Shown: piece by piece, positions 1 through 55,239 of the stretch
How the letters are laid out: every line of letters starts with the position of its first letter
Numbering within the stretch: position 1 is the first letter of the stretch
Assembly: GCA_001465025.1 (NCBI GenBank)
Contig: LNDO01000087.1
Coordinates: 1 to 55,239, forward strand
DNA length: 55,239 bases
Origin: Pseudomonas sp. Ga0074129
GTDB taxonomy: Bacteria; Pseudomonadota; Gammaproteobacteria; Pseudomonadales; Pseudomonadaceae
Direction of reading: 5' to 3'
Position numbers and translations under genes: made by a program
Notes under the pieces: model-generated
What the model was told of the DNA's origin: nothing
Databases searched by the model: none
What the model saw: the letters and a program-made list of their open reading frames with translations, nothing else

Positions 1-2
1 TG

Positions 3-737
3 GTCAGTGCATGGGGCGCTGCGCCGCAGGCCGAGCCGTTGCGGTTTTTTACCGAAGAATACCCGCCGATCAATTTTAGCCAGAACGGCAAACCCACCGG
101 TTTGGCCACCGAAGTGGTCGAGGCCATCATGCAGCGCACCGGCCAGCAGGCCTCGATTAGCGTGGTGCCCTGGGCGCGTGGCTATCAGCAGGCGCTAAGC
201 CGGGCCAATACCGGACTGTTTGTGACCATGCGCACCCGTGAGCGTGAGCCGCTGTTCAAATGGGTGGGGCCGATTACCCGCAACGTCACCGGCTTCTACG
301 CCCTGCGCAGCTCTTATCTCTCGATCAGTCGGCTTGAGGACGCGCGCGAGTATGGAGAGATCGCCGTGCCGCGCGATTGGTACAGCCATCAACGCCTGTT
401 GGCCGATGGGTTTTCCAGCCTGACGCCGGTCACCGGGCCGACACAAATGGTCAGCATGCTCAAGCGTGGACGGGTCAAGCTGATGGTGCTGGATAACCTC
501 AGCCTGAACGCGCTACTGGCTCAGGGCGATATCCAGCCTGATGAGGTGCAGTTGCTGTTCGACTACATGCACAGCGACAGCTACATCGCTTTTTCCCTGC
601 AGACCGACGATGCCTTGGTGCATCGCTGGCAACATGAGTTGGAACGCATGAAAGGCGATGGCAGCTTTGCCACCATTCATAACACCTGGTTGCCCGGTGA
701 GCCCTTGCCACCACTGGAGCCTGCGCGAGCAGAGTGA
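3..737 (+). CDS. Periplasmic solute-binding protein, family 3 type (5' end outside window)
   Basis: The reading frame is open from base 3 to a TGA at 735-737, so the gene is cut by the left edge. The first visible residues (VSAWGAAPQAEP) look like the end of a Sec signal peptide, followed by the mature start LRFFTEEYPPINF. The segment TGLATEVVEAIM and the later YAL/VPRDW region fit the bilobal extracytoplasmic solute-binding fold (SBP_bac_3/PF00497-like) of polar amino-acid ABC importers. No permease or ATPase gene is next to it. It is paralogous in size and layout to the protein at 2051-2788. It meets the flavoprotein gene tail to tail with one base between the stops. The family call is reasonably safe; the ligand is unknown. 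Confidence 0.75.
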   Translation, partial: VSAWGAAPQAEPLRFFTEEYPPINFSQNGKPTGLATEVVEAIMQRTGQQASISVVPWARGYQQALSRANTGLFVTMRTREREPLFKWVGPITRNVTGFYALRSSYLSISRLEDAREYGEIAVPRDWYSHQRLLADGFSSLTPVTGPTQMVSMLKRGRVKLMVLDNLSLNALLAQGDIQPDEVQLLFDYMHSDSYIAFSLQTDDALVHRWQHELERMKGDGSFATIHNTWLPGEPLPPLEPARAE

Positions 738-738
738 C

Positions 739-1923
739 TCAGGCGAATTGCGCCGCCGCATAGCCCGAGGCCCAGGCCCACTGGAAGTTGAAACCGCCCA
801 GGTGGCCCGTCACATCCAGCACTTCACCGACAAAATACAGCCCCGGCGATTTCAGCGACTCCATGGTTTTTGACGACACCTCGCGGGTGTCCACACCGCC
901 CAGGGTCACTTCCGCCGTGCGGTAGCCTTCTGTGCCCGCTGGCACCAGTTGCCAATCACCGAGCTGCTCGGCAATCGCCTTGAGCTCGGCATGGGTGTAC
1001 TGCTTCATCGGTTTGGAGACAAACCAGTTATCGGCCAGCAGGCCAGCCATCTTCTTGGTGAACAACTCGGCCAGCAGGGTTTTCAGCTCGCTGTTGGGCC
1101 GCTCGCGCTGCTGCTCGGCCAGCCATTCGGGCAGGTCGATGTGCGGCAGCAGGTTGATGCTGATGGCATCGCCCGGTTGCCAGAAGGAAGAAATTTGCAA
1201 AATCGCCGGTCCGCTCAGTCCACGGTGGGTGAACAGAATGTTTTCCTTGAAGCTCTGCCCATTGCAGCTCACCACGCAGTCTTCCACCGAGGTGCCGGAC
1301 AACTCCGTGCACAGCGCCTTGAGCGCCGGGTCGGTGAGGGTGAACGGCACCAGACCGGCGCGGGTTGGCAGCAGTTCATGGCCGAACTGCTTGGCCACTT
1401 GATAGCCAAAACCTGTAGCGCCCAGTGTCGGGATGGACAGGCCGCCAGTGGCGATCACCAGCGATTCACAGCGCACCGTGCCTGCACTGGTCTGCAATTG
1501 ATAGCCGTTGGCGCTTTTGCTGATCTCGCTCACCGACGTATTCAGGCGTAACTCAACGCCAGCCTCGGCGCACTCGTTGAGCAGCATGTCGAGGATGTCG
1601 CTGGCCTTGTGATCGCAGAACAACTGGCCGAGTTTCTTCTCGTGGTACGGCACGCCGTGTTTGGTCACCAAGCCGATAAAATCCCACTGGCTGTAGCGCG
1701 CCAGCGCCGATTTGCAGAAATGCGGGTTTTCCGAGAGAAAGTTGCTCGGTTCGCAATACATATTGGTGAAATTGCAGCGCCCGCCGCCCGACATAAGGAT
1801 TTTCTTGCCAGCTTTGTTGGCGTGATCCAGCAGCAGCACCTGACGCCCGCGCCCAGCAGCCGTCAGCGCGCACATAAGCCCGGCCGCACCGGCACCAATA
1901 ATCACGACATGGGGCGTCAACAC
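739..1923 (-). CDS. HI0933/YhiN-family NAD(P)/FAD-dependent oxidoreductase
   Basis: The 394-aa product starts with a Rossmann dinucleotide motif (VVIIGAGAAGLMCA) at residues 6-19. It also has the family signature GKKILMSGGGRCNFTN near residue 40 and ends in GGFNFQWAWASGYAAA, which closes the FAD site in HI0933-like proteins. These features define the BaiN/YhiN flavoprotein family, whose in vivo substrate is not settled. Length is normal for the family and the frame is intact. It is divergent from the solute-binding protein gene at 2051, with about 127 bases between them, and convergent with the partial gene at the window start. No redox partner is adjacent, so only the family and cofactor can be assigned. 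Confidence 0.88.
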   Translation of the reverse strand: MLTPHVVIIGAGAAGLMCALTAAGRGRQVLLLDHANKAGKKILMSGGGRCNFTNMYCEPSNFLSENPHFCKSALARYSQWDFIGLVTKHGVPYHEKKLGQLFCDHKASDILDMLLNECAEAGVELRLNTSVSEISKSANGYQLQTSAGTVRCESLVIATGGLSIPTLGATGFGYQVAKQFGHELLPTRAGLVPFTLTDPALKALCTELSGTSVEDCVVSCNGQSFKENILFTHRGLSGPAILQISSFWQPGDAISINLLPHIDLPEWLAEQQRERPNSELKTLLAELFTKKMAGLLADNWFVSKPMKQYTHAELKAIAEQLGDWQLVPAGTEGYRTAEVTLGGVDTREVSSKTMESLKSPGLYFVGEVLDVTGHLGGFNFQWAWASGYAAAQFA

Positions 1924-2050
1924 AGTTCAATCCTCAACACGGCTGCGCCAGCGGTGGCGCGAAGTGCGCGCATCTTAACTGATGGGTATACGGCTGTGGT
2001 TCGTCCGCTGATCGTCTAGGCTTACGGCTTGGGTTTTTGGACACTCAACG

Positions 2051-2788
2051 ATGAATAGGCTGCGTTTCTTGCTGCTGCTCTGGGTGCTGCTACATCCCTT
2101 GAGTAGCCCCGCCGAGCAGGCCCTGCGTCTGGTGGCTGACCCGTGGCCGCCGTTCACCGATAAAAGCCTGCTCAACAACGGCGTGGCCTCCGATCTGGTG
2201 GTCAATGCACTGGCGCGCGCGGGTTACACCACTGTTTATGCTCAGGTGCCATGGGAGCGGGCCGTGCGGGGTTTGCAGCAAGGCACCTACGATGTGCTGA
2301 TCAACGCCTGGTACAAAGAGGACCGCAAGGAATTTGGCTATTACTCGCAGTCCTATCTGATTAACCGCGTGCGTTTCTTGCAGCGCAAGGGCAGTGGCAT
2401 TGCGTTCCGGCAGTTGCCTGACTTGTACCCTTACAGCATCGCTGTGGTGCGCGGCTATGCCTACGCTGATGCGTTTGATCAGGACGCGCGCCTGAGTAAG
2501 GTTGGTGTGGTGAGTTTTGAAGGCGCTGCGCGCATGTTGGCGGCGCAGCGTGTGCAGCTAACCTTGGAGGACGAACTGGTCGCGCGCCATCACCTGAGCC
2601 GCAGCCTGGCCGGAGTGCGCGACCAGTTGGAGTTTCTCCCGCAGCCGCTCAGTGAGAATGGGCTGCACATTTTGATCAGCCTGCGCCATCCCCGGCACAA
2701 GCAGATCGCTGACGACTTCAATCGAGAGATTGCCGCCATGCGTGCCGATGGCAGCTATGAACAGATATTGCGGCACCACGGCCTTTGA
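2051..2788 (+). CDS. Periplasmic solute-binding protein, family 3 type
   Basis: The 245-aa protein has a clear Sec signal peptide: MNR, a leucine-rich core around residues 5-15, and probable cleavage after SSPAEQA. The mature part opens with LRLVADPWPPFTD, the typical first strand of family-3 solute-binding proteins, followed by GVASDLVVNALARAGY and YDVLINAWYKEDRKEFGYYS. In amino-acid ABC importers this protein captures ligand in the periplasm, but no transport genes are adjacent. Orphan members in Pseudomonas also act as sensor inputs. Its stop lies immediately before the end of the convergent diguanylate cyclase gene. Ligand unknown. Confidence 0.8.
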   Translation: MNRLRFLLLLWVLLHPLSSPAEQALRLVADPWPPFTDKSLLNNGVASDLVVNALARAGYTTVYAQVPWERAVRGLQQGTYDVLINAWYKEDRKEFGYYSQSYLINRVRFLQRKGSGIAFRQLPDLYPYSIAVVRGYAYADAFDQDARLSKVGVVSFEGAARMLAAQRVQLTLEDELVARHHLSRSLAGVRDQLEFLPQPLSENGLHILISLRHPRHKQIADDFNREIAAMRADGSYEQILRHHGL

Positions 2789-4033
2789 CTACTGCCAGTA
2801 GTTGCGCCCACGGCCTTGGGTTTTGGCCTGATACAAGCGCTTATCCGCCAGGTGCAGAAGGTTTTCCAGGTCATCTGGGGTGCCGTAATAGATGCCCGCA
2901 CTGAAAGACAGCGGCGTTGCACCGGTGGCGTAACGAATGCTGGCGCATTGCGTGCGCAACTGGTCGAGCGCCGCATTCAGGGTGTGGGCGTCCTGCTGGC
3001 TGACCATGGCAAATTCTTCGCCGCCCAAACGTCCCAGTAAGGCGTCCGGGAAAGCAGCGGCCAGAGCGCGGGCAAACCCCACCAGCGCGGCATCACCGCT
3101 GGCATGGCCGTGTTCGTCGTTAATCCGCTTGAAGAAATCCAGGTCGAGCATGGCCACGCTCAACTCGTGACCGCCGGAACGTGCTTTTACAAACAACTGC
3201 TGGCCGTGTTCATAAAATGCGCGGCGGTTGTTCAGGCCAGTCAGGGCGTCGTATTGCGCGGCTTTTTTCAGCGCGCGCATTAAATCGCGGCGCTCCAGAG
3301 TGGACATCACCCGGCAGTTAAGCTCTTCCGGGTAGAAGGGCTTGCGCAGGAAGTCATCGGCGCCGTGTTTGATGAACTTGGCGCTGAGCGAGCCTTTGGT
3401 GTCGGCAGACAAGCCCAGGATGATCAACTCATGGCGTTTCATTTTTTGCCGTAACAGCTTGACCAGATCGAAACCCGATAGGCCGGGCATGCTGTGGTCG
3501 ACCACCAGTAAGTCAATGTCGTGCTGCTCTTGCAGCAGGCGCAGGGCGTCGTCCCCGTCGCAGGCTTCGAGAATCTGGTAGCGGTGGGGCGTCAGTACGT
3601 GGCGGATGTAATTGCGCGTGGCTTCCGAATCATCGGCAATCAGGATTTTTACCGCGCTATTACTTTCCAATCGGTGTAACAGACGGAAGGCGTATTCGTA
3701 AGAGTGCTGACTTTCTTTGAGAACGTAGTCCACCACGCCTTTGAGCAGCATCTGATCACGGCGTTGCTCGTCGTAGGTGCCGCTGAGCACGATGCAGGGC
3801 AGGTAATAGCTCATCACCAGATCGACGATCTCACCGTCGGGGGCATCGGGCAGGTTGAGGTCGACAAAGGCGGCAAAGAACAGCGAGGCCGAGGTTTCCA
3901 GCATCACCTGCGCCTCAGCATAGGAGGCGCAGAAGACGGGCTGAAAGCCGCTTTCCTTGCGAAACAGATGGTCGAGAATTTTCAGCACCAGTGGGCTGTC
4001 TTCGATCACCAGGATATTGCGCAAGTGAAACAC
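2789..4033 (-). CDS. Response regulator with two receiver domains and a diguanylate cyclase (GGDEF) domain
   Basis: The 414-aa cytoplasmic protein has REC1 at about residues 5-125 (acidic pair in ILVIEDS, phospho-acceptor in FVDLNLPD). REC2 is at about 135-255 (ILIADDSEA, VVDHSMPG, conserved Lys in LRKPF). A GGDEF domain spans about 270-414, with active-site GGEEF near residue 340 and the AMLDLDFFKRIND metal-binding strand. It should make c-di-GMP from two GTP when phosphorylated. The RxxD inhibitory site normally found just upstream of GG(D/E)EF is not recognisable here (PDALLGRL), suggesting weak or absent product inhibition. No histidine kinase is adjacent. The product feeds the same second-messenger pool as the HD-GYP protein at 45932-47185. 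Confidence 0.88.
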   Translation of the reverse strand: MFHLRNILVIEDSPLVLKILDHLFRKESGFQPVFCASYAEAQVMLETSASLFFAAFVDLNLPDAPDGEIVDLVMSYYLPCIVLSGTYDEQRRDQMLLKGVVDYVLKESQHSYEYAFRLLHRLESNSAVKILIADDSEATRNYIRHVLTPHRYQILEACDGDDALRLLQEQHDIDLLVVDHSMPGLSGFDLVKLLRQKMKRHELIILGLSADTKGSLSAKFIKHGADDFLRKPFYPEELNCRVMSTLERRDLMRALKKAAQYDALTGLNNRRAFYEHGQQLFVKARSGGHELSVAMLDLDFFKRINDEHGHASGDAALVGFARALAAAFPDALLGRLGGEEFAMVSQQDAHTLNAALDQLRTQCASIRYATGATPLSFSAGIYYGTPDDLENLLHLADKRLYQAKTQGRGRNYWQ

Positions 4034-4090
4034 TCCTCTACCGCTTGCCGCGCAGTCGCAACGGCTGATGTTATTGAGCAGGTTGTGGGT

Positions 4091-5470
4091 TTAAAGGGTG
4101 CGTACGCGCAGTGAACGGCCCTTGATCTTGCCTTCACTCAGGCATTTGAGCGCCTGCATGGCCACGACGCGCTCAACGGCGACATACGCTTGAAAATCGA
4201 AGATGGCGATCTTACCGACCTGTGCGCCCGGGATACCAGCGGCACCTGTGAGCGCACCGAGAATGTCGCCGGGACGCAATTTGTCTTTGCGCCCCGCACC
4301 GATGCACAGCGTGATCATCGTCGGTTGCAGCGGCGCGCCGCCTTGGTGCTTCAGGCTGCTCAGTGGATGCCAGTTGAGCGGTGCCCTTTGCAGGGTTTCG
4401 ATGGCTTGCGCGCGATGGGCTTCGGCCGGAGCGACCAGGCTCATGGCCAGGCCTTTTTCGCCCGCACGACCGGTACGGCCGACGCGGTGAATGTGAATTT
4501 CCGAGTCGCGCGCCAGTTCGACGTTGATCACCATGTCCAGCGCGTCGATATCCAGACCGCGAGCGGCCACATCGGTGGCGACCAGTACCGAGAGGCTGCG
4601 GTTGGCAAACATGGCCAGCACTTGATCGCGATCACGCTGTTCCAGATCGCCGTGCAGGGCGGCGGCCGAGATGCCTTTGGCAGTCAGGTGGTCGACCACT
4701 TCCTGGCATTGCTGCTTGGTAAAGCAGAAAGCTACGCAGGACTGCGGGCGGTAGCAGTTGAGCAACTTGACCACCGCCTCCATGCGCTCTTCCGGGGCGA
4801 TTTCGTAGAAGCGCTGTTCGATCTGCGTGTCGTCGTGAAAAGCCTCGGCTTTGACCTGCTGCGGATCGCGCATGAACTTCGCGGACAGCTGTTTGATGCT
4901 GCTCGGGTAGGTGGCGGAGAACAGCAGGGTTTGCCGGCGGCTCGGCGTCTGCTCAATGATCTCGGCGATGCTGTCGTAAAAACCCATGTCGAGCATGCGG
5001 TCGGCTTCGTCGAGTACCAGCGTATTGAGGCCGTCGAGTTTCAGCGTGCCCTTGCTCAGGTGCTGCTGGATACGTCCCGGCGTGCCGACGATGATCTGCG
5101 CGCCGTGCTCCAGCGAACCGATCTGCGGGCCAAATGGCACGCCGCCGCACAGGGTCAGAATTTTGATGTTGTCAGCCGAGCGCGCCAGGCGGCGCAGTTC
5201 TTTGGCCACCTGATCAGCCAGCTCGCGGGTCGGGCAGATCACCAATGCCTGGCAGCCAAAGTAGCGCGGGTTGAGCGGGTTCAGCAGGCCAATGCCAAAG
5301 GCTGCTGTCTTGCCGCTGCCGGTTTTGGCTTGAGCGATCAGGTCCATGCCCTTGAGCATGACAGGTAGGCTTTGTGCCTGAATCGGCGTCATCTCGCTGT
5401 AACCGAGGGATTCGAGGTTAGCCAGCATGGCGGCAGACAGTGGCAGCGAAGAAAAAGCGGTTTGAGTCAC
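4091..5470 (-). CDS. dbpA: ATP-dependent RNA helicase DbpA
   Basis: The 459-aa DEAD-box helicase has a Q-motif segment (YSEMTPIQAQSLP), motif I AKTGSGKT near residue 48, motif Ia PTRELADQV, DEAD near 153, SAT, ARGLD, and HRVGRTGRAG. The C-terminal ~75 residues (TLCIGAGRKDKLRPGDILGA onward, ending KGRSLRVRTL) are the DbpA RNA-binding domain. In E. coli that domain docks on hairpin 92 of 23S rRNA and makes the helicase act in late 50S assembly. The length matches DbpA. It follows priA on the same strand with 12 bases between the reading frames. The C-terminal domain separates it from other DEAD-box paralogues. Confidence 0.93.
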   Translation of the reverse strand: MTQTAFSSLPLSAAMLANLESLGYSEMTPIQAQSLPVMLKGMDLIAQAKTGSGKTAAFGIGLLNPLNPRYFGCQALVICPTRELADQVAKELRRLARSADNIKILTLCGGVPFGPQIGSLEHGAQIIVGTPGRIQQHLSKGTLKLDGLNTLVLDEADRMLDMGFYDSIAEIIEQTPSRRQTLLFSATYPSSIKQLSAKFMRDPQQVKAEAFHDDTQIEQRFYEIAPEERMEAVVKLLNCYRPQSCVAFCFTKQQCQEVVDHLTAKGISAAALHGDLEQRDRDQVLAMFANRSLSVLVATDVAARGLDIDALDMVINVELARDSEIHIHRVGRTGRAGEKGLAMSLVAPAEAHRAQAIETLQRAPLNWHPLSSLKHQGGAPLQPTMITLCIGAGRKDKLRPGDILGALTGAAGIPGAQVGKIAIFDFQAYVAVERVVAMQALKCLSEGKIKGRSLRVRTL

Positions 5471-5482
5471 GGTACAGGCCTG

Positions 5483-7750
5483 CTAAACGAAATGGCGCGC
5501 AGTGTAACAGCCTGCACGTGGCGATTTGTTTGTAAAGCTTGACTGTCCGTCAGGGCGCGAGGGCCGCTTAGAACAGATCAATCGGGTCAACATCCAGCGA
5601 CCAACGCACCGCACGCCCACTGGGCATCTGCTCCAGGCTCTGCATCCAGCGGTGCAGCAGGCGGTGCAGCGGCGCGCGTGCATTGGCTTGCACCAGCAGT
5701 TGCGCACTGGGCCGAGCAATTCGATGCCGTTGAGGTTCAGTTCAGCCAATAACGTCTCGGCTTCGCTGCAGGCATCGTCCAGAAATCCTTCAGCCTGCCC
5801 CGGTTTATGCGCTTCGGCGCGCAGCAGGGCGAGGTGACAGAAGGGCGGCAAGCCAGCGCTGCGTCGTTCGCTCAGGGCTTGTTCGGCAAAGGCGAAATAG
5901 CCTTGTTCTGTGAGCTGCACCAATAAAGGATGGTCGGCGAGGTGGCTTTGGATGATCACCTTACCTGGCTCTTCAGCGCGCCCGGCACGTCCGGCCACCT
6001 GCACAATCAACTGGGCCATGCGCTCACTGGCGCGGAAATCTGCAGAAAACAGCCCGCCATCAGCATCGAGAATGGCCACCAGCGTCACGCGCGGGAAATG
6101 GTGGCCTTTGGCGAGCATCTGTGTGCCGACCAGAATGCACGGTTCACCTTTTTGCACGGTGTTGAACAGGGTGGTCATGGCTTCTTTGCGCGAGGTGCTG
6201 TCGCGGTCGACGCGCAGCACCGGTACGTCGGGGAAGAGAATTTCCAGGCGTTCTTCAGCGCGCTCGGTGCCGGCGCCGACCGGTCGCAGGTCGACGTTGT
6301 TGCACTTCGGGCAGTTGCTCGGCTGGCGCTCGACGTGGCCGCAGTGGTGGCAGCGCAGCTCGCGTGAGCGCTGGTGCACGGTCATGCGTGCATCGCAGCG
6401 CGGGCACTCGGACAACCAGCCGCAGTCGTGGCAGAGCAGGGTCGGGGCGAAGCCGCGGCGGTTGAGGAACACCAACACTTGCTGCCCGGCCTGCAAAGTC
6501 TGGGCGATGGCCTGCTGCATAGGGCCGGAGATGCCGGAATCCAGCGGTCGGCTTTTCACGTCCAAGCGCAGAAAACGCGGCTGTTTGGCACCACCGGCGC
6601 GCTCACGCAGGTGCAGCAGGGCGTAGCGGCCATTGTGGGCGTTGTGCAGGCTTTCCAGCGACGGCGTAGCCGAGCCGAGCACAATCGGAATGTTGTCCTG
6701 CCGCGCGCGTACCACAGCCAGGTCGCGGGCGTGATAACGCAAGCCTTCCTGCTGTTTATAAGAGGCGTCGTGCTCTTCGTCGATGATGATCAGCCCCGGA
6801 TTCTGCATCGGGGTGAACAGTGCTGAGCGCGTGCCAATGATAATGTCGGCCTCGCCATCGCGCGCCGCCAGCCATGCATCCAGGCGTTCGCGGTCATTCA
6901 CTGCCGAATGCAGCAGGGCAATGCGCGCGTTAAAGCGTTGCTCGAAGCGCGCCAGGGTTTGCGGGCCGAGGTTGATCTCCGGGATCAGCACCAGGGCCTG
7001 CTTGCCGGCTTCCAGGGTTTCACGGATCAGCTGCAGGTACACCTCGGTCTTGCCGCTGCCGGTCACCCCTGCAAGTAGAAATGCATTGAAGCTGCCGAAG
7101 CCTGAGCGGATGGCTTCGGCGGCGGCGCGCTGCTCAGCATTCAGCGGCAACTCCGGCTGAGCCAGCCAGTTGGCGTGGCGTTTACTCGGTGCGTGGCGAC
7201 GAACCTCGACCTGGACCAGGCCTTTTTCCAGCAGCAGGTCGAGGCTGTCTTTATTCAGCAGCAGTTTGCTTAGCAGTTGATGTGCGACGCCATGCGGGTG
7301 CTGAGCGAGGGTCTTCAGTGCGTCGCGCTGACGGGGCGCGCGGGATAGGCGTGGGTCATCCGGCTTGGCCCCGTCCGTCACCGACCAGAAGCGCTCCTGC
7401 CGCGCTTCAGCCGGTTCGCCTTGGCGCAGCAGCACCGGCAACGCCCAACTTAGGGTGTCGCCAAGGCTGTGCTGGTAATACTGGGCGGTCCACAGGCACA
7501 GCTTGAACAGTGATGTGGGCAGCGGCGACTGAGCGTCGAGCAGTTGCAAGGCCGGTTTGAGTTTATCCGCCGGCACCTCGCTGTGGTCTGCCACTTCAAT
7601 CAAAATGCCGATCATCTCGCGGCGGCCAAAGGGTACACGCAGGCGTGCGCCCGGTTGCAGTGCGCTGCGGGGAATGCCGGGCGGCGCGCGGTAATCGAAC
7701 AGGCGGCGCAGTGGTGAAGGCAGGGCGAGGCGCAGAATAACGTCGGGCAA
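5483..7750 (-). CDS. priA: Primosomal protein N' (replication restart helicase), 3' end frameshifted
   Basis: The open frame encodes 755 aa from a TTG start (MPDVILRLALPSP). Visible motifs are Walker A GVTGSGKTEVY near residue 230, DEEH near 323 and the zinc region with paired cysteines at about 437-485 (CHDCGW, CPRC, CHHC, CPKC), all normal for PriA. After GIELLGPV near residue 681 the frame goes wrong: the last ~75 residues are Cys/Arg-rich and unlike PriA. In another frame from about 5707 down to a TAA at 5568-5570 the expected C-terminus is intact (AQLLVQANARAPLH ... WSLDVDPIDLF). The roughly 13 residues that PriA normally has between GPV and AQLLV (PAPMERRAGRYR-like) are missing. This suggests a deletion of a non-multiple of three bases near 5703-5708, or an assembly error. 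The ancestral gene would be 5568-7750. Confidence 0.85.
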   Translation of the reverse strand: MPDVILRLALPSPLRRLFDYRAPPGIPRSALQPGARLRVPFGRREMIGILIEVADHSEVPADKLKPALQLLDAQSPLPTSLFKLCLWTAQYYQHSLGDTLSWALPVLLRQGEPAEARQERFWSVTDGAKPDDPRLSRAPRQRDALKTLAQHPHGVAHQLLSKLLLNKDSLDLLLEKGLVQVEVRRHAPSKRHANWLAQPELPLNAEQRAAAEAIRSGFGSFNAFLLAGVTGSGKTEVYLQLIRETLEAGKQALVLIPEINLGPQTLARFEQRFNARIALLHSAVNDRERLDAWLAARDGEADIIIGTRSALFTPMQNPGLIIIDEEHDASYKQQEGLRYHARDLAVVRARQDNIPIVLGSATPSLESLHNAHNGRYALLHLRERAGGAKQPRFLRLDVKSRPLDSGISGPMQQAIAQTLQAGQQVLVFLNRRGFAPTLLCHDCGWLSECPRCDARMTVHQRSRELRCHHCGHVERQPSNCPKCNNVDLRPVGAGTERAEERLEILFPDVPVLRVDRDSTSRKEAMTTLFNTVQKGEPCILVGTQMLAKGHHFPRVTLVAILDADGGLFSADFRASERMAQLIVQVAGRAGRAEEPGKVIIQSHLADHPLLVQLTEQGYFAFAEQALSERRSAGLPPFCHLALLRAEAHKPGQAEGFLDDACSEAETLLAELNLNGIELLGPVRNCWCKPMHARRCTACCTAGCRAWSRCPVGVRCVGRWMLTRLICSKRPSRPDGQSSFTNKSPRAGCYTARHFV

Positions 7751-7823
7751 GCGGGTGGCTCCTGATAGCGGCTGCGTGCTCAGCGAGGCGCGATCTTAGC
7801 ATGTGACCGGTCGACGGCTGGTC

Positions 7824-7851
7824 TTGCTTCGCCGTGATGCTCTGGTATCAT
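7824..7851 (+). promoter_or_regulatory. Probable sigma-70 promoter of rpmE
   Basis: TTGCTT at 7824-7829 and TATCAT at 7846-7851 are separated by 16 bases, 71 bases before the rpmE start codon. It lies in the gap between the divergent priA and rpmE genes. Position and consensus match support it; transcription was not tested. Confidence 0.5.
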
Positions 7852-7921
7852 CGCCGGCCTAATTCCGTGCGGTACCTGACAATAGTGTCTGGTGGCGGCG
7901 CGATAGCCCTGAGGAATCACC

Positions 7922-8137
7922 ATGAAAGCCGATATCCACCCGAACTATGTAGCCATCACCGCCACCTGCAGCTGTGGCAACGTGATCGAAACTCGCTCCA
8001 CAATGGGCAAGCCGCTGGCTCTGGACGTGTGCAACGAGTGTCACCCGTTCTACACCGGCAAGCAGAAAATGCTGGATACCGGCGGCCGTGTTGATCGCTT
8101 CAAGCAGCGTTTCGGCATGTTCGGCGCCAAGCAGTAA
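7922..8137 (+). CDS. rpmE: 50S ribosomal protein L31 (zinc-containing type)
   Basis: The 71-aa protein has the L31 signature and four zinc-ligand cysteines: CSC at residues 16-18 and CNEC at 37-40. This is the C+ zinc-binding form, as opposed to the zinc-free paralogue (YkgM-type) used under zinc starvation. L31 bridges the two ribosomal subunits. The ATG follows a GAGGAA ribosome-binding site with good spacing. The gene is followed by a strong hairpin terminator (8185-8213) and is the expected neighbour of priA in Pseudomonas. Confidence 0.97.
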
Positions 8138-8163
8138 GCTTGCGCGCAGCGACGCAGACCCCA

Positions 8164-8964
8164 ATGGCTTGTATCGCACTGCTGAAAAAGGCGTCCCTAG
8201 TGGGCGCCTTTTTCGTTCTTGGCTTTGAGGCAAACCTGGCCTGGGCTTTTTGCCCTGTGCCAAAGGGCTTGCCAGAGGTCAAGGTGCAGCGGGTGGTCGA
8301 CGGCGACACCTTGCGTCTGAACGACGGCCGCAGCGTGCGGCTGATCGGTTTGAATACGCCTGAGCTGGGGCGTCAGGGGCGCTCTGCCGAGCCATTTGCC
8401 GAGGCCGCGCGCGCTCGTCTGCAGGCCTTAGTGGATCAGGGCAATGGCCGTGTGCTGTTGCAGGTTGGTGAGCAAGGTAAAGATCACTATGGCCGTACAC
8501 TTGCGCATGCTTATGGACGTGACGGCCGTAATCTTGAAGCGCAGCTTTTGAGCGAGGGCTTGGCTCACTTCGTCGCGGTTGCGCCGAACCTAGCGCTGGT
8601 GCAGTGCCAGCAAGTCGCCGAGCGGCAAGCACGCGAAGCACGTGCCGGCGTGTGGCAGCGGCCAGCCATCAAAACGCCCAAGCAGCTTAAAAGCGGTAGC
8701 TTCACCTTGCTCCAGGGGCGCGTTGAACGTGTGGAGCGCAACCGCGGGGGCGTATGGCTTGAGATGGCGGACGGTGTGGTGCTGCATATTGCCGCACGCA
8801 CGTTAGCGCGATTTGACGCGTCAGCCCTGCAGGCACTTGAAGGTCGCCAGGTTGAGGCGCGCGGTTGGGTGATTGATCGCGCGAGGCGCGGCGGACTGCG
8901 CGAGGGACAGGCCCGTTGGATGCTTCCGCTCACAGCTCCGGCTATGTTGCAGGTTATGCCTTAA
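8164..8964 (+). CDS. Secreted thermonuclease-family (SNase-like) protein
   Basis: I place the start at ATG 8164 (266 aa). An in-frame TTG at 8140 would add eight residues, and neither has a strong ribosome-binding site. The N-terminus is a signal peptide (LLKKASLVGAFFVLGF, probable cleavage after LAWA). The SNase fold follows: VVDGDTLRL, RLIGLNTPELG and HYGRTLAHAYGRDGR, the positions carrying the acidic and arginine residues of the staphylococcal-nuclease active site. A roughly 100-residue C-terminal extension, from about KQLKSGSFTLLQGRVE, looks like an OB-type or stem domain of unknown role. It probably degrades nucleic acid outside the cytoplasm. The rpmE terminator lies inside the signal-peptide codons. 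Confidence 0.8.
   Translation: MACIALLKKASLVGAFFVLGFEANLAWAFCPVPKGLPEVKVQRVVDGDTLRLNDGRSVRLIGLNTPELGRQGRSAEPFAEAARARLQALVDQGNGRVLLQVGEQGKDHYGRTLAHAYGRDGRNLEAQLLSEGLAHFVAVAPNLALVQCQQVAERQAREARAGVWQRPAIKTPKQLKSGSFTLLQGRVERVERNRGGVWLEMADGVVLHIAARTLARFDASALQALEGRQVEARGWVIDRARRGGLREGQARWMLPLTAPAMLQVMP
8185..8213 (+). terminator. Intrinsic terminator of rpmE, overlapping the nuclease signal-peptide codons
   Basis: A 12-bp stem (one G-T pair) with a five-base loop (CTAGT) starts with AAAAAGGCG and ends with CGCCTTTTT, 47 bases after the rpmE stop. It sits about 20 bases inside the predicted reading frame of the downstream nuclease. Confidence 0.8.
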
Positions 8965-9197
8965 GCGTCCTCCACGCGATCATCTGCGTGAGCGGCAGCC
9001 TTGCTAATTTGCGTCGGTGGGCAGGCCTTAGGTTGATCACAAGTGCGGCTGCACTTGGTTTGCAATTGTCCACTCGTCCAATTGACGAGAACCAGCACGG
9101 GCGTTTCGCTACGGACTCACCAGTCTTGTGTAGCTGTGGGCAACTTGCGTATCCTCGGCCGCCTGCCTGTTCAACAGCCCAAAGCGGAAATGCCACT
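8965..9197. other. Intergenic region before maeB, nothing recognised
   Basis: The 233 bases between the nuclease stop and the maeB start hold no plausible small gene, terminator or repeat that I can see. It presumably contains the maeB promoter, but no convincing -35/-10 pair was found. Confidence 0.4.
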
Positions 9198-10466
9198 ATG
9201 TCTGATTTTAAAACAGCCGCTCTCTACTATCACGCCTATCCCCGCCCAGGGAAACTGAGTGTCGAGCTCACAAAACCTACCGCAACCGCACGCGACCTGT
9301 CCTTGGCTTACAGCCCAGGTGTGGCTGAGCCCGTGCGCGAAATCGCGCGTGATCCAGAGCTGGCGTACCGCTACACAGGTAAAGGCAACCTGGTCGCCGT
9401 TATTTCTGATGGCACTGCCATTCTGGGCTTGGGCGACCTCGGCCCGCTGGCCTCCAAGCCGGTTATGGAAGGTAAAGGCGTGTTGTTCAAGCGCTTTGCT
9501 GGCATCGATGTGTTTGACATTGAGGTCGAGTCTGAGAGCCCGCAGGCTTTTATCGACACTGTGCGTCGTATCTCCATCACCTTCGGTGGCATCAACCTGG
9601 AAGACATCAAAGCACCAGAATGCTTTGAAATTGAACGCACGCTGATCGAACAGTGCGACATTCCGGTGTTCCACGATGACCAGCACGGCACCGCTATCGT
9701 GACTGCTGCCGGCATGCTTAACGCCCTGGAAATTGCCGGCAAGAACTTGTCGGAAGCCAAGATCGTTTGCTTGGGTGCTGGCGCAGCTGCCATCTCCTGC
9801 ATGAAGTTGCTGGTGAGCATGGGCGCTAAGGTCGAGAACATCTTTATGATCGACCGCAAAGGCGTCATCCACGCCGGCCGCGACGACCTGAACCAGTACA
9901 AGGCTGTGTTCGCCAGCGAGACCAGTAAACGCACCCTGTCCGATGCTCTGGATGGTGCTGATGTGTTCGTCGGCCTGTCGGGTGCCAACCTGCTGGCGCC
10001 TGAAGACCTCAAGCGCATGGCGCCTAATCCAATCGTGTTCGCATGCTCCAACCCTGACCCGGAAATCAAGCCGGAGTTGGCTCGCGAAGTACGCAGCGAC
10101 GTGATCATGGCCACTGGCCGTTCGGATTACCCGAACCAGGTTAACAACGTGTTGGGTTTCCCGTTCATCTTCCGTGGTGCGCTGGACGTTCGCGCTACCC
10201 GCATCAACGAAGAGATGAAAATCGCTGCAGCCCTGGCCCTGCGTGACTTGGCCAAGCTGCCAGTGCCCCAGGAAGTCTGTGACGCTTACGGCGGCATCAG
10301 TCTGTCGTTTGGCCCGGAATACATCATTCCAAAGCCGATGGATCCGCGTCTGATCACCGTGGTTTGCGATGCTGTTGCCAAGGCCGCCATCGAGAGCGGC
10401 GTGGCCACTCTGCCGTATCCGAAGCACTATCCGTTGCAGTCGGTTAACGACGTGTTCAACGGCTAA
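9198..10466 (+). CDS. maeB: NADP-dependent malic enzyme, short form
   Basis: The 422-aa enzyme oxidatively decarboxylates malate to pyruvate, supplying NADPH. The start is ATG 9198 (MSDFKTAALYYHAYPRPGKL); the frame is open upstream but that part is unlike the family. Seen: LAYSPGVAEPV with the catalytic Tyr region, HDDQHGTAIVTAAGMLNAL with metal ligands, the nucleotide-binding CLGAGAAAISCMKLL, and ATGRSDYPNQVNN. It lacks the C-terminal phosphotransacetylase-like domain of E. coli MaeB (about 760 aa), as is usual in Pseudomonas. It is convergent with ponA and separated from it by a bidirectional terminator. Confidence 0.92.
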   Translation: MSDFKTAALYYHAYPRPGKLSVELTKPTATARDLSLAYSPGVAEPVREIARDPELAYRYTGKGNLVAVISDGTAILGLGDLGPLASKPVMEGKGVLFKRFAGIDVFDIEVESESPQAFIDTVRRISITFGGINLEDIKAPECFEIERTLIEQCDIPVFHDDQHGTAIVTAAGMLNALEIAGKNLSEAKIVCLGAGAAAISCMKLLVSMGAKVENIFMIDRKGVIHAGRDDLNQYKAVFASETSKRTLSDALDGADVFVGLSGANLLAPEDLKRMAPNPIVFACSNPDPEIKPELAREVRSDVIMATGRSDYPNQVNNVLGFPFIFRGALDVRATRINEEMKIAAALALRDLAKLPVPQEVCDAYGGISLSFGPEYIIPKPMDPRLITVVCDAVAKAAIESGVATLPYPKHYPLQSVNDVFNG

Positions 10467-10479
10467 ACTGATCAGCAAT

Positions 10480-10505
10480 AAAAAACCCGCTTCGGCGGGT
10501 TTTTT
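10480..10505 (+). terminator. Bidirectional intrinsic terminator between maeB and ponA
   Basis: AAAAAACCCGC, a TTCG tetraloop, then GCGGGTTTTTT: an 11-bp perfect stem with A and T runs on both sides. It can end transcription of maeB (plus) and of ponA (minus). Confidence 0.9.
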
Positions 10506-10580
10506 ATTTGGCGTTCAATTAATGCTTTTGTTGCCTGTTACCGCGTCACTCTGGGAATAACGGCGGTACGAATGTATCCG

Positions 10581-12989
10581 TCAGAACAGATCGATGGGTG
10601 CTGCTTCATCTGCCGGCAATGGGCTGCCGGGTATGTTCATGCCGGGGTCAAATTCGCCCATTGGCGGTGGCGAATCCTCGCTTTTGAATAACTCAAAGTA
10701 GGCATCTGGTGTGTCGGCCGTCGCTGCGCGTCCGCTGTGTGGATCAATGCGCAAGGTCAGCAGGCCGTCAGGCTCGGCAAGTAAATGGCTGGGCTTGTCC
10801 TTGAGTGCGACAGCCATGTAACTCATCCAGATGGGCAGGGCCACCGTTCCGCCATATTCATTGCGGCCCAGACTTTCCGGCTGATCAAAGCCAGCCCATA
10901 CCGTGGTGATGTAATCAGCGTTGTAGCCGGAGAACCAGCTGTCTTTGGACTCGTTGGTGGTGCCGGTCTTGCCCGCCAGGTCGTCACGTCCCAGTGCCAA
11001 TGCGCGTCGGCCGGTTCCTCGCTTGATAACGTCTTGCAGCATGCTGGTCATGATGAAGGCGGTGCGCTCGTCAATAATGCGCTCGGCTGCAATCGGTGCG
11101 TCGGTCAATGCCAAAGGCTCAGGTGATTCGACGAAGGTTTGTGCGCGCTTTTCAATGCCGGCCGGGGTTTGGGCAGGGTTGGCGTTGAATACCGTATTGC
11201 CGTTGCGGTCTTGAATGCGCTCAATCAGGTAGGGTTCGATTTTGTATCCGCCATTGGCAAATGTACTCCAGCCTTCGGTGATTTCCATCGGCGTCAGGCT
11301 GGCCGTACCCAGTGCCAACGAGAGGTTGGGCGGCAAGTCCTTGCGCTCAAAGCCGAACTTCTGGATGTAGCTAAGCGTGTTTTCAATGCCCAGATCTTGA
11401 AGCAAGCGGATCGAAACTAGGTTACGTGAGCGATACAGGGCCTCGCGCAGGCGAATCGGCCCGAGAAAGGTGTTGTTGTCATTTTTGGGTCGCCAAACTT
11501 GAGACAAGTCGTCTTCGGCAAATACGATCGGGGCGTCGTTGACCAGTGTTGCGGCGGTGTAGCCTTGATCCAATGCGGCACTGTAGATGAAGGGTTTAAA
11601 GCTGGAGCCTGGCTGGCGCTTGGCCTGAATGGCACGGTTGTAGTTGCTCTGCTCAAAGGAGAAGCCACCTACCAGTGCACGGATAGCGCCATCGTTCGGG
11701 TCGAGTGAAACAAGCGCGCTTTGCGCGGTTGGTATCTGGACAAATCGCAGGCTGCCATCTTCCAGGCGCTGCACACGAATCAGGTCGCCGACTTGGGTTA
11801 CATCTGCAGGTTTTTGTGGTCGCGCGCCTTGGCTGTTGGTGTTGAGGAACGGACGTGCCCACTTCATGCTGTCCCACGCCACGGCCAGCTCTTCAGCATT
11901 TTTGAGTAAAACCAGAATGGCGCTTTTTTCGACGGCGGTGACAACTGCTGGCTCCAGGCCCCCTCGGGTCGTCAGCTTGCTGAGTTCAACGAGCCAGGAG
12001 TCTTTGTTCATGTCAGGGAAGCGGTTCTCTGGGCCGCGATAGCCATGACGCTGATCGTACGTAATCAGCCCGTCGCGCACGGCAGTGTTTGCAGCGGTCT
12101 GCAGGTCGCTGATTGCAGTGGTGGTGACATTGAATCCTTCGGTGTATGCGTCACTGCCAAATCGACCGACCATTTCAGCCCGGGCCATTTCAGCAACATA
12201 AGGGGCGATCAGCTCAGGTGGTGGAACGTGAAAACTCACATTAATCGGTTCAGCCAACGCCTGTTCATAACGACTTTTATCAATGCGGCCGAGGCCATAC
12301 ATGCGTCCCAAAATCCAGTCGCGGCGCTCAAGGGCGCGTTTAGGGTTGGCCAGTGGGTTAAAGCGTGAGGGCGCTTTGGGCAGGCCGGCAATCATGGCCA
12401 TTTCAGCCAAGCTTACGTCACGGATTGACTTGCCATAATAGACTTGGGCCGCCGCCTCAATGCCATAGGCACGGTTACCGAGGTAAATCTTGTTCACATA
12501 AAGTTCAAGAATTTCGTTCTTGCTGAGTTCGCGCTCAATTTGTAGTGCCAGAAGTATCTCGTTGATCTTGCGTGAGAAACTTCTCTCGCTGGTCAAAAAG
12601 AAGTTCTTTGCGACCTGCATCGTAATGGTGCTGCCGCCGGTTTGAATTTGACCGCTCTTCAATAATTGCGTTGCAGCACGCATCAGGCTCTTGACGTCAA
12701 CGCCATAATGATTGGCAAAGTTATCGTCTTCTGCCGCCAAAAGTGCGCTGATGAAGTCTTCCGGGATGTCGGCAAACGCGATGGGCGAACGCCTCATCTC
12801 GCCGAATTCAGCGATTAGTTTGGCATCGCTGCTGTAAACGCGCAGCGGTATCTGCAGTTGAACACTGCGTAAGGATTCGACGGATGGAAGGCTGGGGCTA
12901 AGATAGAGGAACGCCCCGCTGAAACTGAGCACCACGCCACAAAAAACGGCTAGGCAAGACCAGCAGAAAAAACGCAAAAGACGCATCAA
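10581..12989 (-). CDS. ponA: Penicillin-binding protein 1A, bifunctional glycosyltransferase/transpeptidase
   Basis: The 802-aa class A PBP (mrcA equivalent) builds peptidoglycan in the periplasm. It has an N-terminal membrane anchor at about residues 7-28. The GT51 glycosyltransferase domain shows AAEDDNFANHYG (catalytic Glu), GGSTITMQVAKN, RKINEILLALQIE and ELYVNKIYLGNRAYGIEAAA. The transpeptidase domain has the acyl-serine motif SSFK near residue 461, SRN, and KTGT near 673. The tail is acidic and proline-rich, ending APIDLF. It is divergent from the pilM operon, an arrangement conserved in Pseudomonas. Confidence 0.95.
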   Translation of the reverse strand: MMRLLRFFCWSCLAVFCGVVLSFSGAFLYLSPSLPSVESLRSVQLQIPLRVYSSDAKLIAEFGEMRRSPIAFADIPEDFISALLAAEDDNFANHYGVDVKSLMRAATQLLKSGQIQTGGSTITMQVAKNFFLTSERSFSRKINEILLALQIERELSKNEILELYVNKIYLGNRAYGIEAAAQVYYGKSIRDVSLAEMAMIAGLPKAPSRFNPLANPKRALERRDWILGRMYGLGRIDKSRYEQALAEPINVSFHVPPPELIAPYVAEMARAEMVGRFGSDAYTEGFNVTTTAISDLQTAANTAVRDGLITYDQRHGYRGPENRFPDMNKDSWLVELSKLTTRGGLEPAVVTAVEKSAILVLLKNAEELAVAWDSMKWARPFLNTNSQGARPQKPADVTQVGDLIRVQRLEDGSLRFVQIPTAQSALVSLDPNDGAIRALVGGFSFEQSNYNRAIQAKRQPGSSFKPFIYSAALDQGYTAATLVNDAPIVFAEDDLSQVWRPKNDNNTFLGPIRLREALYRSRNLVSIRLLQDLGIENTLSYIQKFGFERKDLPPNLSLALGTASLTPMEITEGWSTFANGGYKIEPYLIERIQDRNGNTVFNANPAQTPAGIEKRAQTFVESPEPLALTDAPIAAERIIDERTAFIMTSMLQDVIKRGTGRRALALGRDDLAGKTGTTNESKDSWFSGYNADYITTVWAGFDQPESLGRNEYGGTVALPIWMSYMAVALKDKPSHLLAEPDGLLTLRIDPHSGRAATADTPDAYFELFKSEDSPPPMGEFDPGMNIPGSPLPADEAAPIDLF

Positions 12990-13058
12990 GATTTTTGGAT
13001 TTCCAGATAAAAGAACGAGTTAAGCAAGGCGTAAGGTTAAAAGAGAAAAACTGATCAC

Positions 13059-13064
13059 ATTATA
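13059..13064 (-). promoter_or_regulatory. Possible -10 element for ponA
   Basis: The minus strand reads TATAAT here, 70 bases upstream of the ponA start codon. No good -35 lies 16-18 bases away; a TTGACA on the same strand at 13099-13104 is too far. Weak support. Confidence 0.3.
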
Positions 13065-13089
13065 AGCGTTTTTTTTGCCAGGTAGCCAT

Positions 13090-13118
13090 TTGCGCTTCTG
13101 TCAAGACTGTTATTTAAT
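13090..13118 (+). promoter_or_regulatory. Possible sigma-70 promoter of the pilM operon
   Basis: TTGCGC at 13090-13095 is followed after 17 bases by TTTAAT at 13113-13118 (within TATTTAAT), about 55 bases before the pilM GTG. The spacing is good but the match is moderate. Confidence 0.35.
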
Positions 13119-13143
13119 GTGAAAAAACATAAATAGTCCGTAA

Positions 13144-14234
<1,091 letters not shown>

Positions 14235-14235
<1 letters not shown>

Positions 14236-14807
14236 TGGCACGTATCAACCTTCTTCCCTGGCGCGAGCAGTTACGTGAAGAGCGAAAGCAGCGTTTTCTG
14301 GTCACACTCTTTGGCGTATTCGTTGTAGCAGCGGGCGCGATTTTACTAGGTGATCAATACCTGAACGGCGCAATTGAGCAGCAGAACGCACGCAATCAGT
14401 TCATCAGCAAGGAGATTGCTGTACTGGATGCGCGGATCAAAGAGATCAGCGAACTCAAGACACGCCGCCAGCAACTTCTGGAACGTATGAAGATCATTCA
14501 GGATCTGCAAGGCAATCGGCCTATTATCGGTCGTGTCTTCGATCAGTTGGTCAGAACCCTGCCGGACGGTGTGCATTTTACCGGCGTCAAGATGACTGCT
14601 AAGAACATCGCCATTGTCGGTGCTGCTGAGTCGAACAATCGCGTTTCGAATCTGATGCGTAATCTGGACTCTTCGGAGTGGCTGACAGCGCCCAACCTGA
14701 CAGAAGTTAAATCTGTTACTGCGGGGGCGGTCGATCAAGCCAACGTATTCCAGTTGACCGTACAGCAAACCCAGCCTGAGGTAGACGTTGTGGAGGGTAA
14801 GCAATGA
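14235..14807 (+). CDS. pilN: Type IV pilus assembly protein PilN
   Basis: The 190-aa inner-membrane protein starts at ATG 14235, overlapping the pilM stop by one base. The cytoplasmic N-terminus MARINLLPWREQLREERK carries the INLLPWR motif that inserts into PilM. One membrane helix follows (about residues 20-40), then a coiled coil and a ferredoxin-like periplasmic domain that pairs with PilO. It ends with a four-base overlap with pilO (ATGA). Confidence 0.93.
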
Positions 14808-15427
14808 ACCTCAATGAATCCTTGGAAGGGTTGCGCAAGATAGACTTTAATAATCTTGATCTTAACAATATCGGCTCGTGGCCTGCTGCTGTCAAAGCCA
14901 TAGCAGGCGTTATCATGTTTATTGTTGTTATTGCGCTGGGTTATAACTTTCACCTAAAGGACTTGCAGGTGCAGTTAGAGTCCCAGCAAGCTCAAGAGCT
15001 AACACTTAAAGAGCAATTTTCAAGTAAGGCTTTCCAAGCTGCTAATCTTGAGGCCTATAAAGAACAAATGCAGGAGATGGAAGTTTCATTTGGTGCGCTT
15101 TTGAAACAGTTGCCAAGTGATACTGAAGTTCCGGGTTTGTTGGAAGATATCACTCGCACCGGATTGGGCAGTGGTCTCGAATTTGAAGAAATTAAGCTGA
15201 TGCCTGAGGCTATCCAGCAGTTTTATATTGAGCTACCAATTCAAATAAAGGTTGTCGGCTCTTACCATGACTTAGCAAGCTTTGTAAGTGGGGTTGCAAG
15301 TTTGCCGAGAATTGTAACCCTGCACGACTTTGATCTTGTTCCAATGAATGTTGACGGTGCTAGCTCTCTGCGGATGAGTATTCTGGCTAAGACCTATCGG
15401 TATAACGATAAGGGGCTTTCTAAGTGA
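14804..15427 (+). CDS. pilO: Type IV pilus assembly protein PilO
   Basis: The 207-aa inner-membrane protein has a short cytoplasmic N-terminus, a helix at about residues 26-47 (VKAIAGVIMFIVVIALGY), a periplasmic coiled coil rich in Gln and Glu, and a ferredoxin-like domain. It heterodimerises with PilN and contacts PilP. It overlaps pilN by four bases and pilP by four. Base composition falls sharply from here on: codons such as AAT, CTT and GAT dominate, unlike in pilM. Confidence 0.93.
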   Translation: MNLNESLEGLRKIDFNNLDLNNIGSWPAAVKAIAGVIMFIVVIALGYNFHLKDLQVQLESQQAQELTLKEQFSSKAFQAANLEAYKEQMQEMEVSFGALLKQLPSDTEVPGLLEDITRTGLGSGLEFEEIKLMPEAIQQFYIELPIQIKVVGSYHDLASFVSGVASLPRIVTLHDFDLVPMNVDGASSLRMSILAKTYRYNDKGLSK

Positions 15428-15948
15428 AAAAGAATATCCTAGGTTTTAGTCTTGTCGTGGTTGTCACGAGCGGATGCGGTGCTTCTAATAACTTCAGCGA
15501 CCTTCAGTCTTATATGGACGAAGTGCGCGCAAGGCCGAAGGGTTCTATTGAACCTTTACCAAAATTTCAGCCTTACGAAAGCTTTACGTACGGTGCAGCA
15601 TCCCTGCGTAATCCTTTTCAGCCACCAATAACACTGGAATTGACTGCCCGTCAAAAGGGCTCAGTTGATGTTAAGCCAGACGAGTCGAGGGTGAGGCAGT
15701 TTCTGGAGGATTTCAATATTGAAACCTTCCAGATGGTTGGTACTCTCTCAAACAGTGGTGGCGTGTTTGCTCTGATAAGTGGCGCAAATGGTGTGCACCG
15801 CGTACGTGTAGGTGATTATCTCGGTCGTAACCATGGAAAAATTCAGTCCATTGACGATGGTAAAGTTGATGTGCTTGAGATTGTTCCCGATGGTGAAGGT
15901 GGCTGGTTGGAGCGTCCGCGCAGTCTCTCTCTCAAGGAGCGCTCTTAA
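15424..15948 (+). CDS. pilP: Type IV pilus assembly lipoprotein PilP
   Basis: The 174-aa lipoprotein has a lipobox near residue 18 (VVVTSGC) for anchoring in a membrane. A disordered linker follows, then a beta-sandwich C-terminal domain (VGDYLGRNHGKIQSIDDGKVDVLEIV) that binds the N0 domain of PilQ. It couples the PilMNO platform to the secretin. It is translationally coupled to pilO and belongs to the AT-rich stretch. Confidence 0.93.
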   Translation: MKKNILGFSLVVVVTSGCGASNNFSDLQSYMDEVRARPKGSIEPLPKFQPYESFTYGAASLRNPFQPPITLELTARQKGSVDVKPDESRVRQFLEDFNIETFQMVGTLSNSGGVFALISGANGVHRVRVGDYLGRNHGKIQSIDDGKVDVLEIVPDGEGGWLERPRSLSLKERS

Positions 15949-15964
15949 CGGAGCTCATCAGATT

Positions 15965-18079
15965 ATGAAAATAAATAATTGGCCAGTACTTCGGGATAGC
16001 TCAATGAACCACTTTCTTGTACGTCTTACTATTTGTTTTGCCAGCGTGATAGCCGGTTCAGATATCTATGCTGCTAACCTCAACTCTTTGGATGTTGCAG
16101 CTTTGCCAGGCGATAGGGTTGAGTTGAAGCTGACTTTTGATGAGCCAGTCCTAGCTCCTCGCGGGTACACAATTGACCAGCCAGCCCGAATCGCTCTAGA
16201 TCTACCTAGTGTTTCTAATAAGCTTGGGATTAAAAACAAGGAGCTTGGTGTTGGAAATGCTCGAAGTGTTACCGTTGTTGAGGCTAAGGATCGAACTCGC
16301 TTAATTGTTAATTTGACTAACTTGTCCCCCTACACTACCCGCACAGAGGGTAATGCTCTGTATGTTGTTGTAGGTGAGGGTGCAGCTGTAGCCCCAGGCT
16401 TTGCTAGCCCTGCTTCTGTAAAGCCATCGCCTATTCAGGCTTTTGCTCCTCAAGAGCGAGCGATTCGAAATATTGATTTTCAGCGTGGTGATCAAGGCGA
16501 GGGCAATGTTGTTATTACCTTGTCTGATGCTGCTTTGAGCCCTGATATTCAGGATCAAGGTGGCAAAATCAGGCTCAACTTCCCCAAAACATTGCTGCCC
16601 GAATCGCTTCGCGTGAAGCTTGATGTTAAAGATTTTGCCACGCCCGTTCAGCTCGTAAGTGCGACAGATATTAATGGTCAGGCGAGTATAGTTATTGAGC
16701 CAGTTGGTAGTTATGATTATTTGGCCTACCAGGCAGATGATAAGCTTACGCTGAGTGTTAAGCCTTTGACGCAGGACGAAGTTGATAAGAGGAAAAATGA
16801 TGTGTTTGCCTATACGGGTGAAAAGCTATCATTAAATTTCCAAGATATCGATGTTCGTTCTGTGTTGCAGCTTATTGCTGATTTTACTGACCTTAATCTT
16901 GTGGCCAGTGATACTGTTAGCGGCAATATAACCCTTCGGTTGCAAAATGTTCCGTGGGATCAGGCGCTTGACTTGGTGCTTAAGACTAAGGGTTTGGATA
17001 AGCGTAAGGTGGGCAATGTTCTACTTGTGGCACCCGCTGATGAAATTGCAGCAAGAGAGCGGCAGGAGTTGGAAGCTCAAAAGCAGATCGCGGAACTCGC
17101 GCCCTTGCGTCGTGAATTGATTCAGGTTAATTACGCCAAGGCATCAGATATGGCCAAGTTGTTCCAGTCTGTTACCGGTACCGAAGGCAGTGCCGATGAT
17201 CGGGGATCAATTACAGTAGACGATAGGACTAATAGTATTATCGCCTACCAGACTCAGGTGCGTTTGGATGAGCTCCGTCGAATCGTGACTCAGTTGGATA
17301 TTCCTGTGCGTCAGGTCATGATTGAGGCCCGAATCGTTGAGGCCAATGTCGGCTATGATAAGGCTTTGGGTGTCAATTGGCGCGGCGCGCGCGTTGGTGA
17401 TGGGAATCTTGTTGTAGGTGGTCAGGGGGGGGATCGCCCCGGTGCACCCGGTTATGGCCAGAATCTAGGCGTACAGAATCCGGAACCGTCACTTGGTAAC
17501 TTTGTGGATATGGGAGTTGCGGGCTCTACAGGTATAGGTATCGGCTTTATTACAAATAACACTATTCTTGATCTTGAACTTTCTGCTTTGGAGGCATCGA
17601 ATAATGGTGAAGTGGTTTCTCAACCAAAGGTTGTAACGTCAGATAAAGAAACCGCTAAAATTATTAAGGGTACCGAAATTCCTTATCAGGAGGCTAGCTC
17701 TAGCGGCGCAACGAGCACCTCGTTTAAGGAAGCGGCATTGTCCCTAGAGGTGACGCCGCAGATTACACCTGATAATCGTATACTGATGGAGGTTAAAGTT
17801 ACAAAGGATGCACCTATAGGTGCGGGGGATGGTGTTCCGTCCATTGATAAAAATGAGGTGAATGCCAAAGTTTTGGTCAGTGATGGTGAAACTATCGTGT
17901 TGGGTGGTGTGTTCAGCAACACCCAGATTAAGGAAACTAACAAGGTGCCTTTCTTGGGAGACTTGCCTTTTGCTGGGCGACTTTTCCGTAGCGATGTTGT
18001 GCGGGATAACAAGTCTGAGCTGCTTATTTTTCTTACTCCTCGCATCATGGACAACAAAGCCGTTTCGGTGAGTCGCTGA
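15965..18079 (+). CDS. pilQ: Type IV pilus secretin PilQ
   Basis: I take the start at ATG 15965 (704 aa), after the pilP stop. The open frame extends upstream inside pilP but is not PilQ-like there, and ATG 16004 is an alternative start. Signal peptide, then two AMIN peptidoglycan-binding domains (about 35-130 and 155-255). An STN/N0 domain follows ([20 protein letters not shown], near 295), then N1 ([19 protein letters not shown]) and the secretin beta-barrel to the end. It forms the outer-membrane pore through which pili pass. The composition is strikingly AT-rich for the window. Confidence 0.93.
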
Positions 18080-18083
18080 TTCA

Positions 18084-18602
18084 GTGCGAAATTTGATCTT
18101 GGTTGGCCCGATGGGGGCTGGTAAAAGCACCATCGGGCGGTTGCTGGCTAAAGAACTGCGCTTGCCGTTCAAAGACTCCGATAAGGAAATCGAGCAGCGA
18201 ACCGGCGCAGATATCCCTTGGATCTTTGATGTTGAGGGTGAGCAGGGTTTTCGTGAGCGTGAGCAGGCTGTTATCGAAGACCTTTGTACTTCCGATGGGG
18301 TCGTATTGGCCACTGGCGGCGGTGCGGTAATGCGTTCGGAGAATCGAACTGCGCTTAGGGCAGGTGGTCGAGTGGTTTATTTGCATGCGTCTGTTGAGCA
18401 GCAGATAGACCGTACGTCACGTGATCGCAACCGTCCGCTTTTGCGCTCGGCCAACCCAGGTAAGGTTTTGGCTGATCTCTTTGCTCTGCGTGATCCGCTG
18501 TACAGAGAAATAGCCGATGTAGTGATTGAAACCGACGAGCGTCCGCCGCGTCTAGTGGTTCAGGAAATCCTCGATCGGCTTGCGGCACTATCTCCTCGTT
18601 AA
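18084..18602 (+). CDS. aroK: Shikimate kinase
   Basis: The 172-aa enzyme phosphorylates shikimate with ATP in the chorismate pathway. It starts at GTG 18084, four bases after pilQ. Walker A is GPMGAGKST at residues 8-16. The substrate-binding Asp is in KDSDKEIE, followed by the FREREQAVI segment, GGGAV (substrate glycines), and the lid RDRNRPLL. It is followed by aroB, the usual aroKB pairing, and it sits at the end of the pil operon as in P. aeruginosa. Confidence 0.95.
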
Positions 18603-18653
18603 AGCGCGGGCTGTTCTGCGCTATCCTAGCCTCCTTTGTTTTCTGGGGGCCTT

Positions 18654-19757
18654 ATGCAGACTATTCATGTCGATCTTGCTGAGCGCAGCTATCCGATTTA
18701 CATAGGTGCTGATTTGTTGGCGCGCGCCGACCTGCTGGCTGCGCATATTGCCGGTCGGCAAGTCGCAATCATTACCAATGAAACGGTCGCGCCATTCTAT
18801 TTAGCTGGCCTTGAGCGACTTCTTGCAGGCTCAAGCGTCACCACTGTGATATTGCCTGACGGTGAACGTTTCAAGACGTGGGAAACACTGCAGCTCATTT
18901 TTGATGGTCTCCTCGGTGCTCGTCACGATCGCGGCACAACGGTCATAGCGCTTGGTGGTGGTGTTATCGGTGACATGGCGGGATTTGCTGCTGCCTGCTA
19001 CCAGCGCGGGGTGAATTTCATTCAGGTGCCAACCACATTGCTCTCTCAGGTTGACTCCTCGGTGGGTGGCAAAACAGGCATCAATCACCCTCTGGGCAAG
19101 AACATGATTGGTGCGTTTTATCAGCCCCAGGCGGTGCTGATTGATACAGCAACGCTCTTGACCTTGCCCGCCCGAGAGCTTTCCGCGGGTTTGGCTGAGG
19201 TTATCAAGTATGGCTTGATATGCGATGAGCCTTTTTTGACTTGGCTTGAAGAGCATATGTCGGCATTGCGAGCGCTCGATCAGGTTGTTCTCGCTCAAGC
19301 TATTGAGCGCTCCTGCGCTGCCAAGGCGCGTGTGGTTGCAACCGATGAGCGTGAGTCAGGTGTGCGTGCCACGCTCAATCTGGGTCATACGTTTGGTCAT
19401 GCGATTGAAACCCATCAGGGCTACGGCAACTGGCTGCATGGCGAGGCTGTTGCGGCGGGTACGGTCATGGCTTTGGATATGTCGGAGCGACTTGGTTGGA
19501 TCACCACAGCAGAGCGTGAGCGCGTAGTACGCCTGTTTATCTCCGCAGGTTTACCTGTTGTACCGCCTCAGGATATGACTGCTGAGGACTTTATGGAGCA
19601 CATGGCGGTCGATAAAAAGGTGATGAACGGAAAGTTACGCCTAGTGCTGTTGCAGGGTTTGGGTGAGGCCGTTGTTACGGGTGACTTCCCGCGTGAAATT
19701 TTGGATGCCACGCTAAGCGCTGATTACGCCGCGCAGTTGGCTTTGCTTAAAAACTAA
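18654..19757 (+). CDS. aroB: 3-Dehydroquinate synthase
   Basis: The 367-aa NAD- and metal-dependent enzyme converts DAHP to 3-dehydroquinate. The start is ATG 18654 after a CTGGGGG ribosome-binding site; an in-frame start 18 bases earlier is less likely. Seen: [16 protein letters not shown] (NAD site), [21 protein letters not shown] (substrate phosphate site), AEVIKYGLI and the zinc-ligand histidines in [10 protein letters not shown] and LHGEAVAAG. It is followed after 10 bases by the SPOR protein gene, which suggests cotranscription. Confidence 0.95.
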
Positions 19758-19767
19758 TGAGTGCCCC

Positions 19768-21375
<1,608 letters not shown>

Positions 21376-21477
21376 CAGGCTCGTTGGTGCATCGCTGACT
21401 GGTTGGTCGCTACCACGACCTTCCAGTCTTATCCTTCGTTTTAGCGACATAAGTTTTCAAGGCTTCGTCACTAAGAT

Positions 21478-21506
21478 TTGTGACCGCCTAGGTGGGTATG
21501 TACAAT
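21478..21506 (+). promoter_or_regulatory. Probable sigma-70 promoter of gltBD
   Basis: TTGTGA at 21478-21483 and TACAAT at 21501-21506 are separated by exactly 17 bases. Transcription would begin near 21513, leaving a leader of about 100 bases before the gltB ATG at 21613. No riboswitch-like structure was recognised in the leader. Confidence 0.6.
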
Positions 21507-21612
21507 GACCACCCTTTCGCCTGCGCAAAGCTGGGGCACAGCCCTGCGCGATTGGTAAGTGGTTGAATTAGAAAGTAATTGCCTTGTGAAAGGCCGTCTG
21601 GTGAGAGTCCCT

Positions 21613-24600
21613 ATGAAAGCAGGTTTGTACCGTCCTGATGAGTTCAAGGATAACTGCGGCTTCGGCCTGATCGCCCATATGCAGGGTGAGGCTAGCCATC
21701 ACCTGCTGCAGACCGCGATTGAAGCCCTGACATGCATGACCCACCGCGGCGGGATTAACGCCGATGGTAAAACCGGTGACGGTTGCGGTCTGCTGATCCA
21801 GAAGCCTGATACTTTCCTGCGGGCCATGGCCCAGCAGCACTTTGCCGTTGAACTGCCTAAGCAGTACGCCGTGGGCATGGTGTTCCTCAACCAAGACCCG
21901 GTTAAAGCCGAAGCGGCGCGCGAAAACATGAATCGCGAGATTCTGGCGGCCGGTTTGCAACTGGTCGGCTGGCGCAAGGTACCGATCGACACCAGCGTGC
22001 TGGGTCGTCTTGCGCTTGAGCGTTTGCCGCAGATTGAGCAGGTGTTTATCGGGGGCGAAGGCCTTTCCGATCAGGAATTTGCGATCAAGCTGTTCAGTGC
22101 GCGGCGCCGTTCGTCGGTGGCCAATGCCGCTGATAGCGATCACTACATCTGCAGTTTTTCGCACAAGACCATCATCTACAAAGGCCTGATGATGCCGGCC
22201 GACCTTCAGCAGTTCTACCCAGACTTGGGTGATGAGCGCCTGCAGACCGCCATTTGCGTCTTCCACCAGCGTTTCTCCACCAACACCTTGCCGAAGTGGC
22301 CGCTGGCTCAGCCGTTCCGCTTTCTGGCGCACAACGGTGAAATCAACACCATCACCGGTAACCGCAACTGGGCCCAGGCACGTCGCCTGAAGTTCGCCAA
22401 CGATCAGATCTTTGATTTGGACGAACTCGGTCCGCTGGTTAACCGCGTGGGTTCCGACTCTTCCAGCATGGACAACATGCTCGAGTTGATGGTCACCGGC
22501 GGCATCGACCTGTTCCGTGGCGTGCGCATGATTATTCCGCCAGCCTGGCAGAACGTTGAAACCATGGACGCCGACCTGCGTGCGTTCTACGAATACAACT
22601 CCATGCACATGGAGCCCTGGGATGGTCCGGCCGGTGTGGTGCTTACCGACGGCCGCCATGCTGTGTGCCTGCTCGACCGTAACGGTCTGCGTCCGGCGCG
22701 TTGGGTCACCACCAAAAATGGCTATATCACTCTGGCGTCGGAAATCGGCGTGTGGAACTACGCCCCTGAAGACGTATTGGCCAAAGGCCGCGTAGGCCCG
22801 GGGCAGATTCTCGCGGTGGACACCGAAACCGGGCAGATCCTCGGCAGCGATGACATCGATAACCGCCTGAAGTCGCGTCACCCCTACAAGCAGTGGATGC
22901 GCAAGAGTGCCCAGCGCATTCAGGCGACCTTGGAAGACCGCGACCATGGCTCGGCGTTCTATGACGTCGGCCAGCTCAAGCAGTACATGAAGATGTACCA
23001 GGTCACCTTCGAAGAGCGTGATCAGGTGCTGCGTCCGTTGGGCGAACAAGGCCAGGAAGCGGTCGGCTCCATGGGTGACGATACGCCGATGGCTGTGCTC
23101 AGCCAGCGCGTGCGTTCGCCTTATGACTACTTCCGTCAGCAGTTCGCGCAGGTCACCAACCCGCCAATCGACCCGCTGCGCGAAGCCATCGTCATGTCGC
23201 TGGAGATCTGCCTCGGTGCCGAGCGCAATATCTTCGAAGAGTCGCCGGAGCACGCCGCTCGGGTGATTCTCAGCAGCCCGGTGATCTCGCCGGCTAAGTG
23301 GCGCGCCTTGATGAACCTGGATCGCCCAGGCTTCGAGCGTCAACTGATCGACATGAACTACGACGAGTCGCTCGGTCTGGAAGCCGCTGTGCGCAATATG
23401 GCTGATCAGGCTGAAGAAGCCGTGCGCGCCGGTAAGGTGCTGCTGGTTCTGTCTGACCGCCACATTGCGCCAGGCAAACTGCCGGCTCACGCCTCGCTGG
23501 TTACCGGTGCGATTCACCACCGCCTGACCGAAAAAGGCCTGCGTTGCGACTGCAACATCTTGGTCGAGACGGCGACTGCCCGCGACCCGCACCACTATGC
23601 AGTGCTGCTCGGCTTCGGCGCGTCGGCGGTTTACCCGTTCCTCGCTTATGAGGTGCTGGGCGACCTGATTCGCACCGGCGAAGTGCTGGGCGATTTGTAT
23701 GAAGTGTTCAAGCACTACCGCAAAGGCATCTCCAAAGGCCTGCTGAAGATCCTGTCGAAGATGGGGATCTCCACCGTGGCGTCCTACCGTGGTGCGCAGT
23801 TGTTCGAAGCCGTCGGCCTGGCCGATGACGTCACCGAACTGTGCTTCCGGGGTGTGGCCAGCCGCATCAAGGGCGCGCGCTTCGTCGATATCGAAAACGA
23901 GCAGAAGCTGCTCGCGGCCGAAGCCTGGAACGCGCGCAAGTCGATCCAGCAAGGCGGCTTGCTCAAGTTTGTTTACGGCGGCGAGTACCACGCCTACAAC
24001 CCGGATGTGGTCAACACCCTGCAGGCGGCGGTGCAGCAAGGCAGCTACGAAAAATTCAAGGAATACACCACGCTGGTCGACACCCGTCCGGTCTCGATGC
24101 TGCGCGACCTGCTGAAACTGAAGTTGGCCGATCAGCCAATCGCACTGGATCAGGTTGAGCCGCTGGGTGAAATTCTCAAGCGCTTTGACTCTGCCGGGAT
24201 TTCCCTCGGCGCGTTGTCGCCGGAAGCTCACGAAGCCATCGCCGAGGCGATGAACCGTCTGGGCGCGCGCTCTAACTCCGGTGAGGGCGGCGAAGACCCG
24301 GCCCGCTACGGCACCGTGCGCAGCTCGAAAATCAAGCAAGTCGCTACCGGCCGTTTCGGTGTAACCCCGGAATACCTGGTCAACGCCGAAGTGCTGCAGA
24401 TTAAGGTGGCTCAAGGTGCCAAGCCTGGTGAGGGCGGCCAACTGCCGGGCGGTAAGGTCAACGGTTTGATCGCTAAATTGCGCTACGCCGTGCCGGGCGT
24501 GACGCTGATTTCGCCACCGCCGCACCATGACATCTATTCGATTGAAGACTTGGCGCAGCTGATTTTTGACCTTAAGCAGGTCAATCCGCAGGCGTTGGTC

Positions 24601-26061
24601 TCGGTCAAGCTGGTGGCGGAAGCCGGTGTCGGCACCATTGCCGCCGGCGTGGCCAAGGCCTATGCCGACCTGATCACCATCTCCGGTTACGACGGTGGTA
24701 CCGGTGCATCGCCGCTGACCTCGATCAAGTATGCGGGCGCGCCGTGGGAGCTCGGCCTCGCTGAAACCCACCAGACCCTGCGCGGCAACGACCTGCGCGG
24801 CAAAGTGCGGGTACAGACTGACGGTGGTCTGAAGACCGGCCTCGACGTGATCAAAGCGGCGATCCTCGGTGCCGAAAGCTTTGGCTTTGGTACCGCGCCG
24901 ATGATCGCGCTGGGCTGCAAATACCTGCGTATTTGCCACCTGAACAACTGCGCCACCGGTGTGGCCACGCAGAACGACAAGCTACGCAAGGACCACTTCA
25001 TCGGCACCGTCGAAATGGTGATGAATTTCTTCACCTATGTCGCCGAAGAAACCCGTGAGTGGCTGGCCAAGTTGGGCGTGCGCAGCCTGGAAGAGCTGAT
25101 CGGCCGTACCGATCTGCTGGAAATGCTGCCGGGCGAGACCGCCAAGCAGGGTCATCTGGACCTGACGCCGCTGCTCGGCAGCGACCACATTCCAGCGGAC
25201 AAGCCGCAGTTCTGTTTGGTCGAGAAGAACCCGCCATTCGATGAAGGCCTGCTGGCCGAGAAGATGGTCGAGTTGGCCAGGTCTGCTATTGATGCGGCCA
25301 GCGGTGCCGAGTTTGAGTTGGACATCTGCAACTGCGACCGCTCCATTGGTGCTCGTGTCTCCGGCGAAATCGCCCGCAAGCACGGCAACCAGGGCATGGC
25401 CAAGGCGCCGATTACGTTCCGCTTCAAGGGCACGGCTGGCCAGAGCTTCGGCGTGTGGAACGCCGGTGGTCTGAACCTGTATTTGGAAGGCGATGCCAAC
25501 GATTACGTCGGCAAGGGCATGACCGGTGGCAAGCTAGTGATCACCCCGCCGAAAGGCAGCCCGTTCAAGACGCAGGACAGCGCCATCATCGGTAACACCT
25601 GCTTGTACGGTGCCACTGGCGGCAAGCTGTTTGCTGCAGGTACTGCAGGCGAGCGTTTTGCTGTGCGGAACTCCGGCGCGCATACCGTCGTAGAAGGCAC
25701 GGGCGATCATTGCTGCGAATACATGACTGGCGGCTTTGTCTGCGTGCTGGGTAAAACAGGCTACAACTTCGGCTCTGGCATGACCGGCGGTTTCGCCTAT
25801 GTGCTTGATCTGGATAACAGCTTCTACGACCGTGTTAACCATGAGCTGGTGGAAATTCAGCGCATTAACAATGAGTCGATGGAGGCTTACCGTAGCCACC
25901 TGGAGCGCGTGCTCACTGAGTACGTCCAAGAAACATCGAGCGAGTGGGGCGCTACCCTGCTGGAAAACCTCGACGACTACCTGCGCAAGTTCTGGCTGGT
26001 CAAACCGAAGGCGGCAAGCCTGAAGTCGTTGCTCTCCAGCACACGTGCCAACCCGCAATAA
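21613..26061 (+). CDS. gltB: Glutamate synthase (NADPH) large subunit
   Basis: The 1482-aa alpha subunit makes glutamate from glutamine and 2-oxoglutarate. I start at ATG 21613 ([18 protein letters not shown]), because the catalytic Cys15 should become N-terminal after propeptide removal; the frame is open 18 codons further up. A type-2 glutamine amidotransferase domain comes first, then the central domain, the FMN/synthase domain ([15 protein letters not shown]), the 3Fe-4S ligands [12 protein letters not shown], and the C-terminal beta-helix with repeated Gly ([27 protein letters not shown]). The length is full. gltD follows after 120 bases. Confidence 0.97.
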
Positions 26062-26074
26062 AAGCAGTTGCAAG

Positions 26075-26117
26075 CGGTAAGCCTTAGGCTGCAGTCAGAA
26101 GCAACCAGGGCTTACCG
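26075..26117. other. Inverted repeat between gltB and gltD
   Basis: CGGTAAGCC at 26075-26083 and GGCTTACCG at 26109-26117 are perfect complements (9 bp) around a 25-base loop. It could be a processing site or attenuator in the gltBD transcript. There is no T run, so it is not a standard terminator. Confidence 0.4.
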
Positions 26118-26151
26118 GATCAACGTGATTGTCTTGCGGCGCAACGCTTGA

Positions 26152-27600
<1,449 letters not shown>

Positions 27601-27627
27601 GTTGGGTTGAGCGCAGCGAAGCCCAAC
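27601..27627. repeat. Short palindromic repeat after gltD
   Basis: GTTGGG at 27601-27606 pairs with CCCAAC at 27622-27627, with inner partial pairing (GAGCGCAGCGAAG). It resembles the small imperfect palindromes common between Pseudomonas genes and may stabilise the 3' end of the gltBD mRNA. Confidence 0.5.
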
Positions 27628-27656
27628 GGCGGCCGCGACAAATTGACCCTATAGAC

Positions 27657-27684
27657 AAAAGGCACGGCACTCGCCGTGCCTTTT
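27657..27684 (+). terminator. Intrinsic terminator after gltBD
   Basis: AAAAGGCACGGC, loop ACTC, GCCGTGCCTTTT: a 12-bp perfect stem including the A/T arms, followed by more T-rich sequence. It separates gltBD from hemE. Confidence 0.9.
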
Positions 27685-27743
27685 GTTTTGCGCTCTGCGA
27701 AAATGCCCGCACTTTTTACTGCTGACTTAGATCGGGATCTGCC

Positions 27744-28811
27744 ATGACCGTCTTGAAGAACGACCGCTTCCTTCGTGCCCTGCTCAAGCAACCGGTGGAC
27801 GTTACCCCCGTGTGGATGATGCGTCAGGCTGGTCGTTACCTGCCGGAGTACCGCGCGACCCGCGCTAAAGCCGGTGATTTCGTCAAGCTGATGAAGAACC
27901 CGGAACTGGCCTGTGAAGTCACGATCCAGCCGCTGGACCGTTACCCGCAACTGGATGCGGCAATCCTCTTCTCCGACATCCTGACCATCCCTGATGCCAT
28001 GGGCCAAGGCCTGTACTTTGAAACCGGCGAAGGCCCGCGCTTCAAGAAAGTGATCAGTTCGATGGCCGATATCGAGGCGCTACCCATTCCCGATCCCGAG
28101 CAGGACCTGGGTTATGTGATGGAGGCCGTACGCACCATTCGCCGCGAGCTAAACGGCCGTGTGCCGCTGATCGGCTTCTCCGGCAGCCCTTGGACGCTGG
28201 CCACGTATATGGTCGAAGGCGGCTCAAGCAAAGACTTCCGCAAATCCAAGGCCATGCTCTACGACAACCCGCAGGCCATGCATGCACTCCTCGATAAACT
28301 GGCGCAGTCAGTGACCAGTTACCTCAACGGGCAGATCAGAGCGGGTGCGCAAGCGGTGCAGATCTTCGACTCCTGGGGTGGCTCACTGTCGTCGGCGGCC
28401 TACCAAGAGTTTTCGCTGGCCTACATGAAGAAAATCGTCGATGGCCTGATTCGTGAGCACGACGGCCGCCGTGTACCGGTCATTCTGTTCACCAAGGGTG
28501 GCGGTCTGTGGTTGGAGTCCATGGCTGAAACCGGCGTTGAGGCACTGGGTTTGGACTGGACCTGCGACATCGGCAGCGCCCGCGCCCGCGTCGGCAACAA
28601 GGTGGCACTGCAAGGCAACATGGACCCTAGCGTGCTGTATGCCAACCCGGCAGCGATCCGCGCCGAAGTAGGGCGCATCCTCGCGGCGTATGGTCATGGC
28701 AGCGGCCATGTCTTCAACCTCGGCCACGGCATCACCCCGGAAGTGAACCCGGAGCACGCTCGCGCCTTCTTCGAAGCGGTGCATGAGTTGTCGGCGCAGT
28801 ATCACGGCTGA
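27744..28811 (+). CDS. hemE: Uroporphyrinogen decarboxylase
   Basis: The 355-aa cytosolic enzyme removes four carboxyl groups from uroporphyrinogen III to give coproporphyrinogen III in haem synthesis. Seen: [16 protein letters not shown] with the conserved Arg residues, [12 protein letters not shown] with the catalytic Asp, [13 protein letters not shown], and [15 protein letters not shown] near the C-terminus. Length is typical. It has its own upstream region after the gltD terminator. Confidence 0.97.
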
Positions 28812-28893
28812 TCGGGAGGTTTGCTAAAGCCTCGCCCTTGTCACGTACTTTGCATAGAATCCAAGACCATTTCGGGGCTCAGGGAGGTGTTTC

Positions 28894-29667
28894 ATGCGGC
28901 GCGTGATTTTTAACCAGAAGGGCGGGGTGGGTAAGTCCAGCATTGCCTGCAACCTGGCTGCGGTAAGCGCCTCTCAGGGCTATCGCACGCTGCTGATCGA
29001 CCTTGATGCTCAGGCCAATTCGACCCATTACCTCACCGGTCTTACCGGCGAGGACATCCCCATGGGTATCGCTGAGTTCTTTAAAGGCACGTTGTCGTCA
29101 GCGCCGTTCGGTAAGAAGGGCGGCGTGGATATCTACGAAACGCCATTCGACAACCTGCATGTCGTCACCGCCACGGCTGAGCTGGCTGATTTGCAGCCCA
29201 AACTTGAGCAAAAGCACAAGATCAACAAGCTGCGCAAACTGCTCGAAGACCTCAGTGAAGATTACGAGCGGATTTATTTAGACACCCCGCCCGCGTTGAA
29301 CTTCTACACGGTATCGGCATTGATCGCGGCGGATCGGGTGTTGATTCCTTTTGACTGCGACAGCTTTTCGCGTCAGGCGCTGTATGGCTTGTTGCGTGAA
29401 ATCGAAGAACTCAAGGAAGACCACAATGAGGGCCTGGAAGTCGAAGGCATTGTGGTCAATCAATTCCAGCCGCGTGCCACGCTGCCGCAACAGTTGCTCG
29501 ATGAGTTGATTGCCGAAGGGTTGCCGGTATTGCCGGTTAACTTGATGAGTTCGGTAAAGATGCGTGAGTCGCATCAAGCCTGCACACCGCTGATTTACCT
29601 GGATCGCAACCATAAGTTGACTCAACAGTTTGTTGAGCTGCATGACTTGCTCAACAGCGCTGACTGA
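28894..29667 (+). CDS. ParA/MinD-family ATPase
   Basis: The 257-aa protein has a deviant Walker A (KGGVGKSS at residues 9-16), the switch [11 protein letters not shown] and the Walker B region [10 protein letters not shown]. This is the ParA-type organising ATPase, which binds DNA or membrane as an ATP dimer. No parB follows, so it is not the chromosome partition ParA. Orphan relatives position other cargo, and this one is a conserved gene after hemE in Pseudomonas. An in-frame start upstream is not needed: GGGAGGTGT precedes the ATG. It is followed by a symmetrical terminator. Confidence 0.88.
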
Positions 29668-29683
29668 GCAGAGCCTGGATAAC

Positions 29684-29709
29684 AAAAAAGCTGCCTAGGC
29701 AGCTTTTTT
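29684..29709 (+). terminator. Bidirectional terminator between the parA-like gene and usp
   Basis: A 26-base perfect palindrome, AAAAAAGCTGCCT followed by AGGCAGCTTTTTT, lies 17 bases after the parA-like stop. A and T runs on both sides allow it to act on both strands. Confidence 0.85.
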
Positions 29710-29721
29710 ATTTTCTGGTTC

Positions 29722-29851
29722 AGAGCCTATTGAAGATCTCGCGAGCTAGAGCCATGCAAGGCGAAAACAGGTGAGGAAGCGGAGTGTACTTTTGTACATG
29801 AGCATTCCGAACTTGTTTTCAACGCAGCAGGGCCGACGCGCAGCAGATCGT
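29722..29851. repeat. MITE-like dispersed repeat, copy 1 (right end degraded)
   Basis: About 130 bases nearly identical to 41709-41850. The left end AGAGCCTATTGAAGATC matches the terminal inverted repeat of copy 2. The right end stops at AGATCGTC, just at the usp stop codon (29851-29853). An inner inverted repeat, GAAAACAGG (29763-29771) with CTTGTTTTC (29812-29820), keeps the stem seen in copy 2. Confidence 0.85.
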
Positions 29852-30651
29852 CAGCGGACGACGTAAATGTCACACGGCGCTTTGTGCAGGAAGTGCTGCG
29901 CCAAGCTGCCAAGCAGGGCTTGTGAGAGCGCGCTGCGGCCATGGCTGCCGAGCACCAGCAATTCAATGTCGTGGGTTTTCAGGTGGCTCTGCAGGCAGCG
30001 CAGGATTCCGCCTTGCTCGACCGAATGGGTCAGGCTGGGGCCAGTCGGTGGCAGGTTTTGAGCCTCATCTTCCAGTAGCTGGCTGATCAGGGCTTTCTGT
30101 GTGTCCAGTTGTGCTTCGACCTGTTTAGGTGTGCCTTTGTCCGGCTCAAACACATGCAGGGCGTGCAAGGTGGCGTTTTCTGGCAGCAGGCGGTAAGCCT
30201 GGCCCAAGGCGCTGCAGGCGCACAGCGAGAAGTCGATGGCCGAAAGTGCACGCTCGTAGGGGCGTGAATCATTGCGTGCAACCAGCAGCAGCGGCACCGG
30301 GCAGTTGCGCGCAATGCGGTCCAAGCTGGTGCCGGAGAAAAAGTCATGACGCTGGTGGTGACCGCCAAGTACCAGCAGGTCGCAGCCCAGTTCGTTAAGT
30401 TGTTGCAACACCACTTCCGAGGGTTTGATGCCGCTGCGAACCAGCAATTGTGTGCCGGGTGGCGCATATTGAGTGAGGCTGCGATCGAGCGCCTGTTTGG
30501 CGGCATCCTGTTCTTGGCTGGTCTTGTTGGGATCAAGCACATGAAGGATGGTCAGCTTGGCGTTGAATTGCTTGGCCAGTTGCGTGGCGCGGCACAGGGC
30601 CATGTCCGCAGTGTCGCGCAGGTCGTGGGCAATAAGGATGTGACTGGGCAT
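29851..30651 (-). CDS. Universal stress protein, tandem UspA domains
   Basis: The 266-aa protein has two Usp folds. Domain 1 begins ILIAHDLRDTADMALCRA, and domain 2 begins with ALSAIDFSLCACSALGQ near residue 150. The phosphate-binding region of domain 2 reads GSHGRSALSQALLGSLAQHF, close to the ATP-binding Gx2Gx9G pattern. I start at ATG 30651 because AGGAGA precedes it; the frame is open 26 codons further upstream. Universal stress proteins aid survival under anaerobiosis, stationary phase or membrane stress. Its stop codon lies at the edge of a repeat element. Confidence 0.88.
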   Translation of the reverse strand: MPSHILIAHDLRDTADMALCRATQLAKQFNAKLTILHVLDPNKTSQEQDAAKQALDRSLTQYAPPGTQLLVRSGIKPSEVVLQQLNELGCDLLVLGGHHQRHDFFSGTSLDRIARNCPVPLLLVARNDSRPYERALSAIDFSLCACSALGQAYRLLPENATLHALHVFEPDKGTPKQVEAQLDTQKALISQLLEDEAQNLPPTGPSLTHSVEQGGILRCLQSHLKTHDIELLVLGSHGRSALSQALLGSLAQHFLHKAPCDIYVVR

Positions 30652-30738
30652 GGGCGGCGCTCTCCTGCCGATGCATGTCGGCACATTTTTGTGACCTCGA
30701 GTCATAACTGCGCTTTTGACCCAGGGCAAGGTCAGGCG

Positions 30739-31182
30739 TCAGCGTTTGCGTAACTGGTACAAACCGCGACTCTGAGCCACTACTTCACCACTCTCGTCGA
30801 TCAGCTGCAACTCTAAAACGTAGTCGGCTTTGCCTTCTTCTGTTGCCTGTTTTTGCAGGGCCTGAATTTGTGCGTCTTCCAGGCGTGCTTCTACGCGAAT
30901 ATCACCGGTTGCCGGGCGACGAAAGCGTAGGTTCATTTCCTTGATGATGGGGTAAAAGTGCTGCGCGTCGAAGCTGGTGAGAAAGAGTGCGCCGCCGGGA
31001 ATTTCCGCCAGGGTGAACAGTGCGCCTGCGTACATGCTGCCGATGTGATTTTGGTTACCGGCCAGCGGCATCAGCAGGCTGACGTGTCCGGGTTCCAATA
31101 TCTCGGCCTTGAGCCCGCTGCGTTTAACGAAGGCGATTTGTTCTTCGGTGAGTTGGCGTACCAACTCCAAGGGCATCGACAT
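30739..31182 (-). CDS. Hotdog-fold thioesterase-like protein (PaaI/YiiD C-terminal type)
   Basis: The 147-aa protein is predicted from ATG 31182, which has a GGAG seven bases upstream; a GTG four codons earlier overlaps that site. The segment NQNHIGSMYAGALFTLAEIPGGALF is the hotdog helix with the usual conserved N/H-x-G-x-x-x-A-G pattern. The strands PATGDIRVEARLE and SGEVVAQSRGLYQLR close the fold. Such proteins hydrolyse acyl-CoA thioesters, but the substrate is unknown. It lies next to the usp gene on the same strand. Confidence 0.75.
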   Translation of the reverse strand: MSMPLELVRQLTEEQIAFVKRSGLKAEILEPGHVSLLMPLAGNQNHIGSMYAGALFTLAEIPGGALFLTSFDAQHFYPIIKEMNLRFRRPATGDIRVEARLEDAQIQALQKQATEEGKADYVLELQLIDESGEVVAQSRGLYQLRKR

Positions 31183-31302
31183 GAAGGGCTCCACGTTTAT
31201 TGTTGTGGTGTCAGCCTAAAGGTTGGTTGTGACGGCGGTAATGACGGCGAGCTCAGCGGTCGATTGACCGATTCGCTCACCGGCCGTGCTGCGTAACCCG
31301 CG

Positions 31303-31364
31303 CGTAGCCCGGATGCAATCCAGGAGAAACGCGCGCGGGTTTCCCGGATTTCATCCGGGCTACG
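31303..31364. repeat. REP-type long hairpin
   Basis: CGTAGCCCGGATG at 31303-31315 is perfectly complementary to CATCCGGGCTACG at 31352-31364, with imperfect inner pairing. It is a common intergenic palindrome type in Pseudomonas and lies between trxC and the thioesterase gene, where it may end or stabilise the trxC transcript. Confidence 0.8.
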
Positions 31365-31383
31365 TCCTATAGCTTGGGGGATG

Positions 31384-31818
31384 TCAGATGCCGTGCTGAC
31401 GCAACCAGCCGAACAACTGTGGCAGGGGCAGCGCGCCGCTTTGTCGGGCCACTTCAACACCGCCTTTGAGCAGGATCAGCGTCGGGATCGAGCGAATGCC
31501 CATTTCGCCGGCGAGTTGCGGGTTGGCTTCGCTGTCCAGTTTGCTCAACCGACAGTGGCCTTGCAGCTGGCGAGCGGCTTGTTCGTAGATGGGCGCAAAG
31601 CTGCGGCATGGGCCGCACCAGCTGGCCCATACATCGATCAGCAGCGGCAGGTCGCCTTTGTTCTGCGCCGCAAAGTTGGCCTGGGTCAGCTCAAACGGGC
31701 TATCGTGCAGCACTTCGCCTTTGCAGCGACCGCAGCGGGGAGAGTCGCTCAGGCGTTCAGCAGGGATGCGATTGAGTCCGTTGCAATGTGGGCAGGGGAT
31801 GAGCAGGGGATTGGACAT
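31384..31818 (-). CDS. trxC: Thioredoxin 2 (TrxC, zinc-containing)
   Basis: The 144-aa thiol-disulphide reductase has the TrxC-specific N-terminal zinc module (CPHC at residues 9-12, CGRC at 29-32) and a thioredoxin domain with active site WASWCGPC near residue 70. The cis-proline is in IRSIPTLIL. The zinc module separates it from TrxA. It acts in the cytoplasm, often under oxidative-stress control (OxyR in E. coli); I see no operator here. It follows metY on the same strand with 60 bases between. Confidence 0.95.
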   Translation of the reverse strand: MSNPLLIPCPHCNGLNRIPAERLSDSPRCGRCKGEVLHDSPFELTQANFAAQNKGDLPLLIDVWASWCGPCRSFAPIYEQAARQLQGHCRLSKLDSEANPQLAGEMGIRSIPTLILLKGGVEVARQSGALPLPQLFGWLRQHGI

Positions 31819-31878
31819 GGGCGACTCCAGAGGCGGTTATCCCTTATCTGGAGTCGCTTGCGCGGATATCAAGGGCGA

Positions 31879-33156
31879 TTAGTGTGCCGCGGCGTCCAGC
31901 GCCTGCGCCAAGTCGGCGAGGATGTCGTCGCTGTGCTCAATACCAATGGACAGTCGCACCATGTCACGCGGCACGCCGGCGCGCTGCAGCTCTTCGTCAT
32001 TGAGCTGGCGGTGGGTGGTCGAAGCCGGATGGCAGGCCAGCGATTTGGCATCGCCGATGTTGACCAGGCGCACCACCAACTGCAGCGCATCGATAAAGCG
32101 CGCGCCGGCTTCCTGACCGCCGACGATGCCGAACGAGAGGATCGAGGCCGGTTTGCCACCGCAGTAACGTTGCGCCAGTGCATGCTCGGGGTGATCCGGC
32201 AGGCCGGCGTATTTCACCCAAGCCACTTGCGGGTGATTTTGCAGGTAATGGGCGACCTTCAGTGCGTTCTCGCAGTGGCGCTCCATGCGCAGCGCCAGGG
32301 TTTCCAGGCCTTGCAGAATCAGGAAAGCGTTGAACGGCGAGAGTGCCGCGCCGGTGTTGCGCAGCGGCACTACGCGGCAGCGACCGATAAAGGCCGCCGG
32401 GCCGAAGGCTTCGGTGTAGGTCACGCCGTGGTAGGACGGGTCCGGCGTGTTGAGCAGGGGGAAGCGCGCCTTGTTGTCGGCCCAGGGGAATTTGCCGGAA
32501 TCCACCACGATGCCGCCGATGCTGGTGCCGTGACCGCCGATGTATTTGGTCAGCGAGTGCACGACGATGTCCGCGCCGTGCTCGAACGGGCGGCAGAGGA
32601 TCGGTGTGGCCACGGTGTTGTCGACGATCAATGGCACACCATGACGGTGTGCGGCGGCGGCCAGCGCGGCCAGGTCAACGATATTGCCCGCCGGGTTACC
32701 GATGGATTCGCAGAACACGGCTTTGGTTTTGTCGTCGATCAGCGCTTCGAGGGCGGCGATGTTGTCGTGGGCGGCGAAGCGTGTCTCGATGCCAAAACGC
32801 GGCAGGGTGTGGGCCAGCAGGTTATAGGTGCCGCCATACAGCTTGGCCACCGAAACGATGTTGTCGCCCGCTTCGGCGACGGTCTGGATGGCATAGGTGA
32901 TGGCCGCCATGCCGGAGGCCACCGCCAGCGCACCGACGCCACCTTCCAGCGCCGCCACGCGCTCTTCGAGCACGGCGTTGGTTGGGTTCATGATCCGTGA
33001 ATAGATATTGCCGGCGACCTTCAGGTCGAACAGATCGGCACCGTGCTGGGTGTCGTCGAAGGCAAAGGAGCTGGTCTGGTAGATCGGCACCGCCACCGCC
33101 TTGGTGGTCGGGTCGGGGCTGTAGCCGGCGTGGATGGCCAAGGTTTCCAATTTCAT
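31879..33156 (-). CDS. metY: O-acetyl/O-succinylhomoserine sulfhydrylase
   Basis: The 425-aa PLP enzyme of the Cys/Met metabolism family makes homocysteine from O-acylhomoserine and sulfide. Seen: [20 protein letters not shown] (family signature with Arg), [13 protein letters not shown] with the cofactor-stacking Tyr, IVDNTVATP, and the PLP lysine in [16 protein letters not shown] near residue 206. The 425-aa length and YGGTYNLL favour MetY over MetZ/MetB (about 390 aa). The neighbouring TauE-type permease could handle sulfur compounds, which fits. Confidence 0.9.
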
Positions 33157-33208
33157 GCGCGCGTTCCTTCAGGGCAGTTTGAAAGACCCGCAGCATGGCC
33201 AAAGCAAG

Positions 33209-33248
33209 AAGGCCCGGTCAATGCGCTGGGGCAATGAAACGGGCCTTT
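33209..33248. terminator. Possible hairpin between tauE-like gene and metY
   Basis: AAGGCCCG at 33209-33216 and CGGGCCTT at 33240-33247 are complementary (8 bp) around a 23-base loop. On the minus strand it lies after the tauE-like stop and before metY. The T run is poor in that direction, so it may be a weak terminator or leader structure. Confidence 0.4.
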
Positions 33249-33285
33249 GTTAGAACGTTTATTAGGCTTATGCCGAGTTGACTGT

Positions 33286-34266
33286 TCAGCTAAGTGCTTT
33301 GTAAATGTTATAGGCGCTGATCAGGGTGATGAGGCAGCCAACAATGGTTAACAGGGTGCGCGCAGAAAGCTTTTTGCACAGCAGTGCAGCAAAAGGCGCC
33401 GCAAACATGCCGCCAAAGACCAGGCCTGCAACCATCATCCACGTATCCGGTTGGCCCGCCAGCAGGATAAAGGAAGTGGCACTTGCGATGGTCAGGAAGA
33501 ACTCGGCGAAGTTTACTGAGCCAATGGTGGTGCGAGGATCGCTCCCCGAACCCAGTAAGCTGCTGGTCACGACCGGTCCCCACCCGCCGCCGCCCGCCGC
33601 ATCCACAAACCCTCCAAAAAGGGCCAGCTTGGCCACATGCTTAGGTTCGCGACGCTGTTGTTTCACATGACGATAGGCTTTGCTGAGGATGTAAAGCCCC
33701 ATCAACAACAAGTAGGCGGAGATAAAAGGCTTTAAGACATCTCCATCAAAACTGGTGATCAGCAAGGCACCAAGAACGGCGCCAATGATGCCGGGCAACA
33801 GCAGGCGCAAGAACAGCGATTTATTCACGTTGCCCAGTTTGGCATGGGAAATCCCCGATAAACCGGTGGTGAATACCTCCGCAATGTGAACGCTTGCGCT
33901 CGCCGCGGCCGGAGATGCGCCGGCGCTTAGCAGGAAGGTGGTGGCCGTGATGCCGTAGGCCATCCCCAGAGCACCATCAATGACCTGGGCGAAGAAACCG
34001 ACCGCCACGGCGCTCCAGAACGTTGGGCTGTGGAGGGTGGTTTCGATGATTTCAAGGCCGCTGTGGCCGTTGTTATCGCCAAAGAACAATCGCCACGCCA
34101 AGAACAGCAGCAGGCCGATCAATGTCAGTGCTGCGAACCATACGGCTGCGCGCAATACTGGGTGATTGTCCGGGTGGGTGACGAAGTCTTCTACGGGAGG
34201 TAGACCCAACGCTTGGTGCTCATCATTGAGCGTGCTCGGGCTGAGATCGAGATCACGAATTTTCAT
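33286..34266 (-). CDS. TauE/SafE-family membrane permease
   Basis: A 326-aa polytopic protein from ATG 34266; an in-frame GTG five codons upstream is possible and neither has a clear ribosome-binding site. About eight hydrophobic helices are visible, the first at AVWFAALTLIGLLLFLAW. The conserved family segments are FAQVIDGALGMAYGITATTFLL and FGGFVDAAGGGGWGPVVTSSLLG, the two halves of the TauE/SafE (DUF81) repeat. Members export or import sulfite, sulfoacetate or related anions. The gene next to metY suggests sulfur metabolism, as inference only. Confidence 0.85.
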   Translation of the reverse strand: MKIRDLDLSPSTLNDEHQALGLPPVEDFVTHPDNHPVLRAAVWFAALTLIGLLLFLAWRLFFGDNNGHSGLEIIETTLHSPTFWSAVAVGFFAQVIDGALGMAYGITATTFLLSAGASPAAASASVHIAEVFTTGLSGISHAKLGNVNKSLFLRLLLPGIIGAVLGALLITSFDGDVLKPFISAYLLLMGLYILSKAYRHVKQQRREPKHVAKLALFGGFVDAAGGGGWGPVVTSSLLGSGSDPRTTIGSVNFAEFFLTIASATSFILLAGQPDTWMMVAGLVFGGMFAAPFAALLCKKLSARTLLTIVGCLITLISAYNIYKALS

Positions 34267-34281
34267 AACTAAAGTGCGCAC

Positions 34282-34416
34282 CTGACAGCGGGTGGTAGAA
34301 CAGGGCGTAAGCAGGCCGCGAAGATAATCGGCTTTTCTTAGATAGTCTAAGAATGTTTGGAAAGGTTTATATGCCTTTTCGGTTTAATAGATAAGGCTGT
34401 ACTGGTCGCTCTGCCG
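34282..34416. other. Intergenic region upstream of the permease, nothing recognised
   Basis: About 135 AT-richer bases with runs such as GATAGTCTAAGAATG and TTTATATGCC. It may hold the permease promoter, but no element is convincing. Confidence 0.35.
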
Positions 34417-34571
34417 CGCACTGTGTCTGTGCGTTGCCGTGTATCGGGAGCGTCTCGTGGGAGGCGCTTTAGCGGCGATTGTCGCGGTTAAAGCCTCTCC
34501 CTCTGTGCGCAACTGGCTACGACGAGCAGCTGATTTCCAAATGCTTGCCCCGCTCTGGGCGTTAGGCGTAG
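34417..34571. repeat. Duplicated segment A: REP hairpin plus vestigial selO 3' end
   Basis: This segment repeats 34654-34812 with a 237-base offset and high identity. It contains a REP-type hairpin (34459-34501, GGGAGGC...GCCTCTCCC) and, on the minus strand, a copy of the selO end ([10 protein letters not shown] and stop) interrupted just upstream by an in-frame stop. It is therefore a non-functional remnant of the selO terminus. Confidence 0.85.
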
Positions 34572-34653
34572 TGAGTAGGGGAGATGGCGCTCTATCCATC
34601 TACCGTGGCAGGTTTGGAGGATGAAAAAGGCGTCATCCATCCTATGGCTACCA
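34572..34653. other. Spacer between the two selO-end duplications
   Basis: 82 bases with no counterpart on the right side of segment B. It contains a short imperfect palindrome around AGATGGCGCTCTATCCATCT. Nothing else seen. Confidence 0.35.
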
Positions 34654-36289
<1,636 letters not shown>

Positions 36290-39200
36290 TTACTGCGGAT
36301 CTACGGCCGGCCCTGCCGGTGGCAATGCGCCTTGCTTGGACTCGGCGGCGGCAGTGGCTGCAACCATTTGCCCGGTGGTGAGGTTAAGCTCCTGGCCGTG
36401 CAGATTTTTGATCATCACTTCAACTTGGTTGAAGGCCATTTCAACCTTGTGTTCACGGAATGTAAGGGCAATGCGGGTCAGAATCTCGTCAGTCGCCGCG
36501 TTGCGATCAGCCAGTTCGCGTACATGAAAGCGCAGTTCGTAGTCGAACGTGCTGGCGCTGATGTTGAGGAAAAACAGCAGCGGTGCCGGGTCGCGCAGTA
36601 CCCGTGGATTCTCTTCAGCCGCTTGCATCATCAGCTTACGTGCCAACGGCAGATCGGTTTCGTAGGCCACGCCAATCTTCACAATCACGCGGGTGACGGT
36701 GTCGTTGAGCGACCAGTTGATCAGTTGGTCGGTGACGAAGGTTTTGTTCGGCACGATGATTTCTTTGCGATCGAAATCGGTGATGGTGGTGGCGCGGATA
36801 CGGATCTTGCTGACGGTGCCGGACAGGTTGCCAATGGTGACCACGTCGCCGATGCGCACCGGACGCTCGAACAGGATGATCAAGCCAGAGATAAAGTTGG
36901 CGAAGATTTCCTGCAGGCCAAACCCCAGCCCCACTGATAGCGCCGCGACCAGCCATTGCAGCTTGTCCCAGCTAACGCCCAGGGTCGACAGGGTGACGAC
37001 GAAGCCGATAGCGACGATTGCATAGGACAGCAAGGTGGTGGTGGCATAGGCACTGCCCTGTGCCAGTTTCAGCCGTGACAGCACCAGTACTTCCAGCAGG
37101 CCAGGTAGGTTGCGCCCCAGGGCCACGGTAATGCCGACGATAATCAGGGCCCCTAGTACATCGCGCAGGCTGATGGGCACCAGTGTTGCGGTTTCACCCG
37201 AGCCGCTGCTGTACTCGTAGAGGGTGATGTTATCGAGGTAGGCCAGCACTGAAATCAGGTCCGCCCAGACCCAATACAGACCGGCGATAAAGGTGCCGAG
37301 CAAGGCCAGGCGGATCAGTCGCAAGGACTGTTGGTTGACTTGTTCGATGTCCAGTGTGGGTTCTTCCACCACACTTTCGCTGCCTTCTCCGCCTTCTTTG
37401 GCTTGGGCTTGGCGTTTTGTTGTGGCGCGCTGGAAGGCCAGGCGACGGGCCGCGACGCCGAGACCACGAATAAACGTCGCTTCAAGGATGACCCAGGCCA
37501 CCACCAGATACAGCGTGTCGATAAGGCGCTCGCTGAGTTTCAGCGCGGTGTAGTAGTAGCCAAAGCCCACGGCAACGATCAATGCCAGTGGCAGCACGCA
37601 AAGGGCAATGCCGATCAGCATGCGCAGGGCTGAGGCGTGCTCGCGGATGGGGCCGCTGAGCAGCAACTTGTGCAGCAGCCAGACCATCAGTGCATAGCAG
37701 CTAAGCACCACGCTCAGGCCAATCACGTCGTCGCCCAACCCGGCGGGTTGATGCTTGGCCACGGTCACTACGGCCACCAGAGCCAACACAACCAAGCCCA
37801 GACGGCGCACCTGTTGATGCAGGAAGGCCACTTGTGTGCGGCCCCAGCGGAAGTGCAGTTCAGCTACACCGCCATCAGCAAAGACGCGGTACAGCGTGTA
37901 GAACACCAGCCACGCTTGTGCCATTTGGAACAGCGCTTCGCCCAAGTTGGTGTTTTGCCCGCGCGCATCCATTTGCAAGGCAAAACCACACAGCGCCAGA
38001 AACAGCGCGCCGGGCAGGGCCAACAGCAGGTTGAGCATGATCGCTAGGGGCGTGTGCAGTTGGCTGTCACGCTTGAAATGGCCGATGTCCTGGTGCAGTT
38101 CGCGCAGCTTGCGGTACAGGTAGCCCCGGCGCCACAACAGCACGGCAATCAGCAGCAGCAGCGGTAAAAATAACAACGGTCGTTCGGTCAGGCCGGCAGC
38201 CAGTTGGCGCAGGTTGGCCCCCCAGGGCAGCTCGGCTATTTGTCGTTCCAGCAGGCGCGGGACTGATTTAATCCACTCCAGATCGAGTGGCTTGTTGCTG
38301 GGGATCCAGAACATTTGCTCGTCAAGGGTAGCGCGCAGGGCTTCGGCCGTGGTTTTCAATTGTCGCTGACTGAGCTGCAGGGTGATGGACTCATTGAGCA
38401 GGGTATTGAGCTCACGGTTTAGTCGATCAATCAGCTCGCGACGTGTATCGATAAGGGCCACCAAGTCCGTGCGCAGGGCCTGATCAACGGAGTCGCTGGG
38501 CTGGCTGCTGAGCAATGAATCGACATACATGCTGGGATTGTTGATCGCCTCGCGTTGCTGATTCAGTTCGAACTGGTAAAGGCGCAGGTCGGCGATCTGA
38601 TCAGGCAGATCACTGTCGATTTTCAGTACGGGCAAGGCTTGCTGTTGTTTGTAGAGAATGCGCGAGAGCAGCAGGCTGCCTTGCAGCACACTGATCTGCT
38701 CTTCGAGGGCTTGATCGCTCTGGCTCAGGCTGTCGAGCTGCTGTTTGGTTTGCAGATTCAAACGGGTCAGCTCGTTGAGCCGGTCGGTGGCGCGCAGCAG
38801 GTAGTCGGAGAGCTTTAGGTTGAGCGCACTTTCCTGCGCGAGCAGGCTGTCGGTGCCGGCTTTTTCAACCTCGCGTGATTGCTGCTCCAGGGTCTGCTCG
38901 GAGAGGCTGCGGCGCTTCTCGTTGATCAGGTTCTGCAAATCGAGCAGTTCTTGCTCAAGGCGCTTGATGCGCTCGTCAAGCAAGGTGCGGCGGCTGTTGC
39001 CGAGGTCTTGCAGGAGGCTGTTGCCGGCCAGCTCCTGACGGCGCAAGCGCGTTTGCGCCTCCAGCTTGGCTTGTTCGGCGAGCAATTGATTGCGGCGCTC
39101 GGTGCTGAGCGATTTATTGGCTTCGCGCCCGCTCTTGAGAATGTTGCTGATTTCAAGGCTGCGAGTCTGGTTGCTGCTGATTTCCGCCTGGGCGCGTTCT

Positions 39201-39646
39201 GGTCGGGTTTGCGCCGTGATCACCAGGCTGTTGGCGTCGATGATTTGCTTCTGCCACTCGCTCAATTGCGCATTGCGGTCGGCCAGCAGTTGCTCCAGTT
39301 GGGCCAAAGAGCTTTTGCCATAACGCTGTGTCACGGGCGTCGGCGTGCTGTTTTTCAGCCGCTCGTAATCGCGCTGCGCCTCACTAATCAGGCGCGGAGC
39401 TTGTTGTAGCTGTTTTTCCAGATCGACCAGGCGTTGTTGGCTGTCGGCCGCATCGTTGAGCAGCGTTAGGGTTTTTTCCAAGGTCTGCTTGATGGCCAGC
39501 TGTTCGGCTTCCGGCAGTTTGCGGTCGGCCAGTGCATCCAGGCTGTTTTGCACATCCGTGCGGCTGGGTGCATCCGCCGCCTGCAGGGGAGCGTTCAGGC
39601 AGAGACCGAACAGGGTGATAAACAGAACGTGACGAAGTAGGGACAT
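36290..39646 (-). CDS. mscK: Mechanosensitive channel MscK/KefA type
   Basis: The 1118-aa inner-membrane channel opens under membrane tension. I start at ATG 39646; a TTG four codons upstream is less likely. Order: signal peptide to about residue 25, a long periplasmic coiled-coil domain (about 30-480, rich in Gln/Leu/Glu), about eight to ten membrane helices (490-830), then the MscS core. The core includes the pore helix VAALSVGLGFGLQEIFANFISG and the beta domain FERPVRIGDVVTIGNLSGTVSKI with IIVPNKTFVTDQLINWS. The length and coiled-coil domain separate it from MscS. MscK also responds to K+ in E. coli. Confidence 0.9.
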   Translation of the reverse strand: MSLLRHVLFITLFGLCLNAPLQAADAPSRTDVQNSLDALADRKLPEAEQLAIKQTLEKTLTLLNDAADSQQRLVDLEKQLQQAPRLISEAQRDYERLKNSTPTPVTQRYGKSSLAQLEQLLADRNAQLSEWQKQIIDANSLVITAQTRPERAQAEISSNQTRSLEISNILKSGREANKSLSTERRNQLLAEQAKLEAQTRLRRQELAGNSLLQDLGNSRRTLLDERIKRLEQELLDLQNLINEKRRSLSEQTLEQQSREVEKAGTDSLLAQESALNLKLSDYLLRATDRLNELTRLNLQTKQQLDSLSQSDQALEEQISVLQGSLLLSRILYKQQQALPVLKIDSDLPDQIADLRLYQFELNQQREAINNPSMYVDSLLSSQPSDSVDQALRTDLVALIDTRRELIDRLNRELNTLLNESITLQLSQRQLKTTAEALRATLDEQMFWIPSNKPLDLEWIKSVPRLLERQIAELPWGANLRQLAAGLTERPLLFLPLLLLIAVLLWRRGYLYRKLRELHQDIGHFKRDSQLHTPLAIMLNLLLALPGALFLALCGFALQMDARGQNTNLGEALFQMAQAWLVFYTLYRVFADGGVAELHFRWGRTQVAFLHQQVRRLGLVVLALVAVVTVAKHQPAGLGDDVIGLSVVLSCYALMVWLLHKLLLSGPIREHASALRMLIGIALCVLPLALIVAVGFGYYYTALKLSERLIDTLYLVVAWVILEATFIRGLGVAARRLAFQRATTKRQAQAKEGGEGSESVVEEPTLDIEQVNQQSLRLIRLALLGTFIAGLYWVWADLISVLAYLDNITLYEYSSGSGETATLVPISLRDVLGALIIVGITVALGRNLPGLLEVLVLSRLKLAQGSAYATTTLLSYAIVAIGFVVTLSTLGVSWDKLQWLVAALSVGLGFGLQEIFANFISGLIILFERPVRIGDVVTIGNLSGTVSKIRIRATTITDFDRKEIIVPNKTFVTDQLINWSLNDTVTRVIVKIGVAYETDLPLARKLMMQAAEENPRVLRDPAPLLFFLNISASTFDYELRFHVRELADRNAATDEILTRIALTFREHKVEMAFNQVEVMIKNLHGQELNLTTGQMVAATAAAESKQGALPPAGPAVDPQ

Positions 39647-39823
39647 GATGACGATCAATGGCTCGAAAAGAAGCTGAGTTTAACAGGCGTCTGGGCGCCT
39701 GCCTGTGCTGCGCATAACGGTGTTTGGGCTAACTTAAACTGGGTTTATACCTGCGCTGAACGACTAGCGTGCGCAGATATGCCCGTTGGGCTTTGCGGCG
39801 CGCAACGCTAACAGGCAGCCGTG

Positions 39824-41569
39824 TTAAAGGAACAGCCCGGGGCCTGGGCGACTGCCTTCGGGGAATCTGACGCCCACTTTGCGCACCTTGTTCCCGTCAA
39901 TCGCGGCCACTGTCCAGGTCAGGCCCTGCCATTCAACCTGGTCACCGATCACCGGCGAGCCGCCAATCTTGTGTGCGATAAAGCGGCCAAGGTGCAACTG
40001 GCCTTCGGCCCCTTCCAGCTTGAGGCCATAGAGGGCGGCAATGGCAGCCAGTTCAGCATCGCCTTCGAGTACGAAGTCACCGAAGAAGCGCAAATCCTGA
40101 CCCCGTGTCGGCGCTTGGCTGAAGAGTTTGCCAAGGGCGGGTAAGTCATGTTCATGGCCCACTACGCAGAGCAAGTCGCCAGCTTTCAGGGTGGTGCTGC
40201 CTGAGGGGTGGAGCAGTTGTTTGTCGCGAAACAATGCGCCAATGCGCGTGCCTTCGGGCATTTTAAGTTCGCGCAGCGGTGCGCCAATGCACCACTTTTC
40301 CGCGCCGAGGCGATAGATAAACAATTCCCACTGGCTGGTTGGGTGCACGTCCAGGCCCGCGCGTGATACGGGTGCTGGGTCTGGCGGTACGGTGACGCGC
40401 AGCAGTTTGGCCGCCCAGGGTAGGCTGGTGCCCTGCAGCACCAGTGACACCAGCACGATAAAGAACGCCACGTTGAAGAACAGTTGGGCATTCGGCAGGC
40501 CGGCCATCAGTGGGAACACCGCAAGAATAATCGGCACCGCTCCGCGCAGGCCGACCCAGGCGATAAAGGCGCGCTCGCGGTCATGGAAGGCCTTGAAGGG
40601 CAGTAGGCCGATAAAGATCGACAGCGGCCGTGCGAAGAGAATCATCCACAGCGCCAGGCCGAGTGCCGGCAGGGCGATGGGCAGCAGTTCATGTGGCGTG
40701 ACCAGCAGGCCGAGGACCAGAAACATGCCAATCTGCGCCAGCCAGGTCAGGCCGTCGAGCATGTGCAAAATACTGTGCCGCGAGCGAATTGGCTGATTGC
40801 CCAGCAGCAGGCCGCACAGGTAAATCGACAAAATACCGCTGCCACCGACCGCGGTGGTGATGGCAAAGATGATCAAGCCGCCACTGACCACCAGCAGGGG
40901 ATACAGGCCGTTGGCCAGGTCCATGCGGTTGACCAAATTCAGCAGCAGCCAACCGCCACCGAGGCCGAACAGCGCGCCAATGCCGAATTGTTGCAGCAAC
41001 TGCACCAGCAGGTTCCAGCTCATGCCGTCCTGACCGCTGGCGAGCATGGCGATCAGGGTGACGGTAAGGAACACCGCCATCGGGTCGTTACTGCCGGATT
41101 CGATTTCCAGCGTCGCGCTGACCCGCTCATTGAGGCCGCGCCCGCCGAGCAGGCTGAACACTGCCGCAGCATCGGTGGAGCCGACGATGGCGCCGATCAG
41201 CAGGCCTTCCATCCAGGTCAGGTTGAACAGCCACGCCGCCGCCACGCCCGTTAACCCGGCGGTGATGAGCACGCCCACCGTGGCCAGTGACAGCGACGGC
41301 CACAGCGCCACGCGGAAACTCGATACCCGCGTGCGCATGCCGCCGTCGAGCAGGATGATGGCCAGCGCCAAGTTGCCGACCAGATAGGCCAGTGGGTAAT
41401 TGTCGAACGCGATGCCGCCGGGACCGTCGGTGCCAGCGAGCATGCCGACCAGCAGAAAAACCACCAAGATGGGGATGCCGAAGCGCGAGCCGAACGCGCT
41501 GACCAGGATGCTCATTGCCACCAGCACGCCACCGATCAAAAACAGGTTGTTGATGGTGCTGGCATCCAA
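39824..41569 (-). CDS. cvrA: Potassium/proton antiporter, CvrA/NhaP2 type
   Basis: The 581-aa protein starts most likely at TTG 41569, where GGAG lies eight bases upstream and the N-terminus ([14 protein letters not shown]) matches CvrA; the frame is open 14 codons further. About twelve helices form a CPA1 antiporter: [40 protein letters not shown] and [12 protein letters not shown] hold the ion-site acidic residues. C-terminal TrkA_C ([20 protein letters not shown]) and CorC_HlyC-type domains follow. It exports K+ in exchange for H+ to control cell volume. It sits next to the mechanosensitive channel gene, another osmotic-response function. Confidence 0.92.
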
Positions 41570-41708
41570 GGCGCGTACTCCGTGCGGGTTGGGGTGCGTG
41601 CCACTATGCATGGCGCGTGCCAGAGAGTCTAACCGCTGACCGGTTTCGCCGCAGGAAAAAAATCACCTCACACTGGTCGGACGTCGTGTAACGGCATGCG
41701 GTACGTTT

Positions 41709-41850
41709 AGAGCCTATTTACGATCTTGCGAGCTAGAGCCATGCAAGGCAAAAACAGGCGAGGAAGCGGAGTGTACGAGTTGTACATGAGCATTCCGAGC
41801 CTGTTTTTAACGCAGCAGGGCCGACGCGCAGCTGATCGTATATAGGTTCT
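41709..41850. repeat. MITE-like dispersed repeat, copy 2 (complete)
   Basis: A 142-base element with imperfect terminal inverted repeats: AGAGCCTATTTACGATC at 41709-41725 and, complementary, GATCGTATATAGGTTCT at 41834-41850. Inside, AAAAACAGGC (41750-41759) pairs perfectly with GCCTGTTTTT (41799-41808), a terminator-like stem. Its right end coincides with the first base of the stop codon of the acyl-CoA dehydrogenase. No transposase is encoded. Confidence 0.85.
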
Positions 41851-43652
41851 TAGAACCAGGCGTCCTGCATGCCCAGACAGGTATCGTCGCGCGCTTCGAG
41901 GATGTCCAGATCGTGGTGGCAGCTCGGCACTTCCCAGGTCAGGAAGTAGCGTGCGGCCTGCAGTTTGCCTTGGTAGAAGTCGACATCGGCGGCATTGCCG
42001 CGCGCTAAGCCTTCCTCAGCGCGGATTGCTTGTTCCAGCCAGCGCCAGCCGATCACGGTATGGCCGAACACCTTGAGGTACAGCGCCGAGTTGGCCAGGC
42101 CTTCGTTGACCTTGCCGCTCATCAAATCGCCCAGCAGGGCAAGAGTCACGGATTGCAGGCGTGCCAGCAGTTGCTCCAGCGGCTGGCGCAGTGCTGTCAG
42201 CGAAGTATGTGCCTCGGCGCGCTGGCAGGTGCCGTGGATCAGCTTGAGCAGTTGCTTGAGCGCCGCGCCACCGTTCATCGACACCTTACGCCCGAGCAGG
42301 TCGAGCGATTGGATGCCGTGGGTGCCTTCATGGATCGGGTTGAGGCGGTTGTCGCGGTAGTACTGCTCCACCGGGTAATCGCGGGTGTAGCCGTGGCCGC
42401 CGAGAATCTGGATGGCCAGCTCGTTGGCCTTGAGGCAGAACTCCGATGGCCAGGATTTGACGATTGGGGTGAGCAGATCGAGCAACTCCAGGGCGATGCG
42501 GCGCTCGTCCTCGGTCTCCAGCGTCAGGGTGTCGTCGAACAGCCGTGCGGCGTACAGGCCGAGGTCGAACGAACCTTCCACGTAGGCTTTCTGGGTCAGC
42601 AGCATGCGCCGCACGTCAGCGTGCTCAATGATCGCCACTTGATTGGACATCGGGTCTTTGCCATCGGGCAGGCGGCCTTGCGGGCGCTGACGGGCGTAGT
42701 CCAGCGAGTACAGGTAGCCGGCGTAGCCGAGCATCACCGCGCCCATGCCGACGCCGATGCGCGCCTCATTCATCATCTGGAACATGTAGCTCAGGCCATG
42801 GTGCGGTTTGCCCACTAGGTAGCCGACGCAATCGCCGTTATCACCAAAGTTAAGTGCGGTGGAGGTGGTGCCGCGCCAGCCCATCTTGTGGAACAGACCG
42901 GCCAGCACCACGTCGTTGCGTTTGCCCAGGCTGCCGTCATCGTTGACCAGAAACTTCGGCACGATAAACAGGCTGATGCCTTTCACGCCCGGCGGGGCAT
43001 CCGGCAGCTTGGCCAGCACCATGTGCACGATGTTTTCCGACAGCGGATGGTCGCCGCCGGAAATGAAAATCTTGTTGCCCTTGAGCCGGTAGGTGCCGTC
43101 TTCCGCGGGTTCGGCGCGGGTGCGGATGTCCGACAGCGAGGAGCCAGCGTGCGGTTCGGTCAGGGCCATGGTGCCGAAGAAACGGCCATCGATCATCGGC
43201 TGCAGAAAGCGCTGCTTCTGCTCGGCACTACCAAAATTTTCGATCAGGTTGGCCGCGCCCATGGTCAGGAACGGGTACGAGGTGGTCGCCGCGTTGGCCG
43301 ACTGGAAGTGCGCAAAACACGCCTGCGACAGCAGGTTGGGCAACTGCATGCCGCCCACCTCGAACTCGCGGGTGGCGTTGAGGAAGCCCGCTTCGAGGAA
43401 GGCGTCCACCGCTGGTTTGACTTCGGGGATCAGCACCGCCGCGCCGTCGACATACTCTGGCTCGTGTTCGTCATTCTTGCGGTTGTGCGGGGCGAACAGG
43501 TTTTCCGCGATGCTACGGGCGGTGTCGATGGCCGCGTCAAAGGTTTCGCGGCTGTGTTCAGCGAAACGTTCACGCTGGGTCAGGCCTTCGGCGTCTAGCA
43601 CTTCATACAGTTCGAAGGCCAGGTTGCGGGAACTGAGCAGAGACTCGGACAT
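41850..43652 (-). CDS. Acyl-CoA dehydrogenase
   Basis: The 600-aa FAD enzyme oxidises an acyl-CoA to the 2-enoyl-CoA. Seen: MALTEPHAGSSLSDIRTRAEP (FAD/substrate loop), the middle beta domain KGNKIFISGGDH, QILGGHGYTRDYPVEQYYRD, and the catalytic Glu in NPIHEGTHGIQSLDLLGRK. The N-terminal extension and C-terminal domain make it the long subgroup that includes DmdC-like and long-chain enzymes. Substrate length is unknown. Conserved position near rlmJ in Pseudomonas. Its stop codon touches the MITE-like repeat. Confidence 0.9.
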   Translation of the reverse strand: MSESLLSSRNLAFELYEVLDAEGLTQRERFAEHSRETFDAAIDTARSIAENLFAPHNRKNDEHEPEYVDGAAVLIPEVKPAVDAFLEAGFLNATREFEVGGMQLPNLLSQACFAHFQSANAATTSYPFLTMGAANLIENFGSAEQKQRFLQPMIDGRFFGTMALTEPHAGSSLSDIRTRAEPAEDGTYRLKGNKIFISGGDHPLSENIVHMVLAKLPDAPPGVKGISLFIVPKFLVNDDGSLGKRNDVVLAGLFHKMGWRGTTSTALNFGDNGDCVGYLVGKPHHGLSYMFQMMNEARIGVGMGAVMLGYAGYLYSLDYARQRPQGRLPDGKDPMSNQVAIIEHADVRRMLLTQKAYVEGSFDLGLYAARLFDDTLTLETEDERRIALELLDLLTPIVKSWPSEFCLKANELAIQILGGHGYTRDYPVEQYYRDNRLNPIHEGTHGIQSLDLLGRKVSMNGGAALKQLLKLIHGTCQRAEAHTSLTALRQPLEQLLARLQSVTLALLGDLMSGKVNEGLANSALYLKVFGHTVIGWRWLEQAIRAEEGLARGNAADVDFYQGKLQAARYFLTWEVPSCHHDLDILEARDDTCLGMQDAWF

Positions 43653-43791
43653 GGGGATACCTCCGGTGGCGATAAGCCGAGTCTAAGCAGCTGCTTGCGC
43701 GGCTCCCAGCACTATTAATAAGCGTGATAACGGGGCGTTGGCCGGGGCGGGTCGCCCTGAGAAGCCTGACCATAGGACCATGCTCATTGCT

Positions 43792-43817
43792 CCCCTCTCC
43801 CATTTATGGGAGAGGGG
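43792..43817. repeat. Intergenic hairpin, REP type
   Basis: CCCCTCTCCC, loop ATTTAT, GGGAGAGGGG: a perfect 10-bp stem in the 294-base gap between the acyl-CoA dehydrogenase start and the nitronate monooxygenase stop. Confidence 0.8.
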
Positions 43818-43871
43818 CTGGGGGATAGGGCTGAAAACACCGCACATCGGCCAGGTATCCCCTCTCCCTAA

Positions 43872-43894
43872 CCCTCTCCCCGTAGGGGCGAGGG
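43872..43894. repeat. Second intergenic hairpin of the same family
   Basis: CCCTCTCCCC, loop GTA, GGGGCGAGGG: a 10-bp stem with one mismatch, 55 bases after the first hairpin. The rest of the 43653-43946 gap shows no gene. Confidence 0.7.
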
Positions 43895-43946
43895 GATTGA
43901 TCGCGTCCGGTCGCAGTCTAGTGTTTTTTTAGCAGGGCTCTGCTGT

Positions 43947-44990
43947 TTACCCGGCAAAGCCCAGGGCCAGCTCGCGGGTCAGTTCGGCGGCGCTTATCGC
44001 CTTGCAGCCGCTGACATTCTGCCCCGCCCAGAGTGGCGAGAAGTCGCCGCTGCCCTGGCTTTCTGCTTGAGTGCGCAGCGGGGCAATGGCGGCCGTGGCA
44101 AGCGGGAAGGCCGGTGCGTGGGGGCTGAGCGGCCCCAACTCGCGCATCACCCGGTTGACGATGCCGCGCGCCGGGCGGCCGCTGAACAGGTTGGTCAGCG
44201 CCGTGTGTTGCGCGGCGGTGCTTTGCAGGGCAGCACGGTGAATGGCGCTGGTGCTGGCCTCATCGCAGCACAGGTACGCGGTGCCGACTTGCACCCCCGC
44301 CGCCCCCAAAGCCATGGCCGCGCGCACCCCGGCGGCATCGGCAATCCCGCCGGCTGCAATCACCGGTAGCCTGACGGCTTGCACCATCTGCGGCAGCAGG
44401 GCAAAGGTGCCGAGCTGGCTGCTCAGCTCATCGGTAAGGAACATACCGCGATGGCCACCGGCTTCCAGCCCTTGGGCGATAATCGCGTCCGCGCCGTTGG
44501 CTTCGAGCCACAGCGCTTCGGTCACCGTGGTCGCCGAGCCGAGCACCTTGGCTCCGCAGGCCTTGACCCGTGCCAGCAGTGCAGCTGAAGGCAGGCCGAA
44601 GTGGAAGCTCACCACGGCCGGCCGGAACTCCTCCAGAAGATCGGCCATCTCAGCACTGAACGGCTGGCGACCGGGGCCGCTGGCGATGCTCGCCGGATCA
44701 ATGCCGAACTCGGCGTAGTAAGGGCTCAGCGCCTCGCGCCAGGCTGCTTCGCGAGCGTTGTCTACGATCGGTGGTGTATGGCAGAAAAAGTTCAGGTTGT
44801 AGGGTTGGCGGGTTTTTTCGTGCAGCGATTGCAGCTCCTTGCGCAATCCGGCGGCATCAAGCATGGCGCAAGGCAGCGAACCCAGTGCGCCGGCATTCGA
44901 TACAGCGGCGGCCAAACCATGCAACTGCACACCGGCCATCGGTGCCTGAATCAGCGGCAGCTGGGTGCCCAAGAGCGCGTGCAGTGACAT
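43947..44990 (-). CDS. Nitronate monooxygenase family flavoprotein
   Basis: The 347-aa TIM-barrel FMN enzyme resembles 2-nitropropane dioxygenase. N-terminal LPLIQAPMAGVQ is the family start. ANGADAIIAQGLEAGGHRGMF holds the catalytic His and FMN-phosphate glycines, and VIAAGGIADAAGVRAAMALGAAGVQVGTAYL is the second phosphate-binding half. These enzymes detoxify propionate-3-nitronate and alkyl nitronates. Length is normal. It is not part of the P. aeruginosa gene order I recall at this point, so it may be a local insertion. Confidence 0.85.
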   Translation of the reverse strand: MSLHALLGTQLPLIQAPMAGVQLHGLAAAVSNAGALGSLPCAMLDAAGLRKELQSLHEKTRQPYNLNFFCHTPPIVDNAREAAWREALSPYYAEFGIDPASIASGPGRQPFSAEMADLLEEFRPAVVSFHFGLPSAALLARVKACGAKVLGSATTVTEALWLEANGADAIIAQGLEAGGHRGMFLTDELSSQLGTFALLPQMVQAVRLPVIAAGGIADAAGVRAAMALGAAGVQVGTAYLCCDEASTSAIHRAALQSTAAQHTALTNLFSGRPARGIVNRVMRELGPLSPHAPAFPLATAAIAPLRTQAESQGSGDFSPLWAGQNVSGCKAISAAELTRELALGFAG

Positions 44991-45086
44991 GGCGGTTCTC
45001 CCTGGCCAGACGAGTCAGCCGTCACCGTACTGATCCATCCGGCGCCTGGCAAACTGGTAAACTGCCCGGCCACAGGAGCCCGCCCA

Positions 45087-45935
45087 ATGAACTACCGCCA
45101 CGCCTTCCATGCCGGCAACCATGCCGATGTGCTGAAACACTACGTTTTGAGCCGCCTAATTGCCTTGCTGTCTCGCAAGGAAGCGCCGTTCGCCTACCTC
45201 GACAGCCATGCCGGTATCGGCCTGTATGACCTGCGCGGCGATCAAGCCAGCCGCACCGGCGAGTGGCTGCAAGGCATCGCCCGGTTGTGGCAGGCCACCG
45301 ACGTGCCGGACCCGCTGCTGGATTATCTGGAAGTGATCCGCGCCATGAACCCCGATGATGAGCTGCGCCACTACCCCGGCTCCCCCGAACTGGCGCGCCT
45401 GCTGACGCGCGAGCAAGACCGCCTGCACCTGAACGAAAAACACCCCGAAGACGGCCGCCTGCTCAAGGAAAACATGCACGGCGACCGCCGCGTGGCTGTG
45501 CACTTGGGCGAGGGCTGGTATGTGCCGCGCGCCCTGCTGCCGACCCGCGAAAAGCGCGCCCTAATGCTGATTGACCCGCCGTTTGAGCAAGTCGATGAAA
45601 TGGAGCGCTGCGCCCAATCGCTGAGCGAAGCCATCAGCCGCATGCGTCAGGCGGTGGTGGCCATCTGGTACCCGATCAAAGACCTGCGCCAGCTCAAGCG
45701 CTTCTACAGCGATCTGCAAAAAAGCAAAGCGCCCAAGTTGCTGCGCGTTGAACTCTACGTCCACCCCACCGACGAAGCCGCGCGGCTTAACGGCTCCGGC
45801 CTGGTGATCAGCAACCCGCCGTGGGGTCTGGAAGATGAACTCAAGCAAATCCTGCCGTGGCTGGCGCAGCTGCTCGGGCAAAGCCAGGGCGGCTGGCGAC
45901 TGGATTGGTTGATTGAGGAGAACAGCGGCGCTTAA
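45087..45935 (+). CDS. rlmJ: 23S rRNA (adenine-2030 N6) methyltransferase RlmJ
   Basis: The 282-aa SAM-dependent methyltransferase modifies A2030 of 23S rRNA. N-terminal MNYRHAFHAGNHADVLKH is diagnostic. The SAM motif is around YLDSHAGIGLYDL, and the catalytic motif IDPPFE is near residue 160. The C-terminus GSGLVISNPPWGLEDELK is typical. The ATG follows CAGGAG. It overlaps the convergent HD-GYP gene by four bases at the stops. Confidence 0.93.
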   Translation: MNYRHAFHAGNHADVLKHYVLSRLIALLSRKEAPFAYLDSHAGIGLYDLRGDQASRTGEWLQGIARLWQATDVPDPLLDYLEVIRAMNPDDELRHYPGSPELARLLTREQDRLHLNEKHPEDGRLLKENMHGDRRVAVHLGEGWYVPRALLPTREKRALMLIDPPFEQVDEMERCAQSLSEAISRMRQAVVAIWYPIKDLRQLKRFYSDLQKSKAPKLLRVELYVHPTDEAARLNGSGLVISNPPWGLEDELKQILPWLAQLLGQSQGGWRLDWLIEENSGA

Positions 45936-47185
45936 CGGCCCTGCGCCGGCTCGACGAAATAGCTCACCTGCTGACGCGGGTTGAGGTATTCCAGTGCAGC
46001 GGGCGGCAGTTGGGTGGGGCGCATGCAGGCGGCGATGCTCAGCGTGGGCTCTTGTTCAAGGTCGACGATCAGGGCTTCGGCTTTGGGGATGGTTTCGTCG
46101 TAGACGATCAGCGTCGGTTTGAGCGGAGTGTTGGGGTTCATGCCCAGCACCAGGCCGAAGCGCTCATCATCCAGCGCGACCAGGCTGCCGGGCGGGTAAA
46201 CACCCATCACGCGAATAAAGGCTTTCAGGGCTACAGCATCGAAGCGAGATTGCTGGTGCTTGAACATTAACCCCAGGGCTTCGTGTGGTGTCAGTGCGTT
46301 GCGTGGGTTGAGCGGGTTGCACAGGTTGTCGAAGTGGTTGGTGATGCATACCAGCCGGCTCAGGCGGGCGATGCCGGCTTCGTGCAACTGGCGCGGGTAG
46401 CCGCTGCCGTCACAGTATTCGTGGTGCTCGTGGATGATGCGCAGCACCTCATCATCGAACATCAGTTTTTGCCCGATGCGCAGGCCGAATTCACAGTGCA
46501 GTTGCAGCAACTGTTGCTCCGGGCGGGTCAGTGGCTCGTTTTTCAGCAGCACTTTGCTGGGGATTTGCAGCTTGCCGATGTCGTGCAGCAGGGCGCCAAG
46601 CCCGAGGGTGTGGCAGTCCTCGCTATTCAGGCCGAGTTGCCGGCCCAGCAACAGGCTCAGCGTGGTGACATTCAGGGCGTGGTAGTAGTGCTCTTCGGCG
46701 GCTTTGCTGTTGATGCTGTGCAGCACGGCGCCGCTGCCCGTGAGCAGGGTGTCGACCATGTCGCCGACAATTTCGCCAGCCTGTTTTAGCGCCTCTTCGG
46801 GGCGGCTGCGCAGGGTCTGGTTGAGGGCTTTGATCTGCTGGCCGGCCTGAATAAAGCGACGATCCACCTGCGCCAGTCGCTTGCGCAACGCTTTGAGCTT
46901 TTCCGCACGCACAGCGGCGGCTTGTTGCTGCGGCGTCAGGTTGGCTGGCGCGCTCGGCTCGATGATCGGCGTGTGGCCATTGAGCGGCAATGGCTCGCAG
47001 TCGCTGCGCTCGGGGTCATAGCGCAAGCGCTGCAGGCCGAGGGCGCGCAGCGATTTGATTTGCCCCGAGTCTTTAATCTTGAAGTTGTTGAAGGCGAAGT
47101 TGTGCTCCCACCAGGCCAGATCCAGCTGGATATACAGGCCGACACACAGCTGGTCGGGGGATACATAGGCGTTAGGCTCTGACAT
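45932..47185 (-). CDS. HD-GYP domain c-di-GMP phosphodiesterase
   Basis: The 417-aa protein has an N-terminal DUF3391 (about residues 5-130, VSPDQLCVGLYIQLD), then an HD-GYP domain. The metal-binding HD is in LGALLHDIGKLQIP near 200, and HHEYCDGSGYPRQL near 260 supplies the GYP motif. These enzymes hydrolyse c-di-GMP to pGpG or GMP. All visible motif residues are intact, so it should be active. It opposes the diguanylate cyclase at 2789-4033. Confidence 0.88.
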   Translation of the reverse strand: MSEPNAYVSPDQLCVGLYIQLDLAWWEHNFAFNNFKIKDSGQIKSLRALGLQRLRYDPERSDCEPLPLNGHTPIIEPSAPANLTPQQQAAAVRAEKLKALRKRLAQVDRRFIQAGQQIKALNQTLRSRPEEALKQAGEIVGDMVDTLLTGSGAVLHSINSKAAEEHYYHALNVTTLSLLLGRQLGLNSEDCHTLGLGALLHDIGKLQIPSKVLLKNEPLTRPEQQLLQLHCEFGLRIGQKLMFDDEVLRIIHEHHEYCDGSGYPRQLHEAGIARLSRLVCITNHFDNLCNPLNPRNALTPHEALGLMFKHQQSRFDAVALKAFIRVMGVYPPGSLVALDDERFGLVLGMNPNTPLKPTLIVYDETIPKAEALIVDLEQEPTLSIAACMRPTQLPPAALEYLNPRQQVSYFVEPAQGR

Positions 47186-47220
47186 GCGGGTGGCGGCGGT
47201 GGTGGCGAAAGGCCTGCAGT

Positions 47221-47787
47221 CTAACCCGTTGCAGCGTCGCTGGCAGCCGGCTGTTCGTTGTGCAGGGCGTGCTCGACTTCAGCGGCCCATTGCAACCAGG
47301 ACTGCTCACCGAGAATGCCACGGCGCAGTGTCAGGTAGGGCATGCGCAGGGCGTGGCGCTGCTCGGCGGGCAGCGCGTGGTAGTCGCGTTCGATGGCCAG
47401 CAGGCTGTCCAGGGTTTTGCGGTGCACGACGACATGCCGCTGCATCTCATCGCGCAGGTTATCGGCACTGGTGTGCGCCCCGGCAAACAGCTTGACCAGC
47501 AACGCGTCGTTGATCGTATTGGGCTGCACCGGCTCGCTCAGCCAGCGCAGCAGTTCGGCATGTCCGGCAGGCGTGAGGCGGTAGATTTTTTTATCCGGAC
47601 GGGTGCTTTGCTCGTGCGCCTCGAAAGCCAGCCAGCCGGCCTCGCTGAGTTTTTTCAGCTCCTGATACACCTGCTGATGCTTGGCATTCCAGAAGTAGCC
47701 CAGGCCCTCTTTGAAGCGTTTGAACAAGTCATACCCACTGCCGGGTTCGCTTTCCAGCAAGATCAGAATGGCGTGCTTGAGCGACAT
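47221..47787 (-). CDS. PadR-family transcriptional regulator
   Basis: The 188-aa repressor-type protein has an N-terminal winged helix (MSLKHAILILLESEPGSGYDLFKRF ... YFWNAKHQQVYQELKKLSEAGWL, RLTPAGHAELLRWL) and a C-terminal Vir_C-like helical dimerisation domain. PadR regulators usually bind palindromes in the promoter of an adjacent divergent gene and release when a small ligand binds. Two near-identical palindromes lie between it and the oxidoreductase gene. Ligand unknown. Confidence 0.88.
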   Translation of the reverse strand: MSLKHAILILLESEPGSGYDLFKRFKEGLGYFWNAKHQQVYQELKKLSEAGWLAFEAHEQSTRPDKKIYRLTPAGHAELLRWLSEPVQPNTINDALLVKLFAGAHTSADNLRDEMQRHVVVHRKTLDSLLAIERDYHALPAEQRHALRMPYLTLRRGILGEQSWLQWAAEVEHALHNEQPAASDAATG

Positions 47788-47835
47788 GGATGGGCTTCAC
47801 CGGCAGTGTTTTGAGAGGGACGGCAGTATACGGCT

Positions 47836-47852
47836 TATGCAAACACTTGCAG
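47836..47852. promoter_or_regulatory. Candidate PadR operator 1
   Basis: TATGCAA, four bases, TTGCAGG: same layout as operator 2, but the outer two bases of the right arm differ. It lies 49 bases upstream of the padR start codon. Confidence 0.5.
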
Positions 47853-47872
47853 GTCGTCGAATGCCTGCCTAG

Positions 47873-47890
47873 TATGCAAAAAATTGCATA
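47873..47890. promoter_or_regulatory. Candidate PadR operator 2
   Basis: A perfect palindrome, TATGCAA-AAAA-TTGCATA, 25 bases before the oxidoreductase start codon. The centres of the two sites are 37 bases apart. Sequence, symmetry and position between divergent genes support an operator. Confidence 0.6.
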
Positions 47891-47914
47891 ACAAACATAA
47901 CCCCGGAGCTGTCC

Positions 47915-49561
47915 ATGAAACGCACAGGTACCCGCTTTCGTCCGCGTCTGGCGCGTAACGATTACGACGTCATCATCATCGGCTCCGGTATTGGTGGCCT
48001 CACCACGGCCGCGCTGCTGGCCAAACTCGGCAAGCGCGTGTGCGTGCTGGAGCAGCATTACACCGCCGGTGGCTACACCCACAGCTACGAGCGCGAAGGC
48101 TACGAATGGGACGTGGGCGTGCACTACATCGGTGAAGTGCATAAACCTTGGTCGACCATCCGCCGGGTGTTTGATGTGATCAGCGACGGGCAATTGCAGT
48201 GGGCACCGATGGATGCGCACTACGACCGCATCGTCATTGGCGAGCAAACCTACGACTACGTAGCTGGGCGCGAGGAATTCAAGGCCGAGATGCGCCGCCA
48301 CTTCCCTGATGAGGGCGTCGCGCTGGATCGTTATGTCGATTTGCTCAGTGAGGTCAGCGCCAAGGTGCCGCGCTTCTTCGCCGGGCAAGCGCTGCCACGT
48401 TCAGTGGGTGTGCTGTACAGCAAGCTGCGCCGGTTGTGGCTGCCGGATTACTTCTTCAAAACCACCCGTGAAGTGCTCGAGGGGCTGACCTCTAATCAAC
48501 AGTTGATCGGCGTACTCACCGCGCAGTGGGGCGACTATGGTTTGCCGCCCGCCGAAGCCGCGTTTGTCATGCATGCCATGGTGGCCAAGCACTACATCAC
48601 CGGAGGCAATTACCCGGTAGGCGGCGCGAGCAAGATGGCTGAAACCATCATCCCGGTGATTGAGGCCGCGGGCGGGCATGTCTTCACCTATGCCGGGGTC
48701 GACAAGGTGCTGGTGGAGAACGATCGCGCCGTCGGTGTGCGCTTGCAAAAAGACGGCATCGAGATTCGCGCGCCGCAGATTGTCAGCTGCGCTGGCTTGG
48801 TGCCGACCTACACACGCCTGCTGGAGCCGCAGGTGGCCGAGCGCCACGGGCTGCTGACGCAACTGCCCAAGGCCAAACTGTCGGCCGCAACGCTGTGTCT
48901 GTATGCCGGCTTCAAAGGCAGTGCGGCCGAGCTGAAATTGCCGAAGACCAACTACTGGGTTTATCCGACCCACGACCACGACCACAACGTCAGCAGCTTT
49001 ATGGCCAGGCAGAACCCGGCGATGCCGCTGATTTACATCAGCTTCCCGTCGGCCAAAGACCCGGCCTGGGATGCGCAGTACCCGAACAAGGCCACGGTGG
49101 AGATCGTCGCCCCGACGCAGCCCGATTGGTTTGCTAAATGGAAGGGCACCACCTGGGGCAAGCGCGGCGCGGACTATGACGCTTTCAAGGCCGAATTGAC
49201 GGCGCAACTGCTGGAAACCCTCTACCAGCACCAACCGCAATTACGCGGTGCGCTGGACTTCTGCGAGTTGGGCACGCCTCTCTCCACTGAGTGGTTCCAG
49301 TGGAACGAGCAGGGCGAAATCTACGGCATAGATCACACGGTCGAGCGCTTTGAGCAGCACTGGATCCACACCCAGACGCCGATCAAAGGGCTGTACCTGA
49401 CCGGTGCCGACACGGTGACGGCCGGGGTCGGCGGTGCGCTGATGGCCGGTGTGCTGACCGCGTCACGCCTGCTCGGCTGGCGCGGTTATCAGGTGGGTCA
49501 GTTACTGAAAAGCTGGAAACCAACGACCAGCGGGCAGGGCGCCGTGGCCGTTGAGTCCTGA
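47915..49561 (+). CDS. Phytoene desaturase/retinol saturase-like FAD oxidoreductase
   Basis: The 548-aa flavoprotein has the Rossmann motif DVIIIGSGIGGLTTAALLA near residue 15, then VCVLEQHYTAGGYTHSYER, as in carotenoid desaturases and all-trans-retinol 13,14-reductase. The FAD-closing C-terminal motif is GLYLTGADTVTAGVGGALMAG. No carotenoid genes are near, so the substrate is probably another polyunsaturated or cyclic lipid. It is divergent from the PadR gene with two matching palindromes between, so it is probably induced by the ligand of that regulator. Confidence 0.82.
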   Translation: MKRTGTRFRPRLARNDYDVIIIGSGIGGLTTAALLAKLGKRVCVLEQHYTAGGYTHSYEREGYEWDVGVHYIGEVHKPWSTIRRVFDVISDGQLQWAPMDAHYDRIVIGEQTYDYVAGREEFKAEMRRHFPDEGVALDRYVDLLSEVSAKVPRFFAGQALPRSVGVLYSKLRRLWLPDYFFKTTREVLEGLTSNQQLIGVLTAQWGDYGLPPAEAAFVMHAMVAKHYITGGNYPVGGASKMAETIIPVIEAAGGHVFTYAGVDKVLVENDRAVGVRLQKDGIEIRAPQIVSCAGLVPTYTRLLEPQVAERHGLLTQLPKAKLSAATLCLYAGFKGSAAELKLPKTNYWVYPTHDHDHNVSSFMARQNPAMPLIYISFPSAKDPAWDAQYPNKATVEIVAPTQPDWFAKWKGTTWGKRGADYDAFKAELTAQLLETLYQHQPQLRGALDFCELGTPLSTEWFQWNEQGEIYGIDHTVERFEQHWIHTQTPIKGLYLTGADTVTAGVGGALMAGVLTASRLLGWRGYQVGQLLKSWKPTTSGQGAVAVES

Positions 49562-49573
49562 ACCTATCACCCG

Positions 49574-49837
49574 TTACTGCGGCAGGCAGACACCGGTGCC
49601 GCCCAGACCGCAGTAACCGCCGGGGTTTTTCGCCAGGTATTGCTGGTGATACGCCTCGGCGTAATAAAACGGCGGGGCCGGGCGTATTTCCGTGGTGATC
49701 GGGCCGAAGCCGGCCTGCTCCAGTGCGGCCTGGAACTGTGCCTGACTGGCCTGTGCGGCGGTCAGTTGCGCATCGCCGTAGCAGTAGATTGCCGAGCGGT
49801 ATTGGGTGCCGATGTCGTTGCCCTGGCGCATGCCCTG
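49574..49837 (-). pseudogene. msrA: 3' fragment of msrA (peptide methionine sulfoxide reductase A)
   Basis: Minus-strand codons from 49837 read [11 protein letters not shown], the conserved central-to-C-terminal part of MsrA. They continue to [12 protein letters not shown] and the end [14 protein letters not shown] with the resolving cysteines. The codon just upstream of Gln is TAA and the homology stops there. The N-terminal half with the catalytic Cys (GCFWG) is absent. An open frame of 85 codons from Met 49831 remains but cannot encode an active enzyme. The gene was cut by the element that starts at 49838. Confidence 0.92.
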
Positions 49838-50107
49838 TTAGTATGACTTGGCCTGGCAGCTATCTATGTAAACTGATATCACCGCCAGCCTAGCTTCTAC
49901 GAATGGTCTGAGAAGGCCCTTTCTCGAAATATGCAGCCCAGCAACCATGAGTGTTGCAGATTAGCTATTTCGCGATACCGAGGGGTATTCGGCGTTTCCG
50001 CAAAGTTCCGAAGTTTTGTTTCTTAAAAAATTGAGTAACTGGATTTAGTCGCTCCGGGCTTATCTTTGTTTTGTACTGACTTTGCGACAGGTCACAGAGG
50101 AGAGTAC
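49838..50107. other. Non-coding left end of the element
   Basis: 270 bases without a plausible gene. They hold a nested inverted repeat at 49925-49972: outer arms CGAAATA and TATTTCG, inner arms GCAAC (49941-49945) and GTTGC (49953-49957). A small hairpin follows at 49975-49988 (ATACC and GGTAT). These may be recombinase binding sites or part of the trio's promoter region. No clear -35/-10 was found. Confidence 0.45.
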
Positions 50108-51229
50108 ATGGTTCTGGTTGTCAATGTTGACTTTCGCAGTAGTCACGATTCGAGGCTCTCACAGCTCTCACATAAAATTCCGCAATTTTTCAATAATTCA
50201 GCTGAACCATATAGCGAGGCAAATGCCTACATGCGGTTTTTGTCCCGCCGATTAATGCCGAAAAGTATGAAAACTATCGCGGAACATATTAAAGAGTTTT
50301 TGGTTTGGTCGGAAAACTCCGGGATTGAACTTATAGATATTACGGATGATGTCTTTGATAGCTACGTAGATGCGCTCTGTGGTTATCGAAAGGCATCTGG
50401 AGTGCCGCTTAGCTGGAATACTGTAAATGCAAGAGCTACAGGTGTTTATCGCTATCTTGTATGGTGTTATGAGAAAAGGCTATGCCCCGATTTGAATCCA
50501 GTTGAGGTCGCTAGCTCATACGGCGGGTTGCGGAAAAAATATAACACCAAAGGACATCACTCAAGAAAAATAAACGATCATACAAAATTTCTTATCTTGG
50601 AAACTGCCGTTAAGTTCATTGATACCCTTTCCGAGGTTTCGGGGTTCGCAAATTCAGAAGTAAGGCTAAGGAATAAGTTGATTGGAGCGTTTATGCTTCA
50701 GTCGGGCCTTAGGATATCTGAAGTAGTAGGATTTCCTTTAAAAGATCTGCCCGAGGTTAATCTAAGAGGGCACTCGACCCCAGCGAGGCTTATCGGCAAG
50801 GGTGAGAAAGCAAGACTGGTTTTGATACCCAATAAGCTGCTTGTTAAATTTTGGCAGTACGTAGATTTTGACAGGCAAAGAGTTGTAGAAAAAATAGAAT
50901 CAATCGCTGGAAATGATGTTGTGGATGATGTGCTCTTCTTAAGTGAAAAAGGTCGAAGGTTGACAGCGAACTGGATAGAAAAGTTGTTTACCAGGGCAAG
51001 TGAGAGGCTTGGGGTTAAGACCGTACCTCATGTGTTAAGGCATACATACGGTACTTACCATTACCTTTTGAATAAAGATCTGGCGGGGCTGGCCAATTTA
51101 ATGGGGCACTCCAATGAGAACACGACTCGGAATTTCTATGTCCATACGGCTTTACTGATTTCCTACGCTGGGACATATAGAGCTCTACAGGATGAGATTG
51201 ATAGATTGATAGGGGCTGCTAATGGATGA
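50108..51229 (+). CDS. Tyrosine recombinase 1 of trio (catalytically complete)
   Basis: The 373-aa protein starts at ATG 50108 after AGAGGAGAG; the frame is open 14 codons upstream without a better site. An N-terminal SAM-like core-binding domain (about residues 30-165) precedes the catalytic domain. Catalytic residues visible: R202 in SGLRISE, Lys in IGKGEKARL, H308-V-L-R311-H312, H334 in MGHSNE and nucleophile Y344 in NFYVH. All are canonical, so strand cleavage and joining are expected. It overlaps the next gene by eight bases (ATGGATGA). The size resembles TnpA of Tn554. Confidence 0.88.
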   Translation: MVLVVNVDFRSSHDSRLSQLSHKIPQFFNNSAEPYSEANAYMRFLSRRLMPKSMKTIAEHIKEFLVWSENSGIELIDITDDVFDSYVDALCGYRKASGVPLSWNTVNARATGVYRYLVWCYEKRLCPDLNPVEVASSYGGLRKKYNTKGHHSRKINDHTKFLILETAVKFIDTLSEVSGFANSEVRLRNKLIGAFMLQSGLRISEVVGFPLKDLPEVNLRGHSTPARLIGKGEKARLVLIPNKLLVKFWQYVDFDRQRVVEKIESIAGNDVVDDVLFLSEKGRRLTANWIEKLFTRASERLGVKTVPHVLRHTYGTYHYLLNKDLAGLANLMGHSNENTTRNFYVHTALLISYAGTYRALQDEIDRLIGAANG

Positions 51230-53282
51230 AAACAGGTCTAGCTCTCTTCATTTCCTTACTGTAGCTGAGGAGCGTGCTGAAACAGAGCTTAAATTCACTG
51301 CAGAATGTAAGAACACGGCGAAAATATATGCATATGACTTAAGTGGCAAGCCATACTCTGATTCGTTTCGGGATGTGCTCGGAGTAGTGGTTTGGGCTAT
51401 TTACCGGCGAAGAAATATGATGGGGCATTTAAGTCGGTTGGCGATCATCGAGATACTTCCAAGGTTCTTTAAATTTCTTGAAAATGTTCTGATATATAGG
51501 GCAGAGCAACTGTCAGGGGATACGCTGCGTTACTTTGCGGAATGGCTAAAAAAGGATAAGAGTTTAAGCTATTCAACTGCGGCCTCTATGTATCGAAAAA
51601 TTTCACCCGTATTTTTGCAAATGAGTAACCATTATAAGGTTAGCGATAGTTTTGTTCCCGTTCGTAATGCCTTTCCCAAGTCAAGCTCGCTTGTCTCGTC
51701 CTGTGTTGGATATGATCAGAAAGAGTTGAAAAGTATTCTCAATACGGCTGTGCGCGGGATGCGTGAAAGTGCGTCTAGGTTTGAGAAGGCGTATCAGCCT
51801 AGATGGATAGGAATAGCTCCGCCATTAGAAGATGTGGCTCCTATTGGTCCGGGTGGCAATAGGTCATATTGGGCCAGTGAAGAATATAGAATCTGGTGGT
51901 GGGAGAATAATTGTGGATGTATGAGGCTTAATAGTAATGCACTGTACAAGCTGCCAAAAGGGCAGACTTTTTTTCAGTCTACGGCACTAGACGGTAAAAA
52001 AGGTACTGTTGAGTATTTAAACGAATTTTATGACCGCATAGGTGCTGGCCCTGATTATCAACCAAAGTATTTGGGGTTGCCTTGTCCTATCAATTACCGT
52101 ACGCCATGGAAAAAGAAAGATTATCTTGTCTGGTACTGGGAAAACAAATTAGGTTGCAGAGCTCTATCTGGCGGTGAATTGAAGAAGATTGCGCCAGAGT
52201 TCTGGGGTGCCTTGAAAGAATATTTTGGGGGAAGGATAAAGGATTTTTACAAGGAGTTGGGTGTATATCGCTGGGTTCAAGCAGAGGATTTGATTCCATA
52301 TTATTTGTTGCTCTTGATTAGAACGCAGCTGAATCCATCTACTATTCAGCGCCTGACATTAGACTGCCTAGTTCCTGACCCGTTGGATGATGGTCGTGTC
52401 ATGATTGACTGGAAAAAGTATCGGTCTTTTAAGAAAGGAATGACCATTCCTGCTGATAAAGGCAGCGATGGCTGGCCTGCGATGATAATTAAACGGGTGA
52501 TTGCTATTACTGAGTCTATTAGGGAAGACGGCCAAGAGGAGTTGTGGGTTGCAAACGCCAATCGTTTCAAAATTAGCCAGCCTCTAGGTGGCTCTGCATT
52601 TAAAAGGGCTCTTCAAGCGTTTTCAAAAAAACATGCATTAACAAGCTCTGATGGTAAGCCTTTATCTATTCAGGCGCGACTGATTCGTCCAGCAATGGCT
52701 TGGAGTGAATACTTAAGAACTGAAGATATGAACTATCTTCAGGCGTTATTAGGGCATGCTAGGCTTTCAACAACTGCTGATTATTTGAGGCGGTTAGATG
52801 ATCCTATCTTTCTGACTCGACGGGCAGTTCATCAGGATGCAGTTTTTGTTCGGCTTTCTTCTGCTGAAGATGGCTCTTTAATTAGCGAATCTCTGGAAGT
52901 AAGTGAGAGTGCTCAAGGAATGCACGAGGCTCTTTTAAATCACTGCAAGAATCCGTTGAAGTCTCCTGTTTCTGGTCAAAAAACTGGGTCCTTCTGTAGT
53001 GCTAGTAGTGAGGTGTGTTTGGGGTGTCAGAATTTAATCATAACCTTTGTTGATATAAAGAAATATTTCTGCTTTATTGGCTTTTATGATTATCTTTTGC
53101 AAGTTGGTGATGTGACTGATTTGGAGCACAGGAAGGCTGTTTCTGAGAAGCGCTTCATTTGGGAGAATTATATACTTGTAAAGTATGACTCAGGCGTTGT
53201 TGAGAGAATAAGGTCTGAGGCTTTGGCTTCTCCAATTCCGGAGTGGGATATTTCCCTGTATGAGGAGAGAAAGCATGGGTGA
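51222..53282 (+). CDS. Large tyrosine recombinase-like protein 2 of trio, degenerate active site
   Basis: The 686-aa protein has an N-terminal SAM-like domain to about residue 200. Two copies of a Trp-rich module follow, starting at residues 214 and 293 and sharing the pattern W...(D/E)Y-x-(I/V)-W-(W/Y)-W-E-N-x-x-G-C. The recombinase domain comes next. Box I reads RTQLNPSTIQR: the catalytic Arg position is N371. In box II the first His is R486 and the second is P490, but R489, H512 (LLGHARLSTT) and Tyr521 (ADYLRR) are kept. The C-terminus has a cysteine cluster (C592, C599, C602). Strand cleavage alone seems doubtful; a structural or target-site role with its partners is likely. AT-rich codon use. 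Confidence 0.78.
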   Translation: MDENRSSSLHFLTVAEERAETELKFTAECKNTAKIYAYDLSGKPYSDSFRDVLGVVVWAIYRRRNMMGHLSRLAIIEILPRFFKFLENVLIYRAEQLSGDTLRYFAEWLKKDKSLSYSTAASMYRKISPVFLQMSNHYKVSDSFVPVRNAFPKSSSLVSSCVGYDQKELKSILNTAVRGMRESASRFEKAYQPRWIGIAPPLEDVAPIGPGGNRSYWASEEYRIWWWENNCGCMRLNSNALYKLPKGQTFFQSTALDGKKGTVEYLNEFYDRIGAGPDYQPKYLGLPCPINYRTPWKKKDYLVWYWENKLGCRALSGGELKKIAPEFWGALKEYFGGRIKDFYKELGVYRWVQAEDLIPYYLLLLIRTQLNPSTIQRLTLDCLVPDPLDDGRVMIDWKKYRSFKKGMTIPADKGSDGWPAMIIKRVIAITESIREDGQEELWVANANRFKISQPLGGSAFKRALQAFSKKHALTSSDGKPLSIQARLIRPAMAWSEYLRTEDMNYLQALLGHARLSTTADYLRRLDDPIFLTRRAVHQDAVFVRLSSAEDGSLISESLEVSESAQGMHEALLNHCKNPLKSPVSGQKTGSFCSASSEVCLGCQNLIITFVDIKKYFCFIGFYDYLLQVGDVTDLEHRKAVSEKRFIWENYILVKYDSGVVERIRSEALASPIPEWDISLYEERKHG

Positions 53283-55155
53283 TCGTTTTGGCTCTCCTCT
53301 GTATTTATTAGCGAGAGACATTGTTCAGGAGTTGAATCATGAACTAGATTTTTATCCTAACCTCAAGGGTGTGTCGGAGTCGGCTAGAGCAAAAATTAAG
53401 ATATCGGCGTTATCTTTCTATAGGGATAATGTCTGGGATTTTTCTACTGAGTATCCAAGTTTACGTTCAAGGGACGTTGTTCTTAAATTTAGCCAAATTC
53501 ATTTTGGGGATGGCAGTGACATAACCATGTCGGGTTATGAAAATTATTTGAATTCGGTTAAGGAGTATTGCTATTCGTTATTGGTCGATCCTCCGTCGAC
53601 ATACCCTAAATGGTCGACTATTTGTGTTGCCATGAACAAGGGGGTTAGGACTCTTTTAAGGTTCATGAGAGAGTCTGGCATCGTTAGGTTTTCTGATGTT
53701 TTCGATATTGATTTTCAAGGTTTTCAAGACTGGGTGGCGGAGTCTGAGAATAAATATGGGGAGTTGATTACCAATAGAACACTTAACTCAAGGATCTATG
53801 GCCTTTCGTGGCTCTACGAACAGTCTGGAAAGCTTACTGATGGGTTAGTTGCTTGGCCTTTTGGAGATAGTCGCAGTGAGACTGAGTGGGCGAAGGATCG
53901 CGCACAAAAGAAACTGCCTAGAAAATATCAAACTACCCCTGAGATGCCGGACTCGGTAGCGAAGAAGTTAATTTTATGTGCGATTGATGATTTGTCTATT
54001 GCTGAAAAGCTGCAGGATTTAAGGGAGAAGCGTAAGGAATATAAGTCTAGGAAATCTGTTTCAAGGAAATTACTGCCATCTGGTGAGTATAGGTATTCTG
54101 TTGAGGTTCTGAATCCATTTCCATGGCATAGATATGGGGTTTCCTCGGCTAATCAAGTAAGAACGTTGGAGTCAAGGCTTCTTATAGCTGGTTATATTTT
54201 GATATCGATGTTTTCAGGTATGCGATTTCATGAGGTGGCTCATATTAAGTTTGGTCGTATTAATAATTGGAGTGTCCGGCAGGTAAGCGTTGACGGTGGC
54301 GTTAGGGATTTTTATTTTTTGGTGTCAAAGACCAATAAGTTGCAGCATGATGCTACCCGCTATCTCTGGCAAACGATTCCCTTTGTTGAGCGTGTTTTAG
54401 ACGCGCTTGAGCAGGGTTTGGCTCATCGTTATACGCGAGGTAATTCTTTTCTTTTTTCAGGCTATGTAAATAATGGCGAAAGAATTGCGCTTTCTACTAT
54501 AAATTGTGCCTTAAAAAAATATGCCGAATTTCATCATGTAGAGTTTAATGGTGAAGTGTGGTCAGTTGCGACACATCAGTTTAGAAAGAAGTTCTCACGA
54601 CTTATGATTAGGAGTGGTCTTGGTTTGGTTGCGCTTCAAGATCAATTGAAGCACTTTGATATTGAGATGACGAAGAATTATGGTGACTTAAATCTCTACT
54701 CTGAATTGCAGCAGGAGAAATTTACCCTGTCTAGAGAGAAGTACGACGAAATTATGCTGACTCAGGTCCCTATTATTGGTGGTGGTGCTGATGAGGTTGA
54801 GGGGTATAGGAAGGCTTTTATGGGTATGCCTGCCGATGATAGAGAGCAGCTCTTGGATAATCTATCCAAGAAAGCGCTTATTGAGCAAATGGATGATGGC
54901 TTGTGTATGTTTAGAGCCAAGAAGGCGCTTTGTGGGGGAGATAGTGCAAACTGTCGACCGGCAGATTGTAATAACTCTATTATTCCTGCTGAAGGTATGA
55001 GGCGAACCTTGACCTGGCGTAAGAGCGAGAATCAAAGAATGAGAGACTTCTTTTCTGGTCAGCCATTAAAGGTGGCCCATTTAGATGACAGGATCTCTGA
55101 AATTGATAAATTGCTCAGTCAAATGGATGGCTTAAATTGTGACCTGAATTCATAG
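53275..55155 (+). CDS. Large tyrosine recombinase 3 of trio (catalytically complete)
   Basis: The 626-aa protein starts at ATG 53275, after GAGGAGA and with an eight-base overlap (ATGGGTGA) with the preceding gene. A GTG-type start five codons upstream is less likely. The long N-terminal DNA-binding region (about 1-290) contains a core-binding-like part (YPKWSTICVAMNKGVRTLLRF). Catalytic residues: R317 in SGMRFHE, Lys in VSKTNK, H434-Q-F-R437-K438, H460 in LKHFD and Tyr469 in KNYGD. A C-terminal cysteine cluster (C544, C553, C560, C565) could bind zinc. The size resembles TnpB of Tn554. It is the last gene visible in the unit. Confidence 0.85.
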   Translation: MGDRFGSPLYLLARDIVQELNHELDFYPNLKGVSESARAKIKISALSFYRDNVWDFSTEYPSLRSRDVVLKFSQIHFGDGSDITMSGYENYLNSVKEYCYSLLVDPPSTYPKWSTICVAMNKGVRTLLRFMRESGIVRFSDVFDIDFQGFQDWVAESENKYGELITNRTLNSRIYGLSWLYEQSGKLTDGLVAWPFGDSRSETEWAKDRAQKKLPRKYQTTPEMPDSVAKKLILCAIDDLSIAEKLQDLREKRKEYKSRKSVSRKLLPSGEYRYSVEVLNPFPWHRYGVSSANQVRTLESRLLIAGYILISMFSGMRFHEVAHIKFGRINNWSVRQVSVDGGVRDFYFLVSKTNKLQHDATRYLWQTIPFVERVLDALEQGLAHRYTRGNSFLFSGYVNNGERIALSTINCALKKYAEFHHVEFNGEVWSVATHQFRKKFSRLMIRSGLGLVALQDQLKHFDIEMTKNYGDLNLYSELQQEKFTLSREKYDEIMLTQVPIIGGGADEVEGYRKAFMGMPADDREQLLDNLSKKALIEQMDDGLCMFRAKKALCGGDSANCRPADCNNSIIPAEGMRRTLTWRKSENQRMRDFFSGQPLKVAHLDDRISEIDKLLSQMDGLNCDLNS

Positions 55156-55239
55156 AATAAGTGCAACGCTTGAAACGATAGGCAGAGGGCCAGCCACCGG
55201 TAGAATCCAGGCTCTCACACCAAAGGATTCAAGCGCAGA
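55156..55239. other. Sequence after the trio, up to the window end
   Basis: 84 bases. CGCTTGAA at 55167-55174 and TTCAAGCG at 55228-55235 form an 8-bp inverted repeat 53 bases apart. The sequence is GC-richer than the trio, so it may be the edge of another element or of cargo. Nothing firm. Confidence 0.3.

Follow-up and report, generated by a model that had tools for sequence, protein, structure and literature searches.

The three overlapping recombinase-like genes that abut a break in msrA of Pseudomonas sp. Ga0074129 are likely to be the left end of an integrative element of the SE type, encoding IntA, Tfp and IntB together with a fourth protein, Srap, on a second contig (C123). They lie at the end of the window, the whole 55,239-nucleotide stretch analysed (contig C87). 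SEs, as described in PMC10214605, PMC9345347 and PMC11064530, are strand-biased circularizing integrative elements that carry intA, tfp, intB and a fourth gene, srap; they were defined recently, and 37 with mapped ends are reported. The genes stand in the SE order, with the catalytic pattern and the 6-bp footprint of SEs, and a fourth gene, srap, is present; the trio is therefore probably not the distinct recombinase-trio family proposed in the preliminary description. Part of its distinctness did hold: the Tfp subgroup sits on a long branch, the target is msrA and the element bears an msrA of its own. Judged from sequence, these elements probably form a divergent clade of SE-like type that uses a new target and replaces the gene it breaks. 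The anatomy, both ends, the target, the differing 6-bp flanks and the replacement gene can all be read from the DNA.

The IntA and Tfp reading frames overlap by 8 bases and those of Tfp and IntB by 23 (or 8) bases (Table 1). IntA and IntB match the Pfam family PF00589 (Phage_integrase; 2.1e-18 and 3.1e-11, respectively), and both keep R-H-R-Y. Tfp had no Pfam match at E ≤ 0.1, and its NCBIfam matches were short and confined to the C-terminal box II (best 6.2e-4); it has Asn371 in place of Arg I and has lost the box II His, and it retains the box II Arg and the box III His and Tyr. Profiles of Tfp (E ≤ 0.1) and IntB (E ≤ 0.001) found no match among PDB sequences. Positions 49838–55155 align with a contiguous copy on the Pseudomonas aeruginosa plasmid pF061_1 (92.5% identity over 5,310 aligned bases), and the alignment begins no more than 3 bp from the msrA break; the trio arrangement is therefore not due to chance. 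No near copy was found by megablast of E. coli genomes. The open reading frames, Pfam matches and plasmid copy confirm the preliminary description of three long overlapping recombinase-like genes directly at the msrA cut, and its degenerate middle member corresponds to Tfp, which lacks Arg I and the box II His.

Table 1 Features at the msrA break and the adjoining element (positions in the window unless a contig is named)
Feature	Position	Strand	Remarks
3′ part of split host msrA	49574..49837	-	remnant ORF 49574-49831 = PF01625 positions 82-152
5′ part of split host msrA	C76:84016-84255		PF01625 profile 1-80
attL 6 bp adjoining motif C	49832..49837		taken as central 6 bp of local msrA target; CAGGGC, msrA strand
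Left terminus, motif C TTAGTATGACTTGG	49838..49851	+	left boundary common to three elements
IntA, tyrosine recombinase	50066..51229	+	387 aa from TTG; 373 aa from ATG at 50108
Tfp, tyrosine-recombinase-fold protein	51222..53282	+	686 aa
IntB, large tyrosine recombinase	53260..55155	+	631 aa; 626 aa from ATG at 53275
GTGA, 4-bp duplication flanking IS30 at intB/srap overlap	55139..55142		second copy C123:95-98
End of ISPpu17-like IS30 element	55143..55239		contig ends inside IS30

The left boundary is common to three elements, two of them in msrA and one in another site: that of the window genome, a close relative in Stutzerimonas 24a13 inserted at the same msrA position, and a relative at a different site on pF061_1. 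Motif C is similar in clade members L006 and L045 and less similar in L046. Eight of the first 10 bp of the left end recur inverted at the right end, compared with the 13–19-bp imperfect C/C′ repeats published for SEs. A 6-bp spacer fits all three elements. The 6 bp at attR differ from those at attL in every case: CAGGGC (attL) and CAGGGA (attR) in the window genome, CAGAAG and CAGGGC on pF061_1, and CAGGGA and CACGGG in 24a13. In the two elements for which a matching donor core is known, the attR bases are those found in the left flank of another copy, as the published SE footprint predicts, CAGGGA in the window genome being the 24a13-type core and CAGGGC on pF061_1 the common pseudomonad msrA core. 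We found no donor of CACGGG.

An exact empty site that shows the attL 6 bp to be local and the attR 6 bp to be foreign is available for 24a13 alone. Its flanks and attL 6 bp are identical at 126/126 bases to the uninterrupted msrA of genome G423, so that attL and attR together retain the split attB; the corresponding bases of the window genome agree at 96/126 with the best of five relatives compared. We surveyed the msrA core in 57 relatives, of which 44 matched, 35 of these from the same genus. The predicted 36-base core was found exactly in 9 of the 35 same-genus matches, and their central 6 bp read CAGGGC (33) or CAAGGC (2) and in no case CAGGGA. In the genus of 24a13, 50 of 56 genomes matched and five had the CAGGGA core. 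The window-genome footprint is one base off the target, and that case, taken alone, could reflect a point mutation. Searches with the flanks of the pF061_1 insertion gave no empty site: the right flank matched only pF061_1 itself, and only there was the left flank fully covered; its target, CAGAAG, is therefore deduced from attL.

The right end of the element lies on contig C76, where the 5′ half of msrA is followed by a complete, element-borne msrA and then by an IetAS defence pair, so that the cargo anticipated to the right is indeed present. The fourth gene, srap, is on C123, separated from intB by a copy of an ISPpu17-like IS30 element. This IS30 copy takes up the final 97 bases of the window and supplies the last codons of IntB. 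It has 22 strong matches in the genome, the copy at the window end included, and ISPpu17 is annotated for the matching insertion sequence in plasmids. From sequence we infer that C87, C123 and C76 form one insertion. The element may have been stranded by the IS30 between intB and srap and by what is probably another transposon downstream of srap.

The element-borne msrA (38–41% identical), which shares its strand with host msrA, sits 160 bp in from the right end and could restore the function lost by insertion. It has no target core at the corresponding place and should therefore not itself be a target there. Neither the sequence upstream of it nor the left end held a match to the sigma-70 promoter consensus. 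In SE-6283, too, the interrupted gene, bcp, has a homologue on the element; by locus tag this bcp follows srap, whereas the replacement msrA lies at the far right end. Chances seem to us evenly balanced that the SE superfamily repeatedly breaks and replaces, with a conserved housekeeping stretch being hit and a diverged, target-free copy taking over the function. It might equally be true or false that, on the same reading, the conserved target stretch offers insertion sites across many genera. As a separate observation, thyA was seen in passing as a possible further case. If the reading is true, the published bcp case, the present msrA and thyA would have arisen independently of one another, three cases in all, and the replacement gene would tie the host to retaining the element. 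Together with bcp and perhaps thyA, the msrA replacement suggests a way in which such elements can afford insertion into conserved genes.

The order intA-tfp-intB-srap is contiguous in pF061_1, 24a13 and pKF715A. Order, overlaps and sizes match the annotated quartets on pF061_1 and pKF715A and, more loosely, a quartet near blaGMA-1 on pAQU1, which is taken to be the tested SE-Pda04Ya311. IntB aligned with a profile of four SE-type IntBs over 525 columns (probability 99.5%). The SE-type Tfp profile alone did not reach the window Tfp; an iterated profile from four SE-type Tfps reached it at 8.2e-18 in the second round, with 50 hits at E ≤ 1e-3 (repeat loci included), all of them middle genes and none a reversed decoy, and later rounds drifted into catalytic recombinases. 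Shallow profile–profile comparison with SE proteins gave probabilities of 2.5% for Tfp and 4.4% for Srap. The window Tfp thus appears homologous to SE Tfp through intermediates only. Asn replaces Arg I in 16/16 middle proteins, which were hand-chosen for alignment. The close relatives of the element are pseudomonads, and no relaxase is among the annotated genes listed within pF061_1 765-28508, in a gene table that is incomplete; the contigs of the window genome show part of its cargo.

An element of the GInt kind (ginABCD) is an unlikely explanation of these genes, even though GInts also have four essential genes, encoding among others a recombinase-like member without the first Arg (GinC) and a small fourth protein, and make staggered cuts of 6 nt. 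The window Tfp (weakly) and the linking Tfps of about 560 aa match alpha- and betaproteobacterial plasmids; GInts are reported from Betaproteobacteria and, by their discoverers, also from Alphaproteobacteria, and, against the SE reading, the published SE survey found no SEs in either class. However, in loci with identified neighbours the degenerate member comes second, as in SEs, whereas the name ginABCD suggests that GinC is third, an order read from the name. Moreover, attL and attR differ in all three elements and attL is local in 24a13, whereas GInt excision is reported to give mixed joints. A distinct, undescribed trio family is more improbable still. It would accommodate the long Tfp branch (2.07 changes per column, SH-aLRT 100, in a quick tree with long-branch warnings), a Srap link to SEs no better than E = 0.015 after iteration (24a13 copy), and a target and replacement gene not found in the literature searched, but against it stand the features shared with SEs, namely gene order, catalytic pattern, the Asn in place of Arg I, IntB homology over the full length and the kind of 6-bp footprint.

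We give very little weight to a Tn554-like transposon, in which TnpA, TnpB and TnpC would be IntA, IntB and Srap with the same left-flank 6-bp transfer. The protein sizes resemble those of Tn554, and three related fourth proteins have weak matches (0.00025, 0.0011 and 0.047) to DUF6262, the family of TnpC; the window-type Srap, however, had no DUF6262 match at E ≤ 1. The footprint behaviour reported for Tn554 is like that seen here, but Tn554 is stated, in a comparison by description, to have no Tfp counterpart. A misassembly behind the split msrA is hardly credible, as is a phage-like integrase island of the ordinary kind. The two ends do fall on separate contigs in a draft assembly, but these junctions recur in a second genome and, at another site, on a complete plasmid, and the differing 6 bp in all three elements rule out phage-like integration with identical core repeats. 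RIT elements are ruled out by the sizes of the second and third proteins (686 and 626/631 aa), and a gamma-mobile trio by the IntA score of 19.9 bits against the NCBIfam GmtY cut-off of 340. NCBIfam also holds models for GmtX and GmtZ, and no other Gmt-named family was found there at E ≤ 0.1. The earlier doubt that the trio fits RIT, gamma-mobile trio or plain Tn554 is thus upheld.

For an SE-like element, we infer strand bias, a copy-out route, a role for Tfp, and expression and function of the replacement msrA. IntA and IntB would be the two catalytic tyrosine recombinases, Tfp a recombinase-fold partner without the first catalytic Arg that probably binds or bridges the ends, and Srap a small accessory protein. 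By analogy with tested SEs, IntA and IntB would cut one strand per end and connect the left end with the right, giving a circular copy with the left-flank 6 bp while the donor site remained occupied. The circle would enter a 6-bp core (CAGGGC and variants) within a conserved 11-residue msrA stretch, after which attL would hold the local 6 bp and attR those of the donor; the insertion cuts msrA, and the element-borne copy could make good the loss.

The clade supplies both ends of such an element and a chromosomal target, msrA, not found in the literature searched. No msrA-targeting element of this kind was found there; msrA is absent from the main texts of PMC10214605 and PMC5385486, most mapped SE targets being listed in supplements, and did not turn up in the searched text of PMC9345347 or PMC11064530. 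The 6-bp footprints of the three copies suggest their origins, pointing to msrA genes of Stutzerimonas type and of Pseudomonas type and to a move onto a plasmid. Past jumps thus become readable from sequence, strand-biased movement becomes testable in Pseudomonadaceae, and the IetAS pair belongs to the element's cargo.

Gamma-mobile trios have three recombinase genes in a row. RIT elements likewise do, with different sizes and catalytic pattern; archetype RIT proteins are of 315–410 aa, all with the catalytic Tyr. Tn554 likewise transfers 6 bp of the left flank and has a large recombinase beside an ordinary one as well as a small accessory protein, without Tfp. GInts, compared by description, likewise have a four-gene unit, one degenerate recombinase-like protein and 6-nt cuts. 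In P. aeruginosa, SE-PaeJB0032 is classed as a putative SE in PMC11064530 because of its gene order, R-H-R-Y residues, footprint and restored target, at 22.6–28.5% identity to SE-6945; its target, compared by description, is the PA2049-equivalent gene, whereas here it is msrA. SE-6283, SE-6945 and SE-Pda04Ya311 of Vibrio/Photobacterium have the same intA-tfp-intB-srap order and overlaps, likewise two R-H-R-Y recombinases around a degenerate one, the attR 6-bp footprint and few selected targets. The present elements differ from these three in their msrA target, in a Tfp and Srap too diverged for direct profile detection and in an IntA of 373–387 aa, compared with 545 aa on pAQU1.

The draft genome comprises 4.0 Mb in 124 contigs, the window being the whole of contig C87 (55,239 bp). 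A block of lower G+C content (0.425, against 0.586 on the left side) begins at 49838, in the middle of msrA. Behind this break we found, as the preliminary description had it, three recombinase-like ORFs that overlap one another and encode IntA, Tfp and IntB (see table). In our own assignment of residues to putative catalytic boxes, IntA keeps Arg216, His322/Arg325, His348 and Tyr358, and IntB keeps Arg322, His439/Arg442, His465 and Tyr474. Tfp retains Arg489, His512 and Tyr521, has Asn371 at the place of the first Arg and lacks the box II His, which bears out the supposed degeneracy of the middle member.

Over its last 97 bases the window consists of one end of an ISPpu17-like IS30 element; the genome holds 22 strong copies of this end (window copy counted), and it adds a few residues to IntB. 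In the P. aeruginosa plasmid pF061_1, intB leads directly into srap, the gene for the small fourth protein; comparison with this plasmid shows the IS30 to be inserted where intB and srap overlap, flanked by GTGA on either side. The srap gene itself lies on contig C123. The ATPase, rve-like and resolvase genes on that contig are probably those of another transposon, inserted in the element.

A search of the genome with PF01625 gave four matches. On contig C76, the msrA 5′ half continues at the right terminus into TTAGGAGGACAGTC, which repeats the left terminus TTAGTATGACTTGG imperfectly in inverted orientation (the first 10 bp agree at 8/10), and a complete msrA starts 160 bp further inward on the same strand as the 5′ half. 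The contig stops 5.5 kb within the element. An IetAS anti-phage defence pair adjoins the right end, after the complete msrA; in Stutzerimonas stutzeri 24a13 the right end, 97.8% identical, has ORFs of lengths equal to this pair. The cargo that had been supposed to the right of the trio includes the extra msrA and IetAS at the C76 end.

Features of the element and of msrA in the draft genome
Feature	Location	Match or remark
msrA remnant	window	PF01625 profile 78-152
ORF 1, IntA	window, 50066-51229	tyrosine recombinase by Pfam
ORF 2, Tfp	window, 51222-53282	Pfam match absent; NCBIfam, short C-terminal box II matches only
ORF 3, IntB	window, 53260-55155	tyrosine recombinase by Pfam
srap	starts C123:95	right after other IS end; protein 99% identical to pF061_1 Srap
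AAA ATPase, transposase-like protein, serine resolvase	C123 (L033), 873-4063	soon after srap; sub-threshold rve match in transposase-like protein
msrA 5′ half	C76:84016-84255	PF01625 profile 1-80
Complete msrA, element-borne	C76:84428-84889	PF01625
IetAS pair	C76, L023:7386-10836	AAA ATPase, IetA model 1.5e-104; subtilase, IetS model E=0
Complete msrA	C43	PF01625

The element-borne MsrA (181 aa) is 38–41% identical to three intact MsrAs (the genome's own C43 copy and those of genomes G007 and G423). At the target stretch it reads DPTTLNRQGAD, where G007 and G423 agree with each other on another 11 residues, and the corresponding DNA has no CAGGGC core in 3/3 copies. The target site of the C43 msrA has diverged too, so it should not be taken for granted that the insertion deprives the cell of MsrA function. 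A search ahead of the element-borne msrA found no promoter consensus, and we infer that the gene is transcribed from the host msrA promoter. Related quartets with a 782–1410-aa middle protein (L090 in G056, L093 in G073, L092, L097 and L066) are directly followed by a complete thyA. L090 and L093 have a 3′-truncated thyA on the quartet's other side (profile 1–184 and 1–179 of 266), which suggests that their target gene, like msrA, is both broken and replaced; by eye, L092 and L097 resemble them, and plasmid-borne L066 has no truncated thyA among its listed ORFs. By eye, the left flanks of three elements with a ~560-aa Tfp (L136, L138 and L139) hold the start of a umuC-like ORF.

Scanning genome contigs with IntA yielded 2 loci out of 14 candidate stretches: S. 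stutzeri 24a13 (97%) and a 77-residue fragment (71%). The 24a13 quartet is uninterrupted and occupies the same msrA position, and its far end, found on another contig, is laid out in the same way and includes the extra msrA. Tfp matched 89 plasmid records at E≤1e-5, with at least 80% coverage only in pF061_1 (92.6%) and pKF715A (52.3%). The pF061_1 element (27,744 bp) shares the ends and the extra msrA, carries phn/ptxD genes and sits in a non-msrA site. Within the genus, Tfp was found at E≤1e-20 in 3/398 genomes, window genome counted. Clade members L045 and L006 are inserted elsewhere, so msrA is not the clade's sole target; the left flank of the L045 quartet (G278) places it next to or within a comM-like gene (Mg_chelatase, 2e-95). 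pF061_1 also carries a further, distant quartet of this type (L050, 172910–177932; 385, 535, ~580–613 and 138–151 aa, depending on the start chosen). The window genome may also hold a separate gamma-mobile-trio island, with GmtY above its curated cut-off (494.7 bits) at C48:34574–35845.

Read on the msrA strand, the six bases at attL and attR, the left and right junctions, are CAGGGC and CAGGGA in the window genome, CAGGGA and CACGGG in 24a13, and CAGAAG and CAGGGC in pF061_1. The 24a13 flanks and attL bases equal an uninterrupted G423 msrA at 126/126 positions; its attL is therefore the local core and its attR foreign. The site pattern was matched in 44/57 relatives of the window genome, the core in the 35 same-genus matches being CAGGGC (33) or CAAGGC (2). 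It was also matched in 50/56 genomes of 24a13's genus, with CAGGGA in 5 and CACGGC in 1; CACGGG was the core in none of these 50, and its donor was not found. By these counts, the footprint of the window genome equals a core of the 24a13 type, and the pF061_1 footprint equals the msrA core common among pseudomonads. Such footprints, donor-type bases at attR, are predicted by the model published for SEs (strand-biased circularizing integrative elements). The window genome's footprint, one position off its attL, could be a mutation. That of pF061_1 differs from its own attL at three positions, so a single mutation is no explanation there; flank searches found no known empty site for this insertion.

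The preliminary description had suggested that the element may be a distinct trio family. SE-type profiles were built from four quartets each, with pAQU1, Vibrio sp. THAF190c and Raoultella in all, and Pseudoalteromonas (Tfp) or Photobacterium toruni (other proteins) as the fourth. Among these, the literature consulted reports experiments on the pAQU1 element only, and we took its quartet to be the tested one from its position near blaGMA-1. Used directly, the profiles reached IntB (hhalign 99.5% over 525 columns) and, with 95%, the catalytic part of IntA; Tfp and Srap were unmatched (2.5% and 4.4%). Quartets from Pseudomonas whose middle protein is ~560 aa long match the SE-type side as well as the window's. 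A combined profile of SE-type and ~560-aa Tfps, searched against the ORFs of loci at hand (702 + 410), finds the window Tfp at 8.2e-18. All 50 entries at E≤1e-3 were middle genes, some being repeats of one locus, and the best entry beyond was an IntB fragment (0.005). No reversed decoy matched in any profile round, and we stopped at this round because later ones take in IntB and IntA. Asn stands at Arg I in 16/16 aligned middle proteins of our choosing. In a quick tree of 46 Tfps, which came with a long-branch warning from the program, the clade of the window Tfp (7 rows, of which two are repeats or near-identical) has SH-aLRT 100 and a branch of 2.07. The clade's long branch speaks for distinctness, and the quartet is linked to the SE type by IntB and, via intermediates, by Tfp.

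The Srap link was no better than E=0.015 after iteration. SE-type fourth proteins of L038 and L050 gave weak, below-cut-off matches to DUF6262 (0.0011 and 0.00025), which we take to be the TnpC family; window-type Srap gave none. The two matches are in line with the likeness of SE Srap to TnpC of Tn554 reported in the text consulted.

The SE class, its 6-bp footprint and one replaced target gene (bcp in SE-6283) are already published; an msrA target, a replacement gene sited at the right terminus and a footprint chain across two genera and a plasmid were not found in the literature searched (main texts). A live rival is that the element is a GInt, of the four-gene ginABCD class. Matches to the window Tfp and to the ~560-aa group occur on plasmids of Alpha- and Betaproteobacteria, where the SE survey found nothing, and GinC is described as likewise lacking the first Arg. 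We therefore call the element only SE-like. A P. aeruginosa element was named a putative SE at 22.6–28.5% identity from gene order, R-H-R-Y residues, footprint and restored target (PMC11064530, as far as consulted), and by that standard the window element qualifies as a putative SE.
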